DNA of 64,000 bases from Pseudanabaena sp. PCC 7367. Lineage in GTDB: Bacteria > Cyanobacteriota > Cyanobacteriia > Pseudanabaenales > Pseudanabaenaceae. Positions within the stretch are counted from its first letter, which is position 1, and each line of letters opens with the position of its first letter. The stretch is from the NCBI RefSeq assembly GCF_000317065.1, contig NC_019690.1, positions 1-64,000 on the forward strand. Reading direction: 5' to 3'. The notes beneath the pieces were generated by a model, which was given only the letters and a program-made list of their open reading frames with translations, did not search any database and was not told the DNA's origin. The position numbers were made by a program, and so were the translations under genes. Positions 1 through 64,000 of the stretch are shown here, one piece after another.

Positions 1-575
1 AAAGAAAAATGGCCGGGGGGACACCCGACCGCTCAAAGCTTTGAATCATATGTCATTTACTAGCTAATTATCAAAAGAGATCTGACTAACTAAGCAGAAG
101 ACATCGATAAGGAGATGGACAAGCAAGATGACTAACTCAAAACTTTGATGTACTTAAGACTGGCAATTACATTATGGGTTTAAGCCAGCTAAAAGTCAGT
201 AAGTTTTGGTGGGGCATGAAGTGGGCTAAAAAGTAGGCCAGTAGTAGGTTAAAAGTAGGCTGAAAGTGGGTTTGTGGGTTTGTGGGTTTTTTAAAATGCT
301 CATAAAGAAAAACGGCCGGGGGGACACCCGACCGAGCAGAGTTTTAAATTTTGCGTCACTCACTTAACTAACTATCAAAGGAGATCTAACTAATTAAGCA
401 GAAGACATCGATAAGGAGATGGACAAGCAAGATCACAAACTCAAAACCCTTGATGTACTTAAGACTGGCAATTACATTATGGGTTTAAGCCAGCTAGAAG
501 TCAGTAAGTTTTAGTGGGGCATGAAGTGGGCTAAAAAGTAGGCCAGTAGTAGGTCAAGAGTAAGCCAAAAGTGGG
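1..575 (+). repeat. Two tandem imperfect copies of a ~303-bp repeat
   Basis: Unit 1 starts at base 1 and unit 2 at base 304. They align almost throughout, with scattered substitutions and one or two small indels, and end near 270 and 575. Each unit starts with a GC-rich hairpin-like segment (GGCCGGG / CCCGACC) and contains a conserved GAGATCT-type block and a TTGATGTACTTA block. The array may extend left of the window. No convincing reading frame runs through it. A shortened inverted copy lies at 3311-3353. It could be a non-autonomous element, a centromere-like array or a regulatory repeat; the sequence does not decide. Confidence 0.85.
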
Positions 576-796
576 ATTGCCTATTACGTGATTACGGCTA
601 GATTGCTGCTAGAGCATCACAATCGCCACTGCTATCTATACATTATTTATACGTTATCTATGCATTGAAGCAGCATTAAGGCAGGCAGTTCGTTATTTAA
701 ATAGCCAGCTAGCTCTACTCAATATCAAATCCTAAATAGCTCTACATTCAGCTAACCATTCTTAACAACCATAAGCATACCTAAATCTAAACACCT

Positions 797-1279
797 ATGG
801 GCTCTCTAACTATTTCCCTTGGCGGTCTCAGCCTCACGATCGATAAGTTTGTAGGCGATCGGCAAATCCGCCAGCGTCTCGCCCCTGTCACCCTCGATCG
901 CACCGCCTACGGCACTCTGGTGGTTCCTGGCACTAGCTATGAACTACCCCACCAATGGCAGGGCAAAGCAATTTTGAATCCAGCACAATTTGAAACCTGG
1001 CGCTTAATCTGGGCGCTCGCCGACTATAACCAACGCACCAGCGGTACTGGTTATCGCCTGACAATCGATGACACCACCCGCCCCTTCGAGGAAGTAGGCA
1101 ATCAGAGCCGTGAGAAGGTGTTAGGCACTAATGTAACTATGAGCGATGGGCTCACTATCTATTTTGCGCGGTTCCGTGGCGTATTTGCCACCAGCGAGCC
1201 AGAATACACCGATCATGGTAACCAGGTCGAAGTTGACTTTACGATCTGGGAAGATGGCATATTTGCATTTGTTGCCTAA
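797..1279 (+). CDS. Hypothetical protein, 160 aa
   Basis: An ATG-initiated frame encodes a soluble 160-residue protein with no signal peptide or membrane segment. The sequence is rich in predicted beta strands, with many Thr, Val, Gly and aromatic residues. I do not recognise the family. The composition would suit a small beta-rich phage-tail-like or secreted accessory protein, but no motif proves it. No strong Shine-Dalgarno precedes the ATG. It lies about 220 bp after the tandem repeat and 108 bp before a PEP-CTERM-like gene on the same strand. Confidence 0.6.
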   Translation: MGSLTISLGGLSLTIDKFVGDRQIRQRLAPVTLDRTAYGTLVVPGTSYELPHQWQGKAILNPAQFETWRLIWALADYNQRTSGTGYRLTIDDTTRPFEEVGNQSREKVLGTNVTMSDGLTIYFARFRGVFATSEPEYTDHGNQVEVDFTIWEDGIFAFVA

Positions 1280-1387
1280 ACCCCCCTTAGACCCTAAAAA
1301 CCAGCGATTTTGCGGATGACACAACCCTGAAGTCCGAGCTATCAAGTACCTAAGGCATTTTTAGGGAATTCAGGGAATATAAGTATA

Positions 1388-1960
1388 GTGCTTAAAAAAT
1401 TATCATCGATCGCTTTAGCTGGGGGGCTAAGCGCTGGCTTATTAGCAGCCGCTCCCACTGCCGAAGCTGCCTCAGTTTTGTTCATGTTTAGTGGCAACGG
1501 CCGCACCGTTAATGGTGTCCTCAATGGCCTCGATCGCGGTGACATGGCTGTGCAGCCCACGATTACCAATGTTACTACCACTGGCTTCTCTACCAATCTG
1601 ATGAACGCCAATTTTGGTACTGCAAATGCAACTTTTGATGTTGATACTTTCACTGGTGCGGTCACGGTTGCCAGCGGTAACAACAATCTCTTGATGTCTG
1701 GTACGGAAATATGGTTGCTCTCCTTTATCCCTTCCGTTGATGCAAACATGCAATGTCTGTTTGGTACTTGCACTGTTCCCGCAGGTGATGTCATTGGGAC
1801 TGGATTCGTCACGGCTACGATCACTCCAGTGCCGTTTAGCTTTCATTCCACGCTGGGCTTGACGCTGCTGGGTCTGGCATTTGCTGGGCACTATGCCTAC
1901 AAGCGCAACCGCACGATCGCTCCAGTGCAAGCAACCGCACAGCCCGCCATCGAAGTTTAA
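1388..1960 (+). CDS. Exported protein with cyanobacterial PEP-CTERM-like sorting tail
   Basis: The GTG start gives a 190-residue protein with a classic Sec signal peptide: a basic LKK, a hydrophobic Ala/Leu core and cleavage near AEAAS (about residue 27). The C-terminus has the tripartite form of the cyanobacterial PEP-CTERM subclass: a PVPFSF motif (about 149-154), then a hydrophobic helix containing STLGLTLLGLAF, then a basic KRNR cluster. In this class the motif helps target proteins to an exosortase-type processing enzyme at the membrane. No exosortase gene is in the window. The middle is Thr/Asn/Gly rich, as in envelope or extracellular matrix proteins. A strong terminator follows at 2113-2148. 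The substrate-class call is good; the function is unknown. Confidence 0.75.
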   Translation: MLKKLSSIALAGGLSAGLLAAAPTAEAASVLFMFSGNGRTVNGVLNGLDRGDMAVQPTITNVTTTGFSTNLMNANFGTANATFDVDTFTGAVTVASGNNNLLMSGTEIWLLSFIPSVDANMQCLFGTCTVPAGDVIGTGFVTATITPVPFSFHSTLGLTLLGLAFAGHYAYKRNRTIAPVQATAQPAIEV

Positions 1961-2112
1961 GCTAACTAGTTCCATTCTCAATTCTGGTTACTTTTGGTTA
2001 CTTGGTTATTGCTAGCATTATTTTGACTCAAGCTGCTGTATTTGATTCCCCGCCCATCTCAATAAATCAATAAAAATCAATAACAGATATCAAACAATAT
2101 CAAACATTAAAG

Positions 2113-2148
2113 GACTCGTGCCGGTGGATATGCCAGCGAGTCTTTTTT
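2113..2148 (+). terminator. Rho-independent terminator after the PEP-CTERM-like gene
   Basis: GACTCG (2113-2118) pairs with CGAGTC (2137-2142) and is followed at once by six T. It ends the transcript of the gene at 1388-1960. Confidence 0.8.
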
Positions 2149-2208
2149 GGTGGCTTAGGGTTATTTTATGGTTATTAAAGCTAGATTGTAGTTTGCTTTG
2201 ATCTCCAT

Positions 2209-2240
2209 AAAAAATCACCAGACAGCATCCCTAGTGGTGA
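2209..2240 (-). terminator. Rho-independent terminator for the DUF928 gene
   Basis: On the minus strand TCACCA (2235-2240) pairs with TGGTGA (2215-2220), followed by six T (2209-2214). It lies about 80 bp past the DUF928 stop. Together with 2113-2148 it insulates two convergent genes. Confidence 0.75.
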
Positions 2241-2317
2241 TCCACTAACCAATGCGATCTGGCAATTAATAAATTAGTTATTGCCTGGCGATATCTAGAT
2301 TTAATTAGTTTATTTAT

Positions 2318-3205
2318 TTAGTTAGAAACGACAATCGGATTGCTGGCGATCGCTTCTAGCTCCACCTGCTGCGCGCCTAACAACGATTGCCACAATTGCT
2401 CCGCACCAGCACCGTGATCATTGCGATTCAACTGGGCTAGAATTGCCGCTGCTTCATACCAAATGCCATCCTGGGCATAGAGTTGAGCCTGCTGGGCTAG
2501 CGTAGCTTGAGCCAATTGACTAGCCAGACTGGCGCTCAGTTCAACCCGCTCGATCGCTCCTTGCACAACGATGTCACGCGATCGCTTATTTTGATTGCAG
2601 ATCAACGCCACTGACCAGGCATAGGACTGATCTAGTTGCAGCATGGGAGATTCGGCGGGGAGACTGTAGCTGATGATGCCAGCTTCACCATTAAGTTGAT
2701 TGTTCAGGTCGATCGTCTGGCGATAGACACCAGTTTGGGGTTCGCCCAGCTCATTCTCCACATTGGCAAAGAGTCGGAATTCAACCTGCTGTGCTTTGGT
2801 TTTAGGCACATAAAACATGAAGGTAGGTCTGGCTTGGGCAGTGAGGGCTGGCGTGACCGCAGGCAGAATGAGGGTGAGATTATCTGCAGAATCAGCAGAC
2901 TCTGAAAAATCAGAGGAAGTGACCTCGCTGGTAAGACAACTACCACGAGTACCAGCCCCAGAGGTATTGACTGGTTTATCTTTGCCAGGCCGGGGGGCAA
3001 AGGTAACGGTGAGGGGGAGCGATTTAGCGCTGGATTTTAGATTTGGCTCTAGGTTGCCTTGAACATTGTTGATTTTAGCGGCGGCATTGGCAACTTGCCG
3101 ATCGCCAGAGGGCTCAAAACTCAACGCACTACCTGCCATACTTGTCATACTCAGGGTAGCGATCGTAATTCCGACTAGACTAATTAATGATTTAGATACT
3201 CGCAT
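2318..3205 (-). CDS. DUF928 family exported protein
   Basis: This 295-residue protein has an N-terminal signal peptide (RVSKSLISLVGITIATLSM, cleavage near AGSA-LS). The mature part has the DUF928 pattern: a low-complexity linker, then a GAGTRGSC motif (about residues 84-91), LTLILPAVTPALTAQARPTF, a FYVP core and a C-terminal helical part. DUF928 is a cyanobacterial family of unknown function. From recall, its genes often sit with TPR-CHAT and CHASE2 genes; both types occur in this window, at 11.5 and 27.3 kb, though not adjacent. The upstream region carries a diverged copy of the 303-bp repeat (3311-3353). The family call is confident and the role is unknown. Confidence 0.85.
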   Translation of the reverse strand: MRVSKSLISLVGITIATLSMTSMAGSALSFEPSGDRQVANAAAKINNVQGNLEPNLKSSAKSLPLTVTFAPRPGKDKPVNTSGAGTRGSCLTSEVTSSDFSESADSADNLTLILPAVTPALTAQARPTFMFYVPKTKAQQVEFRLFANVENELGEPQTGVYRQTIDLNNQLNGEAGIISYSLPAESPMLQLDQSYAWSVALICNQNKRSRDIVVQGAIERVELSASLASQLAQATLAQQAQLYAQDGIWYEAAAILAQLNRNDHGAGAEQLWQSLLGAQQVELEAIASNPIVVSN

Positions 3206-3310
3206 AGCTCTTTAAGATTCTTGATTTTATTTGCAATAACTGGATGAGTTAATCCAAAAAAATGATTGCCAGCAAAAAATAACTAGTTAATCTTGATGGA
3301 TCACTCAAAG

Positions 3311-3353
3311 TTGCCGTCCTAAGTACATCAAGTATCTTAATTAGTCAGATCTC
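3311..3353 (-). repeat. Shortened third copy of the 303-bp repeat, upstream of DUF928
   Basis: Read on the minus strand, 3353-3336 matches the GAGATCTGACTAA.TAAG block and 3331-3311 matches the TTGATGTACTTA.GAC.GGCAA block of the repeat at 1-575. The roughly 50 bases that separate these blocks in units 1 and 2 are missing. It ends about 105 bp before the DUF928 start codon in the direction of transcription, so it may carry promoter or regulatory sequence. Confidence 0.7.
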
Positions 3354-3635
3354 AAAAATATTTACTTTTGCCACGCTATCCCAAGCGCAAATATATCAGA
3401 TAAATATGCCTAGATTAAACAGTTTTGAAAACTATTTATAGCTTGCCTAAGCTCCTATTATAGCTTAACTAGATCGCCAAAAGGTATGCTATTTAGCATT
3501 TCTACAATTATCAACTACTTAGCTCCTAGATTCAATCTAGCTGTATACATATTTGATATTTGTTTGGTTTGGGTATTTAGTTCTAAATTTGCGATCGCCT
3601 GGATTTAAGCCAATCCCGATGCGACTAACCTAATG

Positions 3636-3662
3636 AAAAAACCCCACCATTTATGGCAGGGG
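3636..3662 (-). terminator. Terminator after the 45-aa gene
   Basis: On the minus strand CCCCTGCC, a loop ATAAAT and GGTGGGG are followed by six T. The same architecture recurs on the plus strand at 23537-23565. It lies about 60 bp past the stop of the small gene at 3725-3862. Confidence 0.7.
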
Positions 3663-3724
3663 TAAATTAGATAGGAGATTTGTGAGAGTAGTATCAATAT
3701 GAAGCGATGAATTAAGCTATTAAG

Positions 3725-3862
3725 CTATTCGGCTACCCATTTGAGCACCAGTTTGCCATCCTTGCGCACCATGCGGGGAGAGAGGCGGGGATGCTCGGCT
3801 TTTTTGTTGCGGCGGAGCGTGGTTCTGGCTTCGGCGTTGGAGATGGCGATGTTGTTAGTCAT
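3725..3862 (-). CDS. Small basic protein, 45 aa
   Basis: A short frame runs from ATG at 3862 to TAG at 3725-3727 and encodes 45 residues, starting MTNNIAISNAEARTTLRRNK and ending VLKWVAE. It is strongly basic, with several Arg/Lys clusters, and has no membrane segment. An AAGGATT sequence about 6 bases upstream is a plausible ribosome site, and a T-run terminator lies downstream at 3636-3662. The terminator and the coherent composition are the main support. I do not recognise the family; a nucleic-acid-binding role would be a guess. Confidence 0.6.
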   Translation of the reverse strand: MTNNIAISNAEARTTLRRNKKAEHPRLSPRMVRKDGKLVLKWVAE

Positions 3863-4119
3863 GGTTTGAATCCTTTTGTTGTGATGATGTTCTTGAGTGC
3901 GGAGCAGGTTTGAATGTTTAATATTTAGAACTATATTTAGAACTGAATATTTGAATTAAGACCAGGCTGGCTGGGTTTGGTTCCGGTGTGGTGGTTAACT
4001 TTGGTTAACTCCTGACAGTTAATAATTTAGCCGATCGGATTAGCCCGATCGGTGATGGGGGTTTTAGCAACTTGGTGATTATTGAGGCACTCTTTTGTGC
4101 TTTAGATCACATTTTGTTG

Positions 4120-4815
4120 TTATGTCTGAGCCAACTGCTCGGTGAATCCTTGGTGCTCTGGTGTAGCCATACCCTGCTGCAACACTGCTAGCACCTTGGC
4201 AAAATCGCCAGTTAATAACGCCTTTTTGTCAAGCCAGAGTCCAGGGAAAATCTTTGAACAAATAATCCCTTCTGAATTAGCTGGGATCTGGGCATATTTC
4301 CCATCCCGTAGCCGAAACCAATCGAAGGTATTGTCGTAAATCTGCCAGACTAAATATTCTTGCACTTGATTACGTTGATAGGCTTCCAGTTTGCTATGCA
4401 TGTCGATCGCGGCGCTGCTGGCGGCTACTTCGACGATTAGTTCCGGTGCGCCGACCACATAGTCATCCTCACTGATTGTTGCTTGTCCGCCCTGCTCAAT
4501 CATCAGCAATCCATCGGGCTGGGGTTCGTTGTCTGGATCGAGCTGAACGGTAGTGTTGTCGGCAAACAATACACCAGGTGTGGCGATCTGATATGTGCCT
4601 AGCCAGGTCATAATTACGCCGTGGGGATAACCATGACTTTTTACTCTAAGCGGTGAGGCCATGTAAACAATTCCTTCGATTAATTCGGCTTTTTTGACCT
4701 GGGGCATGGCACTGTAGCGGCGCTCGAATTCATCCCGCGAGAGCCGATCGCCGTTTTCGAGGGGGGGTGGTTGTAGGGTGGGTTGAACTATGTTTTGGGC
4801 GGCCATGATTTGCAC
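4120..4815 (-). CDS. Uma2 family (DUF820) putative endonuclease
   Basis: The 231-residue protein has the Uma2/DUF820 layout: an ELIEG motif after the N-terminal helix (about residue 44), DNTTVQLDPDNEPQPDG with the conserved D-x(n)-PD pair (about 84-102), PELIVEVAASS (about 124) and a downstream Lys (SKLEAYQ). Uma2 proteins are PD-(D/E)XK-fold and expanded in cyanobacteria, where they are often found with mobile DNA; the cellular role is not established. The gene stands alone on the minus strand, about 65 bp downstream of an unknown gene. The family call is confident, and nuclease activity is inferred from the fold. Confidence 0.85.
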   Translation of the reverse strand: MQIMAAQNIVQPTLQPPPLENGDRLSRDEFERRYSAMPQVKKAELIEGIVYMASPLRVKSHGYPHGVIMTWLGTYQIATPGVLFADNTTVQLDPDNEPQPDGLLMIEQGGQATISEDDYVVGAPELIVEVAASSAAIDMHSKLEAYQRNQVQEYLVWQIYDNTFDWFRLRDGKYAQIPANSEGIICSKIFPGLWLDKKALLTGDFAKVLAVLQQGMATPEHQGFTEQLAQT

Positions 4816-4881
4816 CGGGGCGATCGTTGATTGGGTCTGGTTTTATTCTACTGGAGGGGAAATGGAACAGGTAAAAGCGAC

Positions 4882-5670
4882 CTAATGTAATCTATATCGT
4901 GGATTTATCAAGACCTGTCTGTGTTGATAATTTCCTAACTTAAACCAGATCACTCCTTTCAAAAATCTAGTTTCTGGTAATTCAAATACAGAATCACTCC
5001 AGTCGTAACCTTCCCTTATAGTTTCTCTTGTTTTTATATTAAAAGTTACTTTATATCCATCAGATAAAGATGATTGAATAACAAAATCGTTAGCAATCCT
5101 AAAGTCATTCATCTCTATAACTGCAAAGTTTTCGCGGTCTTTTGAAAATTGCTTTTGCTTTTTTGCCTTTCTCAATAACTTTTGTCTAATTGAAGACTTT
5201 GCTTCTTGTGTATGGGTTTGAATATCCCAAACACCATTCTCATCTTCTTTAGGGTCTGGCATAATGCAAAAAATTTCAAGGTAAAATCTTGAGCCATCAC
5301 ATCGTTCAATAATGAGGTCACATTCTTTAGTCTCTATATCAATTGAATGAATTAAACCCTCTTTGATTAAATAGATGTAATAGTGATATACAATGACCTC
5401 TGATATTATGGATTCACACTGTTTAATGTCTCTCTGATATTGCTTTATTTCTTTCGCAAAGTGCTTTGCATGCTCCTCTCTGTGATTTTGTATCGCATTA
5501 AAATAGTGAAGATAGTTTAAGTAATTCCTATTGCAATTAATTGGGAGAGATTTATCTTTATTGAGGTAATAACATTCCCGACATTTCTGCATATATTCTG
5601 TTTTAAGTAGATCAGGATCAAAAAAGGATTGTTCGACCTGTTTCACCTCATCCCAGCTTTGAATATCCAT
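4882..5670 (-). CDS. Hypothetical protein, 262 aa, AT-rich
   Basis: The gene is visibly more AT-rich than its neighbours and has no HIP1 sites, which suggests horizontal acquisition. The 262-residue product is charged and soluble. The N-terminal half has Cys-x2-Cys (KCREC, about residues 29-33) and a Lys/Glu-rich helical stretch. The middle has ECDLIIERCDGSRFYLEI, with an acidic, strand-like E..D...E spacing that recalls PD-(D/E)XK nuclease folds, but the usual Lys after E-x is missing. A Lys-rich helix follows. I cannot name a family; a degenerate nuclease-like fold is only an inference. Confidence 0.65.
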   Translation of the reverse strand: MDIQSWDEVKQVEQSFFDPDLLKTEYMQKCRECYYLNKDKSLPINCNRNYLNYLHYFNAIQNHREEHAKHFAKEIKQYQRDIKQCESIISEVIVYHYYIYLIKEGLIHSIDIETKECDLIIERCDGSRFYLEIFCIMPDPKEDENGVWDIQTHTQEAKSSIRQKLLRKAKKQKQFSKDRENFAVIEMNDFRIANDFVIQSSLSDGYKVTFNIKTRETIREGYDWSDSVFELPETRFLKGVIWFKLGNYQHRQVLINPRYRLH

Positions 5671-5746
5671 CCAGAACTCTGCTCCTTTAATTTAAAATAC
5701 CTATTGGCTTAGTGAATATAATGCGGATTAAAACATAGATTAACAT

Positions 5747-5956
5747 ATGCCGATCGCCATCGACTACCACCACCTCATCACGATCGAACCAGGCAAACGC
5801 AGCGGCAAACCCTGTATCAGGGGAATGCGAATCACTGTGCAAGATATCCTTGAATATTTGGCAGGTGGCATGACCGAAGCCGAAATCCTGGCAGACTTCT
5901 CAGAGCTAACCGCTGAGGATATTACAGCCTGCTTAGATTTTACGAATTCTAATTAA
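5747..5956 (+). CDS. DUF433 family protein, orphan antitoxin
   Basis: The 69-residue product fits DUF433: an N-terminal HLITIEPGKRSGKPCIRGMRITV block, then the helix-turn-helix-like ILEYLAGGMTEAEILADF and the closing ELTAEDITACLDF. DUF433 proteins are usually antitoxins that pair with a PIN-like (DUF5615) toxin encoded immediately downstream. Here no toxin follows: the next gene is convergent and only 7 bp away. The protein may have lost its partner or act in trans. The family call is confident. Confidence 0.85.
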   Translation: MPIAIDYHHLITIEPGKRSGKPCIRGMRITVQDILEYLAGGMTEAEILADFSELTAEDITACLDFTNSN

Positions 5957-5963
5957 GCCTAGA

Positions 5964-6440
5964 TTAATTTAAATCAGGATACCGATCGATTCGTTGCTTA
6001 CTCCTTTCAAAGCACTCCGTCGGGTCTTCGCCATCCCACATCGCCAACCAAGCAGCTAAGATTTCATCGATCAACTGCGATTGGTTGATATCGCGGTTAT
6101 CGGTCAGCCGAAACTTATCTTCCACCGCATTCAGCCGCAGCATAATTTGCCGATCGAGATAACGGGTCACGGCAATATAATCCGCATGACCACGACGGGT
6201 CACCTTCTTGGGTGGGGCGAGCGGATCAACCGTAGGAGCCTTCGCGCCTTTGGGAGTGCTGGTGGATTTGGCACTAGTGCCCGGTTTCTTGGTGGTGCGG
6301 GTCTTGCTCTGAGTTTTAGGGGTTTTGGTGGTCTTCGGGGCAACAGGAACAGGTTCCGCCACCACCTCGATCGCATCCTCCAATGCTTCATTCTCCGCAC
6401 CCAAATTCGGCTTTAGCCCTGCAAACTTACTCTTAGCCAT
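5964..6440 (-). CDS. Plasmid partition accessory protein (ParB/ParG-like)
   Basis: The gene overlaps the end of parA by 8 bp, so the two are translationally coupled. The 158-residue product has a long Lys/Thr/Pro-rich N-terminal half (about residues 30-80) like a flexible DNA-binding tail. Its C-terminal domain (about 83-158) has a strand-helix-helix pattern: ADYIAVTRYLDRQIMLRL, then QSQLIDEILAAWL. That fits a ribbon-helix-helix-type centromere binder such as those paired with small ParA proteins. No classical ParB motif is present. The role is inferred mainly from coupling to parA. Confidence 0.7.
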   Translation of the reverse strand: MAKSKFAGLKPNLGAENEALEDAIEVVAEPVPVAPKTTKTPKTQSKTRTTKKPGTSAKSTSTPKGAKAPTVDPLAPPKKVTRRGHADYIAVTRYLDRQIMLRLNAVEDKFRLTDNRDINQSQLIDEILAAWLAMWDGEDPTECFERSKQRIDRYPDLN

Positions 6441-7029
6441 CGATAATTTCGCTCCCTATAGATTGATAATCACGCCATGCCATATTCGCCCGGCGATCGC
6501 TGACTTTGTTCACCAGCGCTCCCGCCAACTCTGCTTTTTGATACACCGCCATGCGCCGAATTTCCCCGGCAAAAACAGGTAATTTCAACTCCTGCAATCG
6601 CTCCCTGGCATCCTTCCCATCGGTCGAAGGGTAGGGCGGAATCAGGGTTAATAAAATCTTGAAGTTCTGACAATTGATACTATTCAATGCATCCAAAGTT
6701 AAAAATGTCGCATCCAGCGCCATCGCCGTGGGGGGAGTGGGCACAATCACCAGATCGCTGACATCGGCCAGGGCTCCCAGGTCTTCGGGGTTTGGGCGAG
6801 CCTGAGTATCAATCACCAGATGCTCATAGTTCCGCGCATACTTGGCGGCGGCCTTCTCATCCACGACTGGATAGGGCAACTCACCCCGCTTCGCCCATTT
6901 GGTGGCACTGCGGTTGCGATCGCCATCGATCAATGCCGTGGCATTTTGTCCGGCCAGGTAGGCGGCCAGGTGGATCGCGCTGAGGGTCTTGCCAACCCCT
7001 CCTTTATAGCTGAGCAGGGTCACAATCAT
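6433..7029 (-). CDS. parA: ParA family partition ATPase
   Basis: This 198-residue P-loop ATPase has the deviant Walker A motif SYKGGVGKT at residues 7-15 with the signature Lys, the A' motif VIDTQ (about 72) and LVIVPTP in the switch region. Its size and lack of an N-terminal helix-turn-helix place it with small, type Ib-like ParA/MinD relatives. Such ATPases move plasmid cargo along the nucleoid with a small centromere-binding partner, here the overlapping gene at 5964-6440. Regulation probably lies in the 293-bp non-coding stretch upstream (7030-7322), where I could not define clear iterated sites. Confidence 0.9.
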   Translation of the reverse strand: MIVTLLSYKGGVGKTLSAIHLAAYLAGQNATALIDGDRNRSATKWAKRGELPYPVVDEKAAAKYARNYEHLVIDTQARPNPEDLGALADVSDLVIVPTPPTAMALDATFLTLDALNSINCQNFKILLTLIPPYPSTDGKDARERLQELKLPVFAGEIRRMAVYQKAELAGALVNKVSDRRANMAWRDYQSIGSEIIDG

Positions 7030-7322
7030 GGCATTTTTGCCTCATGACTAAGTGAGTAATTTAGGCAATCGGGGCAATTGGTTGAGCTAGTATAAAAGAT
7101 AAATGCACAATAATTATTTTGCTCTTGATAGCATAGCAGCATTTTAGCGGGTTGAAGCATTAAATTGCTAAGTTTTTAGCTTGCTGAATGGTTAACCAGA
7201 TCGATCGATTGTTCTTTTTAAATTGGTTCAAAGTATCCTGATTGTTGACGTTGCGGTTTTAGTTATGGCGATCGCAATTAATTAACTTAATCAATTTAAA
7301 CCTCGTTCCGATTTATGATTTA

Positions 7323-7586
7323 ATGGGCGATCCCGCCATCATCTTCGATCCAATGGAATTTGACCAACGTGGCACTGGGTTCCCGCGCGTGCTGGATGGG
7401 CGCATCGATATTGGCGCAACAGAATTACCCAACCTCAGTGCCTTGCTTCTAGATATTGATGGCAATGGCGTATTCTCAGGTTCGACTGACGGGATATTAA
7501 TAACTAGATTTGGGTTTGGTTTTACCGGGAGTACCTTAATTAATGGTGCTGTGGCGGCCGATTTAGCTTTTATTAAGCGAAAGTAG
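7323..7586 (+). pseudogene. C-terminal fragment of a large surface/repeat protein
   Basis: The 87-codon frame starts in the middle of a known C-terminal pattern: DQRGTGFPRVLDGRIDIGATE is the usual end of choice-of-anchor Q/right-handed beta-helix surface proteins. It is followed by a dockerin-like calcium loop (LLDIDGNGVFSGSTDGILITR) and a closing GFTGSTLINGAVAADLAF segment. Complete relatives are many hundreds of residues long with a signal peptide, so this is a remnant that lost its N-terminal bulk. The frame stays open upstream of the apparent ATG without a start signal, which supports truncation. Confidence 0.7.
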
Positions 7587-7805
7587 CCATTCCATAATCT
7601 TCATATATGAACTATTATTCAGTTGCTTCAAGATGAAGTCCGTCACAATCAGCTTTTTGTAAAGTTAAATGATTAAGATCTAAGCGATGAGGATGAAAAA
7701 ACTGAGCTTCGATCGAGGTGACCAAAGCCCAGCCGCAAGACCCTTAACTGGGTTTGAGTTTATTTAGTTGTGTTGATTAGATTAGCGATATTAGCCAGTT
7801 CCTAG

Positions 7806-9962
7806 TTAGCCTTGATTACTCCCTGAGATCGGGGGCATGGGAGGCATAGGAGGGACAGAAGGAGCAGAGGATTGAATAACCGTTGGGGTTGATGTTGTTG
7901 ATTCTGCCTTGGTTTCGCCTACCTCTGGTTCATCTTCCTGGACTTCGATTTCCACCGGCTCAGCCCTACTCCCACTATTAGCTGCATTACTATCATTGCT
8001 GGTGATCAGCTTACCGACCTGGCCAATGATTTCACCCAGCTTGCCATCTTCGAGCAAAGTATTAATCAAAGATAGGCCACTAGTAGAGAGCAATAGCTGG
8101 TTAATATCCTGCGCCCCATTGCCATTGGCACCAGGGAAGGAATAGACTCTGGCATCGCCCAGCACGCCAGCTTGAGGAGCCAAAGATTTCATGATTTCAG
8201 GCAACTGGAGCACCAACTGTGGCCAGATTGCTTTAATCAAATCAGCGGTGATATTGGCACTGCTAGTCACATTCTTGGCTTCGACTTTGGCTTGGAGCCC
8301 TTCCGCCTCGGCCAAGGATTTAAACCGATTGGCGATCGCCAGGGTGCGAATGGATTCCGCTTCCAGTTCGGCAGCCTGTTGGGCAATTTCCGCTTGATGG
8401 CGACGGCGATAGGCTTCGATTTCAATCACGTTTTGATCGCGTACCCGAATTTGTTGGGCTTCTTGTTTGGCGGCAATGATCGCCAGGCGTTGGATGCGTT
8501 CTGCTTTCTCCAATTCCGAAGCTGTGATAACTGCCGCTTCTGCCGTGGCCTTTTCTGCTTCGGCTTCAAAGCTTTCGCGTTGTTTGTTGGCCACCGCGAT
8601 CGCCACGTCTTCTTGGGCAAGCTTGGCTTTCCGTTCCGATTCGGCCAATTGTACCTGGGCTTCCATCCGACCGGAATCAACGGCCTTTTGGCGCAGGATT
8701 TCGGCGATTTCCGCTTCCCGTTGTTGCAGGGCTTGGGCAACTTTCAGCTTTTTGTTGCGTTCTTCCAGGGCAATATTAGCGTCAATCTTGCTTTGTTGCA
8801 CTGCCAAGCCTTTACGGATTTTTTCTTCTTCCACCAGTTGATCCTGGGCGATCTTGGTGCGCTCCGCCGAAGACGATTCAATGTCTTTGGCTTCTTGGAT
8901 TTCCCGTTCCCGTTGGGCTTTGAGGGCTTCCACTTGCAGCCGTTGCTCCAGGGTGGCAACTTCTTGTTCCTGGGTGATTTGCAATGATTGCTTTTCGGCT
9001 TCCAGTTCCCGCTGTTGGATCGCCACTTGGGTAGCCAATTCTACTTCTCTGGTTTCCTTCATTGTGGCCAATTCAACTTCGGTTTTTTGCTTAATCGATC
9101 GTTGAATCGTTTCGGTGCGCAGCCGTACACCCTGGGCATCAAAGAAGTTGTTGGTATCATAGGTGTCGCTTTCTTGGATTTCAGAAATAGCGATGTTATT
9201 CAATGTCAAACCCACCTTGCGTAAGTCCTGCTGCATCAGATTCAGGACTTCTTGGGCAAAGCCGAGCTTATCGGAATCGATCTCAGCAATATTCTTTTTC
9301 TTGGCGGCGGCACGAATCGCATCATCAGCCCGTTTTTCGAGGGCATCAGTGATATTCGCGGGGGTGATTTTGCCCTCTTGCGATAGCCGGGCGGCCGCAG
9401 TTAAGACATCTTCCCGATTTTGGTTGATGCAAACATACAGGGTCACCCGCATATCAGCACGCAGATAGTCCTGAGTCCTTACGGCCAGGCGACCAGTCCG
9501 CACCACATCGATCGAGATTTCGCGCAAAGGCACGCGGGTCAGCTCATCAATGCCAGGAATCACTAAGCAACCACCAAATAGATAAACCTCCTTCTTCTTC
9601 TTGAGAATGCCCCCGGTTTTGACGAATGCTTCGTTGTTGGGGGTGATTTTATACAGCCGTAAATAGACGGAAATAGCAGCAATGATGATGATGAGCGCCA
9701 CCGCACAGACCGCTGCGATCAAGAGCAGGTAATCGGATTTGAGACTTTGCAAATTCACGAATGCAGGCTTGGTCACGATCGGATTCACCTTGGTGAGCGC
9801 TGGCCGCCCAACTTTGCTAACCCGACTGGCGATCGCCATAGTTTCAACCACAGGCGCGGCGGATTTCAGCGTACCGATTCTTGCCATATTCGGCTGCAAA
9901 CTGGTCGCAGTAGTAGCACTCACAAACACAGACAGAACAGATGGAAGCCACTTAATAGCCAT
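7806..9962 (-). CDS. Flotillin/SPFH-domain membrane scaffold protein (YqiK-like)
   Basis: The ATG at 9962 is preferred over a longer TTG start at 10073. The protein (718 aa) has a transmembrane helix at about residues 79-102, then a Band 7/SPFH domain starting at YKITPNNEAFVKTGG. A long Glu/Ala/Gln/Lys-rich coiled coil with repeated QREAEI-like heptads follows. The C-terminal tail has a Gly-containing helix and ends in a Pro-rich stretch (PPMPPMPP). Flotillins oligomerise at the membrane and organise microdomains. The gene lies downstream of an NfeD-like OB-fold gene on the same strand, the typical YqiJ-YqiK/NfeD-flotillin operon. The 290-bp gap between them is larger than usual. Confidence 0.88.
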   Translation of the reverse strand: MAIKWLPSVLSVFVSATTATSLQPNMARIGTLKSAAPVVETMAIASRVSKVGRPALTKVNPIVTKPAFVNLQSLKSDYLLLIAAVCAVALIIIIAAISVYLRLYKITPNNEAFVKTGGILKKKKEVYLFGGCLVIPGIDELTRVPLREISIDVVRTGRLAVRTQDYLRADMRVTLYVCINQNREDVLTAAARLSQEGKITPANITDALEKRADDAIRAAAKKKNIAEIDSDKLGFAQEVLNLMQQDLRKVGLTLNNIAISEIQESDTYDTNNFFDAQGVRLRTETIQRSIKQKTEVELATMKETREVELATQVAIQQRELEAEKQSLQITQEQEVATLEQRLQVEALKAQREREIQEAKDIESSSAERTKIAQDQLVEEEKIRKGLAVQQSKIDANIALEERNKKLKVAQALQQREAEIAEILRQKAVDSGRMEAQVQLAESERKAKLAQEDVAIAVANKQRESFEAEAEKATAEAAVITASELEKAERIQRLAIIAAKQEAQQIRVRDQNVIEIEAYRRRHQAEIAQQAAELEAESIRTLAIANRFKSLAEAEGLQAKVEAKNVTSSANITADLIKAIWPQLVLQLPEIMKSLAPQAGVLGDARVYSFPGANGNGAQDINQLLLSTSGLSLINTLLEDGKLGEIIGQVGKLITSNDSNAANSGSRAEPVEIEVQEDEPEVGETKAESTTSTPTVIQSSAPSVPPMPPMPPISGSNQG

Positions 9963-10255
9963 GATTTTTGATGCTCTAATTGCGAGCAAATAAGAATAAT
10001 TAACAATGGAAAAATTTGAAAAATTGGCAGCTAATAGCTGACCCAGTTGGCATCGATGGGTGTGGTTAGCCAAAAGTTTTGATTAGGTTCCTTTGCCGTT
10101 CCAGCTATGATTAGCCATCGTCAGATATCACATACATATGGATATTGCTGGGTTGACAGACTACTAGCTAAAGAATGATGAGCGAGAAATATTTACTTCA
10201 CGTCCGTTGTACTCAACTCAATTAAGGAAATAAGAAATAAGATTCAATCACACTT

Positions 10256-11008
10256 TTAATCACGATCGCGGCGTTGCCGGTGATAGGTCAGCCAGCTATC
10301 TTGATCGACTCCCCCAGCAGTGATCACCTGGTAGCAATCGTGGTCATGCTTGATTACCAATACCGCATCACCCAACTTGGGTTTAATGCCAGCCCAATCC
10401 GGTAGCATTGCTGTCACCGTCACCAGATTGCCATTGGCATCGCGTACATCGATTTGACCAAGCCGATCGCTGGTAATTGTGGCCGAACTGACCGTACCCA
10501 CTCGCCCCAGGATGCGATCGCTACTGCTATCTTCGCTAGAGCTAGCAAAGGCGCGACCCAGGGGGCGGGAAATTACACTACCGAGCAAGAGGGCAATAAT
10601 CACCGAGGTGAGAAAAACAATGCCAGCCAAAAGTCCGGTAGGAATGCGTCCGGTCAGATTGCCAATAATTACGTTTTGAATCCAACCCAGTAGACCGACC
10701 AGGCTAAAATCAGTGGCTAGTAACAATAGCAGGGGCACTTTACCAATCCCCAGCCAGCGCAGCAATGCTAAAGCATCAAAGCCATTATTTGGATCTATAT
10801 CGGTATCTGGATCAAGATCTGCCTCTAAATCTAAATCAGGGATATCACCCATGTCTAGATTCGCGCCAATATCAACATCGGCATCTAGATCTGCGTCTAA
10901 ATCATCATCGCCACCGGCAAAAATGGCCAGACTGAATAGGGCAAGACCCATACCGAGGAACAGCCAATAGGCTAAATTTTCGATCGCAAATAGCATAATT
11001 ATTAGCAT
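10256..11008 (-). CDS. NfeD/YqiJ-like membrane protein with OB-fold domain and Asp-rich loop
   Basis: The 250-residue protein has an N-terminal helix (about 8-30), then a very acidic loop at about residues 33-74 built from repeated D-[LAV]-[DE]-A-D-like steps. A second hydrophobic region follows (about 88-145, two or three helices). The C-terminal soluble domain (about 165-240) reads GRVGTVSSATITSDRLGQIDV...GDAVLVIKHD and fits the OB-fold of NfeD/YqiJ proteins. These act with flotillins encoded next door, as here. The acidic loop suggests cation binding, but that is inference. An alternative start lies 12 bases downstream. Confidence 0.8.
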   Translation of the reverse strand: MLIIMLFAIENLAYWLFLGMGLALFSLAIFAGGDDDLDADLDADVDIGANLDMGDIPDLDLEADLDPDTDIDPNNGFDALALLRWLGIGKVPLLLLLATDFSLVGLLGWIQNVIIGNLTGRIPTGLLAGIVFLTSVIIALLLGSVISRPLGRAFASSSEDSSSDRILGRVGTVSSATITSDRLGQIDVRDANGNLVTVTAMLPDWAGIKPKLGDAVLVIKHDHDCYQVITAGGVDQDSWLTYHRQRRDRD

Positions 11009-11479
11009 CGATCGGCCACTAGACAGAACCTTACAATCTTCTGGTTAATCGCCACTATCTTTATATATATATGTGGCTGTGTTTCCCAGCAGTTGTATGT
11101 TCAAGCCGTCGATCGCTTTCATCACATTCTACTCACATTTCGCCGCCAAATAGGTTCACCGTGATACAAATTAATCTAATTTTCACCGACTTAAGATGTA
11201 TGAGTTAAAAATAATATTTTATAGAATAAATTATTGGCAAAATGGCTGGTTGAAAAGTTGCCTTGTTGAATTGCTAACAACTTAAATATTTGAAGATTTA
11301 ACCTGCTGAGTTTTAAGCTGGTTGAAATGTTAACAGTTTAGCAAGGTGAAATGCTAGCAGTTTGCCCAGCCCAAGCTAATTATCCCGAAACTTAACAGCT
11401 TGTTTTAATAAACGTTCTACAATATGGAGAAGCGATCGGTTGAGATGATCTGGTTAGTTGGGTTGAGCAATAGTAATTT
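11009..11479. other. Non-coding 471-bp divergent intergenic region
   Basis: It separates the NfeD-like gene and the TPR-CHAT gene, which diverge, so it should hold both promoters. It contains an alternating TA tract near 11054-11071 and loosely repeated ~24-bp segments at about 11319-11366 (gctggttgaaatgttaacag and gcaaggtgaaatgctagcag). I see no gene or RNA. Confidence 0.6.
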
Positions 11480-14413
11480 GTGATGATAATGAATTGGCGG
11501 CAGGTTGTTTTATTCGTCTGTGGGTTGGTGTTTAGCTTGGCGCTCAGCCTGGGAATTAATCATTTCAACTTTGGCGTGGATCAGCTTTGGGCGCAAGGAA
11601 TAACTGAGCCTGAATCTGGGCTAGATCCCGAACTTAGCTCACCGCCAACCTTGCCTACATCGGCTCATGCCTTTACCTCCGCCAACCTTAATCAAAATAA
11701 TATTCACGCTGAAATCATTGAAATTAAATCCGATCCGACAAATCTTTCCCATCTTCTCAGGCATGCCCAAATATGGCGTAATCAAGGGCTCTATCGTGAT
11801 GAGATTTATTTCTGGCGATCGACTCTAGATGGACTCAATCCCGCCGCGCAATCGATCGCCCATGCCCATATGGCTATGGCATTTAATGAATTAGGGGAAT
11901 GGCAAACAGCAAATGAACAAATTCAAACCAGTTTACAGCTCATTAATGATCCAGATGTCGTAAAAGAGATTAAGCGATCAGAGCTAGCGATCGCCAGGTC
12001 GCAAATTTTGAACACCCAGGGCACATTGCAACTTGCCCAGGGGAAACCAGAAGTGGCAATGGAAACCTGGAAAGAATCGGAAGCACTCTATCGTAGTGCG
12101 AATGATCAATTGGGAATTGCGATCACCACCATTAATCAAGCTAAAGCATTGCAAACAATGGGGCTCTATCGTCGTGCTAGCAATAGGCTGAATCAGGTAA
12201 AAGAATTTGCTGATGCAGATTTAGCCCAGTTCGCCGATCAGTCCTTACCAGAACTTACGGAAGCTGCCATCTTTGATCACAGTGGGACGGTCAGAGTTAA
12301 TCTACTGTTGAGCTTGGCGGATGGTTACCGAGTAGTGGGGAATCTGGATGCAGCTCAGCAGGTGCTAGAACAGGTGTTAGCTAAAGAAGCATTTATTAAT
12401 CCCTATGGTGGTGCTTCTTCCCCCGATTGGCAAGAGGTGATCCTGGGATTAGGTCACATTGCTCAAACCCAGGGAGAACTAGACAAAGCTAAAAGTCTCT
12501 ATGATCAGCTTGCTAATACCAGTCACTGCTATATCAGTGTTGGTGAAGATTTAAGGGATAGATATGAACGCGATGCACCTGAACTGGTGCGCCCAACTAA
12601 ACAAGCCTGTCTGATCGGCATCAAAGCGATCTTAGAACAAGCAACGATCGCCACTCAGATTGGTACTGATGTAGAAGCGATCGCCTGGTTGAATAAAATC
12701 TACAATCCAGTTCAGGCTCTCCCAGCTACGAGAACGGCAATTTTCACTAAAGTGCGTTGGAGCAGTCAAACGATCGCCCTGCTCAAGCAGAACTCAACCA
12801 TCATTAAGCCCGAACTCTTAACCAAAACAAATAACCTGCTCGCTCAAACATTAACCCAAGCCCAGCAACTTAATGACCCCAAAGCGATCGCCTATGTGTT
12901 GGGAACCCAAGCCCACCTCGATGAGATTCAGGGGAACTATGCCAGGGCGATCGCCACTACTCAAACCGCGCTTAATCTAGCCCAAGCCAGTCAAGCCAAT
13001 GAGATCGTCTATCAATGGGAATGGCAATTGGGGCGGCTCTATCATCAAACGAGGAACAATGACAGGGCGATCGCTGCCTATCGGGATGCCGTGAACACGT
13101 TGCAAAAACTGCGGCATGACCTGGTGGCGATCAGTGATAATACCAAGTTCTCCTTCCGTGACCAGGTAGAGCCAGTCTACCGAGAGCTGGTGGATTTATT
13201 GATTCCGCATGATCCAGATAATCTGGCCGCTAACCATTCTCCTCATAAACCCAAACTGCAGATAGATAAAACTGCCCAGACCCAGGCAAACCTGCGTCAA
13301 GCCCGCCAGGTAATCGAACAATTGCAAATTGCCGAACTGGATAACTTCTTTCGCCAAGCCTGCTTAGATGCGGAATTCTCTTCCGTGGAAATGATTGATC
13401 CGCAAGCGGCGATCGTCTACCCAATTATTACCCCGTCGCGGCTGGAAGTGATTGTATCCATTCCCGATCGACCACTGTTTCACTATGGCACAAAGGCTAC
13501 ACCAATGGAGGTAAAACAATCGATCGACCAGATCCTAGATTCCCTGCGCCAGAACTCCTTTGCTAGCGAACGCTTACCGATCGCCCAGCAATTCTATGAC
13601 TGGTTGATTCGCCCCGCCCAGGCGGAACTAGCTGCGGCCAAGATGCAAACCCTGGTGATGGTGCTAGATGGTGAATTACGAAATGTGCCAATGGCGGCGC
13701 TTTACGATCGGGATACAAAGCAATATTTAATTGAAAAATATAATCTGGTTCTGAATCAAGGTTTGAAGCTGCTCAAGGGGCGATCGGCGCTGGCTGGTGA
13801 AAACCTACGGGTCGTAACGGCGGGAATTAGCGAAGCCCAGGCCGGGTTCATTGGCTTACCAGCGGTGGATTATGAATTAGCACAAATTGCGATGCAGTTT
13901 AGGAGCAGAAGTCTGCTCAACCAGGGGTTTACGGCGAATAGTTTGGAAATGGCGATCGCCAATAGCGACTATCCGATTATTCATTTGGCTACCCACGGGC
14001 AGTTTAGCTCCAATCTCAAAGATACGTTTATTCTGGCCTGGGACGATAAGATCAATATCGATCGCCTCGAAAAACTACTCAGTCCGCGTCAAAATAGCGA
14101 TCGTACGCCAATTGAACTGCTGGTGCTGAGTGCCTGTGAAACCGCTACGGGCGATCGGCGGGCAGCACTAGGGCTCGCGGGGGTGGCATTGCGATCGGGG
14201 GCGCGGAGTACCCTGGCCAGCCTGTGGACAGTGGCCGATCGGTCTACGGCCGAGCTAATGGTGCGGTTTTATGAGGGACTGGGGCAACCAGATACCACCA
14301 AGGCAACAGCCCTGCGCCAGGCTCAGCTTAGTTTGCTCCGTGGCGAACAGGGCAATACATATCGACATCCCTATTACTGGGCGGCGTTTGTGCTGGCGGG
14401 GAACTGGCTCTAG
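11480..14413 (+). CDS. TPR-CHAT protein (caspase-like peptidase domain)
   Basis: The 977-residue protein starts with a hydrophobic segment (about residues 8-27) that acts as a signal peptide or anchor. Tetratricopeptide-like helical pairs occupy about 60-560, and a C-terminal CHAT domain runs from about 650. The catalytic dyad is visible: His839 in HLATHGQF and Cys886 in LVLSACETATGD, followed by RSGARSTLASLWTV and the closing HPYYWAAFVLAGNW. CHAT domains are caspase-clan proteases, some of which act in defence or programmed cell death. This one is probably membrane-associated or exported. It is related by recall to the DUF928 (2.3 kb) and CHASE2 (27.3 kb) families. No substrate gene is adjacent. 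Confidence 0.9.
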   Translation: MMIMNWRQVVLFVCGLVFSLALSLGINHFNFGVDQLWAQGITEPESGLDPELSSPPTLPTSAHAFTSANLNQNNIHAEIIEIKSDPTNLSHLLRHAQIWRNQGLYRDEIYFWRSTLDGLNPAAQSIAHAHMAMAFNELGEWQTANEQIQTSLQLINDPDVVKEIKRSELAIARSQILNTQGTLQLAQGKPEVAMETWKESEALYRSANDQLGIAITTINQAKALQTMGLYRRASNRLNQVKEFADADLAQFADQSLPELTEAAIFDHSGTVRVNLLLSLADGYRVVGNLDAAQQVLEQVLAKEAFINPYGGASSPDWQEVILGLGHIAQTQGELDKAKSLYDQLANTSHCYISVGEDLRDRYERDAPELVRPTKQACLIGIKAILEQATIATQIGTDVEAIAWLNKIYNPVQALPATRTAIFTKVRWSSQTIALLKQNSTIIKPELLTKTNNLLAQTLTQAQQLNDPKAIAYVLGTQAHLDEIQGNYARAIATTQTALNLAQASQANEIVYQWEWQLGRLYHQTRNNDRAIAAYRDAVNTLQKLRHDLVAISDNTKFSFRDQVEPVYRELVDLLIPHDPDNLAANHSPHKPKLQIDKTAQTQANLRQARQVIEQLQIAELDNFFRQACLDAEFSSVEMIDPQAAIVYPIITPSRLEVIVSIPDRPLFHYGTKATPMEVKQSIDQILDSLRQNSFASERLPIAQQFYDWLIRPAQAELAAAKMQTLVMVLDGELRNVPMAALYDRDTKQYLIEKYNLVLNQGLKLLKGRSALAGENLRVVTAGISEAQAGFIGLPAVDYELAQIAMQFRSRSLLNQGFTANSLEMAIANSDYPIIHLATHGQFSSNLKDTFILAWDDKINIDRLEKLLSPRQNSDRTPIELLVLSACETATGDRRAALGLAGVALRSGARSTLASLWTVADRSTAELMVRFYEGLGQPDTTKATALRQAQLSLLRGEQGNTYRHPYYWAAFVLAGNWL

Positions 14414-14462
14414 GCGATGCTTATTTAGTAGTTAATATTTCTAATTAGCTTTTCTCGCTTGC

Positions 14463-15530
14463 CTATATTTCTAAGGTGAAAACAGCACCCTGGGGCTTAT
14501 TTCGATCCACCTGGATCTTACCGCCGTGGGCTTCCACTACCATCTTACAAAAGGCCAAACCCAGCCCAAACTGGCTCATCTTATTATCATCTTCACCCAC
14601 TTCGTACTTCTCAAAGATTTTTTCTATACTTCGCAGATCTACCCCCATACCATTATCCGCCACACATACCCTGGTCTTTAGTTCAGGAGTATCTTGCCCT
14701 TCCACTTGCACTAAAATCTGACTGTCGTTAAATGAGAACTTGATCGCATTGGCCAGCAAATTATCGATCGTGCGGCGAATTAGTTTAATATCCAGCAAAC
14801 TATTAACTTTTTGTTCAGGGAACTTCGTTGTAATTGTTAAATTCTTAGACCTGGCGATCTCTTCAAAGTCAGTTAACGCCTGCATCACCATGTCCGACAG
14901 GTTCACTTCTTCCTTTTGCAATACCAGCTTATTTGCTTCCTGCTTGGCAATGAACAAAATATCATCAACGAGCGAATTGAGCCGCTCCGCCGCGCTTAGA
15001 ATGCGATCGATTTTATTCTTTTGATTTTCACTCAAATCAGTTCTATTTAAAATATCAATCGCCAGAAAAATATTACTCAAGGGGTTGCGCAGATCATGCA
15101 CCACCATATTAGTGACATCTTCCTTTTGCCGCATCGTTGATTCTAGGGCATCATATTGCTGCTTAATCCGCAACATCGATCGCGCCCTGGATCGTAGTTC
15201 AATACTGCTAATTGGTTTACCAATAAAGTCATCCGCCCCCGCTTCAATGCAATGGGCCAAATCCTCTTTGGAATTCAGCGCCGTGAGCATAATAATCGGA
15301 ATATGTCGCCATGCTGCGTTGGCCTTAACCCGCTTGCAGGTTTCCAAGCCATTCATTTTCGGCATCATCACATCCATTAGAATCAAGTCCGGTGGTTGCT
15401 TTCCCGGATTTTCTAAATAAGAAATTGCCTCGTAGCCATTATTCACATAAACCAGCTCATATCCTTCGCGGGCAAGCATACCTTCGATCACATCAAATAT
15501 GGCGGGCTCATCGTCTACAACGAGTATCAA
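14463..15530 (-). CDS. Response regulator-histidine kinase hybrid
   Basis: The 355-residue soluble protein has an N-terminal receiver domain with phospho-acceptor Asp53 (LILMDVMMP) and conserved Lys105 (GKP). Next come a HisKA domain with phospho-acceptor His145 in VVHDLRNPLSN and a HATPase domain with N-box LANAIKFSF, VADNGMGVD and FGLGLAFCK. It has no sensor or membrane part, so it probably receives phosphate on its receiver and controls its own kinase. It is convergent with the CHAT gene and lies on the same strand as the two large hybrid kinases upstream, separated from them by an IS630 remnant. Confidence 0.9.
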   Translation of the reverse strand: MILVVDDEPAIFDVIEGMLAREGYELVYVNNGYEAISYLENPGKQPPDLILMDVMMPKMNGLETCKRVKANAAWRHIPIIMLTALNSKEDLAHCIEAGADDFIGKPISSIELRSRARSMLRIKQQYDALESTMRQKEDVTNMVVHDLRNPLSNIFLAIDILNRTDLSENQKNKIDRILSAAERLNSLVDDILFIAKQEANKLVLQKEEVNLSDMVMQALTDFEEIARSKNLTITTKFPEQKVNSLLDIKLIRRTIDNLLANAIKFSFNDSQILVQVEGQDTPELKTRVCVADNGMGVDLRSIEKIFEKYEVGEDDNKMSQFGLGLAFCKMVVEAHGGKIQVDRNKPQGAVFTLEI

Positions 15531-15789
15531 ATCCTAGTCCCCCATGGTCTTTTTCAGGTCTTAATCACACTAATTTAACATATTCAATCGGGTTATTCTC
15601 TATCTATAATTGGTTGAAACAATGGCTCCTGGTACATTTTACTATGATCTAATCGAAACTGGTTAACAAATTTGTAAAACAAAGAGTGACGATAATTGCC
15701 GATCTAATCTAAACTATCAAGAGCGGCATCCTAATTGGGCGATCACCAGCGGTTTAAACATCTTTATATATTGCATTGCCATAAACTAA

Positions 15790-15831
15790 TACATTATAAA
15801 AGACGGATTCTACATTATAAAAGACGGATTT
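15790..15831 (+). repeat. Tandem 21-bp direct repeat
   Basis: The unit tacattataaaagacggatt plus one base occurs twice head to tail at 15790-15810 and 15811-15831, differing only at the last base. It lies just upstream of an IS630-type reading frame and may be part of that element's end or promoter. Confidence 0.85.
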
Positions 15832-15850
15832 GAGGAGCTTTAAATTAATT

Positions 15851-16213
15851 ATGAGAGCTCATTCTTTGGATTTACGCTATCGCATTGTGGTTGCCTATGA
15901 AAATGGAGAAGGTTCAATTCGGGAATTGGCGCAGCGGTTTAGTGTCAGCAAAAATAGTGTCCATAAGCTACTGCAGCTATATCGAGACAAAGGCACAATC
16001 AGACCCACACCCTATCGGGCTGGGGTTAAGCCCAAATTCAGCCCCCCACATCTGGTCATGTTGGCGGAGTTGGTCGCAGATCATCCAGAGGCTACTTTAG
16101 TTGATTTATGTCAACAGATGCATCAACGTACTGGGATTGAAGTCTCGGTTTCGACTATGTGCCGGATTTTGCAAAAACAAAAACTAGATCGTAAAAAACA
16201 TTGTGTTTCTTAG
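15851..16213 (+). pseudogene. IS630-family transposase, N-terminal DNA-binding part only
   Basis: The 120-residue product starting MRAHSLDLRYRIVVAYENGE matches the N-terminal part of IS630-type transposases: a first helix-turn-helix (IRELAQRFSVSKNSVHKLLQLY), a linker PTPYRAGVKPKF, and a second wing/helix domain ending TMCRILQKQKLDRKK. In complete elements a DDE domain follows, often by frameshift after the Lys run. Here the frame ends after KKHCVS, and I see no DDE-domain sequence before the terminator at 16329. The element is a remnant, sitting between same-strand kinase genes and pointing against them. GAGGAG about 12 bases upstream could serve as ribosome site. Confidence 0.8.
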
Positions 16214-16328
16214 CGCTTTTCTTAGCGATCGCTAACGCTAATTTGGTTGGCAAAGCTGATTGACTAAGCTAATTGTCGTATTAGTTTGATTTGCAAAACT
16301 ATAATTGAATTGATCCTTAATCTAAATG

Positions 16329-16359
16329 GGGCATAGCTACATGGCTGCCCTATTTTTTT
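16329..16359 (+). terminator. Terminator after the IS630 remnant
   Basis: GGGCA (16329-16333) pairs with TGCCC (16346-16350), followed by TA and seven T. Confidence 0.7.
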
Positions 16360-16420
16360 ATGGCTGGGAGGCGATAGGAGATATTTAATTGCCAGCCAGA
16401 ATGAATGAATGAATGATTAA

Positions 16421-18895
16421 TTATTGCTCCACCAGGACTATGATCGCTTCACACACTGGCTCTATTTGCGCTTCTAGGCTCTCGACGAGATCAACTAAGC
16501 CATCATTTTGTTTGGCTTTGGCTTTGGTTTCTAGTTGGCTACAAATTTGTGATAGACCCTTGGCACCCAGGGCATTACTGCTACCTTTGAGGGTGTGGGC
16601 AGCATAATAGATCTGCTCATATTCTTGCTCGGCGATCGCTTGTTTTAATTTGGGCAGCAGGTTGGGTAGTTCTTGATCCTTAAATAAAGTAACCATGCGT
16701 GGTAGCAGCGTAGGGCTGACCTGTTTGATGTTTTCGATTGCTTGATGATCCAGCAGGTTCATGGCGGTGGGTTCTTCTACTACTGGGTTGGTAGGTAATG
16801 GTGATGAGCGATCGCCCCATTTCTGCAACATTTGCTGCAATTCTGCGAGCAAAACAGGCTTGCTCACATAGTCGTCCATCCCCGCCTTTAAACACATTTG
16901 GCGATCGCCTTCCATCGCGTTGGCGGTCATGGCAATAATCGCTGGGCGGGTATAATTCACCGCCAGGGTGTCCCATTTTTGCACCAGATATCTAGCGGTT
17001 TCCAGGCCATCCATTTCCGGCATATGCACATCCAAAAACAAAATATCATAGGCACTTTCGAGCAGGGCGGCGATCGCGGCCACGCCATTATCCACCACAT
17101 CCGCCTCATAGCCCATTTTTACCAGCATGGCCAGGGTTAGTTCCTGATTGATTAAATTATCTTCGGCAATCAAGATTTTGAGTGGCAGCTGTGCGGCTAG
17201 ATTTTGATTTAACTGAAAGGGCTTTAGTTTGGCAGCATTGTCGATCGCGGTGGGGATCGGGACATCAAGCTTAGTGGTAGCGATCGTGAAGCAGAAGGTG
17301 GAGCCCTGGCCTGATTTACTCTCGACCCAAATTTTACCGCCCATTAATTCCACTAAGCGTCGGCAAATTGCCAACCCCAAGCCAGTACCGCCATACTTGC
17401 GCGAGATGGAAGCATCGGCCTGGAAAAATGGTTGAAAGAGACCTTTTACCTCCGCTTCACTCATGCCAATGCCGGTGTCGGTAATTGCAAATAATAATTC
17501 AATTTCCTGCTCTGGTTGCTCTGGTTGGTTTGGCTGGTCTGATTTGGGTTGAGCGTCACCCTTGATATCTGGGATCGGTGACGACGACAGACTTACCGCC
17601 ACATCGATCTGGCCATTTTCAGTAAACTTAATTGCATTGTTAATCAAATTCAGCAGGATTTGGCGCAGCCGATTCACATCCCCACCAATACTAATTGGCA
17701 CATTAGCGGCGATCTGATGGTTGAGTTTAAGCCCCTTGGCGATCGCCTTAGGAGTCAAGAGCTTACAAACTTCATCAATGCAACCGGGTAATTGGAGGGG
17801 CAGCCGTTCTAATTCCAGATTGCCGGCCTCAATTTTAGAGAAGTCGAGAATATCATTGATCACCGTTAACAGCGTTTCACCACTGACCTGAGCGGTTTGA
17901 ATCAATTTTTGTTGCTCTGCGGTGAGGTTGGTGGTGGCCAATAGCTGCGTTACCCCCAAAATGCCATTGATCGGCGTGCGGATTTCGTGGCTCATCACCG
18001 CCAAAAAATCTGACTTGGCTCTGGCGGCAGCCTCCGCTGATTCCTTGGCCTGGCGCAACTCCGCCATTAGCTGTTTCTGAGCAGCTTCCGCTTTTTTACG
18101 CTCCGTAATATCCCGAAAATACCACACCAAACCATAGAACTTTTGTTCGGGCGAAGTGACTGGGCTGGAGTAGCAATCGTAGATCTTGCCTTTGAAGCTA
18201 ATTTCGGCTTGGTTGGTCTGATCGGGGTGATCGTAGGCGCTTTCGAGCAAATCAACCAGGGGCTCAGGTAAATCAGCTTTAATCAAGAGCGGGCTGAGCA
18301 GTTGATTGAGCGATCGATCGATCAGTTCGGGGGACACATCCCACATCTCGCAAAATCGCCGACTGAAGTTGACGATCTGCCCCTGTTCATCCACCGCCAG
18401 AATGCCATCGATCACCGCCTCTTTTTGCGCCTGGAGCAACGAATTAGTGCGTTTGAGGGTTTCATTTTGATGCTTGAGGTTATTTTGTAAATTCTTGATT
18501 AGCAGTTGGTTTTGAATTCGCGCATAGATTTCGGCGGGTTTAAATGGTTTGGTAATATAATCTGCGCCTTCAACGGCAAAGGCTTTGAGCTTATATTTAG
18601 AAGAATCAAGGGCGCTGATAAAAATGACCGGAATATCTTTGGTATGTTCTTTCTCTTTGAGATTTTGGCAGACTTCATAACCATTTATACCGGGCAGCAT
18701 AATATCAAGCAAAATCAGATCGGGGGTTTTGGTGGCCACCTGGGCTAGAGCCTGATTACCATCGGCAGCGGTGCTTACCTCATAGCCATAGCTGGTGATC
18801 ACATCCGCCAACAGTTCCAGGCTATCTGGATTATCTTCCACAATCAGGATCTGGGCTTGTAATTCGGCATTCAATGTATCCGATGCATCCAACAT
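16421..18895 (-). CDS. Hybrid histidine kinase REC-PAS-HisKA-HATPase-REC-HPt
   Basis: The 824-residue soluble protein reads, in order: receiver with Asp64 (LILLDIMLP), PAS domain (about 160-270, ending WYFRDITERKKAE), HisKA with His303 (MSHEIRTPINGIL), HATPase (NLINNAIKFTENG, DTGIGM, GTGLGLAICRR), second receiver with Asp622 (FLDVHMPEMDG) and a C-terminal HPt with His767 (AAHTLKGSS). It therefore holds every phosphorelay step up to the HPt. The start lies 54 bp after the stop of the 1,225-aa kinase upstream, so the two form an operon. The kinase upstream ends in a receiver and lacks an HPt, so this HPt could serve both. No DNA-binding output regulator is adjacent. Confidence 0.93.
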   Translation of the reverse strand: MLDASDTLNAELQAQILIVEDNPDSLELLADVITSYGYEVSTAADGNQALAQVATKTPDLILLDIMLPGINGYEVCQNLKEKEHTKDIPVIFISALDSSKYKLKAFAVEGADYITKPFKPAEIYARIQNQLLIKNLQNNLKHQNETLKRTNSLLQAQKEAVIDGILAVDEQGQIVNFSRRFCEMWDVSPELIDRSLNQLLSPLLIKADLPEPLVDLLESAYDHPDQTNQAEISFKGKIYDCYSSPVTSPEQKFYGLVWYFRDITERKKAEAAQKQLMAELRQAKESAEAAARAKSDFLAVMSHEIRTPINGILGVTQLLATTNLTAEQQKLIQTAQVSGETLLTVINDILDFSKIEAGNLELERLPLQLPGCIDEVCKLLTPKAIAKGLKLNHQIAANVPISIGGDVNRLRQILLNLINNAIKFTENGQIDVAVSLSSSPIPDIKGDAQPKSDQPNQPEQPEQEIELLFAITDTGIGMSEAEVKGLFQPFFQADASISRKYGGTGLGLAICRRLVELMGGKIWVESKSGQGSTFCFTIATTKLDVPIPTAIDNAAKLKPFQLNQNLAAQLPLKILIAEDNLINQELTLAMLVKMGYEADVVDNGVAAIAALLESAYDILFLDVHMPEMDGLETARYLVQKWDTLAVNYTRPAIIAMTANAMEGDRQMCLKAGMDDYVSKPVLLAELQQMLQKWGDRSSPLPTNPVVEEPTAMNLLDHQAIENIKQVSPTLLPRMVTLFKDQELPNLLPKLKQAIAEQEYEQIYYAAHTLKGSSNALGAKGLSQICSQLETKAKAKQNDGLVDLVESLEAQIEPVCEAIIVLVEQ

Positions 18896-18949
18896 GACGC
18901 TCCCCCTTTAAGCATATTAAGCATATTGAACAGTAGAACTAAACCAAAT

Positions 18950-21900
18950 TTAAACTTGAGAATTAGAATTCAGCAGTTGTTTAACCAGGCCGCTGAGCTG
19001 TTTTAAATTGAGCGGTTTACTAATGTATTCATTCGCGCCCACTTCTAGACATTTTGGGCCATCTCCGGTCATGGCTAGGGCAGTGAGCGCCACGATCGGA
19101 ATGTTGGCGGTGGGTGACTCGGCTCTAAGTTGTGTGATCGCCGCAAAACCATCTAGCTGAGGCATTTGAATATCCATCAAAATCAATTGGGGTAAATTAG
19201 CCTTAGCCTGATCGATCGCCTCAATCCCATTGTTGGCTGTAATTACTTGATAGCCCTGATACATCAGTATTTCTGATAGCATACTGCGATTTGCTTCATT
19301 ATCATCTGCCAATAGGATTAATGGCGCATTTTCGCCCGGTGGTGGGAGCAGATCTGAGCTAATTAGGGGGGCGGGTTCTGGTGATGGTGCGAGGGTAGGT
19401 GGTTGATCACCAGTAGCGATCGTGGGATTGGCATAGGGCAAAACCACTGAAAAACAACTCCCTTCGCCCACTGTGCTGGTTACCTGTACTTCGCCGTGAT
19501 AGAGGGTAGCGATCTGCTTGACCAAAGCTAGTCCCAGGCCAGTCCCTTCATATTGCCGTGCCAGACTGCTATCAATTTGCACAAAGGACTGAAATAGTTT
19601 ATCTAAATCCGCTTTGGCGATGCCAATGCCTGTATCAATCACACTAAAACAAATGGCTTCCTGGGCGGCTAGCATTTTGGCTTCTATTTTCACTTTGCCA
19701 TCATTGGGCGTAAACTTAACCGCGTTGCTGAGTAAATTGAGCAGGATTTGCAACATCCGCTTTTCATCAATCTCGATCGTGGCTTGCTTTAGCTCAGGGG
19801 CGATCGCCACTTCCAGGCTAATATTTTTATTGTGTGCCTGTTGCTTCACAAAAACCATTGCCGATTCACACAGGTGACGCACACCAACTGGGGCATTTTG
19901 CAATTCTAGTTTGCCCGCTTCAATTTTGGCCAGGTTCAAAATGTCGTTGATTAAAGCTAACAGGTGTTTACCGCTGCGATCGATGGTTGCGATATATTTA
20001 GCCTGCTTTTCGGTCAGATCGCCAAATACCCGATCGAGCAGAATTTCAGACATCCCCAGGATCGAAGTAAGTGGCGTGCGCAGTTCATGGCTCATGTTGG
20101 CCAAAAATTCATCCTTTTGCTTGGTGGCTCTGGCTAGTTCTGCGTTGGTGATAATTAATTGTTCATTGATTTGCTGCAATCGCGCCGCATCGGCCTTGCG
20201 ATCGGTGATATCATTGGCCACCACCAGCAATTGCTTGCCCTGACTATTGCCGGAGGTCAAAGCGGTTTTGATGGTTTGGAAATAGCGATTCTTGCCATTT
20301 ACATCAATTACCTCTTCATCTTCGGTTACCAACAGAAAAGTGCTATTCATGATTTTCCGTTCGGCGGCGAGTTTGGCAGCGGCCACGGTGCGATCGCCCT
20401 CTAGATCAAAATCAGTCTTGCCCACCAGCGCCGATGGGGCGGTGTTATATAACTGCGCTACTGCTTGATTGGCCAGAACATATTGCCCCTCATAATTTTT
20501 GACATAGATTAAGCTGGGGTTGGCATCGATCAGGCGACGCAGAAATTTTTCTTGTTTACTAATCAAGAACTCAGCTTGCTTGCGATCGGTGATGTCTTTC
20601 TGGGTGCCCGACATACGGCAGGGGTTGCCATGCTCGTCAAAGGCAGTCACCCGGCCATAATCCCCCATCCATTGCCATTTACCATCTTTGGTCAACATTC
20701 GATGTTCACTGATGTAGCGAACGGTGGGATTCTGGAGATGGGCATTTAGCTTGTCCATCACTGCCGACTTGTCCTTAGGATGGATCAGGGCTTCCCACGC
20801 TTTAATATCCGAGTCGATGTCGGTTTCAGAATAACCCAATAATTTAAACCATTCTGGGCTAAAGTAAATTTCACCGGTGGCAATGTTCCAGTCCCACAAA
20901 CCATCACCGGTGGCTTCCAGTGCTAGTTGCAGCCGTTCTTCGCTGAGTGTTAAAGCAGCGGTGCGCTCGGCTACTCTGGCTTCGAGGGTTTGGTTAAACT
21001 GCTGGAGTACACTTTCTGATTCTTTGCGATCGCTAATGTCAGTCAATGTGCCCACATAGCCAATGATCTTGCCATGATCATCAATCTCAGTAGCGGCTTG
21101 GCCATAGACCCAGGTGATTGTGCCATCGAGGCGCTGAAACCGATATTCATCTTTAAACGGCTTATTTTGCTTGGCGGCGCTGTCCCAGACCGCAAACACC
21201 TGGGCGCGATCGTCCGGATGGATCGCACTGACCCAGCCTTGGCCGAGAGCTTGATCCATGTCAAATCCAGCCAATTCACACCAGAATTCATTTACATAGA
21301 GGCAATTACCCTGGGCATCGGTGCGAAAAATGGCCACGGGGGCAGCCTGAGCCAGAGCTGCATAACGGCGCTCACTGGCGCGTAGCTCTTCTTCGGCTTT
21401 TTTGCGATCGGTAATATCCATGAAAATGCCGAGCCATTCCTGAATTTCGCCATTGGGCTTGAGTACCGGAATGCCCCGCACCCAGGAATAGCCATAGTCG
21501 CCGGTTTTGGTTTTGATCCGATATTCAATTTCATAGATGGTTTTAGTAGCCATAGACTGCTGCCAAGCGGCGGCAACGCGATCGCGGTCATCCGGGTGGA
21601 TCGCCGCCAGCCAACCCAAGCCCCGATATTCCTCAAAGCTTTTCCCTGTATAGGCTTCCCAGCCTGGAATTGGTTCAATTACCTCACCTGTGGCACTGGT
21701 AGACCACACAATCTGGTCAGTTGCTGCCGCCAGGGTGCGAAAGCGGGCTTCGCTGATTAGTTTGGCTTCTGCACTAAGCAGCTTGTCTTCGGCAATCCTG
21801 ACTTCCTGCTGAGCCTGTTTGCGATCGTTAATGTCTTCGACGATCGAAATAAAATATTTAGGCGTGCCGTCAGCATCACGCACCAGCGAGGCCGATAAAT

Positions 21901-22627
21901 TAATCCAGATCACATCACCATTTTTATGGATATAGCGCTTTTCGATCGAATAAGTCTGGAGCTCATCGGCCAACACCTGATGTACATAACTCAAGTCTTT
22001 ATCGAGATCCTCTGGATGGGTAATGTCCTGGAAAGTTAAGGCCATTAGTTCGGCTTTGGTATAACCGACTATTTCGCAAAGTTTGGGGTTAACCCGCAGC
22101 CACGAGCCATCGGCAGCCACATGGGCGATCCCCACCGAGGAATATTCAAACGCCTGGCGATAGGTTTCTTCGCTTTCCCGCAATGCTGCTTCACTAGCTT
22201 CGCCGCGTTCAATTTGGTCTGCCAACTCCTGATTGACTGCTTCTAGGCCTGGTAGTGACAGGGCTTTAGGCAGGATCGGGATTAAATACAGCGCTGTAAA
22301 CAACGAGACGATCGCCGTAATTGCCTTAACTATGCCGGCGCTCCAGTAGAAGGGATACCAGATTGTGATCGCGCTTAGAATATGAGTGGCACCACAGGCC
22401 ACAATAAAAGCGCCAAATAACACAAATGTACCACCCATGGGCACATCCCGACGTTGGCGCACAAAATAGACCAACAGGATCGGGATTAAAAAATAGGCAA
22501 AGGCCGTGACCAGATCGGAGCCGACATGTAACCCCACCAACTGCGGTTGCCATAGATAGCAGTGGCCGTGAGGCACGAAGGGATTTGTTTCCAAAAGGCC
22601 GACAGTAGGGTTAGTCACAAATTCCAT
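18950..22627 (-). CDS. Ethylene-receptor-like multi-PAS hybrid histidine kinase
   Basis: Residues 1-130 form a three-helix membrane domain closely matching the plant ETR1/cyanobacterial Etr1 (UirS, Slr1212) ethylene-binding domain. Asp38, Tyr45, Ile75, Cys78 and His82 sit at a constant offset of 13 from ETR1 Asp25, Tyr32, Ile62, Cys65 and His69; Cys and His hold the copper ion there. Then come about five PAS/PAC units (about 140-770, each ending in an ITDRK-like motif) and HisKA with His847 (MSHELRTPLTSIL). A HATPase (LLSNAVKFTPNDG, GTGLGLALVKQ) and a C-terminal receiver with Asp1152 (LILMDIQMPQLDG) complete it. There is no GAF or phytochrome-type domain. Ethylene or light sensing is inferred from the family; the HPt for its relay is probably in the next gene. 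Confidence 0.92.
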   Translation of the reverse strand: MEFVTNPTVGLLETNPFVPHGHCYLWQPQLVGLHVGSDLVTAFAYFLIPILLVYFVRQRRDVPMGGTFVLFGAFIVACGATHILSAITIWYPFYWSAGIVKAITAIVSLFTALYLIPILPKALSLPGLEAVNQELADQIERGEASEAALRESEETYRQAFEYSSVGIAHVAADGSWLRVNPKLCEIVGYTKAELMALTFQDITHPEDLDKDLSYVHQVLADELQTYSIEKRYIHKNGDVIWINLSASLVRDADGTPKYFISIVEDINDRKQAQQEVRIAEDKLLSAEAKLISEARFRTLAAATDQIVWSTSATGEVIEPIPGWEAYTGKSFEEYRGLGWLAAIHPDDRDRVAAAWQQSMATKTIYEIEYRIKTKTGDYGYSWVRGIPVLKPNGEIQEWLGIFMDITDRKKAEEELRASERRYAALAQAAPVAIFRTDAQGNCLYVNEFWCELAGFDMDQALGQGWVSAIHPDDRAQVFAVWDSAAKQNKPFKDEYRFQRLDGTITWVYGQAATEIDDHGKIIGYVGTLTDISDRKESESVLQQFNQTLEARVAERTAALTLSEERLQLALEATGDGLWDWNIATGEIYFSPEWFKLLGYSETDIDSDIKAWEALIHPKDKSAVMDKLNAHLQNPTVRYISEHRMLTKDGKWQWMGDYGRVTAFDEHGNPCRMSGTQKDITDRKQAEFLISKQEKFLRRLIDANPSLIYVKNYEGQYVLANQAVAQLYNTAPSALVGKTDFDLEGDRTVAAAKLAAERKIMNSTFLLVTEDEEVIDVNGKNRYFQTIKTALTSGNSQGKQLLVVANDITDRKADAARLQQINEQLIITNAELARATKQKDEFLANMSHELRTPLTSILGMSEILLDRVFGDLTEKQAKYIATIDRSGKHLLALINDILNLAKIEAGKLELQNAPVGVRHLCESAMVFVKQQAHNKNISLEVAIAPELKQATIEIDEKRMLQILLNLLSNAVKFTPNDGKVKIEAKMLAAQEAICFSVIDTGIGIAKADLDKLFQSFVQIDSSLARQYEGTGLGLALVKQIATLYHGEVQVTSTVGEGSCFSVVLPYANPTIATGDQPPTLAPSPEPAPLISSDLLPPPGENAPLILLADDNEANRSMLSEILMYQGYQVITANNGIEAIDQAKANLPQLILMDIQMPQLDGFAAITQLRAESPTANIPIVALTALAMTGDGPKCLEVGANEYISKPLNLKQLSGLVKQLLNSNSQV

Positions 22628-23159
22628 AAAATTTCGCGTCCTTTAATTCCTTGATCGCAGGTATGGCAAGGTTAATTATTTATTGCTTTTTGGTCACTGA
22701 TGGTTCTATGGCAGCTTTTACCAAGCCTTTACTAGGGCTTTATTAGGGTTTTGCAAAGGCTTCTTACTAATATATCCGCTATATCCGCTATATCTATTCT
22801 GTCTCTTATGTATATGATATATGCGATTATATGCGATCAAAAACTAGCTCTAGCCAGAGCTAATCAGATTGTCAGATTGCCAGATTGTAGGTAATTAATC
22901 TAGTCGATTGCAATTCAAACTACGACAAAAAAGTTAGCTGTTGGAGATCAAATACTTATCTCAATCAATATCTAAATATATAGCCTTAAATAGTCATAAG
23001 TGGTTTTTTGATTTGCAAGTTGCGATAAGTTTTCAAATCTACCATAGCTTAAATGCTTCTGCCACGATCGGTGGGGGCTTTTTTTATTGGTTTTTGCTGG
23101 CATGAATTTTGATTTGGCAATTTATGAATCCTGATTGAGAGTAGGAACTGGGTCCCTGA
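22628..23159. other. Non-coding region upstream of the ethylene-receptor-like kinase
   Basis: AT-rich. It should hold the minus-strand promoter of the kinase operon. Short TA-rich repeats (atatccgctatatccgctat) lie at about 22771-22790. A plus-strand terminator-like hairpin, GCCAC GATCG GTGGGGGC followed by seven T, lies at 23061-23085 without an obvious upstream gene, so a small transcript may end there. Minus-strand frames at 23049-23401 overlap a plus-strand pseudogene and are not convincing. Confidence 0.5.
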
Positions 23160-23312
23160 GCGATCGCGGCCAGGAGTGCCGAAGTGAATGGCACCGATAT
23201 TGTGGAAGCGGCCGTTGCTACTAATCGCTTGCCCACCGAGTTCCTTAATGCTGCTGGGTTCATTTCTGCTGTGGATTCCCAATTGGCTTCGCTGAAGGTG
23301 GGCGGTGAATAG
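23160..23312 (+). pseudogene. Fragment related to the exported protein at 32250-32591
   Basis: After an in-frame TGA (23157-23159) the plus strand reads EVNGTDIVEAAVATNRLP...FISAVDSQLASL and stops at TAG 23310-23312. This matches the C-terminal third of the small exported protein at 32250-32591 (LTGLELVQAAVATNRLP...YINAVDNQLAHW). I could not find the N-terminal signal peptide or middle part in any frame upstream, so this is a decayed or truncated paralogue. A terminator follows at 23537. Translation could only start at an internal GTG (23184). Confidence 0.7.
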
Positions 23313-23536
23313 TGCGCCACATCACTAATAAGCCTGCCAACAATCACAGGAGCGAACTGATATAAATCACCACCTGAATCGATCGAGTCGCCTAAGATCA
23401 TAACTGTAGGGAGTTGAGCAAGCGTCTTACAACCACCTACAAACCATCTCTAATTAAGTCGATCCTCAAATCGATTCACACCTAATTCACACCTACATAG
23501 ATTCTCGTCAGTCTTCTATCTACGATAATTCCCATC

Positions 23537-23565
23537 ACCCCTGCCTTTGCTGGTGGGGGTTTTTG
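23537..23565 (+). terminator. Plus-strand terminator
   Basis: CCCCTGCC, a short loop and GGTGGGGG are followed by five T. It has the same design as 3636-3662 and probably once ended the transcript of the pseudogene at 23160-23312. Confidence 0.65.
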
Positions 23566-23780
23566 TTTAGTTATGCTTTGATGGATATCTTGATATTTCT
23601 TTTTAGGTTCGTTTTTGGGCTTGTTTTTTTTGCTTGTTTTTTTTGCTTAGGCGAAGCCAACCAAAACTTTGCTAGGTTTGCCTGTTTAAGCGTCACCAAA
23701 CATGATTGGTTAATTATTTTGGACATGCTTGATCTACTTGATCGATTAGGATTAGATTTAAATCCGCTCCAGCATACTGC

Positions 23781-24113
23781 TTAGAGGGCACCCACTGGGC
23801 ATTTGCGGCCAGCTTGCGAACTCATTACCAACGCTCCTTCCACAAACACATTAACAACCACCTCGCCATCGATCGCGGCGGGTTCATTGAGATGCACATG
23901 AATCTTCAGGGCTTTGACTTCTTCGGTGGCTCCTAGGGCATATGCGCCTTGGCAGCAGCTAGAAGATACGCAAGCTGGATATGCGCCGCCCAAATCAAAC
24001 TCGCCGATCGAAAGGATCGGTGGGCCAGACAGATTGCCAGCATGGGCATAGAACTTGGCGCAGCTATATTTTTCGCCTGCTTTGAATGGCACTACACAAC
24101 GATGAATACGCAT
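23781..24113 (-). CDS. Hypothetical protein, 110 aa
   Basis: A strong ribosome site (AGGAGGGAG about 4 bases before the ATG at 24113) supports this gene. The 110-residue product has a beta-rich look (VVPFAKGE-like start, ALKIHVHLNEPAAIDGEVVVNVFVEGALV) and several Cys residues, including adjacent Cys in SSSCCQG (about 51-56). It has no signal peptide or membrane helix. I do not recognise the family. A small structural or carbohydrate-binding-like beta protein is possible but unproven. It is isolated between non-coding stretches. Confidence 0.65.
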   Translation of the reverse strand: MRIHRCVVPFKAGEKYSCAKFYAHAGNLSGPPILSIGEFDLGGAYPACVSSSCCQGAYALGATEEVKALKIHVHLNEPAAIDGEVVVNVFVEGALVMSSQAGRKCPVGAL

Positions 24114-25270
24114 ATCTCCCTCCTATTTGCTTGCCGCTTGGGTTTGTTACTTTGACTTAGTTTGATTAGTTCGTTTAGGGCTTGGCATAGATCGATCGAA
24201 GCTGATGTAGCTGCATTGAAATATGCCCAGAAACACACCCGATCGAGTGATTTTGCAGTCTACTAGTTTAATTCTAAGAACAATTCCAGGGGGAGTAAAC
24301 GAAGTTTTGTAAAGATGATGCACCATATAGACGCAAGTGGATCAAGTGGATCAGAACTAAGCCAATTGTAAAATTGTGTAAATTGCGATTGAAAGGAACG
24401 GTTGGGTAGGTTAATCTATAGTTAAGACACGAGATGAACCAAACAAAACGGCTCAAACCAAAGCAAACACATGCTTCTGACTTATCTGGGTTCGTGTCTC
24501 CTCCCACAGTCAGGCATAGCTAAGAGCTCATATCTTAATTCCTACCGCTATTTAGGCTCCCTAAGTTAAGAACGGCTTTGGATTTGCTCAAAGGCAACCC
24601 AATAAAGTAGTTCCAGGAGTTTAGTAGTTTCTGGTTGGAGCGAATGATTAATTATCTTCGCTGGCTTCTCTTTTTACATTCATACCATCTCTAAGAAAGG
24701 GAATGGAAAAGGAAACCAACGGGGCGATCGCAAACGATTTAGTAACGCAGCGATGGTTCTGGTGAGATAAATTAAATCACACTCAGCCAGGAATTACAGG
24801 TTGTTGGCTAATTGTTAGCTGAGTGAATTGATTAAGTTCGCTCTTACTTGAGAGAAACCGATCAGGTTATGAATGGTTGGGAATAAGAATCGATCGAGAA
24901 TTAGCTAAGTAAGTGTTGTAAACCTCTAGTAAGCACAATTTTTATTATTTATTGTCTTAGTGACTGATTTACTTAATTTGCACATTATTGCTCATAGTTC
25001 GTTTAATAGATGAGTCCGGCCACCGTGGTTGGGCTCTTCTAGTTTTAAGGGGGATTGAATTAGTTGGGTTAGTGGGTTAGTCGGAGGGCACGATCGACCT
25101 ACAATCTGCGATCGTTGGCGCAACTAATACTAATTAGGCATAATCAAAACTAACTTAGAACTAACCAAAAACCAGACCAGGCTAGCGCGGCTAATGGCTA
25201 CCTAAACTGATGGGGCTCAGGGAAATTTGGTCAAACAAATATCTCAACATTCAACCTGAACAAATGTCGG
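24114..25270. other. Non-coding region, about 1.16 kb
   Basis: No frame with a credible start and composition is present; short frames at 24274-24507 look accidental. I found no tRNA cloverleaf or clear terminator. It may hold decayed DNA. Confidence 0.5.
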
Positions 25271-25465
25271 TTAGATATCGCCGTTTTGTTTAGCTGCTTC
25301 GATCTTGTCTATGATCCAGGCATAAAGCAGATTGGACACACTGCGCTTTTCTTGATCGGCTAGCTTTTCTAGCTCTTCTTTGATGTCTTCATTAACATAG
25401 ACCGAAACGCGTGGTTTCTTGGATGGCACTTTCTTTGATGGGTTTCCCCCATCGGGCTTAACCAT
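25271..25465 (-). CDS. Small ribbon-helix-helix protein
   Basis: The 64-residue product has a basic N-terminal tail (KKVPSKKPR) and then the ribbon-helix-helix pattern: strand RVSVYVNEDI, helix KEELEKLADQE, turn KRSV, helix SNLLYAWIIDKIEAAK. Cyanobacterial proteins of this form are common on plasmids as small repressors, antitoxins or partition factors. No partner gene is adjacent: over 1 kb upstream and downstream is non-coding. AGGAT lies about 8 bases before the ATG. The DNA-binding fold is confident, the target unknown. Confidence 0.8.
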   Translation of the reverse strand: MVKPDGGNPSKKVPSKKPRVSVYVNEDIKEELEKLADQEKRSVSNLLYAWIIDKIEAAKQNGDI

Positions 25466-25903
25466 TATATTTTATCCTATAAAGCGTCTAGAGTGGTGTT
25501 AGGTAGGAGGTATAAAAGCCTGTTTACTCTTTTATTATTTTTTATTATTCAAAGAAGTGTTAAGTAGGCTTCCTAATCTTTATATTATGCCTCACCTGCG
25601 TTAATGTTAAGCAATTGCTGCTTAATTGTTGAGTGAGTAATTAATTGTTGGTATTTCTAAACCTTTGCCGACCTTAAAATATCAGCAAAAAGCGGCTATT
25701 TGTCAGTTCCTAGTGGTGGAGAGGGCGAGCTTGATTGCCGGAATTAAGCTGTCTATTTTTTTTAGATTTAGCTTGCTGACTTGCAAGTGAATTAAAACAT
25801 TTTGTAACGAATGGGTGGGATTTGGGGCTGTTCTTTTACTGACTGAATCAAACCACCATGAATCTTTGATCTGAGCCGATTACTCTTTTTGTTTTGCTGC
25901 CTT

Positions 25904-25936
25904 TTTATACCCAGTTTATACCCAGTTTATACCCAG
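25904..25936 (+). repeat. Three tandem 11-bp repeats
   Basis: The unit tttatacccag occurs three times without gap. Confidence 0.9.
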
Positions 25937-26151
25937 TCTCGATCGCAGACCACTAGGAAGGGAATGAACTGTTACTCTTGTTTGATTATATCTAAGTGAG
26001 CTTGCACTCAGCATAGCTTGAAAAAGGAAAAAACTATACATCGATTTATCACAGCCCAAAACTAAGCAGAACTAATTAAAAAACATAAATCTGATCTAGC
26101 GATCGCTGCGTAATATCAACACAGATAACCCAGAATCTGACAACAGTCCCT

Positions 26152-26176
26152 GCCCAGTTTTTTAGCTGGGCTTTTT
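26152..26176 (+). terminator. Rho-independent terminator in a gene-free region
   Basis: GCCCAG (26152-26157) pairs with CTGGGC (26166-26171), followed by five T. No protein gene precedes it within more than 600 bases on this strand. Confidence 0.75.
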
Positions 26177-27304
26177 CTTAGGTTAACTACTGCGTTTAGC
26201 GATCGCCCTTGGCTTTTAGACAATCCTGGCTTGGTAATTACATCTATTCATGATCGACCATGCTGTTGACCAAGCAGTTGCAGCATCGCTGATCGATCGC
26301 ATTTTGAGCATGTTGCAATTGCTCCCCATAAATAAATAAATAATATACAGAGAACCATAGCCCTGATCGCCATAGCGCAACATATATTGTAATTAAGCAA
26401 GAGGATCGCCAGAACTTAATTAGAAAACTAAAAAATCAAAAATATAACCGCGATTGAGCCAGATTTTAATTTAAGTTAAGCAGTGATTGGTTAGTGTGTA
26501 ACAATAATGTTTTGGCTGAGTTGACCACTCCAGCCTTCGATTTTACGAACAATTGAGAAACTAGATGTTTGTGAGGGAACTACCAAAAGCCAGTAAGGTC
26601 TGAGGTAGTTATAAAATCATTGGTGCACTATTGATATGTCATTAATACATCACAGATGTATCTAAGCTGAATATATTGGTTTGTGTGCTGATCCAGCGTA
26701 ACTATAACTGTGTGATCGTAGCGCTTAGCCAGATGGTTGAATTGATCGCTGGCTTGACAGAACCTAGTGGGTCTCTGTCTATCAAAGCGAAGCCATATGC
26801 ATGAAACATATTTAATTAATATTAATGCCTCAACATTAATACATCAACATCAATGCATTAGTTGAATAACAGGCAGCTACTTAGCCTTGCAATGCCGATC
26901 GCGTAGCCATAGTGACTATTGGCAGCAAAGTAAGGATTTTTAGCAAAGGACTTTTGAGCCAGTCTCAATCCTCTGGCTGAATATGATTACATTTGCAGGG
27001 TCAACCTCTGTGGGATTGAGTTGTTGGGATTGTTGAGATTGCTTAATTGGTTCAAGTCAGGGTTAGCTATAGCTGAGATCTAACTCTGTGGCGATCGCGC
27101 ATGAATACGATTGGGAATGGCTATGATCAGATATATCTAATCTATCTAAATTGACAATTGACATCTGGTTAAAGTTATTAAAAATGCGCTCAAAACACAC
27201 AAGTAACTTGCTTGTAACTTGCTTGTAACTGACTGAAGGCTTATCAAAGCTGGATTGAAAGTAAGCATTGATTAAAGCCATATGACAGCAGAAATTAGGG
27301 TTTG

Positions 27305-29128
27305 ATGCGGCAACTCGGAAATAGGAGTAAGCTCTTTTGGTTGGCATTACTAACGGCACTATTAGCAGTGGTGCTGGTGGTTGTGGTGCGATCGATCGGC
27401 TTGCTCCAGTTGTGGGAATGGTCGATGTATGACCAGTTTTTTCGCTGGAAGTCAGATGAGCCAATCGAGGAGCGGATTGTCATAGTTGGCATTACCGAAG
27501 CAGATATTGCCTGGGTCGATCAATATCCAATTCCCGATCGCCTTTTGGCGGAGGCTCTGCTTAAACTAGAAGCCCTCGAACCCAATGTGATTGGGCTGAA
27601 CCTGACTCGCAATGTGAAAGTTCCCCCAGGCCACGAGGAGCTTGAGGCTGTGTTTGCGCAAATTGATAATTTGATTGGTGTGGAACGAGTTATTGTCCAA
27701 ACGGATTTGGATTTGGCTCCGCCCATTCTGCGCGATCGTGGCCAGATTGGCTTTAGTGATGTGGTGTTGGATGGGGATGGCAAAATCCGGCGCGGCTTGC
27801 TGGCCATTACCCCGGCTAATCAAGAAACACAGCTAAGCCTGGGCGCATATTTGGCGATCGCCTATTTAGATTCACAGGGGATTGAGCCCCAGAATCTGGC
27901 CAATGGCTCGATTCAATTTGGCAATATTGTCACCACTCCTTTTGCCGCTGCCGATGGTGGTTATGTTCGTGCTGATGCCGGGGGCTATCAATTGTTGGTA
28001 AATTGGCGCAAACCATTGCCGGGAATCCCCAAAATTAGCCTCCAGGATGTGATCGAGGGGCAGGTTGAACGATCCCAAATTCAAGATCGGATTGTGTTAA
28101 TTGGCATGAATGCTGCCAGGGCGGGCGAAAATTATTTTACCCCCTTTAGTCCGGTGTCATTTAATTCCCAAGCGCCACTCGATTATGTCTATGGGGTGGA
28201 TTATCATGCTCAGTTTGCCAGCCAATTGATCAATGCGGCGTTGAGCGATCGACCGATTATTCGTGGTTGTGCGGCGCATTGGGAGTATTTGCAAATGTAT
28301 GCCTGGGCGACGGCGGCAGCGCTGGCTAGTCTCTGGTTGCGATCGCCCCTCAAAATTATACTGATTGGTCTGGTGTTGACCACGATTGTAACTGTCTATA
28401 ACTATGTCGTCTTTTGGCAGGGGTTGTGGTTGCCCTTGGTGCCTACGATCCTGTCGATCTTAGTGGCAGAGTTGTTGGTGATGATCTATAACTATCAGCG
28501 TTTATGGCGACTAGAGTCTTTGCACCGCACCTTGCAACAGCAGGTATCGATCGATTATTTAACCCAGATTGCCAATCGTCGTCAGTTTGATCGGTATTTG
28601 GACTATTGCTGGCAACAACTGCGATCGCAGCAAAAGCCGCTGTCGTTAATTATGTGTGACATTGATTTTTTTAAGAACTATAACGATTTCTATGGCCATG
28701 TGAAGGGGGATGTTTGCTTGCAGCAGGTGGCCAAGGTGCTCTATGAAACGGTGAAAATGCATAACATCGCTGATTTTATCTATCAAGATAGTGATGGCAC
28801 CAGGAAATTAGCGAATAATTTAACCGGCTATCGGCAAATGTCCCAAAATGCGCTGGTGGCAAGGTATGGCGGTGAAGAGTTTGCGATCGTGCTGCCGGGG
28901 GTGGAAATCGACATGGCGCGTAAGATTGCCTTGCAGGTGCGAAAGCAGTTATATAAACAACGCTTGTCCCATGAAGGTTCAATGATTAGTGATTTTGTGA
29001 CGATGAGTTATGGGGCTGCTTGTATGGTGCCATCGCGGAGTATCAGACCCCATATCATTGTTGACTTGGCTGATAATGCGCTGTATCGAGCTAAACAGAG
29101 CGGGCGCGATCGGGTGTTTGTGTTGTAG
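27305..29128 (+). CDS. CHASE2-GGDEF diguanylate cyclase
   Basis: The ATG at 27305 gives 607 residues. An N-terminal membrane helix (about 12-32) is followed by an extracytoplasmic CHASE2 domain (about 40-310, beginning DQFFRWKSDEPIEERIVIVGI) and a cluster of about three helices (about 335-395). The C-terminal cyclase has the catalytic motif RYGGEEF with GGEEF at about 522-526 and metal-binding Asp in MCDIDFFKNYND. The inhibitory RxxD site normally five residues before GGEEF is absent (MSQNALVARYGGEEF), so product inhibition may be missing. About 15-20 residues seem inserted before the motif. It should make c-di-GMP in response to an unknown external signal. It is the only c-di-GMP gene here. 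Confidence 0.92.
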   Translation: MRQLGNRSKLFWLALLTALLAVVLVVVVRSIGLLQLWEWSMYDQFFRWKSDEPIEERIVIVGITEADIAWVDQYPIPDRLLAEALLKLEALEPNVIGLNLTRNVKVPPGHEELEAVFAQIDNLIGVERVIVQTDLDLAPPILRDRGQIGFSDVVLDGDGKIRRGLLAITPANQETQLSLGAYLAIAYLDSQGIEPQNLANGSIQFGNIVTTPFAAADGGYVRADAGGYQLLVNWRKPLPGIPKISLQDVIEGQVERSQIQDRIVLIGMNAARAGENYFTPFSPVSFNSQAPLDYVYGVDYHAQFASQLINAALSDRPIIRGCAAHWEYLQMYAWATAAALASLWLRSPLKIILIGLVLTTIVTVYNYVVFWQGLWLPLVPTILSILVAELLVMIYNYQRLWRLESLHRTLQQQVSIDYLTQIANRRQFDRYLDYCWQQLRSQQKPLSLIMCDIDFFKNYNDFYGHVKGDVCLQQVAKVLYETVKMHNIADFIYQDSDGTRKLANNLTGYRQMSQNALVARYGGEEFAIVLPGVEIDMARKIALQVRKQLYKQRLSHEGSMISDFVTMSYGAACMVPSRSIRPHIIVDLADNALYRAKQSGRDRVFVL

Positions 29129-29464
29129 CTACTGTAGATCTAGCAATAGATTTGGCGATCGCAAAATAGCTTGATTTAGCATAAATATTTAGCATCAATA
29201 TTTGGCATCAAGACTTAGCATAAATACTTAGATTTTGTTAATAATTGCTACAACTAGGCACCCTAGTTACCACTATTAGGCAAAAATCAAAAGATATATC
29301 AATTTTTTATCCTGCCTCACTTAGACTTACTGGCAGGATTTGTTTACTTCGCTAAACGTTTAGTAAGTAAGTTTCTGGATATTAAATTCCAGGTTTTCTG
29401 CTGTTTTTGAGTTTATCAATTTCTAAACTTATTAATTTATTAAATCCCTCTAAAAGGAGTAAAT

Positions 29465-29731
29465 ATGCTGTTTAATTTGCATTCCCTGATCGCTGCTGTG
29501 CCCTCCACCAGTGATTGGAATATTGGTATTGGCATTGTGATGATTATTTGTAATGTGTTGGCGATCGCCTTTGGCAAATATACGATCGATAAGCAGAATG
29601 AAGGCGGTAGCTTGCCTTCTTCCGAATTGTTTGGTGGCATGGGCTTGGGTGCATTGCTGGGCACCACCAGTTTTGGTCATATTCTGGGTGCTGGTGTGAT
29701 TTTGGGCTTGCAGAATACTGGCGTGCTGTAG
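29465..29731 (+). CDS. psaK: Photosystem I reaction centre subunit PsaK
   Basis: The 88-residue protein has the full PsaK pattern: N-terminal LIAAVPSTSDW, a first transmembrane helix GIGIVMIICNVLAIAFGKY (about 20-38), a short loop ending LPSSELFGGMGL, and a second helix with the signature TTSFGHILGAGVILGLQNTGVL at the C-terminus. PsaK is a peripheral thylakoid subunit of photosystem I that helps bind antenna chlorophyll and trimer-edge partners. A strong AAGGAG lies about 6 bases before the ATG. It is a single-gene unit. Its presence on a segment with plasmid replication functions is unusual. Confidence 0.95.
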   Translation: MLFNLHSLIAAVPSTSDWNIGIGIVMIICNVLAIAFGKYTIDKQNEGGSLPSSELFGGMGLGALLGTTSFGHILGAGVILGLQNTGVL

Positions 29732-29817
29732 ATATCATGCTGTAGGCACTGAATCATGCTGTAGGCACTAAGGCATCGCGGCAAGGTGATTGATTCGGAA
29801 CCGAAGTTGAAATATAA

Positions 29818-29870
29818 CCCCCATTATTCGTAACTCTTGATTGAAGCGGCGATCGATGGGGGCTATTTAT
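29818..29870 (+). terminator. Possible terminator after psaK
   Basis: CCCCCAT (29818-29824) pairs with ATGGGGG (29856-29862) across a long loop, followed by a T-rich ctatttatt. Confidence 0.4.
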
Positions 29871-29897
29871 TGGTTATTGGTTCTATTCTTGCTATCT

Positions 29898-30758
29898 TCA
29901 CCTTTGAACTGGTGTATTAGGCGATCGACTCCACTCATTCCAGGAGCCATCATAATTACGCACCTTGGCATAGCCCAGTAAATATTTCAGTACAAACCAA
30001 ACATGAGCCGATCGGCCACCAAAGGCACAGTAGGTGAATATTTCTTGATCCGCGCTCATTCCTTTTTGCTCAAATAGCGCTTGCAATTGGTTAAAGGATT
30101 TGAAAGTGCCATCTGGATTCAGGGTGAGTAGATTTTCCAGGTGAATTGCCCCTGGGATGTGACCAGCTCGTTCGGTTCCGGTGGGGGGCTGATCCAGAAA
30201 CAACTTACCACTATATTCTGCGTCGGAACGGACATCCAACAAAACCCGATCGGGGCGATCGATTCCGGCTAGCACCTCTTGGGTCAGGACACGCAAATTG
30301 GAGTCGATCGATGGAGTTGGATAATCAGTCGGCGTGAGAGTTGGCACTTCCTGGCTAACTGGTTGATTTTCGGCCAGCCATTTTTGTCGGCCGCCATTTA
30401 AGACCCGCACATTTTGATGACCAAACAGACGCAGGAACCAGAACAGCAGTGCACCAATGCCAGGGTATTTACCATAGGTAATCACGGTTGTTTGTGGGGC
30501 AATGCCGGAGCGGGAAAGAAGGGCAGCGATCGCATCCGGTTCAAGCTTGAGGCGGAAACCTGGATTAAATAGATCAGTGAAATGCCAGAAAACAGCACCA
30601 GGAATATGAGCTTCATAGTATGGCTCAGGGCTCATCCCTGCTTCAATGACACGAATATTAGAATCATGGAGATGCTCTAGTAGCCACTGATTCTCGACCA
30701 GAACTTCAGGGTGCGTATAAGTGTTTGGTTTTTGGGTTGGAGTCAAATTAATATTCAT
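29898..30758 (-). CDS. Sulfurtransferase with two rhodanese domains
   Basis: The start at 30758 (MNINLTPTQK) is chosen because a longer frame would overlap the upstream gene. The 286-residue protein has two rhodanese domains. The first (about 15-125, WLLEHLHDSNIRVIEAG...HIPGAVFWH) lacks a catalytic Cys. The second (about 145-286) has LLDVRSDAEYSG, GHIPGAIHLEN and the catalytic Cys in TYCAFGGRSAH. This is the thiosulfate/3-mercaptopyruvate sulfurtransferase architecture. The CAFGGR loop differs from the classical CRxGx[R/T] form, so the sulfur donor is uncertain. A small membrane-protein gene lies 25 bp upstream and is probably cotranscribed. Confidence 0.9.
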   Translation of the reverse strand: MNINLTPTQKPNTYTHPEVLVENQWLLEHLHDSNIRVIEAGMSPEPYYEAHIPGAVFWHFTDLFNPGFRLKLEPDAIAALLSRSGIAPQTTVITYGKYPGIGALLFWFLRLFGHQNVRVLNGGRQKWLAENQPVSQEVPTLTPTDYPTPSIDSNLRVLTQEVLAGIDRPDRVLLDVRSDAEYSGKLFLDQPPTGTERAGHIPGAIHLENLLTLNPDGTFKSFNQLQALFEQKGMSADQEIFTYCAFGGRSAHVWFVLKYLLGYAKVRNYDGSWNEWSRSPNTPVQR

Positions 30759-30783
30759 TTTGATCCTAATTGTTGATGATTGT

Positions 30784-31257
30784 TTACGACAGCGAGAGAG
30801 TGTGTTTGCGATACTGGGCAGTGCGATGTACCAGCGTGGCAGAGCAAAAAAACAGGGTAAAGCCAAGCAGCGGGTGTAAAATTGCCAGGGGTACTGGTAG
30901 CGGTGTTTGCAGGTGGATGGTGAGGAATTGGAGGCCAAGTAAAATCGGCAAGCTGAGGCTTAGCAATTGCAGTCGCTTGGGCAATCGCACCAGGTATGCC
31001 CAGACCACCAGAATTAAGGCTAGGCAGCCATATCCCCGCACCAATAGCACATGAATTTGCCACCAGCTAGGGTTGTAGAAATAGGCTAATCCCACTGTGA
31101 GCAGTTGCAAGCCTAGACAGAGGTTGAAGCCAATGGCGATCCCATAGAAGCCAATCACTGCCGATGGTGATGGTGGTTGATCATCAGTAGTGGGAGCCGG
31201 TGTATCAGCAATCGCGTCGGCTAAATTAACAGGCGGTTGGATCGTAAGTAAGAACAT
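30784..31257 (-). CDS. Small integral membrane protein (DUF6220-like)
   Basis: From ATG 31257 the product is 157 residues, with an acidic/Pro-rich N-terminal stretch and four predicted helices (about 33-57, 66-88, 97-113 and 118-140). Conserved-looking motifs are FYNPSWWQIHVLLVRGYG between helices 1 and 2 and LHPLLGFTLFFCSATLVHR at the end. This resembles the DUF6220 membrane family from recall. It precedes the sulfurtransferase gene by 25 bp and diverges from a LuxR-type regulator. Its job is unknown; a transport or redox-linked role with the sulfurtransferase would be conjecture. Confidence 0.7.
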   Translation of the reverse strand: MFLLTIQPPVNLADAIADTPAPTTDDQPPSPSAVIGFYGIAIGFNLCLGLQLLTVGLAYFYNPSWWQIHVLLVRGYGCLALILVVWAYLVRLPKRLQLLSLSLPILLGLQFLTIHLQTPLPVPLAILHPLLGFTLFFCSATLVHRTAQYRKHTLSLS

Positions 31258-31401
31258 AAAAAGACATCGATTCAATTGGGTGAATTGGCTGGTCTTGCCA
31301 CAATGCTAAAGTCAGATTAGGGTGATTCTGGCCACCAGCATAGACCTCGATCGGGTACACTTAGCCATGCATAGGGCGATGAGCAACAGGAGCTAAATGG
31401 A

Positions 31402-32127
31402 ATGGAGCAATTAACCCAAACTTCGTTACAGGGATTGTTTCAGGCGATCGCTGCGGCTCAAGATGAAGCAGCCCTAAACCAAACAGTGATGGCTGATTTA
31501 GGGGCATATTTTGGCGCTACGCGCTGGAAGTTGATGTTTCTGAGCCAATTGCCCAAGATCAATAAAAACAGTCCCCTGGCAATGCGGTTGGCCTTGTCGA
31601 TCGACCATAATCCGGTATTGCGCTACTTGGTACAGCGTCATGCGGCGGTGCATGATGAAGTGATTCTGCCGCCTGGAGTTTGGCGGAGTATTTGCCCAAG
31701 GGCTGATCATAGCCATGTGATGGTAGGCCCGATCGTGAGTGATAGTCAGCTTTTAGGTGGGGTAGCTTTTACCCGGCATCGCCGTGATCCAGCCTTTGAT
31801 GCCGATGATCTGGCGGATTTAAACGCGATTTGCCTACATATTTCGGCGCGATTGACTAAGCTCCGCACTGCTCAAAACAGCAGCAGTCTTTTAGCTGGCG
31901 ATCGACAGGATCTAAGCCTGATCAAGGATCAGCGGATTACGCCCAGGGAAACAGAAATTGCCACATTAGTAGCTCAAGGCAGGACTAATCGTGAGATTGG
32001 TAAGTCGCTCTGGATTACCGAAAATTCAGTTAAACAGGCGTTGAAGCGGATGTTTAGAAAACTGGAGGTATCATCGCGGGCAGAGATGGTGGCACTGCTG
32101 CTGAGGAATAAAGGAATGGCGGAATAG
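31402..32127 (+). CDS. LuxR-type transcription regulator with GAF-like sensor part
   Basis: The 241-residue protein has an N-terminal domain (about 5-155) with a GAF-like pattern (LFQAIAAAQDEAALNQTVMADLGAYFGATRW...DADDLADLNAICLHISARL). The C-terminal LuxR helix-turn-helix (about 176-236) has ITPRETEIATLVAQGRTNREIGKSL and the recognition-helix part ENSVKQALKRMFRKLEV. There is no receiver domain. AGGAG lies 10 bases before the chosen ATG, and an in-frame alternative is absent. It diverges from the membrane protein-sulfurtransferase pair, so it may control that operon. Confidence 0.85.
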   Translation: MEQLTQTSLQGLFQAIAAAQDEAALNQTVMADLGAYFGATRWKLMFLSQLPKINKNSPLAMRLALSIDHNPVLRYLVQRHAAVHDEVILPPGVWRSICPRADHSHVMVGPIVSDSQLLGGVAFTRHRRDPAFDADDLADLNAICLHISARLTKLRTAQNSSSLLAGDRQDLSLIKDQRITPRETEIATLVAQGRTNREIGKSLWITENSVKQALKRMFRKLEVSSRAEMVALLLRNKGMAE

Positions 32128-32249
32128 CCCAGGGCGATCGCTACCAATTTACTGATTCTCAAAACTTCTTTTTTATCAATCTGAATTCATCTAAATCCAT
32201 TTGAGATGGAATGACGTATTACAGATATAACAGATCAAGGAGCAAGATC

Positions 32250-32591
32250 ATGAATCCTCTTTTTCGTACTTTAGCAACTGGCTTAACTACTGCTACGGCA
32301 GCAATTTTATTATCGATCGCTCTTCCCACCGCTGCCCGCGCCGAGAAAGTTAAACAAGTAGCCTATAACCCCTTTCAATTAGTTTCCCTGGCCGAACAGG
32401 GCACCTTCGCTGAACAGGATATCCCCAGCTACCAAGCCTTGACCCCAGCCTATGAAACTGGCGAATTAACTGGCCTGGAACTAGTTCAGGCTGCTGTCGC
32501 CACCAATCGCCTGCCCCAATCATCCTTGAGCGATCAGGCCTATATTAATGCGGTGGATAATCAATTAGCCCATTGGGAAATTGACGACTAG
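32250..32591 (+). CDS. Small exported protein
   Basis: The ATG at 32250 is chosen because AAGGAG lies about 9 bases upstream and a signal peptide then starts at once (MNPLFRTLATGLTTATAAIL...LPTAARA, cleavage after residue 31 or so). The mature part is about 80 residues: VKQVAYNPFQLVSLAEQGTF, then a tyrosine-containing PSYQAL stretch and the C-terminal motif GLELVQAAVATNRLP...INAVDNQLAHW. A fragment matching this C-terminal motif lies at 23160-23312, so the family has at least two members here. The function is unknown and the location periplasmic or extracellular. Confidence 0.75.
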   Translation: MNPLFRTLATGLTTATAAILLSIALPTAARAEKVKQVAYNPFQLVSLAEQGTFAEQDIPSYQALTPAYETGELTGLELVQAAVATNRLPQSSLSDQAYINAVDNQLAHWEIDD

Positions 32592-33051
32592 TAATAACCT
32601 ATTCTTATTCTCATGGCAAGGTAATTTCTAATTCAAGTTAGTTGTGGCTGATTGCATCGCCGCGATCAATCCGTTGCTAATTTAAAAAACAATTCAGAAA
32701 CCAATTCAGAAACTAGTAAAAAGGAAGTAAGATCACCGAATTATCGGCATTACGTCTAATTGATCAGTAGCTCAGAGTAGAGTATGAATTGGATTAATGC
32801 ATAGGGGCTAGGAACTAATCAGGGTTAGTAAGTCTATCTTAGTTCTAGCCTCTAGCTTTTAAATATATTAGATATTAGATATTAGATATTAGATATTAGA
32901 TATATTAGTGTCATCCCCATAGGCGATCGCCCAGGTCAACAGCTTGCCAGAGTTGAATTGATTAGCGAAGTTTTGGTATAACGCTTGCCACCTGTTCCTA
33001 CATGTTCCTACATGTTCCAGGATGCTAATCATCGCAACTTGACTAATAACC
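32592..33051. other. Non-coding region with heptamer tandem repeat
   Basis: No gene. It contains five tandem units of tattaga at 32866-32900 and a short tandem 'tgttcctaca' repeated near 32992-33014. Confidence 0.55.
32866..32900 (+). repeat. Five tandem 7-bp repeats (tattaga)
   Basis: Perfect period-7 array, followed by a degenerate sixth copy. Confidence 0.9.
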
Positions 33052-33246
33052 CTATTCTTCGGAAACCAGATCAGGGTAGACCAGCTCGATCGTATATTCC
33101 ATCAAATCTGCCTCTAGGAAGTCGAGAGGCCGGTTGTTTTTGCTCTTTTCTAGAATTCGTTCAATTTCCTCCGCCAATAAATTACTCAACTTCAAAGCTC
33201 TAACTTTTTCTAGAAATACAGGTTCCGGATCAGGAATCGCTTTCAT
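33052..33246 (-). CDS. Hypothetical small acidic protein, 64 aa
   Basis: The product (MKAIPDPEPVFLEKVRALKL start) is charged, mostly helical and acidic, with no membrane segment. It has no motif I recognise. The flanks are non-coding and the ribosome site (GAGG about 6 bases upstream) is modest. Size and composition would suit an antitoxin, but no toxin gene is adjacent. Confidence 0.5.
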   Translation of the reverse strand: MKAIPDPEPVFLEKVRALKLSNLLAEEIERILEKSKNNRPLDFLEADLMEYTIELVYPDLVSEE

Positions 33247-34059
33247 GACTGCCTCTGCTTCAAATTCATGTCTATGCAGTCCAATTTATCTGCCTAACCA
33301 TAAATCTGACATAATCCAATGTGATGAGATATTCTACTCCAATAGGATATGATAAATTCTCCAATCAGTTAATCCAATTGGAGGATAGATATATATTGAA
33401 ATATCAAATGGGATTCCAGCCCTTACTAGGGTAAGTTTTTAAAAACCTTTTTCGATCTAAAATGTTGGCTAAAACTACTACAATTTACTAACAAGTTTTA
33501 TACATCGCTTGCACAGTAATTACTCAGTGATCCAGAAAGAATTTGAGCATTCCTGATAGATGAGTTCGTTCTTTAGTTTTATATCATCTACTTATCGTTT
33601 CGATCGTCATGACTCAATCATCCCCTCGTAGTTAATTGACAGCCTTCCAGCGCGATCGCCATATCTAGCCATATCTAACTTAGTTCCTGACCTGGTGATA
33701 CTTGTCACATGACGCAAGTGATTCATATCAATCCGTTCACCTGCTCAAACTACCATAACGATCTGGTTGAAGTTATCGCCTCGTTGGTTGATCCAGATGG
33801 GTGATTTAGCAATCGTGGTTTGGTTCCCATACACAGCGAAGAAGTGGCAACGAAGAATTGAGCCAAAATAGAGCTAAACCTGTCTGGCTAATGCTATTGG
33901 CATAAGTAATTCATCCGATCGCCGCGATCAAATCATCCATTGGCAGCAAGCTAAAAGTTTCTCATCAGCTTAAGTTATGCATATAGGAATATAGCAGTTT
34001 CTAGGTAATGAATATGTGGAACTAAAACATATATAGACTTAGATAGATTGAGAGTAGAC
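33247..34059. other. Non-coding region, about 0.8 kb
   Basis: I see no gene, RNA or strong repeat. The first part is AT-rich (about 33260-33480). Confidence 0.5.
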
Positions 34060-34257
34060 ATGAATATGGAAAAAGATATAGGCATACTTCTGGAGAATGA
34101 GCATGAGTTTATTGGCATAGCTAATGAGCTAAATCTGGATAATTTTTTGATTGAAGGCATTAAGTTCACTTTTGAAAAGCTAAGGTACGGAGAAACGCTT
34201 AGCCATGCTGAATATAGGCTACTTGAAGTTTTCTTAGAACTACTAGAGACAGGGTAA
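34060..34257 (+). CDS. Hypothetical small acidic protein, 65 aa
   Basis: From ATG 34060 (MNMEKDIGILLENEHEF) the product is an acidic helical protein with LLEVFLELLETG at the end. A GAGAG sequence about 9 bases upstream is a possible ribosome site. No family recognised. It has the size of antitoxin-like or phage-like small proteins. Confidence 0.5.
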   Translation: MNMEKDIGILLENEHEFIGIANELNLDNFLIEGIKFTFEKLRYGETLSHAEYRLLEVFLELLETG

Positions 34258-34711
34258 ATCAACCTAATCGATTAAATTAAGTTGATTGAATTGACTAGCT
34301 AAATATAATTAAGCTCCGATCGCCATGGTTAATGTTTCCGCCATGGCTTACTCTGCGTCAAACGGAAGTTGGTTGAAGCTCATTTTGGGTTGGTCAGTAA
34401 ACTAACTGCAACCTAGTTGTTAGCTAACTTTTGGGCATTGCCAAGAGGTCAATCCAGCGATCGCTTCATTTGCTGTGTTTTGGTCATCACAAAGCTGCTT
34501 AAATCATACTTATTTAGAATCATACTTATTTAGAATCTACTTGCTTAATAGATATGCGAATGGATTTGAGCTTCCCTGCGCAATTGCATTCTAAAAGATT
34601 CTAAAAACCGACAAGGTATTACCAAATATAGCTTGTGGCGATCGTTTAACTTTCTTTGCGGTGCTAGAATGAGGGCAAATTAACCTTCTTGTTCTAGGAG
34701 AGAAAAGAATA
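34258..34711. other. Non-coding region, about 0.45 kb
   Basis: No gene seen. A short duplicated segment, aatcatacttatttaga, occurs twice in tandem at about 34502-34536. The end holds the ribosome site of the next gene. Confidence 0.5.
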
Positions 34712-35143
34712 ATGACCATTGCCGATGGACTCTTCGACCGCAAGGATGCACTGCTGAGTAAAATTGATGGCAGTAGCGATCCTGCTTTTGTTAACAACCT
34801 GGCTCAGATCGCTACGGTTTTTAATGCGCCCCTACCCGCTCAAATGATTGATATTATTGGGGCTGAGAATTCTGCTGCCTTTACCTTGCCCGCTCGCCTC
34901 AACTTTGCCCATATCGGCACTACTACCATCGCATCGCGTACCTTGAAACTGCAATATACCTCAGACAATGGCAGCAATTGGTATGACACAGGGATTGAGG
35001 TAACCGCCAATACCAATAATCCTACCCGCCTCACCGCCGATGATCTGGCGCGATTGGCTCCTTTGTGTGGGCGCAAAGACTTCTTTCGGCTTAATTTGGA
35101 TATGAACGATTCGATTACTACGATTTGGTATAGCAGCAATTAG
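34712..35143 (+). CDS. Hypothetical protein, 143 aa
   Basis: TAGGAGAG about 10 bases upstream of the ATG supports expression. The N-terminal half is helical (IADGLFDRKDALLSKIDGSSDP); the C-terminal half is beta-rich (RTLKLQYTSDNGSNWYDTGIEVTANT...FFRLNLDMNDSITTIWY). The domain recalls small phage-tail or host-binding beta-sandwich modules, but no diagnostic motif is present. It is followed 101 bp downstream by another unknown gene with its own ribosome site, possibly one transcript. Confidence 0.65.
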   Translation: MTIADGLFDRKDALLSKIDGSSDPAFVNNLAQIATVFNAPLPAQMIDIIGAENSAAFTLPARLNFAHIGTTTIASRTLKLQYTSDNGSNWYDTGIEVTANTNNPTRLTADDLARLAPLCGRKDFFRLNLDMNDSITTIWYSSN

Positions 35144-35244
35144 GGCTGCCGTCAGATCGCTTGAATTTGGCATAACTTTTTAGTTGTTCCTGTTTGTTCA
35201 ATTTTTTATTCAATTCTGCTTACCTAGTTTCAGGAGTATTAATC

Positions 35245-35559
35245 ATGGCTTTATCCAGTCAGCAAATTCTTAGTTTGATTGAAAATGCCGATTTTGTGCG
35301 CAAGTTGGCGGTGAATGGGTTTGCGATCGCGGGGCTAATTATTGGCGAGGCGGCCAGCACGATCGGCCGCGATGAACGACATAACTACGCGATTCAGTTA
35401 ATCAATCAAGACCCCTTGGATCATAAAAATCGCTTTTGGCGTGCCTATGCGGCCACGGTTTTGAGCATTGATACCAGCCTCAGTGAGAGTAGTGATGATG
35501 CAGCTTTGCAAACCGCGATCACCAATAGTTGGAACGATCTGGCCGGAGTTAAGAACTAG
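35245..35559 (+). CDS. Hypothetical protein, 104 aa, stop codon shared with IS630 target
   Basis: CAGGAG about 9 bases upstream supports the ATG at 35245. The product is a helical, soluble 104-residue protein (MALSSQQILSLIENADFV start, TNSWNDLAGVKN end). No family recognised. Its TAG stop (35557-35559) overlaps the TA target of an IS630 insertion. On the far side of the element the sequence again reads TAG after the TA (36776-36778), so the original stop was TAG and the protein is unchanged by the insertion. Confidence 0.7.
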   Translation: MALSSQQILSLIENADFVRKLAVNGFAIAGLIIGEAASTIGRDERHNYAIQLINQDPLDHKNRFWRAYAATVLSIDTSLSESSDDAALQTAITNSWNDLAGVKN

Positions 35560-36775
35560 TGGATTGTCAGCTTTCAATTTGTGGGTAAAGTCGCTTAAGG
35601 CGAATACGAGCATCTGCAGTTGTGAATTGCCAATCTACCGACTTCTGCAAATGATTACGCTCAATGAACCAAGCTGATGTTTCTTGTTCAAGAGTTTCTC
35701 GATCTGGGATCCGTCGATCCAGACATTGTCGGGTTAGTGCAGACAGCTCGATTTCGGCAATATTTAGCCAACTTCCATGTTTGGGCGTATGGTGAATTTC
35801 TAGCCGTTCGACCAACCGACGCGCAGTGGACGGAGCAAAGGCCTGATAGAGCGAGGCAAGTTTGTGAATGTTCAAATTGTCACATACCAAAATGACAGTC
35901 TCGCAATCGGCGTAGTCTTGTTCAAGTAAGCGTTGAATTTCGATCGCCCAATCAACTGAGGTTCTGCGTTCACTCACAACTGCTTTACGCCAACCGGCCA
36001 AAGGTTCTGTAAACAAGAAAATATTAGCGGTGCCATTGCGCTCATATTCATAATCTACCAACTCTGGTTGTCCTGATTTAGCCGGCAATGGAATGCGTGT
36101 TTGTTTAACCAATTGCACCGGTTTTTCATCCATGCAAATTACCGGATGCTTAGAATCATAGGGTTGGTGATAAATCTCTAGTACATCTTCCATATGAGCA
36201 ACAAAATCGGCATTTTGCTCAGGTGGAATCACATACTGTTGACGTAGATGTGGTTTCAGTTCGTTTTTTTCAGCACTTGTCGCACGGTCTCGTGACAAAT
36301 AGCTGGTACAATTTCTAACTCCACCGCTTTATCAGCAAGCAATCGCAATGTCCAGCGAGCATGACCAGCAGGTGGTTCGCTACAACGTAAGGCTATTAGC
36401 TTTGCCTCCGACTCTCCATCACATACGTGTGGTCGTGGCGCACTTTGGCGAGGTTTGCGTGCCAAGGCCGACTCTAAACCTCCTTCAATCAATCGTTGAC
36501 GCAGGTTGGCTACTGTATTGCGATGGCAACTAAAGGTGGCGGCGGCTTCCGCATCTGTCCAGTTCTGGCCATTTATATCGATATTTAACAGAATGTTGGC
36601 ATGTTTGATTTTATAGGCGGCGGCCTTACCAGTAGACACAAGATTTTGCAGCTCTTCGCGCTCTTCCTTGCTCAAACGGACGATATAGCGTTTAGGCATA
36701 ATATACTGCTCGGATAACATAGGTATAGTTTATCCATCTTTCCCTTAACTCACAAACCCAAGATTGACAGAACAC
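35559..36775 (-). mobile_element. IS630-family insertion sequence
   Basis: The element is 1,217 bp and bounded by TA dinucleotides (35557-35558 and 36776-36777), the IS630 target duplication. The ends form inverted repeats: the left end reads GTGGATTGTCAG... and the right end, reversed, GTGTTCTGTCAA..., sharing GTG, TGTCA and TTTGTG.GT.AAG blocks. It carries one transposase in two overlapping frames. It landed in the TAG stop of the gene at 35245. Confidence 0.88.
35567..36720 (-). CDS. IS630 transposase made by -1 frameshift (orfA 36256-36720, orfB 35567-36298)
   Basis: The first frame (orfA) encodes two helix-turn-helix units, with MPKRYIVRLSKEEREELQ the likely start, and ends QVLKKTN. The second frame (orfB) encodes the DDE domain: Asp in CMDEKPVQL, Asp in VCDNLNIH and Glu in NIAEIELSAL. 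The frames overlap at a run of seven A in GTGCTGAAAAAAACG, where a -1 slip joins VLKK to KNELKPHLR. This is the usual control for this IS630 subgroup. Both domains look complete, so the element may be active. Confidence 0.85.
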
Positions 36776-36957
36776 TAGGTAGGGATATAAAAAGATCTAA
36801 AGGTGATCTGGGGCGCTGGAAATGACCTGCATTCAGCGATCTGGATTGGGAGCTTTGATATTAGGGCGAGTTTGGCGTTGCTAAACAAATTGCTCATACC
36901 ATCAGGGATATGGGTGATGAGGTCAATCGGTTGGTTAGGCAAGCTGTACCTCTGATC

Positions 36958-37173
36958 CTAAGAGTATTTGGAATAGATCACTTTGTAGCGCGGTTTAAAG
37001 CGGATCGTCAGGGTCATTTCATGATCATCAGCGGTTTTAATATAGACATTGAGGCCGGATTTATCCCGGTGCTGATAGACAGAGCCAATTTCATGCCAGG
37101 TGTCTTTGCCTTCTGATGCTGCCACATCATAGACCGAGCCGATCGGACGGCGAAATGTACGTTTTTCATTCAT
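36958..37173 (-). CDS. Hypothetical small basic protein, 71 aa
   Basis: The ATG at 37173 follows AAAGG by about 5 bases. The product (MNEKRTFRRPIGSVYDVAAS start) is basic and beta-rich, with WHEIGSVYQHRDKSGLNVYIKT and a closing TLTIRFKPRY. It looks like the small conserved proteins often encoded near plasmid replication regions, but I cannot name the family. It lies between the IS630 and the iteron region. A degraded plus-strand coding trace (reading AKQIAHTIRDMGDEVNRLVRQ) may overlap its end near 36870-36950. Confidence 0.55.
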   Translation of the reverse strand: MNEKRTFRRPIGSVYDVAASEGKDTWHEIGSVYQHRDKSGLNVYIKTADDHEMTLTIRFKPRYKVIYSKYS

Positions 37174-37400
37174 CCTTTAGCCATGTCGCATTTATCAACA
37201 AAATGCAAGCTTGGGCTTTATCTAAATGCTGGCGCTGGTGAACTGAGCCCAAATCCTAAAAAAAACAAAATCAAATATTTTTAAACTTTGTGGTGGTTGT
37301 CCACGCTCCGGCGTGGATCACTACAGGTATATAGATTTATAGGTTCTATATATAGGGGCTGATTGGAAAACCCCAGTGAGTAACGAATTGAGGTAAGAGG

Positions 37401-37561
37401 GCGTAAGTGTTTCACCGTAACGAGCGTAAGTCTTTCACCCTGGATAATTCGGTAAGTGCTTCTTTTTCTTGCTCTCTTATGGTGTAAGCGTTTCACCGTG
37501 GATAACTCGTTTTACACACATGGATATGTGGATAAATACAGGTGTAAGTATTTCACCATGG
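37401..37561 (+). other. Putative plasmid replication origin: iterons and DnaA box
   Basis: Repeats of the type GTAAGYnTTTCACC occur at about 37403-37416, 37426-37439, 37484-37497 and 37543-37556, with a partial copy GTAAGTGCTTC at 37452. Several are followed by TGGATAA. A perfect DnaA-box-like TGTGGATAA lies at 37527-37535. An AT-rich stretch is adjacent (about 37255-37360). The array lies directly past the stop of repA (37592), so it is the likely RepA-binding origin. Confidence 0.8.
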
Positions 37562-37591
37562 AGGGTTGAAGCAATGAAAAGTTCATTCCGG

Positions 37592-38518
37592 CTAGCGTTT
37601 GGCTGGATTTGGTCTAACTGAGGGGGTGCTGGGCACGATCACCAGACCTTTGCTGGTATTGTTCTCGATCACTTCATTGAATTGCAGCGCTGGATAGACG
37701 GTTTGTACTTTGTGCAGGCTGTTTTTGATTTCGACTTTGAATTGACGTGAGTTACCAAAGTCGCCACCTAGCTGCATTTGTAGGGCGGGCCAGGGGATAT
37801 ATTGCTCTTTCTTTTTCTGGCTGGCAATATAGGTTTTGTAGGTGGCCCAGGCATATAAATCCAAGGCTAATGGCGATCGCTTAATTGCCTTCAAGATACG
37901 CAGATCTAGTGGAATGGGTGCAGCGAGGATTGCTTCATAGAATTTTTCGCCCAGTTCAATCTTGCTATCGAATAGGGTTTGCTGGTCGGGTTGTTTGGGG
38001 TTCCACCAGATGTCGCCGCTATCGGCGATGTCCATGTTCACCCAGCTTTTGCCTTCAGCTAGCGGATTACTGTGGCGATAGTCAAAGCTGATTTTGGCTC
38101 GAAACAATCGCTCCATTTGATTGATCAGGCGTTTGCGATCGCTGCGTTTGCCGCCGCCGGTGTTGGGGCTAAGGCCTACTTTGCGTAGGAAATCATTGCA
38201 GCTGTCACCGAGCTTGAGGGTGCGTTGTTTGGTGCGTAATACTTCGGTGTTGATCCAGAACAGCAATAGGCGCGGGATGCTGCCATAGGGATAGCCGATC
38301 AGGGTGTTGGTGGTAAAGTCCCAGCCAGGGCGGATGCCCAGGGTGAGATCGCCATTGCTGCGGCTCCACGCTGGTACATCGCCCGGATCTCGATATGGCA
38401 GGGTCACTTGCACCAGTTGACGGGTCAGGAATGCTTTTTCATTCTCTGGCACTTCTGGGGTGGATTGGACCGCAGCCGCTGCGTCGAGCAAGCGCAGATG
38501 CGATGGTTTAATGGACAT
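37592..38518 (-). CDS. repA: Plasmid replication initiator, RepA_C type
   Basis: The 308-residue protein matches plasmid RepA proteins of the RepA_C family: an N-terminal region with VQVTLPYRDPGDVPAWSRSNG, winged-helix-like PYGSIPRLLLFWINTEVLRT and FLRKVGLSPNTGGGKRSD (about 125-145), and the C-terminal signature PLALDLYAWATYKTY (about 225-240) with a second winged-helix unit. Such proteins bind iterons and open the origin; iterons lie just past its stop (37401-37561). The gene diverges from the higBA promoter. It argues that this DNA is or was an autonomous replicon. Confidence 0.88.
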   Translation of the reverse strand: MSIKPSHLRLLDAAAAVQSTPEVPENEKAFLTRQLVQVTLPYRDPGDVPAWSRSNGDLTLGIRPGWDFTTNTLIGYPYGSIPRLLLFWINTEVLRTKQRTLKLGDSCNDFLRKVGLSPNTGGGKRSDRKRLINQMERLFRAKISFDYRHSNPLAEGKSWVNMDIADSGDIWWNPKQPDQQTLFDSKIELGEKFYEAILAAPIPLDLRILKAIKRSPLALDLYAWATYKTYIASQKKKEQYIPWPALQMQLGGDFGNSRQFKVEIKNSLHKVQTVYPALQFNEVIENNTSKGLVIVPSTPSVRPNPAKR

Positions 38519-38616
38519 GTTTCAATCCTTTTCCAGCTCAGCCTATGGTGACTTAATGGGCTGAGCAAGGAAATCTTAGTCATACAGCAGACTTGGGCAC
38601 ATGTGTTATTGCTCTC

Positions 38617-38632
38617 ATAACAAAATTGTTAT
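38617..38632. promoter_or_regulatory. Palindromic operator over the higB-like promoter
   Basis: ATAACAA AA TTGTTAT is a perfect 7+2+7 inverted repeat overlapping a TATACT -10-like box (38630-38635), 20 bases before the original toxin start at 38652. It fits autoregulation by the antitoxin at 41572-41889. Confidence 0.65.
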
Positions 38633-38651
38633 ACTTTAATCCAGAAATGGT

Positions 38652-38674
38652 ATGCGTGATGTAATTTGGATGGG
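38652..38674 (+). pseudogene. Severed first codons of the higB-like toxin
   Basis: ATGCGTGATGTAATTTGGATGGG encodes MRDVIWM and runs into the IS21 left end. Removing the element and one 6-bp duplicate restores MRDVIWMGDSRKRLKEF in frame with 41256-41582, which is the normal start of Gp49-like RelE-superfamily toxins. Confidence 0.85.
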
Positions 38675-38849
38675 TGTTAGGCGACAATTACCTTGGCGTC
38701 TGGATGACGATTACTTGGCATAAAAAGATGATCGCCAGCAAGGATATGAGATCGCAAGTGGAGGTAGGCGTCAACTAGAAAAAAAGAGATCAAAACGGGA
38801 AAAAAGAAAGACACTAAAGACGTTCAAACAGGAAAGTGGAACGTCAGCA

Positions 38850-40538
38850 GTGTCAGGTCAATATATAAAACAATATCAAGTGCAAGTGTACAAGAAAGCA
38901 CGAGAGGTCGGCTGCAATCAAAATGAGTCAGCCGAGATTGCCGGCATATCAGTCCGTAGCGGCAGCCGTATTGAGCAAGGCAAACACCAGCCCAAGAGTA
39001 AAGGTGAGCGAGATTGGCGCACCCGCCGAGATCCGCTATCAGGAGTGTGGGAGGAAGAGCTAGAGCCAATGCTTCGACGTGAGCCTCGTCTAGAGGCGAT
39101 GACATTGTATGAATATCTAGCCGAGCATTATCCAGGCCAATATGAGCAACAATTGCGTACCTTACAAAGGCGAGTGCAGGTATGGAAAAGTATCCATGGC
39201 AAACCGCAGGAGGTAATGTTTGAGATCCGCCATCAGCCCGGCGAAATGGGTCTATCAGATTTTACCGAGCTCAAACAGGTGGAAGTTACCATCAAAGGGA
39301 AACAATATGAGCACCTGCTGTACCACTACCGTCTGGCCTACAGTGGCTGGCAATATGTGCAGGTAATCGAGGGTGGCGAGAGCTTTATCGGCTTGTCTGA
39401 AGGATTACAGAATGCGCTGCATGCCTGTGGTGGTGTACCAAAGCAGCATCGCACCGATAATTTGAGTGCTGCCTATCGGAATATGGCGGGCAAACGGCAT
39501 AAACCACTAACCCAATTCTATGCCGAGCTATGTGAACACTATGGCATGAGTCCAAGTCGCAATAACCCAGGCGTGGCTCATGAAAATGGCTCCATCGAAT
39601 CTCCCCATGGACATTTCAAGCGCCGGTTGCGCCAAGCTCTGTATTTGCGTGGCAGCTTTGAGTTTGAGTCAGTGAGTGCATATCAAGAATTTATCGAGCA
39701 GGTGGTTGCCAAGCTCAATTGTAAATGCAGCGCCAAGTTTGCCGAGGAAAAAGTAACCCTACAACCACTACCGAGATATCGCTGTGCCGATTACGAAGAA
39801 TTGACGGTGCGGGTGACCTGCCACAGCACCATTTCGGTGCGCTGCATTCTTTACACGGTGCCATCAAGACTGATTGGCAGGCAGCTGAATATTCATATCT
39901 ATCACAACCGCCTGGTCGGTTATTTGGGGCAGCAACAAGTGGTGGAACTACCCCGTTTGCGAGTACATGGGTCAGCCAAAATCCGCCGTGCTCGCTGTAT
40001 TAACTACCGCCATGTAATTGATAGCCTCAGGCGTAAACCCCGTGCCTTTATTTACTGCACCTGGCAGCAAGACCTATTGCCTAATCAACAATGGCGGCAG
40101 CTGTGGCAGAGGTTACAGGCTGATTTTGAAATCGATAATGCAGCGCGCATCATGGTTGAAGCCCTCTATATTGCTGCCAAGCACGATAGAGAAACTACAG
40201 TGGCCGACTATCTTGAAACCCAACTGCAGCAGGGCACTCTCAGCCTGAAGGCTCTACAGCAACAGTTCCTACTACCCCAGCAGCAATTGAGCGTACCTCA
40301 ACTAAACGTACAACAACATTCGCTTTCAGCCTATGACCAACTCCTCGAAACCAAACCCGAACAATACTCTGAGCCTGATACTCAAACAGCTACGACTCTC
40401 GCACATGCTCCAACATTGGCAGACTATCGAGCAGAAGGCCACCCAACAGCATTGGGCTTACGACCGGTTCTTGCTCGCTCTGTGCGAATTGGAACTGGAT
40501 TATCGCCAACAGAATCGGATCAAACGAGCTCTCGCTGA
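38850..40538 (+). CDS. istA: IS21 transposase IstA (copy 1)
   Basis: The 562-residue DDE transposase has an N-terminal helix-turn-helix (ESAEIAGISVRSGSRIEQGK), a catalytic core with Asp137 (LSDFTEL), Asp203 (HRTDNLSAAY) and Glu250 (ENGSIESPHG), and a C-terminal beta-barrel-like part. It cuts and joins the element ends together with IstB. The istB start lies 206 bp inside this gene in another frame, a longer overlap than the few bases usual for IS21. The whole reading frame is intact. Confidence 0.93.
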   Translation: MSGQYIKQYQVQVYKKAREVGCNQNESAEIAGISVRSGSRIEQGKHQPKSKGERDWRTRRDPLSGVWEEELEPMLRREPRLEAMTLYEYLAEHYPGQYEQQLRTLQRRVQVWKSIHGKPQEVMFEIRHQPGEMGLSDFTELKQVEVTIKGKQYEHLLYHYRLAYSGWQYVQVIEGGESFIGLSEGLQNALHACGGVPKQHRTDNLSAAYRNMAGKRHKPLTQFYAELCEHYGMSPSRNNPGVAHENGSIESPHGHFKRRLRQALYLRGSFEFESVSAYQEFIEQVVAKLNCKCSAKFAEEKVTLQPLPRYRCADYEELTVRVTCHSTISVRCILYTVPSRLIGRQLNIHIYHNRLVGYLGQQQVVELPRLRVHGSAKIRRARCINYRHVIDSLRRKPRAFIYCTWQQDLLPNQQWRQLWQRLQADFEIDNAARIMVEALYIAAKHDRETTVADYLETQLQQGTLSLKALQQQFLLPQQQLSVPQLNVQQHSLSAYDQLLETKPEQYSEPDTQTATTLAHAPTLADYRAEGHPTALGLRPVLARSVRIGTGLSPTESDQTSSR

Positions 40539-41103
40539 GGCTAAATTACCTACTGGTAAAAGCTTTACCTCTTTCGATTTTGAACATTGCCCTAGTTTCA
40601 AATCAGCGCCACTGATCCAACTGGCACAAGATACGGCCTGGTTGGATAGGGCCGAAAACTGCTTGCTATTTGGACCTTCCGGGGTCGGTAAAACTCATCT
40701 TGCTGCTGCGCTCGGGCGCTCGATGATTGAAATGGGCAAACGGGTTAAGTTCTTCTCGGCCTATGCTTTGCTACAACATCTACAGCAAGCCAAACTACAA
40801 CTTCAGCTTGCCTCTATCCTTGCCAAACTTGACCGCTTTGATTTACTCATTATTGATGATCTTGGCTATGTCAAAAAATCTGAGGCTGAAACTTCCGTCC
40901 TGTTTGAGCTGATTGCTCATCGTTATGAACGCAAAAGCCTCATCATTACTGCTAATCAGCCTTTCTCGCAATGGGATCACATCTTTGCCGATGACATGAT
41001 GACTGTTGCTGCCGTTGACCGCCTCATTCATCATGCTCTCATTGTTGAAATTCATGCTGATAGTTTCCGTAAACGCAACGCTGTTGAGCGCTCGCAAAAA
41101 TAA
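40333..41103 (+). CDS. istB: IS21 helper ATPase IstB (copy 1)
   Basis: The 256-residue AAA+ ATPase has Walker A GPSGVGKTHLA (about residues 114-124), Walker B LLIIDDLGY (about 174-182) and the conserved KSLIITANQPFSQWD segment. It selects target DNA and activates IstA. The start at 40333 keeps the usual N-terminal helical domain (LKQLRLSHMLQHWQTIEQKA), so it overlaps istA by 206 bp. It is intact. Confidence 0.92.
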   Translation: MTNSSKPNPNNTLSLILKQLRLSHMLQHWQTIEQKATQQHWAYDRFLLALCELELDYRQQNRIKRALAEAKLPTGKSFTSFDFEHCPSFKSAPLIQLAQDTAWLDRAENCLLFGPSGVGKTHLAAALGRSMIEMGKRVKFFSAYALLQHLQQAKLQLQLASILAKLDRFDLLIIDDLGYVKKSEAETSVLFELIAHRYERKSLIITANQPFSQWDHIFADDMMTVAAVDRLIHHALIVEIHADSFRKRNAVERSQK

Positions 41104-41255
41104 TAATCGCTATCAATCCGAATCTTACTGCTCCTTGAGGTTCAACATATGCAGTTCCTTTCAGCTTAGTTTTAGTTGTCATTTGCACACGTCATTTACA
41201 TCCGCTATTTGCCAAGTAATTGACGCCGTCGAAATTGGTAATTGACATTTAACAG

Positions 41256-41582
41256 ATGGGGGACTCCAGAAAAAGGCTCAAAGAGTTTCCTAAGGATGTT
41301 CAGGTCACCATGGGCGGTGCATTGATGATTGCCCAGTATGGGGGCATGGCTGATAATGTTAAGCCACTCAAAGGTTTTGGCAGTGGTGTATTTGAGATTG
41401 TCGATCGCTATGACAAAAATGCTTATCGGTTGGTCTATGCCGTCCAAATTGGTGAGCAGATATATGTTTTACATGCTTTTCAGAAAAAGTCAAAGCAAGG
41501 CATATCAACGCCAAAAGCAGATTTGGATCTGATTAAACGCCGTTACAAGGATGCACAGGAGGCCGCAAAACATGACCGTTGA
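41256..41582 (+). CDS. HigB-like RelE-superfamily toxin, 5' end displaced by IS21
   Basis: The 108-residue frame belongs to the phage Gp49-like/HigB toxin family: GDSRKRLKEFPKDVQ, then ALMIAQYGG, the strand pair VFEIVDRYDKNAYRLVYAVQIGEQIYVLHAFQKKSKQG and the closing ISTPKADLDLIKRRYKDA. These toxins are ribosome-dependent mRNA interferases. IS21 copy 1 lies directly before its ATG and has cut off the first six residues, the native promoter and ribosome site. Translation may restart at the in-frame Met7. The antitoxin gene overlaps the end by 11 bp, in toxin-first order as in higBA. Confidence 0.85.
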   Translation: MGDSRKRLKEFPKDVQVTMGGALMIAQYGGMADNVKPLKGFGSGVFEIVDRYDKNAYRLVYAVQIGEQIYVLHAFQKKSKQGISTPKADLDLIKRRYKDAQEAAKHDR

Positions 41583-41889
41583 TTATGAAACCAGCAGTGG
41601 CAATGTTTTTGCCGATCTTGGCCTCGATAATGCCGATGAGTTGTTCATCCGTGCTCAGCTTGGAATTCAGGTGTTTAAAATTATCCGCGAGCGTAATCTC
41701 ACCCAGAAAGATGCTGCAGAGCTCCTGGGCATTAAACAGCCTGAGGTTTCAGCAATTATGTGTGGCAAATTCGATCGCTTTAGCCAGGAAAGACTTATTG
41801 GCTTTCTAAACCGGTTAGAGCAGAAAGTAGTAATCCAAGTCAGCCCGCATCTAGAGGGGGAACCTTATCAACATGTTGCCATCTCGTAA
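41572..41889 (+). CDS. HigA-like XRE antitoxin
   Basis: The ATG at 41572 has AGGAGG about 9 bases upstream, inside the toxin gene. The 105-residue product has SSGNVFADLGL at the N-terminus, typical of antitoxins of this pair, and an XRE helix-turn-helix (LTQKDAAELLGIKQPEVSAIMCGKF, about 48-73). It should neutralise the toxin and repress the operon; a palindrome at 38617-38632 beyond the IS is the likely operator. With the promoter now separated by 2.6 kb, expression must come from elsewhere, perhaps from IS21. Confidence 0.88.
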   Translation: MTVDYETSSGNVFADLGLDNADELFIRAQLGIQVFKIIRERNLTQKDAAELLGIKQPEVSAIMCGKFDRFSQERLIGFLNRLEQKVVIQVSPHLEGEPYQHVAIS

Positions 41890-42024
41890 GTGCATGAAAT
41901 GAAAAGTCTACTTAGCTTTGGAAAGAAAAGCAAGCAGGTTTATCCTTAATCATATTTGCAGCAAGTATGGCAGCAAAGAATGATTGCACCAATATAGCTT
42001 GCCTTACAACTACAATCACATAAA

Positions 42025-42123
42025 TGAGGTATGCTTCCATATAACTATGCCACCATTTATATATACCTCTATTAAGGCATACTTTAATAGAAAGATAGAT
42101 ATATTTTTCTATTGAGGTATATG
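42025..42123. repeat. GAGGTAT-type repeats upstream of parA2, centromere candidate
   Basis: Alternating direct and inverted copies occur as tGAGGTATgc (42025-42034), atACCTCtatta (42063-42074), aaGGCATac (42075-42082) and attGAGGTATatg (42111-42123) in a 360-bp AT-rich gap before a parA operon. The position fits a parS/parC-like partition site and operator. Confidence 0.55.
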
Positions 42124-42250
42124 TCTATTATGCAATTCATCTAATCCCCGATTTTGCTATTGCAAAGTGGTTTGATAGATATATAAATCACTAGATCCAT
42201 TACGGCTTTAATGTGGTAGATTTTTCCGATATTTCTAAAGGCAGCCAACT

Positions 42251-43057
42251 ATGAAAATAATTACCTCTACCAGTTTGAGCGGTGGTCAGGGCAAAACAAC
42301 TACAGTTTTCTTTCTGGGCAAAATGTTAGCTCATAAGGGATACAAAGTTTTGTTTGTAGACTCAGATCCCCAAGCTAACTTGACATTTTTTCTGGGTCAT
42401 GAAATCGGCCCAACTGATGCAACTATTCTTGAAGTGATTATAGAAAATGTCCCTGTTGGAATAAGAGAAACAATTACAGTAACGCCAGAGGATGGAATTC
42501 GAGAGTTAACAACCGTAGAAGGAGGATGGATTATTCCTGCCAGCAACGCATTAGAAAGGGCTCAAACCTACTTATCGCAATCTGGAGTAGATCCATCAAG
42601 TCAACTGAAAGAAAGACTCAACAAGGTATCTGACATATTTGATTTCTGCTTGATCGACTCTCCACCTCAAAGAAGCCATCTCTCGGTGGCCTGCATAGGA
42701 GCAGCAGATTCAATCATCATTCCTGCAGAAGCTCAGGTTAAGGGAGTCGGTAGTGTCGATCGGACTGTTTCTTTAATCCGGGAAATGAAAAGGAAAAATG
42801 CTTGCAGCGCCAATATCTTGTGCATACTGCCATTTCGCGATCGCTGGGTAGGTTATAACCGGACTGGTGAAAGTGAAGAGAGTATTAATGTGATGAAGGA
42901 ATTTGGCGAAGAAGTCCTTTCAGCAACAATTCGCGAGTCAGAGCAATATAAGAAAGCCCTGAATCAAGGTATGTTATTGGATGAAATTGGTTATCCACAA
43001 TTGGCATATCCGTTTGAACTTATCATTGAAAAATTGCAAGTAAAAGTAGCCGCATGA
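42251..43057 (+). CDS. Second ParA family ATPase, variant Walker A
   Basis: The 268-residue protein has Walker A SLSGGQGKTTTVFF (residues 8-21) in which the signature first Lys of KGGxGKT is Ser. The rest of the ParA pattern is present: VLFVDSDPQANLTFFLG (A') and FCLIDSPPQRSHLS (Walker B). It is unrelated in detail to the small ParA at 6.4 kb. It overlaps the next gene by 4 bp (ATGA), the usual coupling with a centromere-binding partner. Loss of the signature Lys may change ATPase stimulation, though the same variant occurs in other cyanobacterial plasmid relatives as I recall. Confidence 0.88.
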   Translation: MKIITSTSLSGGQGKTTTVFFLGKMLAHKGYKVLFVDSDPQANLTFFLGHEIGPTDATILEVIIENVPVGIRETITVTPEDGIRELTTVEGGWIIPASNALERAQTYLSQSGVDPSSQLKERLNKVSDIFDFCLIDSPPQRSHLSVACIGAADSIIIPAEAQVKGVGSVDRTVSLIREMKRKNACSANILCILPFRDRWVGYNRTGESEESINVMKEFGEEVLSATIRESEQYKKALNQGMLLDEIGYPQLAYPFELIIEKLQVKVAA

Positions 43058-43455
43058 AAGCTATAGACAGACTAAAAAATAGAAAACCGCAAGAGGTACC
43101 TGAGCAAAGCGACATAGTTTTAGACGCTGTCTTCGACAGCAACTCTCAAACTACCAAAGTCAGCAATCTCCCATCTCAGCCTCCCGTGCGTGGGCTAATT
43201 GAAACTACTAAAACCAGCATTAGGCTTGAGAAAGAGCTATATCACGAAATTGAAATGTTTTGCACAGACAAAAATATTACAAAAGAAACTTTATTTGAAG
43301 CTCTATTCATTCAGGCAAGAAATAATCGGCAACTAGAAGCAGCTGTTGATGATGCGACACAAAGACGTGCGGATCGTAAGGCTGCTGGTAAAACCAGAAC
43401 ACAAATGACTCATGCCGCAAACCTAAACAATCAAAATGCTGACAGCAGGGTGTAA
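43054..43455 (+). CDS. Partner of ParA2, probable centromere-binding protein
   Basis: The 133-residue product overlaps parA2 by 4 bp. It has a basic N-terminus (MKAIDRLKNRKPQE), a flexible middle, and a C-terminal half with KTSIRLEKELYHEIEMFCTDKNITKETLFEALFIQA (about 56-91). That part has the strand-helix-turn-helix look of ribbon-helix-helix DNA binders. A Lys/Arg/Gln-rich tail follows. No classical ParB domain. The role comes from context. Confidence 0.7.
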   Translation: MKAIDRLKNRKPQEVPEQSDIVLDAVFDSNSQTTKVSNLPSQPPVRGLIETTKTSIRLEKELYHEIEMFCTDKNITKETLFEALFIQARNNRQLEAAVDDATQRRADRKAAGKTRTQMTHAANLNNQNADSRV

Positions 43456-43487
43456 GCGAGAAAAATATATAGAAGGAATTAATTTAA

Positions 43488-43868
43488 TTGTCTGGTTTCT
43501 TAGAATTGGAGATTTATCAGTTAGCTGAGAGGCTTGCCAATGCCGTGTGTAATGCTGTTAGTAGCTGGGAAAACTTCCACAAATATAGTCTTGGTCAGCA
43601 AATGGTGCGATCGGCTGATAGCATTGGCGCGAATATTGCTGAAGGCTATGGACGTCATTCATTGGCAGATCAAGCGCGGTTTGTAGTGATCGCCCGTGGC
43701 TCTTTGTATGAAACGATGCATTGGTATCGGTTGGGATGTGATCGCCAGCTATGGGAAGGGGAGGAGCAGAGAGCATTGCAAGAGATGTTGGATGAATTAG
43801 CACCACGATTGAACGCATATCTGCGATCGTTTCATCGGCGGATGGCTCAAGCTAAGCAGGTGCGGTGA
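43488..43868 (+). CDS. Four-helix-bundle protein (S23 / TIGR02436 type)
   Basis: The frame starts at TTG 43488 and encodes 126 residues. The family signature is clear: LEIYQLAERLANAV, then SLGQQMVRSADSIGANIAEGYGRHS, FVVIARGSLYETMHWY and a last helix LDELAPRLNAYLRSF. Members are encoded in 23S rRNA intervening sequences, as lone genes, or as the Avd subunit of diversity-generating retroelements. No retroelement of that kind is adjacent: the reverse transcriptase at 45.7 kb is of the group II intron type. The gene lies 32 bp after the parA2 operon. Confidence 0.85.
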   Translation: MSGFLELEIYQLAERLANAVCNAVSSWENFHKYSLGQQMVRSADSIGANIAEGYGRHSLADQARFVVIARGSLYETMHWYRLGCDRQLWEGEEQRALQEMLDELAPRLNAYLRSFHRRMAQAKQVR

Positions 43869-43907
43869 TTTAAGCCATGAGATAAGCCACCAGGGCAACC
43901 AGACTGG

Positions 43908-44036
43908 CTAAGCGTAAACGGGCTTTTTAGACACATAGCCCATGACGGCAACACCTGCAAGGATGAGACCAAGTGGAGTAGGGGCAAAGGTCATCACGGG
44001 GCTAGTCACTACGGATAAAAGTGTTTCGATAATCAT
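43908..44036 (-). CDS. Small membrane protein, 42 aa
   Basis: From ATG 44036, preceded by a strong CAGGAGGT about 8 bases upstream, a 42-residue peptide is encoded: a start MIIETLLSVVTSPVM, one predicted membrane helix PLGLILAGVAVMGYV and a basic end SKKPVYA. It has no recognised family. Single-helix peptides of this size can be type I toxins, holin-like peptides or subunits; nothing here decides. Confidence 0.6.
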   Translation of the reverse strand: MIIETLLSVVTSPVMTFAPTPLGLILAGVAVMGYVSKKPVYA

Positions 44037-44149
44037 TGAATAAACCTCCTGAGTTGACGTTGTTGATAAACAAGGCTCTGCAGTCCGAATTGGTGTAAAA
44101 AGTCTTGTCAAACCCCTACACGGTTATGCGGGCGGGGGCTTGCACAAGG

Positions 44150-44165
44150 CTGGCCAATCGGCCAG
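44150..44165. other. Perfect hairpin CTGGCC-AATC-GGCCAG
   Basis: A 6+4+6 inverted repeat in the divergent gap between the 42-aa gene and the methyltransferase. It lies about 85 bp before the methyltransferase start and could be an operator for either gene. Confidence 0.5.
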
Positions 44166-44250
44166 ATTGATGCCTTTGTTGACAACGGGCAATGGAGGTT
44201 GGTGGTCAGTGGTTAGATCGAATGGGTTTATCTAAATATTGGTCGAGACT

Positions 44251-45480
44251 ATGTTTAGCTGCCTAGACTTGTTTGCTGGTTGTGGTGGTATGGCATTGGG
44301 TTTAAAGCGTTCTGGCTTTGACCATGCTTGCTTAGTTGAGATTGATCGCCAAGCTGCCCAAACCCTCAGAGCCAATTTCGACCCAGCCACGATCGTTGAA
44401 GCCGATATCATCAAACTGAATAGGGAAGGGTACTTTGCTCAATTCAGGGGGCAGATCGATCTACTCTCTGCTGGCCCACCATGTCAATCTTTCAGCTATG
44501 CTGGCAATCAAAGGGGGCTTGATGATAGTCGGGGGCAACTTGTCTATGAAACTCTCAAGACTATCGAGCAAGTGCAACCCAAGATGGTCTTAATCGAAAA
44601 TGTGAAGCACTTATCTACGATCAACAGTGGCAAGGTGTTGAAGGCTATTTTAGGCAGGCTCCATTCACTCCGATATAGAACCCAATGGCAGATCTTGAAT
44701 GCTAATGATTATGGTGTGGCTCAAAACCGGCAACGTTTAATCATTCTGGCTACTAGAAAGGGTTGGCGGATCAAGCTTAGGTATCCTGCCAAATATGCAT
44801 ATAAACCGGTATTGAGGGATGCTTTGCACGGCTGTCCAGCCAGTGATGGTGCTCAATATTCGACTGAGAAAGCAAAAGTGCTTGATTTAGTGCCACCGGG
44901 TGGCTGCTGGCAAGCTCTACCTGGTGATATCCAGAAGCAATATATGGGTAAGAGCTTTGATGCTGAGGGTGGCAAGAGAGGTATGGCCAGGCGCTTAGCT
45001 TGGCATGAACCATCTCTGACGCTGCTTTGCTCGCCTGCGCAAAAGCAAACGGAGCGATGCCATCCTGATTACACCAGACCTTTGACGGTCAGGGAGTATG
45101 CCAGAATCCAGGGGTTTCCTGATAGTTTTGTGTTTACTGGATCTGTGTGTTCTAGGTACAGGCAGATTGGTAATGCGGTACCGGTTGATTTAGCAGAAGC
45201 GATCGGTAAGAGCATTATCAGTGCAATCACAGGCATAGAATGCAAATACTGCCATTCAAAGCATGTGCTCCATAATGGTCGTCGCCGTGGCAAGCAAAAT
45301 TATCATTGCCAGGATTGCGATCGCCAATTCATCGATTCTTATTCACCCAATGGTTATACCGATGAAGTGAAGCAGCAATGTCTGCATCTTTATGCTAAGG
45401 GTATGGGTTTTCGGGCGATCGAACGGCTTACTGGCGTGGGTCACAATAGCATCATCAACTGGGTTAAAAAGCTGGGGTAG
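44251..45480 (+). CDS. Cytosine-5 DNA methyltransferase fused to an IS1 InsA-like domain
   Basis: From ATG 44251 the protein has 409 residues. Residues 1-325 are a complete m5C methyltransferase: motif I DLFAGCGG, motif IV GPPCQSFS with catalytic Cys78, motif VI IENVKHL, motif VIII QNRQRL, a short target-recognition region, and motif X GNAVP. Residues 331-409 are an IS1 InsA-like module: a zinc ribbon (Cys331, Cys334, Cys353, Cys356), then GYTDEVKQQCLHLYAKGMGFRAIERLTGV and the helix HNSIINWVKKLG. In IS1 that module recognises the transposon ends. No restriction enzyme is adjacent. The fusion is in one uninterrupted frame. The tail may add sequence targeting, or be a scar of an old IS1 insertion. 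Confidence 0.9.
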   Translation: MFSCLDLFAGCGGMALGLKRSGFDHACLVEIDRQAAQTLRANFDPATIVEADIIKLNREGYFAQFRGQIDLLSAGPPCQSFSYAGNQRGLDDSRGQLVYETLKTIEQVQPKMVLIENVKHLSTINSGKVLKAILGRLHSLRYRTQWQILNANDYGVAQNRQRLIILATRKGWRIKLRYPAKYAYKPVLRDALHGCPASDGAQYSTEKAKVLDLVPPGGCWQALPGDIQKQYMGKSFDAEGGKRGMARRLAWHEPSLTLLCSPAQKQTERCHPDYTRPLTVREYARIQGFPDSFVFTGSVCSRYRQIGNAVPVDLAEAIGKSIISAITGIECKYCHSKHVLHNGRRRGKQNYHCQDCDRQFIDSYSPNGYTDEVKQQCLHLYAKGMGFRAIERLTGVGHNSIINWVKKLG

Positions 45481-45531
45481 GGAGTGTTATTTTTCCGCTT
45501 TCCATCCCGCATTTGTGCAGTGTCAATAGAG

Positions 45532-45552
45532 GCAATCTTCAAATCAGATTGC
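45532..45552. other. Inverted repeat next to the group II intron
   Basis: GCAATCT (45532-45538) and AGATTGC (45546-45552) form a perfect 7+7+7 hairpin in the exon about 30 bp past the intron 3' end. It may be part of the insertion-site context. Confidence 0.5.
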
Positions 45553-45582
45553 TGGCATGTTAGCTGGGTAGCTCATGAGGTC

Positions 45583-47941
45583 GTTAAACTCAGCAGGGCA
45601 GTCACCCACCCTGCTGGTCTGCAAAACCGCGCATGAAAGTTTGCCCTTCACGCGGCTCCTCAACAGCCTGGTGCTTGTCATACACATCTCGCATGAATCT
45701 GGTGGTGGCAATGTCGATGTATTAGAGCCAGATTATCTTGCCTGTAATTGTTTTGGTTTTTATCCATATGGTGGACTTCCATAAGATCATCTGGTAGGAA
45801 GTACAGTCCGCAATGTTTGCATCGTCCCACCTGGCTTTTCAACAATCTTGCAACAGTTGGTTTTACCATTGGGTAATGCCCTACTCTTTGGCTCCAGTAG
45901 CTCCAATCACCGTCAAAAGGACTTCGACTTCCTTTTACCTTAACGTGACGTTTAATCGACGTTTGTGTATGTTTGAATAACCGGATTGAATCCGGTTCAT
46001 TCCGGGAAGCAAAGACCCAACCTTCTCTGGTGCCAATAAGCCAATACTTATGAGCAATCCATTGCCGGCTTTTATGAGAGTGACGGCGACGTGCCCAAGC
46101 CCAAAGTTTGAGGTAAACCAATCTATCCATCGAAGTGTAAGTTGTCGTGCTACAGACATTTGAGTAATAGTTAGCCCAGCCCCGAATAATCGGGTTTAAG
46201 TGGTCGATTAGGTCAGCTTGAGATACTGCCCTATGGCTTTTGACTAATGCTCGGATACGACGATAGTGCCTGGCTTGAGCCTCCCGGCTTGGTTTAATGA
46301 TGGTTTTGAAACCTTGCTTAGAGTGAGTTTTACCCACCAGGTATTGGCGTACCTCATACCCTAGAAAATCAAACCCTACCCGTCCCTCGTAAAGAACTAA
46401 GGTGTGAGTGATTCTGGTTTTGCTAGGTTTCAACTCCAAACCCATACCACTTAGCCATTCTGAGAGAAACTGTTGACTGGTTTGCACCACAGCAAGGTCT
46501 TTGTGTATAACCACCAGATCATCAGCATAACGAACAAGCTTGGGGCATTGATCGCTTGGGAATGCTTTCTGGATAGCTACTTCCATGCCGTGGAGTGCTA
46601 CATTTGCCAACAATGGTGAGAGCACCGATCCTTGAGCAGCTCCAGTAGGAGTTGCCTGGAATTGGCCTCCATCCATCACACCAGCCTTTAACCAGGCTCG
46701 AATTTGTCGAGTTAGACTGGGACTGGTGTTGAGTTTCTCACACAGAGCTTGATGATTAATTCTGTCAAAGCATTTGGCCACGTCTGTTTCCAGTACATAT
46801 TTAGGCTGTTGCTTAATTGACAGAAAAATCGCCCCGATCGCATCGCGGCATGAGCGTCCTGGCCTAAATCCATATGAGTTAGGCTCAAACTTTGCCTCCC
46901 ATTCTGGTTCAAGTGCCTGTTTGACTAGCGCTTGTAGGGCGCGGTCGTACATGGTGGGTATAGATAGCGGCCTTTGTTCAGCGCTACCAGGTTTGGGTAT
47001 CCAAACCCGTCGGCTGGGAGCCGCCTTGTCTCCAAGTTGGAGGCAACCCACCAAAGCCAATCTAGCTGATGGTGAGAGAGATGCCAGACCATCAATGCCT
47101 GCCGTCTTCTTACCCCAGTTATCTTGAGTGACTCGTCGTACCGCCAAACATTTGGCATACCAGGACTTCATCATTAATCGCTGGAGTTTACGAACTGCCT
47201 TAACATCGCCACGCAGCGAGGCTTGGTAGATGCGCCTTTGCAACTTGAAAACCTTCCGGGTTAGCTTGCGCCAAGGGATTGTTTTCCATTCATACGTAGT
47301 CGTTAACTCGCTCATGACTTGTTAATTGCTACTAGTGCCTTTACCTGCCAGACTGTCGTGCCTCTGTCAGCCTATCCTCTAGCTTTCCTAGAGGCATTTG
47401 CTTTTGAGGCAATCCTACCCACCTGTTGCTTGCGGTTGACTCCCTACTCAAGCGATCGACCGGCGCTTGAGAGCAAACAGGTAGGTTACTTCGTTCCTAG
47501 TTTCCGTTTGACGCTGAACTTAGGTTCCCACTCTCCGCCGGGTTTATGGAGGATACTTTCAGGTCAGTACCGTAGCTGCCTGACTCAATTGCCTTTCCCA
47601 TTTTGGGCAAGCCATACCTCTGGATAGAGGATTAGACCCGCGTTGGCTTGTTTCCACTAACGACGGTTCAAGCGTAGATTCACAAATGTTAACCATATTC
47701 AGCTATGCTCGACGGGGTTCCCAGTCGGGCTCTGAGTTACCGCCTTCTCTCCCATGCTTACTATAATTGGTTGTCACCCCAATCATAGTGGGAGATGCTT
47801 CACTCCTGTATCAAGGAGGAATGGAATCTCACCATCACAGAAACTAAGTTGTCAAGGTTCGGTTGAGATCTCTCTCGTCTTTTTAACCTTGCCAGCCGTC
47901 CCCAGGTAAACTTACCTGTTTAGGCTGAACGAGTCGCACAC
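45583..47941 (-). mobile_element. Group II intron with intron-encoded protein
   Basis: On the minus strand the intron begins GTGTGCGACTCG at 47941, fitting the GUGYG consensus. It ends near 45583 with a domain VI-like hairpin (CAGCAGGG...CCCTGCTG) and then AC. Domain V is recognisable at 45624-45658: GAGCCGCGTGAAG...CATGCGCGGTT. The open reading frame lies inside domain IV (45678-47315). The element is about 2.36 kb and looks complete. It sits in the non-coding gap after the methyltransferase gene, on the opposite strand, so it interrupts no obvious gene. Confidence 0.85.
45678..47315 (-). CDS. Group II intron reverse transcriptase/maturase with HNH nuclease
   Basis: The 545-residue protein has reverse transcriptase blocks RRVWIPKPGSAEQRPLSIPT, FRPGRSCRDAI, LETDVAKCFDRI, GAAQGSVLSPLLAN and VRYADDLVV, where the YADD aspartates bind metal. 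A maturase X domain follows (INPIIRGWANYYSNV region, about 360-400), then a C-terminal HNH nuclease with two Cys-x2-Cys-like pairs and EVHHMDKNQNNYRQDNL. It helps splicing and drives retrohoming. The QGSVLSP block marks it as group II type, not a diversity-generating or retron enzyme. All domains are intact. Confidence 0.93.
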   Translation of the reverse strand: MSELTTTYEWKTIPWRKLTRKVFKLQRRIYQASLRGDVKAVRKLQRLMMKSWYAKCLAVRRVTQDNWGKKTAGIDGLASLSPSARLALVGCLQLGDKAAPSRRVWIPKPGSAEQRPLSIPTMYDRALQALVKQALEPEWEAKFEPNSYGFRPGRSCRDAIGAIFLSIKQQPKYVLETDVAKCFDRINHQALCEKLNTSPSLTRQIRAWLKAGVMDGGQFQATPTGAAQGSVLSPLLANVALHGMEVAIQKAFPSDQCPKLVRYADDLVVIHKDLAVVQTSQQFLSEWLSGMGLELKPSKTRITHTLVLYEGRVGFDFLGYEVRQYLVGKTHSKQGFKTIIKPSREAQARHYRRIRALVKSHRAVSQADLIDHLNPIIRGWANYYSNVCSTTTYTSMDRLVYLKLWAWARRRHSHKSRQWIAHKYWLIGTREGWVFASRNEPDSIRLFKHTQTSIKRHVKVKGSRSPFDGDWSYWSQRVGHYPMVKPTVARLLKSQVGRCKHCGLYFLPDDLMEVHHMDKNQNNYRQDNLALIHRHCHHQIHARCV

Positions 47942-48555
47942 GGAAATGTGGATTTGAATCCCCTCGCTCTGGAAATCGCTAAACAAGTATACAAAAGTTA
48001 AGTGTTAATGAGTAATAGCTCAATAAAGCTAGATCATGTAAATACACAGAAATTAAACAGGGTAAGCCTGCTATTTCAATTAGCTTAGGGTTGTTTATAC
48101 ACCAAAATATTGAATGAAGCTGACTATATTATCAGTACGATACTTGTTAGATTGATTTATATAATCTGCATATATTAGGCTAAGGCTATGTCATTCTCTA
48201 CTCTTCATTGATTCAGCGTGAGACCACTTCAATTAAATAGAACTGATAAGAATAAATTTGTAGATAAATAATAAAGTCGCAAAAGTTAAACACAAAAGTA
48301 CATAAATACCCAAGTTAAGCTTTGATTAAAATCCATCTAATTATTACAAAATATTATAAATGGCAGTGATTTAGCAGATGATTGTCCTGCAGGTGATATT
48401 TTTCCTAAAGAGGAGTTAGGATTCTGGTCTCTTTGGAGAGACTGAATGCTACCTGCCTTATGAAGGACTGGCCGAGCTATTTTTACTCTTGATCGAGAGT
48501 TAAAAGACTGCGCTCAAGCTATTTCAAATCTGGGTTTCATAAGAGTAGGAATGTA
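47942..48555. other. Non-coding region upstream of the giant RHS gene
   Basis: AT-rich, about 0.6 kb with no gene. The intron flank contains the near-palindrome GGATTTGAATCC (47950-47961). A TTAATGAGTAA sequence at 48005-48015 is also found next to the recombinase palindrome at 59127-59137. The promoter of the RHS gene must lie here. TAGGA lies 6-10 bases before its ATG. Confidence 0.5.
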
Positions 48556-51500
48556 ATGAATATCAATGCCGAAGGGTTGCAGGCCAGCACGTCTTCATTG
48601 CTTGGCTATGGAGAAGCTTTAGATCCAATCTTTGATCATCCTCTGGATTCATCAGCGATCGCCAGTCGTAGTATCACCGATCCACCATCTATATCACTTC
48701 AATCAGATGGCAGTGGTGCTGAAACAGTAATTGGCATATTCAGTGAAGGGGAATGGACTCTCTCTACTCAGGTTTTAAATCCATCATCAACGGTCTTTAA
48801 CTCTGGTAGCGATTCGGTTGCTATTAGTTCAGATAGTGACCCACTCATTGGTGCAGTACCTTCGCCAACGGCAGCGATCGCTGGTACTCAGTTCTCAATC
48901 CTGGCAGAAGGGATTGTCACGATCAACGGAGGTGGCGACTTTGATGGTGTTCCTACTGACCCTGGTGATGATGCCCTAATCTATGCGGGGGATGGGTTTA
49001 ATTTCAATAATGTACCGATCCTGCCTGTAGAAAGGGATGCCCAGGGTAATCCTATCCTGGATGGCCAGGGGAATGAAGTTCTTGTACCCAATGCAGTGGT
49101 GGTGGCTCCTGGATTTACCACTGCTAATGCGCCTAATAATCCCTACAGTGGTTTGATTCCACCAACTGTGGTGAGTGAGCAGATCTTGGATATTCCTGCT
49201 TTTGCTGAGATCCGAGCTCAAGAATTAGACGATCGGATTGCACCAGGTACGACCCCGATCGCATTCAATCCGAATCAAAACCCGATCAACAATGCCAACA
49301 ATTGGAATAATAACTTTCCCTCTGGGGGAACAGCCGCTAATCCTATCGTCGTAGAAGTAACCAGTGGGATTAATATCCCTAATGGCGTGACGATCGAGAA
49401 TACGGTAATCATTGTCAATAATGGCTCGGTTAACTTCAATGGCAATGGTCATACGCTCAACAATGTGGCGATCGTTGTTAATAATGGCGGGATTAATCTG
49501 GGCAATGTGCAGGCAAACGATAGCGCAATTCTGGCTTCCCAATCGATCAACATGAATAATGGAACTAGGTTTGGTGGTCAGAGTCTAGTAGCGACGGGTA
49601 GTCAAAATAGCATTAACTTCAATGGCGCTACTACTACCACTGGTGACAATGACTTTTTAAAGGTAATTGCCCAAGGTGATATTACCTTCAATGGTGCTGC
49701 GAATACCCGAGGTGAATTCCTCAGTGGTGGCAACTTCACTTTCAATGGTAATTCGGAGTTAATTGGTGGCATCGGTGCAAAGCAGAATATCACCTTCAAT
49801 GGTGGTGCCACTGTGACAGCGGCAGATACCAATGCTCCTGACATTACTAGCGATCTGGCTAATGACACGGCGATTGGTGGTACAAATGGTGATGGGATTA
49901 CTTCTGATCCAGCGATTACTGGCACAGTCACTGATGCCAATAATATAACTGGGTTCGTAGCTGGATTGAATGATACGCCGATTGCTAGCTATGTTGATAT
50001 TCTCGCTGAGTTGCAAGTTGATGGCAGTTTTAACCTTTCACAAACTGTCCTAGAGCAGATTAATGGTGGGCCTTTGGCGGATGGTGTGTATGTATTGCAT
50101 CTGCAGGCAACCGATGAGTTTGGGAATGTCTCGGATAGCTTTGATATTAACTTTACCCTTGATACTACGGCTCCAGCAGCACCAACGATTGGTTTAGATC
50201 CAGCCTTTGATACGGAGCCAGTGGGAGATGGGCAGACTACGTTAGACTTGGTGACGCTTACTGGCCAGAGTGAGCCGAATAGTCAGATTGAGATTGTGCA
50301 AACTGGGCAAACGGCGATCGCTGATGCCAGTGGTCTCTTCTCGATCTCCAATGTTGCTCTGGCATTAGGTGCTAATCAGTTTGATATTAAGGCGATCGAT
50401 GTGGCGGGTAATGAGGTCACAATCACTGAGTCTTTCACTCGTCTGGATAATACTCCATCAGTGTCGTTTGATACGGCTTCCTTTAGTGCCACAGAAGAGG
50501 CAACGGCTACGGATGTGGTAATTCCAATTACGCTCAGTGATACACCGACGGCTGATATTACGGTGCCGATTACGGTTGATGGCACGGCGATCGCTGGTGC
50601 TAATGATGACTTTACGATTTCAGATAGTTCAATCACTTTCACCGCTGGTGCCACTGGTACGGATTTAACTCAGAATGTCACGGTCACGATTAACCCGGAT
50701 GATATTCCTGAGCCCGATGAAACGGTCATTCTTGGTTTTGGTACTTTGCCTGCTGGGGTGGAGTTGGGCAGTATTGATGCCAGCACGGTGACGATCGCGG
50801 CGAATGATGCGATTCAGGGTGATACGTTGACGGTGCTGCCGGGGGCTAGCGTAGAGGTGGAGCTGAGCGATATTCTCACTACTGCGGTTAGCTTCAGCTT
50901 GCAGGATGCGGATGGTTTACCTACCGGTGAGTTGGAAGGGGATGGCACGCTAATCTTCAATCCCACTCCAGATCAGATTGGGACTTATCAATTCACAGCG
51001 GTAGGGATTGACCAGAATGGACAGGAATTTACCCAGAACTATACGCTCAATGTAGTTGCAGATCCTATAACTACTACTCGTATTTCTGGCACGATCCTCA
51101 ATACCGATGAAGATGCTTTAGCCGGTTTACCAATTGAGCTTGGTGGTATTCAAACAATTACTGACAGCAATGGTGAATTTACGATCGAAGTGAGTGGACC
51201 ATTACCCAGTGATACATTACGGGTATTGGGGCAGGATTTTGATGATGGAAGTGGCGATGAATATCCCTTCATTGCAGAGAAACTAGAGCTTGTTTTAGAG
51301 CATGATCCCTACATTGGCTTTAATAATATAATCGATCGGCCGATCTACCTACCGGTATTGGATACCTCCAATGCAGTTCCTATTATCCCTGGTTCTGGTA
51401 CCGATGTGACTACAGACAATATACCTGGAGCATCAGTATTTGTCGCTGCAGATTCAATTGTAGATCAAGAGGGAAATCCCTTTAATGGGTCACTAAGTAT

Positions 51501-54500
51501 TACAGAAGTACCACGGGATCTAACTCCTGCCGCACTGCCTGAGGATCTTATCCCGGATGTGGTAGTCACTATCCAACCAGGGGAGATGAATTTCACTACT
51601 CCTGCCCCCCTAACCTTGCCTAACCGAGCTGGTTATGAGGAGGGCACGGAAATGACACTATGGTCGATCAATCCAATTACTGGCGAGTTCGATGATGTGG
51701 GGGTTGGGATTGTTCAACCTGGTGATGAAGGCTCTGGTAGCGTTATTACTACTGTAAGCGGAGGTATTCGCAACAGTAGCTGGCACTTCTTGGTTCCAAG
51801 ACCACCACTACCAGCTCCACCAGCTCCACCACAAGGACCAGGAGGGGTTGGTACACCAGGTAATCCGGCACTTGCTCAAGATGATGAGGCAAACTGTGGT
51901 GATGCCCAAGATTGCTCTAGAGCTAGCCAGCCTTTTACTCCGGAGGTACAGTTGTATTCTGGGGCAACAATTGAAAGACACAATCTGCCAACCTATCAAT
52001 CCCTAGGCCAGGCAAGAGGTGTATCGCTAGTTTATGACTCAGTTCGGGCTGACCCACGTCCAATCGTCAACTTTGGTTATGAAGATGTCATTCGTGGCAG
52101 TAGTCAGTACCAAAGATTAGTTGCTGATCTAACAATCAAGCAAGGAGATTTTGAGTATCAAGTCCCTGGCATAGCTGATGGAGATTTTGGTCTGGATGGT
52201 GGACAGCATTTTTGGGATTTTCAAACTGGTGACGCTGTGAGTGCTGGTTTACAGGCAGATTTGAGTTCTTTATCCTCTGGCCGCTACGAATTTGAAATGA
52301 GCACTGGACTCCTATGGTCAGATGATCCTGTTAATAATGGTTTTAGTGGTTCCACATCCACCCAAACTGGCAGTTTAATCAACGTTAATCTTATAGATAG
52401 TCCATTTGGTAGTGGATGGGGAATGGCAGGCCTACAAGAGCTAGTTATCAACCCAGATGAATCTGTCCTACTAATAGATGGTGGTAGCGGTGAGCTATTA
52501 TTTGAAGGGCCTGATATCTTCGGCGAGTCATATGTATCACCTCCAGGAGATTTTTCTACTCTGGTGCAGCTACCTGATGGAACCTTCCAGCGCACCATGA
52601 AAGACCAAACCGTTTATACATTTAATCCAGATAATAAGCTGGCAAGCATGGTGGATCGCAATGGAAATGCGACTAACTATACATACAACGGTTTGGGCTT
52701 ATTGGATAAGATGATAGATCCAGTTGGTCTTGAAACTACTTTTACCTATGATGCTAATAACAAAGTTTCCACCATTGAAGATCCATCTGGGCGTTCTACA
52801 ACACTGGAATACGATGCTGATGGCAATCTAACCAAAATCATCGATCCCGATAGTACCGAACGGTCATGGGATTATGACGATAGACATCATATAATCGCTG
52901 AGACTGATAAGCGCAATAATCGAGAGGAGACCTACTATAACTTTGCCGGTCGTGCTGATTATGCGATTACCAAAGACAATGAAAGGATAGAAGTTGAGCC
53001 TTTTCAATCCCGTGTACTAGCAGATCCCACCCAAACTGTAGATGCGCTGAATGCTCCTATAGCATCTTCTCTTGGAACAATTGAAGCTACTTATACGGAT
53101 GCTAACGGCAACACTATGACAGCTTTTCTTGATCGCAGGGGGCAAATTGTGTCTGGTTTTGATCAGGAAGGTAATTTGCCATCCATTATCAGAGATGAAG
53201 ATACTAATCTGGTCTCAATGGAGATCGATGCTAGAGGAAATATCAATGAGTATGAATACGATGCTAATGGCAATCCAATTACGATCGTAGATAGTTCTAC
53301 TGGCTATATAGGCGAAGATTATTTCCCAAGTTCTAAGCGTTTTGAGACTGAGAAAGTATCAGATATAGCCACTGGTGATTTCAACAAGGATAGTGTACTC
53401 GATATTGTTACGACAAATACTGACGGTACAAGCCCAGGCTCTGTATCTGTATTCATCAGTAATGGGAATGGAGGATTTGAAAGTAAAACTGATTTTGGCG
53501 CAGGTGGTTCTAATCCATTTCTAGCAGAATCTGCAGTTGTTGATCTAAACGGAGATGGGAATCTCGATCTTGTTACTCCCTCCTCTGGGGGTATAAAGCT
53601 ACTCTTAGGAGACGGTACCGGTAGCCTTGGCACTCCTACAAATATTCCTGTAGCAGGGACAACAAGCTACTTCCCTACTCTCACTGGCGACTTTGATAAT
53701 GATAATGATGTAGATATTTTTACGTTTTATGCAGGTACAGGTGCTTTAGGAGCAATTTTACTTAATGATGGCAGTGGTAATTTCACTACTCAAGAAATTG
53801 CGAAATCTACACCAGCTAACTTCTCAATCGTTACTAAGGCCGCATTAGGTGACATCAATAATGATGGTAATTTAGATCTGGTTTTCACCCCAAACACGAG
53901 TGATGGCAATAAGCTCTATGTACGTTTAGGTAACGGAAGCGGTGGATTTAACGGCGCAAGTACGTTTAATTTCGGGGAGATTCGCCCTGGTAGAAGTCTC
54001 AAGTTTGGCGATTTCAATAATGATGGCGCTTTAGACGTTATTACAAATAGTGGCCCAACTTTTAGTACCGCTAGTGAGTTAACGGTTATCTTAGGAAATG
54101 GTAATGGTGGTTTTACCAATGCCATATCATACACACCTCAAGACTTTAACCTTAACTCATCTGGTAATTTCGATATTGGTGACATAAATTATGATGGTAA
54201 CTTGGATGTAGTTACTCCAACATCAAATTTGGATGATTTGGCATTGGTGTTAGGAAATGGAGATGGAAGCTTTTCAGATTCTCTTATTCGTCCAACCAGT
54301 TTGACCAGAATCAATAACAATGGGACTGTTATACTATCCGATTTAAATGGTGATTCTGTACTTGATATAGTTGCTGTTGAAGGAGCACCTGATCAGAATG
54401 GTGCTGTTTTGCTAGGCGCTGGCTTAGATGGGCTTCGTGCTCTAGGTGGAGAAAGTGGAATTACATATGATTCCACTTTCAGTAGGCAAACTAGCTACAC

Positions 54501-57500
54501 TGATGAACTGGGGCGACAAACCCTATACGATATTGATCCTAATAATGGAAATATGCGTTCCATGACGCGTGTGGTTAGTGGTGGTGATGACGTAGTAACT
54601 ACCTACACATATACTAGCCAAGGTCAGACCGATACCATGACTGACTCATTGGGAAGAGTTACTGACTATGACTATGATAATTTTGGGAATCTAATTAAAA
54701 TCACCTATGCCCAGGGTACTCCCGATGAAGCATTCGAAATGTTTGAATATGACGCTGCGGGTAATCAGACTGCCATGATCGATGAGAATGGCAATCGTAC
54801 TGAGTACGAGTATGATTCGCTGAATCGTTTAATCGAAATTACTTCAGCAGATCCCGATGGCACAGGGCCCCTATCTTCTCCTGTAACCACATTTACCTAT
54901 GATGCGAATGGGAATCAGCGAACCATAACCGATCCCTTAGGTCGCTTAACCACTAGTGATTACGATGATATGGATCGCCTAATTAGATTGAATGATCCTG
55001 ATCCCGATGGTGCAGGGCCATTACCTTCTCCTGAAACTATATATGGTTATGATAGCCATGGAAATCAGACTTCTCTTATCGATCCACTTAACCGGGAGAC
55101 CAGATTCGTTTATGACGATCGTAACAGAGTGATCGAGACGATTCTTCCTGATGGTGTGATTGAAAGGCAAGAATATGACGCAGATAATAATGTCATAGCT
55201 AGAATTGATGGTAATGATCATAGAACCGAAATGGTCTATGATCTCGAAGATCGGCCCATTTTAGAACGCGATCCCCTTGGCAATGAAACCAGATATGTAT
55301 ATGACGAAACAAGCCAATTGATAGCGCAAATTGACGCTAATGGCAATCGTACTGAGTTCAGCTATGACGATCGAGGAAGGCAAGTTTCTACTAAAGATGC
55401 CGAAGGGAATATCTTCTTCACTGACTATAATGATGTGGGCAATGTAATTTCTGAAAGAGATCCACTAGGCCAAATAACTACCTATGAATATGACAACCGC
55501 AATCGCACTGTTAGGGTAATTGACCCAATCAACGGCATTACTATTACAACCTATGATGATGCTAGCAACGTCACATCAATTACTGACCCTGAAGGCAATA
55601 CAACCTCATATGATTATGATGGCCTTAATCGATTGGTAACGGAAACTAATCAGTTAGGCAATAGCAAGACGCATGAGTACGATCCTGTTGGTAATAGAAT
55701 ACGCTCTACTGATCGCAACGATAGAGTGCGTGAGTTTACCTTTGATGATTTAAACCGCATGACTGCAGAAGTTTGGCTGGATAGTGCAGCTACGCCAATT
55801 CGAACCGCAGTATTTGCTTATGACGCAGCCGATCAATTAACCAGCACTAGCGATCCAGATTCCACCTATACCTACACCTATGATCTAAGAGGTCGTCTTG
55901 ATACCTCTAGTAATGCTGGTACTTCTGGTTCCCCAACAGTCATTATGAATTATGACTATGATAATGCTAGCAATCTTATTCGGGTGGAAGACTCTATTAA
56001 CGGGGTACAAGCAGGGGTTACTAACTACTCTTATGATGCTGCAAATCGTCTCCTCAATATTCGACAAAGCGGTAATGGTGTAGAAAATAAGCGGGTCGAA
56101 TACACTTACGATGCGGTCGGCCAGGCAGAGAGTATTAAGCGTTATTCAGATATTATTGGATCTCAACTGGTTGCTGAAACAGCCCATACCTATGATGAGC
56201 TTAATCGGCTTGAGAACATTTCTCATTCTGGCGCTGCAATGGCTTTGACCTATGACTTTACATACGATGACAATGGGCGTTTGACGAGGATTGATAACAG
56301 CATTGATGGCAGCAGCGATTTTAATTACGATGATGATGATCAGCTAACTGCTGCGGATTATTCATTCCAAGCCGATGAAAATTATTCCTATGACCAGAAT
56401 GGCAATCGCACTAATGCAGGCTACCAAACTGGAGATAATAATCGATTAGAAAGTGATGGTACCTATGATTATGCATATGACAATGAAGGTAATCTGATTA
56501 GCAAAACTGATCAGATCTCTGGAGAGGTAACCGAGTACACCTGGGATTATCGCAATCGCTTAACTGGAGTGGTTGTGAAAGACAGCAGTAACAATATTAT
56601 TCAGCAAAGTGACTACACTTATGATGTGTACGACCTGCGCATTGGCAAATCTGTGGACTCTGATGGAGCAGGTGCAGCACCTGCCGCTGTTACGCGCTTT
56701 ATCTATGGGATGAATGACAATATTGCCCTGGAGTTTGATGGTGGTGGCACTCAAACTAATCGTTATCTTTACAGTCTGGGTGTCGATCAATTCCTAGCGG
56801 ATGAGCAGCAGGCTGAAGGACGGGTGCTTTGGGCGCTGACTGATCATGTTGGTACTGTAAGAGATTTGATCGATTCTACTGGAACACAGCAAAATCATAT
56901 TACCTATGATAGTTTTGGTGGATTAACCAGCCAGACTGATGCATCTGTTACCACGCGTTTTGGCTTCACTGGTCGTGAATTAGATTCTGAAACTGGTTTA
57001 CACTATTATCGTGCTAGATATTTTGATTCTAATAATGGGCGCTTCATTAGTGAAGATCCGCTTGGCTACACAGCTGGTGATGCGAATCTATATCGTTACG
57101 TATTTAACAATCCCGCCATTTCAGTAGATCCGTCAGGTTTAGAAGCACTTATATATATACATAAAAATGGTAATTTTGTGGGACATGTCTCATTAGATGT
57201 AAATGGGACTGTATACACTTATGGCAGATTCGGTGAACAACCCAAAGCAGCTAGCGCTGGTATCGGAGGTGATGGTTATCTTTATAAAGTGCCTCGAGAA
57301 GAATACTTTAGACGTATTGGTAGTGGAGGGAATTTCGTGGGATCACACGATACTGTAGAGCAATGGGAACTACCTCTAACTGCATCCCAAGAGCAAGATG
57401 CCCAAAGCTACCTTGACGATCTCTACGACCAAGGCACAAATGAACGTCAGGTAGAAGATAAGCCACACATAAAGGGTAGAAGAGTAAGAGATTATAGTAT

Positions 57501-57789
57501 CTTTACTGAAAGTTGTGTAACTATAACTATGGAAGCATTACCAGATGGCCCCCTTAAAGATGCTCTAAGGGGTCGAAATCGTACTTATGGAGGAATTGTT
57601 TTTCACCCTAATGATGTATCAGATGCTTTACGTGTTGTCCCAGGAATTAAGAGATTACCAGACAATCGTCCAGAACCTTCATCTATCGGATTAACAGAAA
57701 ATGATCCAAGAAGACGTTTAAGGATCAATGCAGCTGATAGGCAGAGAGAACAGATATTACAAAATGGCGCAATTCGTCCTACACCATAA
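48556..57789 (+). CDS. Giant RHS/YD-repeat protein with candidate papain-fold toxin C-terminus
   Basis: The 3,077-residue protein has no obvious signal peptide. Order: an Asn/Gly-rich N-terminal region with beta-helix-like repeats (about 230-430), Ig-like modules (about 430-630), a Calx-beta domain (about 630-755), linkers, then the RHS shell from about 1128 (PEVQLYSGATIERHNL). An FG-GAP/VCBS insert sits at about 1593-1960 (repeated DFNNDGxLDVV-like calcium loops), YD repeats at about 1975-2810, and the RHS core YRARYFDSNNGRFISEDPLGY at about 2817. The last ~212 residues form a separate domain with His2877 in GHVSLDVNG and Cys2987 in FTESCVTITMEAL. The His-before-Cys order suggests a permuted NlpC/P60-LRAT-like fold. 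This is a polymorphic-toxin architecture. Confidence 0.88.
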   Translation: MNINAEGLQASTSSLLGYGEALDPIFDHPLDSSAIASRSITDPPSISLQSDGSGAETVIGIFSEGEWTLSTQVLNPSSTVFNSGSDSVAISSDSDPLIGAVPSPTAAIAGTQFSILAEGIVTINGGGDFDGVPTDPGDDALIYAGDGFNFNNVPILPVERDAQGNPILDGQGNEVLVPNAVVVAPGFTTANAPNNPYSGLIPPTVVSEQILDIPAFAEIRAQELDDRIAPGTTPIAFNPNQNPINNANNWNNNFPSGGTAANPIVVEVTSGINIPNGVTIENTVIIVNNGSVNFNGNGHTLNNVAIVVNNGGINLGNVQANDSAILASQSINMNNGTRFGGQSLVATGSQNSINFNGATTTTGDNDFLKVIAQGDITFNGAANTRGEFLSGGNFTFNGNSELIGGIGAKQNITFNGGATVTAADTNAPDITSDLANDTAIGGTNGDGITSDPAITGTVTDANNITGFVAGLNDTPIASYVDILAELQVDGSFNLSQTVLEQINGGPLADGVYVLHLQATDEFGNVSDSFDINFTLDTTAPAAPTIGLDPAFDTEPVGDGQTTLDLVTLTGQSEPNSQIEIVQTGQTAIADASGLFSISNVALALGANQFDIKAIDVAGNEVTITESFTRLDNTPSVSFDTASFSATEEATATDVVIPITLSDTPTADITVPITVDGTAIAGANDDFTISDSSITFTAGATGTDLTQNVTVTINPDDIPEPDETVILGFGTLPAGVELGSIDASTVTIAANDAIQGDTLTVLPGASVEVELSDILTTAVSFSLQDADGLPTGELEGDGTLIFNPTPDQIGTYQFTAVGIDQNGQEFTQNYTLNVVADPITTTRISGTILNTDEDALAGLPIELGGIQTITDSNGEFTIEVSGPLPSDTLRVLGQDFDDGSGDEYPFIAEKLELVLEHDPYIGFNNIIDRPIYLPVLDTSNAVPIIPGSGTDVTTDNIPGASVFVAADSIVDQEGNPFNGSLSITEVPRDLTPAALPEDLIPDVVVTIQPGEMNFTTPAPLTLPNRAGYEEGTEMTLWSINPITGEFDDVGVGIVQPGDEGSGSVITTVSGGIRNSSWHFLVPRPPLPAPPAPPQGPGGVGTPGNPALAQDDEANCGDAQDCSRASQPFTPEVQLYSGATIERHNLPTYQSLGQARGVSLVYDSVRADPRPIVNFGYEDVIRGSSQYQRLVADLTIKQGDFEYQVPGIADGDFGLDGGQHFWDFQTGDAVSAGLQADLSSLSSGRYEFEMSTGLLWSDDPVNNGFSGSTSTQTGSLINVNLIDSPFGSGWGMAGLQELVINPDESVLLIDGGSGELLFEGPDIFGESYVSPPGDFSTLVQLPDGTFQRTMKDQTVYTFNPDNKLASMVDRNGNATNYTYNGLGLLDKMIDPVGLETTFTYDANNKVSTIEDPSGRSTTLEYDADGNLTKIIDPDSTERSWDYDDRHHIIAETDKRNNREETYYNFAGRADYAITKDNERIEVEPFQSRVLADPTQTVDALNAPIASSLGTIEATYTDANGNTMTAFLDRRGQIVSGFDQEGNLPSIIRDEDTNLVSMEIDARGNINEYEYDANGNPITIVDSSTGYIGEDYFPSSKRFETEKVSDIATGDFNKDSVLDIVTTNTDGTSPGSVSVFISNGNGGFESKTDFGAGGSNPFLAESAVVDLNGDGNLDLVTPSSGGIKLLLGDGTGSLGTPTNIPVAGTTSYFPTLTGDFDNDNDVDIFTFYAGTGALGAILLNDGSGNFTTQEIAKSTPANFSIVTKAALGDINNDGNLDLVFTPNTSDGNKLYVRLGNGSGGFNGASTFNFGEIRPGRSLKFGDFNNDGALDVITNSGPTFSTASELTVILGNGNGGFTNAISYTPQDFNLNSSGNFDIGDINYDGNLDVVTPTSNLDDLALVLGNGDGSFSDSLIRPTSLTRINNNGTVILSDLNGDSVLDIVAVEGAPDQNGAVLLGAGLDGLRALGGESGITYDSTFSRQTSYTDELGRQTLYDIDPNNGNMRSMTRVVSGGDDVVTTYTYTSQGQTDTMTDSLGRVTDYDYDNFGNLIKITYAQGTPDEAFEMFEYDAAGNQTAMIDENGNRTEYEYDSLNRLIEITSADPDGTGPLSSPVTTFTYDANGNQRTITDPLGRLTTSDYDDMDRLIRLNDPDPDGAGPLPSPETIYGYDSHGNQTSLIDPLNRETRFVYDDRNRVIETILPDGVIERQEYDADNNVIARIDGNDHRTEMVYDLEDRPILERDPLGNETRYVYDETSQLIAQIDANGNRTEFSYDDRGRQVSTKDAEGNIFFTDYNDVGNVISERDPLGQITTYEYDNRNRTVRVIDPINGITITTYDDASNVTSITDPEGNTTSYDYDGLNRLVTETNQLGNSKTHEYDPVGNRIRSTDRNDRVREFTFDDLNRMTAEVWLDSAATPIRTAVFAYDAADQLTSTSDPDSTYTYTYDLRGRLDTSSNAGTSGSPTVIMNYDYDNASNLIRVEDSINGVQAGVTNYSYDAANRLLNIRQSGNGVENKRVEYTYDAVGQAESIKRYSDIIGSQLVAETAHTYDELNRLENISHSGAAMALTYDFTYDDNGRLTRIDNSIDGSSDFNYDDDDQLTAADYSFQADENYSYDQNGNRTNAGYQTGDNNRLESDGTYDYAYDNEGNLISKTDQISGEVTEYTWDYRNRLTGVVVKDSSNNIIQQSDYTYDVYDLRIGKSVDSDGAGAAPAAVTRFIYGMNDNIALEFDGGGTQTNRYLYSLGVDQFLADEQQAEGRVLWALTDHVGTVRDLIDSTGTQQNHITYDSFGGLTSQTDASVTTRFGFTGRELDSETGLHYYRARYFDSNNGRFISEDPLGYTAGDANLYRYVFNNPAISVDPSGLEALIYIHKNGNFVGHVSLDVNGTVYTYGRFGEQPKAASAGIGGDGYLYKVPREEYFRRIGSGGNFVGSHDTVEQWELPLTASQEQDAQSYLDDLYDQGTNERQVEDKPHIKGRRVRDYSIFTESCVTITMEALPDGPLKDALRGRNRTYGGIVFHPNDVSDALRVVPGIKRLPDNRPEPSSIGLTENDPRRRLRINAADRQREQILQNGAIRPTP

Positions 57790-57848
57790 AACTAAATTTG
57801 CTTAAATTAATAATAGTTAACTCAGTCCATAATTGCTAATCATGAATT

Positions 57849-58823
57849 ATGTTCAAGAATCACAAGACAAATCTAAAACGTCGAGATTTAATTTTTGGAG
57901 CACTTTTAGGTTGTGGACTAACATCAATATTAGCCATTAAAAGAAACAAAATATCTGCAACTAATACGTTAGCGGCAAGATTGGAGCTTAAAAGTTTCAA
58001 TTTTGAAACTGTAAAGGTAAATGAGTTTGGTGAAATCATAGATACTAAGACAAGACAGGCTAAAGAATTTATCGAGGATTTAGATAAAAGTATTCAGATG
58101 GAAATGGTGGCTATAGCAGGAGGTAGCTTCACTATGGGAACATCTGAGAATGAGGAGGGCATCTGGTCAGGAGACTCATCTGAACCGCAACATGAGGTTC
58201 ACATCAAACCTTTCTATATGAGTAGGTATTTGATTACCCAGGAACAGTGGCTTACAGTAATGGGTAAATTCACTGTAGATCCAAAATATAAAAATGGAAG
58301 GCTTCCAATTGCTTGGGTGGACTGGATTGATGCACAAGATTTTTGCCAAGCACTAAGCAAAATAACTGGTAAAAAGTATCGATTACCTAGTGAGGCAGAA
58401 TGGGAGTATGTCTGTAGGGCAGGAACCACTACTCCATTTCATTATGGCGAAACTATCACCACCAATCTAGCAAATTATAATGGAAATTATGATGCATATG
58501 GGCAAGGCCCAAAGGGAGAGAATAGAGGAAAAGCAACTGAAGTAGGCCAATTCCCTGCTAATCCATGGGGATTGCATGATATGCATGGCAATCTTTTAGA
58601 ATGGTGTGAAGATGTATGGTTCAATAGCTATTATGGAGCACCTAGCGATGGAAGTGCACGCTCTCTTATTGGCTGGAAACTAGGGAGAAATCCATATAAA
58701 GTAGTAAGAGGAGGTTCATGGATAACCGGGCCTCATAGTGCACGTTCAGCATATCGTAGTGAATATCGCTTTTATCGCAGATTGAGTCGTATTGGATTTC
58801 GTGTGGCTTGTTCTCTTTCTTGA
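57849..58823 (+). CDS. SUMF1/FGE-fold protein with Tat-like leader
   Basis: The 324-residue protein starts 60 bp after the RHS gene. Its leader has twin arginine (KRRDLIFGALLGCGLTSIL). Residues about 95-324 are an FGE-sulfatase (C-type-lectin-like) domain: MVAIAGGSFTMGTSENEEG, PFYMSRYLITQEQW, YRLPSEAEWEYVCRAGT, GNLLEWCEDVW, VVRGGSWITGPHSARSA and RIGFRVACS. The Cys pair of true formylglycine-generating oxidases is missing from the RGGSW region, so it is unlikely to make formylglycine. Possible roles are binding protein, RHS accessory, or immunity. The C-terminal segment after RGGSW is where diversity-generating retroelements vary such proteins. Confidence 0.88.
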   Translation: MFKNHKTNLKRRDLIFGALLGCGLTSILAIKRNKISATNTLAARLELKSFNFETVKVNEFGEIIDTKTRQAKEFIEDLDKSIQMEMVAIAGGSFTMGTSENEEGIWSGDSSEPQHEVHIKPFYMSRYLITQEQWLTVMGKFTVDPKYKNGRLPIAWVDWIDAQDFCQALSKITGKKYRLPSEAEWEYVCRAGTTTPFHYGETITTNLANYNGNYDAYGQGPKGENRGKATEVGQFPANPWGLHDMHGNLLEWCEDVWFNSYYGAPSDGSARSLIGWKLGRNPYKVVRGGSWITGPHSARSAYRSEYRFYRRLSRIGFRVACSLS

Positions 58824-58980
58824 CATCAGCTATTCTCTATTCAAAGCTTTGAGAACATTTGCTTTTAGCGATCCAACTTTTACACGACCAGTGCATCACT
58901 TTCACATAAGGTTCTTAGGCGAGCGGCTAAACCTGGTCGATCATAATTCTAACTACTGACTCATCATAAATGCGATCGTC

Positions 58981-59012
58981 ACTCATTAACTTTTGCCTAA
59001 AAGTTAATAAGT
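58981..59012. repeat. Near-perfect palindrome, 14+4+14
   Basis: ACTCATTAACTTTT GCCT AAAAGTTAATAAGT pairs with one mismatch. Its arms resemble those of the palindrome at 59094-59133 (CTCATTAA[C/G]TTTT), about 110 bp downstream. Confidence 0.8.
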
Positions 59013-59093
59013 CTGTTTTTGGGGTCTAAGCAAGGGTGAGTAAGGGCTTGGCTGGGGTTTTTATGCTTAATTCAAAAGGGCTTGATTTTACGC

Positions 59094-59133
59094 CTCATTA
59101 AGTTTTAGTAGTATGGTGCTAAAACTTAATGAG
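59094..59133. repeat. Perfect palindrome, 15+10+15, before the recombinase gene
   Basis: CTCATTAAGTTTTAG and its exact complement flank a 10-base centre. It ends 15 bases before the recombinase ATG. It could be a recombinase crossover site, an operator, or a transcription terminator-like hairpin, but no T-run follows. Confidence 0.85.
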
Positions 59134-59148
59134 TAACGCGAGGCCAAT

Positions 59149-59757
59149 ATGGCGATCCCAAAAGGGCAAAATCCGCACCACCCGAAACGGGGTGCATCGA
59201 CAAAAGTGGAACCGATTCGCAGCAAAAAGGCGATCGATCATATTAAGAAGATTTTGAAGCCACGCGATCGGTGTCTGTTCATTCTGGGTATTAACACGGC
59301 GTACCGGGCCAATGAATTGTTATCGCTGCGGATGAGGCATGTGCGTTGGGTCGAGGTGGGGGATGTGTTGGATATTAAGCAATCGAAAACCGATCAGTAT
59401 CGAATGGCGTCCCTGAATCGATCTGCCGTTGCGGCGTTGCATGAATACGTTGAATCGGCGGAATGTCAGCGGCGAGACGATGACGAGTACCTATTTCAAT
59501 CGCAGCGCAGCCATGTGTTACGGGTGCCGTCGGTGGTGAATATGGTCAAGCGATGGTGCCAGGATGTGGGTCTGAAAGGTAACTATGGCAGTCATACGCT
59601 GCGCAAGACCTGGGGGTATTGGCAATATAAAAGCGGTAATGCCGAAACGTTGCCGCGATTGATGGTGGCGTTTGGTCATGCCTCACAAAAGCAAACGCTG
59701 GACTATCTGTGCATCCAAGCCGAGGATGTGAAGGCGTTGTTTGCAATGGAGTTGTAG
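59149..59757 (+). CDS. Tyrosine recombinase, catalytic domain only
   Basis: The 202-residue protein has all catalytic residues of the tyrosine recombinase fold: Arg53 (NTAYRANELL), Lys80 (KQSKTDQ), His149 and Arg152 (SHTLRKTWGYW), His177 (AFGHAS) and nucleophile Tyr186 (TLDYL). The N-terminal SAM-like core-binding domain of Xer and phage integrases is missing: only about 20 basic residues precede the catalytic fold. Two related palindromes lie within 170 bp upstream. The closeness of the second one to the start codon suggests autoregulation or a cis recombination site. No att duplication was identified with confidence. Confidence 0.88.
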   Translation: MAIPKGQNPHHPKRGASTKVEPIRSKKAIDHIKKILKPRDRCLFILGINTAYRANELLSLRMRHVRWVEVGDVLDIKQSKTDQYRMASLNRSAVAALHEYVESAECQRRDDDEYLFQSQRSHVLRVPSVVNMVKRWCQDVGLKGNYGSHTLRKTWGYWQYKSGNAETLPRLMVAFGHASQKQTLDYLCIQAEDVKALFAMEL

Positions 59758-60036
59758 AAATATTGGCCTTCTTTTGCCACTCTGATGGGCTGTCCATTTT
59801 TTCGAGGCAGGTCACTTGTGATATCAAATCCTGATAAACACCTATAGTAAGATGGTGGTGATGTTAGGCGACAATTACCTTGGCGTCTGGATGACGATTA
59901 CTTGGCATAAAAAGATGATCGCCAGCAAGGATATGAGATCGCAAGTGGAGGTAGGCGTCAACTAGAAAAAAAGAGATCAAAACGGGAAAAAAGAAAGACA
60001 CTAAAGACGTTCAAACAGGAAAGTGGAACGTCAGCA

Positions 60037-61725
60037 GTGTCAGGTCAATATATAAAACAATATCAAGTGCAAGTGTACAAGAAAGCACGAGAGGTCGGCT
60101 GCAATCAAAATGAGTCAGCCGAGATTGCCGGCATATCAGTCCGTAGCGGCAGCCGTATTGAGCAAGGCAAACACCAGCCCAAGAGTAAAGGTGAGCGAGA
60201 TTGGCGCACCCGCCGAGATCCGCTATCAGGAGTGTGGGAGGAAGAGCTAGAGCCAATGCTTCGACGTGAGCCTCGTCTAGAGGCGATGACATTGTATGAA
60301 TATCTAGCCGAGCATTATCCAGGCCAATATGAGCAACAATTGCGTACCTTACAAAGGCGAGTGCAGGTATGGAAAAGTATCCATGGCAAACCGCAGGAGG
60401 TAATGTTTGAGATCCGCCATCAGCCCGGCGAAATGGGTCTATCAGATTTTACCGAGCTCAAACAGGTGGAAGTTACCATCAAAGGGAAACAATATGAGCA
60501 CCTGCTGTACCACTACCGTCTGGCCTACAGTGGCTGGCAATATGTGCAGGTAATCGAGGGTGGCGAGAGCTTTATCGGCTTGTCTGAAGGATTACAGAAT
60601 GCGCTGCATGCCTGTGGTGGTGTACCAAAGCAGCATCGCACCGATAATTTGAGTGCTGCCTATCGGAATATGGCGGGCAAACGGCATAAACCACTAACCC
60701 AATTCTATGCCGAGCTATGTGAACACTATGGCATGAGTCCAAGTCGCAATAACCCAGGCGTGGCTCATGAAAATGGCTCCATCGAATCTCCCCATGGACA
60801 TTTCAAGCGCCGGTTGCGCCAAGCTCTGTATTTGCGTGGCAGCTTTGAGTTTGAGTCAGTGAGTGCATATCAAGAATTTATCGAGCAGGTGGTTGCCAAG
60901 CTCAATTGTAAATGCAGCGCCAAGTTTGCCGAGGAAAAAGTAACCCTACAACCACTACCGAGATATCGCTGTGCCGATTACGAAGAATTGACGGTGCGGG
61001 TGACCTGCCACAGCACCATTTCGGTGCGCTGCATTCTTTACACGGTGCCATCAAGACTGATTGGCAGGCAGCTGAATATTCATATCTATCACAACCGCCT
61101 GGTCGGTTATTTGGGGCAGCAACAAGTGGTGGAACTACCCCGTTTGCGAGTACATGGGTCAGCCAAAATCCGCCGTGCTCGCTGTATTAACTACCGCCAT
61201 GTAATTGATAGCCTCAGGCGTAAACCCCGTGCCTTTATTTACTGCACCTGGCAGCAAGACCTATTGCCTAATCAACAATGGCGGCAGCTGTGGCAGAGGT
61301 TACAGGCTGATTTTGAAATCGATAATGCAGCGCGCATCATGGTTGAAGCCCTCTATATTGCTGCCAAGCACGATAGAGAAACTACAGTGGCCGACTATCT
61401 TGAAACCCAACTGCAGCAGGGCACTCTCAGCCTGAAGGCTCTACAGCAACAGTTCCTACTACCCCAGCAGCAATTGAGCGTACCTCAACTAAACGTACAA
61501 CAACATTCGCTTTCAGCCTATGACCAACTCCTCGAAACCAAACCCGAACAATACTCTGAGCCTGATACTCAAACAGCTACGACTCTCGCACATGCTCCAA
61601 CATTGGCAGACTATCGAGCAGAAGGCCACCCAACAGCATTGGGCTTACGACCGGTTCTTGCTCGCTCTGTGCGAATTGGAACTGGATTATCGCCAACAGA
61701 ATCGGATCAAACGAGCTCTCGCTGA
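60037..61725 (+). CDS. istA: IS21 transposase IstA (copy 2)
   Basis: The 562-residue protein is identical to the copy-1 IstA and has the same DDE residues (Asp137, Asp203, Glu250). It is intact, so either copy could supply transposase to both elements. It overlaps istB by 206 bp. Confidence 0.93.
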   Translation: MSGQYIKQYQVQVYKKAREVGCNQNESAEIAGISVRSGSRIEQGKHQPKSKGERDWRTRRDPLSGVWEEELEPMLRREPRLEAMTLYEYLAEHYPGQYEQQLRTLQRRVQVWKSIHGKPQEVMFEIRHQPGEMGLSDFTELKQVEVTIKGKQYEHLLYHYRLAYSGWQYVQVIEGGESFIGLSEGLQNALHACGGVPKQHRTDNLSAAYRNMAGKRHKPLTQFYAELCEHYGMSPSRNNPGVAHENGSIESPHGHFKRRLRQALYLRGSFEFESVSAYQEFIEQVVAKLNCKCSAKFAEEKVTLQPLPRYRCADYEELTVRVTCHSTISVRCILYTVPSRLIGRQLNIHIYHNRLVGYLGQQQVVELPRLRVHGSAKIRRARCINYRHVIDSLRRKPRAFIYCTWQQDLLPNQQWRQLWQRLQADFEIDNAARIMVEALYIAAKHDRETTVADYLETQLQQGTLSLKALQQQFLLPQQQLSVPQLNVQQHSLSAYDQLLETKPEQYSEPDTQTATTLAHAPTLADYRAEGHPTALGLRPVLARSVRIGTGLSPTESDQTSSR

Positions 61726-62290
61726 GGCTAAATTACCTACTGGTAAAAGCTTTACCTCTTTCGATTTTGAACATTGCCCTAGTTTCAAATCAGCGCCACT
61801 GATCCAACTGGCACAAGATACGGCCTGGTTGGATAGGGCCGAAAACTGCTTGCTATTTGGACCTTCCGGGGTCGGTAAAACTCATCTTGCTGCTGCGCTC
61901 GGGCGCTCGATGATTGAAATGGGCAAACGGGTTAAGTTCTTCTCGGCCTATGCTTTGCTACAACATCTACAGCAAGCCAAACTACAACTTCAGCTTGCCT
62001 CTATCCTTGCCAAACTTGACCGCTTTGATTTACTCATTATTGATGATCTTGGCTATGTCAAAAAATCTGAGGCTGAAACTTCCGTCCTGTTTGAGCTGAT
62101 TGCTCATCGTTATGAACGCAAAAGCCTCATCATTACTGCTAATCAGCCTTTCTCGCAATGGGATCACATCTTTGCCGATGACATGATGACTGTTGCTGCC
62201 GTTGACCGCCTCATTCATCATGCTCTCATTGTTGAAATTCATGCTGATAGTTTCCGTAAACGCAACGCTGTTGAGCGCTCGCAAAAATAA
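61520..62290 (+). CDS. istB: IS21 helper ATPase IstB (copy 2)
   Basis: Identical to the copy-1 IstB, with intact Walker A (GPSGVGKT) and Walker B (LLIIDDLGY). It works with IstA in target capture. Confidence 0.92.
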   Translation: MTNSSKPNPNNTLSLILKQLRLSHMLQHWQTIEQKATQQHWAYDRFLLALCELELDYRQQNRIKRALAEAKLPTGKSFTSFDFEHCPSFKSAPLIQLAQDTAWLDRAENCLLFGPSGVGKTHLAAALGRSMIEMGKRVKFFSAYALLQHLQQAKLQLQLASILAKLDRFDLLIIDDLGYVKKSEAETSVLFELIAHRYERKSLIITANQPFSQWDHIFADDMMTVAAVDRLIHHALIVEIHADSFRKRNAVERSQK

Positions 62291-62468
62291 TAATCGCTAT
62301 CAATCCGAATCTTACTGCTCCTTGAGGTTCAACATATGCAGTTCCTTTCAGCTTAGTTTTAGTTGTCATTTGCACACGTCATTTACATCCGCTATTTGCC
62401 AAGTAATTGACGCCGTCGAAATTGGTAATTGACATTTAACAATCTCCATAACGGAGCTGAAATCACAA

Positions 62469-63491
62469 CTAACGAGCCCCAATCCGCACTACATCACCAT
62501 CAAATGTTGGCAGACTAAGCACAAAAGGATCGGTTGGATAGCATAGAGCCTGCTCTTCCAAAATACCAATGGCGATTTGCTCACCCATACGCAGACTGTC
62601 GTAGTAATCAGAATAGTAATGAACACCTGCCATATTGCGACCAATCGAAATGTTCGCCGCAAGCTTGTTTAACTCACCTTCTAGCGTAAGAAAGTCACCA
62701 CCAGTAGATGGAACGAGATTCGCACCTGTGGCATCGGGAGTGTATTGAACCGCAACATCACCAGTTTGATAGAGGTCAAATACATCATTACCATTACGGC
62801 GAACAAACACAGCATCAGTATCAAAGAATGCCTTGAGAATAGTTACACACGCTCCAGCCACAGTTGCGTGACCAGCTCCATAAGAAGGGTGCATAGGCGA
62901 GCCTTCTTGAAACGCCATGGGAAGTAGAGCAGTGCCTGATGAATTGACAGCCCGAATTGCATTAATAGTAGGCGAAATGCCAGCGACAAGAGCGGAGAAT
63001 ACTGCCCCAATCTGTGGATAAGCAGTCTCGATCGCTGTTGCCTTCTCTAATCTCCCGGCCAGGGCTTCAGGACGTAGTCTAATATGATTATTAAACTTTT
63101 GATAACGCACTGCTTTCAGGGCACGAGTGGCAACTTCAGTCACAAGGGTTAAGATATGAGGCCCACCATATAGGGCAAAACCACCTGCCTGCCGAGGATG
63201 GGATTCAAGACCAGCAAAAAAGTTCCCCTGTATATCTAGACTGTTCAAAAAGAAGTTACCCTGACCAGAAAGGTTGGCAAAACCTTGATCGAATGGTGTC
63301 CGCATCGACAGCAAGATTAGGCAAGCATTTAGATATGCTTCGTACAGTGCATCATCATGCACATAGGTTGCCAGATCACGGGGAAATGTGATGAAACGAC
63401 GGGGAGCACCATTAAATAGAACCGCATTATCACGCAGATTTTCGCCATTTTGAACCCGCAACCATTCATTCCACTCCGTCATATATAGCAA
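62469..63491 (-). CDS. Vanadium-dependent haloperoxidase, N-terminus missing
   Basis: The 340 residues hold the whole vanadate-binding site of the vanadium haloperoxidase/PAP2 fold: Lys132 and Arg140 (KFNNHIRLRP), Ser203 and His208 (PSYGAGHA), Arg285 and the axial His291 (GRNMAGVHYYSD). Bacterial bromoperoxidase-type members are usually about 600 residues, so 250 or so N-terminal residues seem lost. The frame stays open upstream to at least 63540, where an oppositely oriented IS630-type gene begins, and the only nearby starts are TTG 63491 and ATG 63482. The IS is the likely cause of truncation. IS21 copy 2 ends 28 bp past its stop. Activity of the remnant is doubtful. Confidence 0.85.
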   Translation of the reverse strand: MLYMTEWNEWLRVQNGENLRDNAVLFNGAPRRFITFPRDLATYVHDDALYEAYLNACLILLSMRTPFDQGFANLSGQGNFFLNSLDIQGNFFAGLESHPRQAGGFALYGGPHILTLVTEVATRALKAVRYQKFNNHIRLRPEALAGRLEKATAIETAYPQIGAVFSALVAGISPTINAIRAVNSSGTALLPMAFQEGSPMHPSYGAGHATVAGACVTILKAFFDTDAVFVRRNGNDVFDLYQTGDVAVQYTPDATGANLVPSTGGDFLTLEGELNKLAANISIGRNMAGVHYYSDYYDSLRMGEQIAIGILEEQALCYPTDPFVLSLPTFDGDVVRIGAR

Positions 63492-63540
63492 TTCCAGATG
63501 ATTATAGAGAATAATAGAGGGTAGTATATGTTGAGAAGAT

Positions 63541-64000
63541 ATGCCCCTAGAAGAATTTATCGCCAGTAACCCAGACCCGCGCGAGATGAAACGCGCATTA
63601 GCAGTACAAATGCGTCTTAAGGAGATGAAACACCATGAAATTCAACCAATCCTAGGCGTGAGTTCAAACTATATCAGCCGCTGGGAGAGAAAGTATAGAG
63701 AGCAAGGCATAGCAGGTTTGAGGCTAGGCCATAAAGGCAGTGCGGGCTTTTTGAGTAAGGTAGAGCGTCAGGCGGTAGTTGAATGGATCGCTCAAGAAAG
63801 GCAACGTACAGTATCTGAAGTAGTTGAACATATAGCCCAGAACTATGGAGTGATATACCGTTCGGTGCAAAGCTATTACGATTTGCTCAAAAGTGCTGGC
63901 ATGAGTTGGCATAAGGGGAGAAAAAAAGCCCCAGGTATGATGCATCTGTGGTGCACGAGCATAACCAAATGATTAACAATTGGCTTAAGTCTCATCAACC
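63541..64000 (+). CDS. IS630-type transposase, 5' part, cut by window end
   Basis: The first frame (63541-63972) encodes helix-turn-helix units: MKRALAVQMRLKEMKHHEIQPILGVSSNYISRWERKYRE and a second from KVERQAVVEWIAQERQ to YDLLKSAGMSWHKGRKK. At a run of seven A (63921-63927) a -1 shift continues as SPRYDASVVHEHNQMINNWLKSHQ to the window edge, while the zero frame ends soon after. This is the same frameshift design as the IS630 at 35.6 kb, but a different element. The DDE domain lies beyond the window. Its left end falls inside the haloperoxidase gene. Confidence 0.85.

Follow-up and report, generated by a model that had tools for sequence, protein, structure and literature searches.

A plasmid-borne C5-cytosine DNA methyltransferase with an IS1 InsA-like C-terminal tail in Pseudanabaena sp. 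PCC 7367

Introduction

Fusions of a host gene with the DNA-binding domain of a transposase are well known in animals; to our knowledge, clear bacterial fusions with selection still acting on the transposase module are rarer. Among bacterial restriction enzymes, endonucleases of the Eco47II, TdeIII and EcoO109I families recognise GGNCC or RGGNCCY.

IS1 InsA and M.SsoII are among the closest described systems to the gene reported here. In Escherichia coli, InsA requires both its zinc finger and its helix-turn-helix (HTH) to bind the ends of IS1 and represses through such binding; InsA by itself binds these ends and represses transcription (PMC12428005). In M.SsoII, a C5 methyltransferase carries a regulator domain at its N terminus, and binding of this domain to a regulatory site alters both transcription and methylation (PMC6100179).

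Here we describe a methyltransferase joined to an InsA-like module in Pseudanabaena sp. PCC 7367. It lies in a 64,000-nucleotide stretch of DNA (the window, NC_019690.1 positions 1 to 64,000), which is the start of the second replicon, a 328,634-bp plasmid (contig C1) accompanying a 4.56-Mb chromosome. The fusion is real, selected and lineage-restricted.

Results

Anatomy of the fused gene

The plus-strand frame at 44251–45480 runs uninterrupted from ATG to TAG and encodes one protein of 409 amino acids, with the following features:

44251..45480, plus strand: fused gene, C5-cytosine methyltransferase with IS1 InsA-like tail; 409 aa; alternative TTG start at 44239
44254..45219, plus strand: C5 methyltransferase domain, residues 2–323; PF00145 in a profile search, E 3.7e-81; core model pLDDT mostly >90
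44272–44289, 44473–44496 and 44596–44604, plus strand: C5 motifs I, IV and VI, read from the translation
44722–44736, 45076–45123 and 45169–45183, plus strand: C5 motifs VIII, IX and X, read from the translation
44782..45066, plus strand: target-recognition region, about residues 178–272, of GGNCC clade type (MARRLAW..PSLTLLCSPAQKQTERCHP), from alignment with methyltransferases partnered by Eco47II, TdeIII or EcoO109I
45235..45477, plus strand: InsA-like tail, residues 329–409, starting exactly at InsA codon 1 (ATG to ATA)
45241..45318, plus strand: zinc ribbon with Cys331, Cys334, Cys353 and Cys356, kept in full-length IS1 relatives; a three-strand ribbon in the models
45361..45474, plus strand: helix-turn-helix, helices 371–382, 387–394 and 398–408; AlphaFold2 (pLDDT mostly 81–92) and tail-only model
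45503..45524, plus strand: probable IS1 right-end remnant, CATCCCGCATTTGTGCAGTGTC compared with CATCCTTCATTTGTGCAACGCC in free related IS1

The core is a C5-cytosine DNA methyltransferase of the PF00145/dcm type: TIGR00675 (dcm) also matched, over residues 5–322 (E 1e-68), and motifs I, IV (PCQ), VI (ENV), VIII (QxRxR), IX and X were all found in order, as FAGCGG, GPPCQ, ENV, QNRQR, RPLTVREYARIQGFPD and GNAVP. In the tail, residues 331–408 matched positions 1–79 of NF033558, the IS1 transposase model (E 4e-25); the match stays under the cut-off set for the whole protein, as the tail corresponds to the N-terminal third alone. NF050000, the zinc domain of IS1/IS1595, matched over its cut-off. 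The tail thus has the make-up of IS1 InsA, a four-Cys zinc ribbon and then an HTH, from InsA codon 1. A sequence-only reading of this DNA had proposed a full m5C motif set running in one frame into a zinc-ribbon/HTH module, and the PF00145, NF033558 and NF050000 matches agree with that anatomy. Its description of the tail as complete held for the InsA-like part and not for an IS1 transposase as a whole, of which the DDE half is absent.

AlphaFold2 modelling of the full protein gave a methyltransferase fold, then a three-stranded ribbon, then a three-helix HTH (mean pLDDT 86.8; ribbon 55–74), and a model of the tail alone also produced ribbon and HTH. Solved structures matching the whole model best included M.HaeIII, M.HhaI and DNMT1. 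When the tail fold alone was searched against the PDB, only weak matches were returned, serine-recombinase and paired-domain HTHs among them, and none reached E <= 0.001.

A second copy on the same plasmid

A second intact fused gene lies on the opposite strand of the same plasmid (C1:112748-113974) and is 92% identical across all 409 residues, with its stop codon at the identical position. Together with the E-values, this copy excludes a chance fusion. Features of the surroundings are:

44242..45562, plus strand: segment repeated gap-free at 91.3% identity; counterpart at C1 about 112.7–114.0 kb, minus strand
45583..47315, minus strand: group II intron with reverse transcriptase/maturase; domain V at 45583–45660 (RF00029), reading frame at 45678–47315 (PF00078, PF08388)
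48556..57789, plus strand: RHS/FG-GAP-like gene, 3,077 aa, co-duplicated and downstream of both fused genes

Similarity between the copies starts at 44242, and no shared upstream site or operator was seen. The RHS/FG-GAP-like proteins beside the two copies are 66–73% identical over their first 2,473 residues. We considered that this gene might have decayed beside copy 2 and so serve as an internal control, and rejected the idea, as it is open there too in the stretch read. The group II intron sits between the fused gene and the RHS-like gene in the window copy only and is absent from copy 2; its HNH match is near threshold.

Other mobile and accessory genes were observed nearby. IstA/IstB-like (IS21-type) pairs at 38850–41103 and 60037–62290 (plus strand), with apparently identical proteins, flank the fused-gene region, and the DNA between them could behave as a composite element. 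At 41256–41889 (plus strand), genes for a Gp49-like (HigB-type) protein and then an HTH protein probably make up a toxin–antitoxin pair of the plasmid.

Origin of the tail from IS1

The tail matches IS1 models and starts at InsA codon 1, which bears out the IS1 origin first suggested for it. Where free IS1 elements of this family begin InsA with ATG AAA/CAA TGC, the fusion reads ATA GAA TGC, immediately past the point where the methyltransferase core naturally ends. No match to the DDE catalytic half or InsB was found at the fused locus. The probable right-end remnant starts 22 bp past the stop codon and matches at 17 of 22 bases (24 points; shuffle p 0.0015), a score unique among 2,556 half-overlapping 100-bp segments of the window; elsewhere on the plasmid there are weaker 15-bp right-end matches with up to 3 mismatches. 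The remnant follows both copies, which have 6 differences in the first 49 bp past the stop. An IS1 left end was not recognisable at the locus (p 0.91), and no target-site duplication was identified there. What marks an IS1 element, a DDE domain with two terminal inverted repeats, is not present.

As judged from these sequences, the arrangement is best explained by IS1 insertion followed by internal deletion, because the fusion runs from InsA codon 1, the DDE half is gone and a probable right end follows the stop. On this well-supported account, an IS1 would have landed in the methyltransferase gene at its 3' end; loss of that gene's own stop would have let the frame continue into InsA from its first codon; an internal deletion would then have taken out the DDE half, leaving the right end just past the new stop; and the gene, with its giant RHS-like neighbour, would have duplicated on the plasmid, both copies being retained. 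Of free IS1 of the same kind, the chromosome holds one decayed element, matching at 66% over 64 module residues and broken in frame. A distant IS1-like element is present in at least 12 copies in the genome and is about 28–33% related in the module.

The tail under selection

Comparison of the two plasmid copies gave a dN/dS of 0.114 for the tail and 0.116 for the core (dS 0.19 and 0.31, respectively); the estimate is from a single paralogue pair in one genome with 13 tail differences. These comprise 9 synonymous and 4 non-synonymous changes (p 4e-4 versus neutrality), and when neutral drift was simulated with 13 changes and transition bias, four or fewer amino-acid changes without a stop arose in 0.07–0.33% of runs. 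The tail is 51–66% identical to InsA of free IS1, with a matching HTH signature. Both copies keep all four Cys, as do the aligned free IS1 relatives of full length; the alignment of the frame-broken chromosomal relic reaches only the last two of the four.

The low tail dN/dS, its rarity in simulation and the matching Cys/HTH signature together indicate that, ever since the duplication, the tail has been retained in the form of a folded module. Loss of the four Cys and break-up of the tail had been raised as grounds for doubt; the Cys are conserved, and the tail is intact in the diverged second copy. Since purifying selection on the tail equals that on the catalytic core, the tail is probably not a mere scar.

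Distribution of the fusion

Using tblastn and HMM searches, we found no second genome with the two-domain order among 38 family genomes; the family search brought up no other species of the genus. Neither did the fusion appear in partly overlapping samples of the phylum (386 genomes) and the class (390 genomes), nor in a scan of GTDB contigs, nor in plasmids, phages and IMG/VR viral contigs; matches in all these sets covered the core or the tail alone. The sequence-only reading had looked to independent genomes with the same domain order; across all these sets there are none, and the fusion is found in one strain only, which that reading had listed as counting against its proposal. Two apparent hits were rejected: a Psychrobacter plasmid match (H1) seemingly reaching the tail was a chance extension through stop codons, and match H41 extends into a neighbouring gene.

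Clade and predicted target of the core

The nearest relatives of the core, at 48–53% identity, are in cyanobacteria, plasmids and viral contigs. They neighbour Eco47II-family endonucleases (PF09553), and other clade members adjoin TdeIII- or EcoO109I-family enzymes. In the tree, the two fused copies grouped together (100/100) on a long stem nested with moderate support in this clade, and their position among endonuclease-neighbouring methyltransferases places them in the GGNCC (Eco47II/Sau96I-type) clade. Because the relatives' partner endonucleases recognise GGNCC or RGGNCCY, GGNCC is the predicted target of the core. The branch of the fused pair is 1.29 changes per site long and may reflect altered specificity. 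Most cyanobacterial relatives have an N-terminal HTH-like segment (as read from the sequences rather than by a profile match), which the fusion does not have.

Several GGNCC-clade methyltransferases adjoin members of an unassigned family of about 250–260 aa (L010:443-1228, L045:2315-3073 on the minus strand, and similar frames beside L052, L056 and L058). It had no match to any Pfam or NCBIfam endonuclease model and is a candidate new restriction endonuclease family.

GGNCC avoidance and the restriction–modification inventory

In samples of the host plasmid and chromosome, GGWCC and GGSCC ranked lowest among 32 gapped 5-bp palindromes (observed/expected 0.13–0.16 and 0.30–0.37, respectively), with CCWGG near 1; GGNCC was avoided most where it lay within RGGNCCY. 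Avoiding GGWCC is common among cyanobacteria, also those without this enzyme, so GGSCC is the more telling signal. GGSCC was lower in genomes carrying this methyltransferase clade (Mann–Whitney p 0.004; genomes with >= 15 expected sites, host counted once), in a small, non-phylogenetic comparison of 20–80-kb samples.

Apart from the two fused genes, the host genome contains no PF00145 gene, and any m5C in it should therefore be due to them. This fits the published account of Pseudanabaena PCC 7367 as having many HIP1 sites without a CGATCG methyltransferase (PMC4390886).

As first read, no cognate restriction enzyme adjoins the fused gene. Nor did we find PF09553 or PF09520 endonucleases, or relatives of the L045-type neighbour family, in the host genome; a Type II restriction–modification system, which would need a cognate endonuclease next to the methyltransferase or one from the clade's families elsewhere in the genome, was not recovered. 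The chromosome carries an intact PF14511 (EcoO109I-family) endonuclease (C2:1945929-1946495) whose gene overlaps the end of a PF01555 N4/N6 methyltransferase gene (the pair at L202:8986-10687, C2 about 1,944,986–1,946,687). From this gene order the pair looks like self-contained restriction–modification, and this system could itself be behind the GGNCC avoidance. With that endonuclease having its own overlapping methyltransferase, and with no PF09553 or PF09520 enzyme, the fused methyltransferase looks solitary.

Discussion

Taken as a whole, the locus is best explained as a solitary plasmid methyltransferase of the GGNCC m5C clade with a domesticated IS1 InsA DNA-binding module, an account that we consider fairly probable. 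The core would methylate GGNCC, shielding plasmid and cell from the GGNCC-type restriction common in cyanobacteria. The tail would add a second DNA-binding site, giving higher DNA affinity, or autoregulation through binding near its own gene, where an IS1 end remnant persists. By analogy with InsA binding and the M.SsoII precedent, and with the N-terminal HTH-like segment of the relatives missing from the fusion, such a second site (for general affinity or autoregulation) is the most likely role of the tail. That a transposon end-recognition module was exapted as a functional second DNA-binding domain that changes where or when methylation occurs, a natural targeted methyltransferase made by transposition, is a possibility to which we give a fairly low probability.

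A tolerated scar is a rival reading. The fusion is in a single lineage, the core is complete without the tail and close relatives work tail-less, and an extension left by IS1 insertion and deletion, with no DNA-binding role, might be conserved only since a misfolded tail would harm the methyltransferase. Yet the tail's dN/dS of 0.114 is as low as the core's, both copies stop at the same position, and the zinc-ribbon/HTH pattern with all its four Cys persists, at 51–66% match to free IS1 InsA; these make the scar, also put forward in the sequence-only reading, a rather doubtful account. Autoregulation, a specific form of the domesticated-module explanation, would have the tail bind regulatory DNA close to the gene, perhaps the remnant at 45503–45524, in the manner of M.SsoII (PMC6100179). 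InsA repression does act through IS1 ends (PMC12428005), a remnant end with few changes in its surroundings (6 in the first 49 bp past the stop) follows both copies, and the fusion lacks the N-terminal HTH-like segment of most cyanobacterial relatives; but the remnant lies downstream, away from the promoter, and the copies, whose similarity starts at 44242, have no upstream site in common. We regard this specific form as unlikely.

Two further readings are much less probable. The fused methyltransferases might guard against the chromosomal EcoO109I-family endonuclease in a split restriction–modification system, making the plasmid indispensable: the PF14511 gene at C2:1945929-1946495 is intact, genome-wide GGNCC avoidance peaks at RGGNCCY and the genome has no other C5 methyltransferase. 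We hold this to be improbable because that endonuclease has its own adjacent methyltransferase, with which its gene overlaps, and looks self-sufficient. It had also been proposed that the tail steers methylation to IS1-type ends, linking it with transposon control. The tail is indeed homologous to the IS1 end-binding module; however, the only cognate IS1 recovered from the genome is one decayed chromosomal relic, with no intact element among the matches, the other IS1-like copies are only about 28–33% related in the module, and the predicted GGNCC target is set by the core, which leaves this proposal unsupported and highly improbable.

As the recipient of a transposase module, a DNA methyltransferase lends itself readily to testing. 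If the tail changes target choice, the fusion would be the natural equivalent of methyltransferases engineered for targeting.

Among known systems, the Eco47II-partnered GGNCC methyltransferases (PF09553; Sau96I/Eco47II type) resemble the fusion in target-recognition region and motifs, at about 48–52% identity over residues 2–326. Unlike them, it has neither an adjacent endonuclease nor that endonuclease family in its genome; it is without the N-terminal HTH-like segment, ends in an InsA-like tail at its C terminus and has a long branch in the tree. The N-terminal module of IS1 InsA/InsAB' (NF033558, NF050000) aligns with residues 329–409 from codon 1 through the HTH and shares the four Cys and the pattern KQN..C..C.RQF..Y...GY, at 51–66% identity; in contrast to the IS1 family, the fusion has no DDE catalytic half and no recognised left end, and is joined to an enzyme of other function. 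The orphan CGATCG (HIP1) methyltransferases are likewise solitary m5C enzymes in cyanobacteria, but these are conserved across many cyanobacteria and have a different target (PMC4390886). M.SsoII likewise combines a C5 methyltransferase with a DNA-binding domain capable of regulation (PMC6100179), a role that is putative for the fusion. The M.SsoII regulator domain is N-terminal, C-protein-like and part of a restriction–modification operon, whereas that of the solitary fusion is C-terminal, follows a zinc ribbon and is transposon-derived; if the tail autoregulates, it would represent a second route to the M.SsoII type of architecture.
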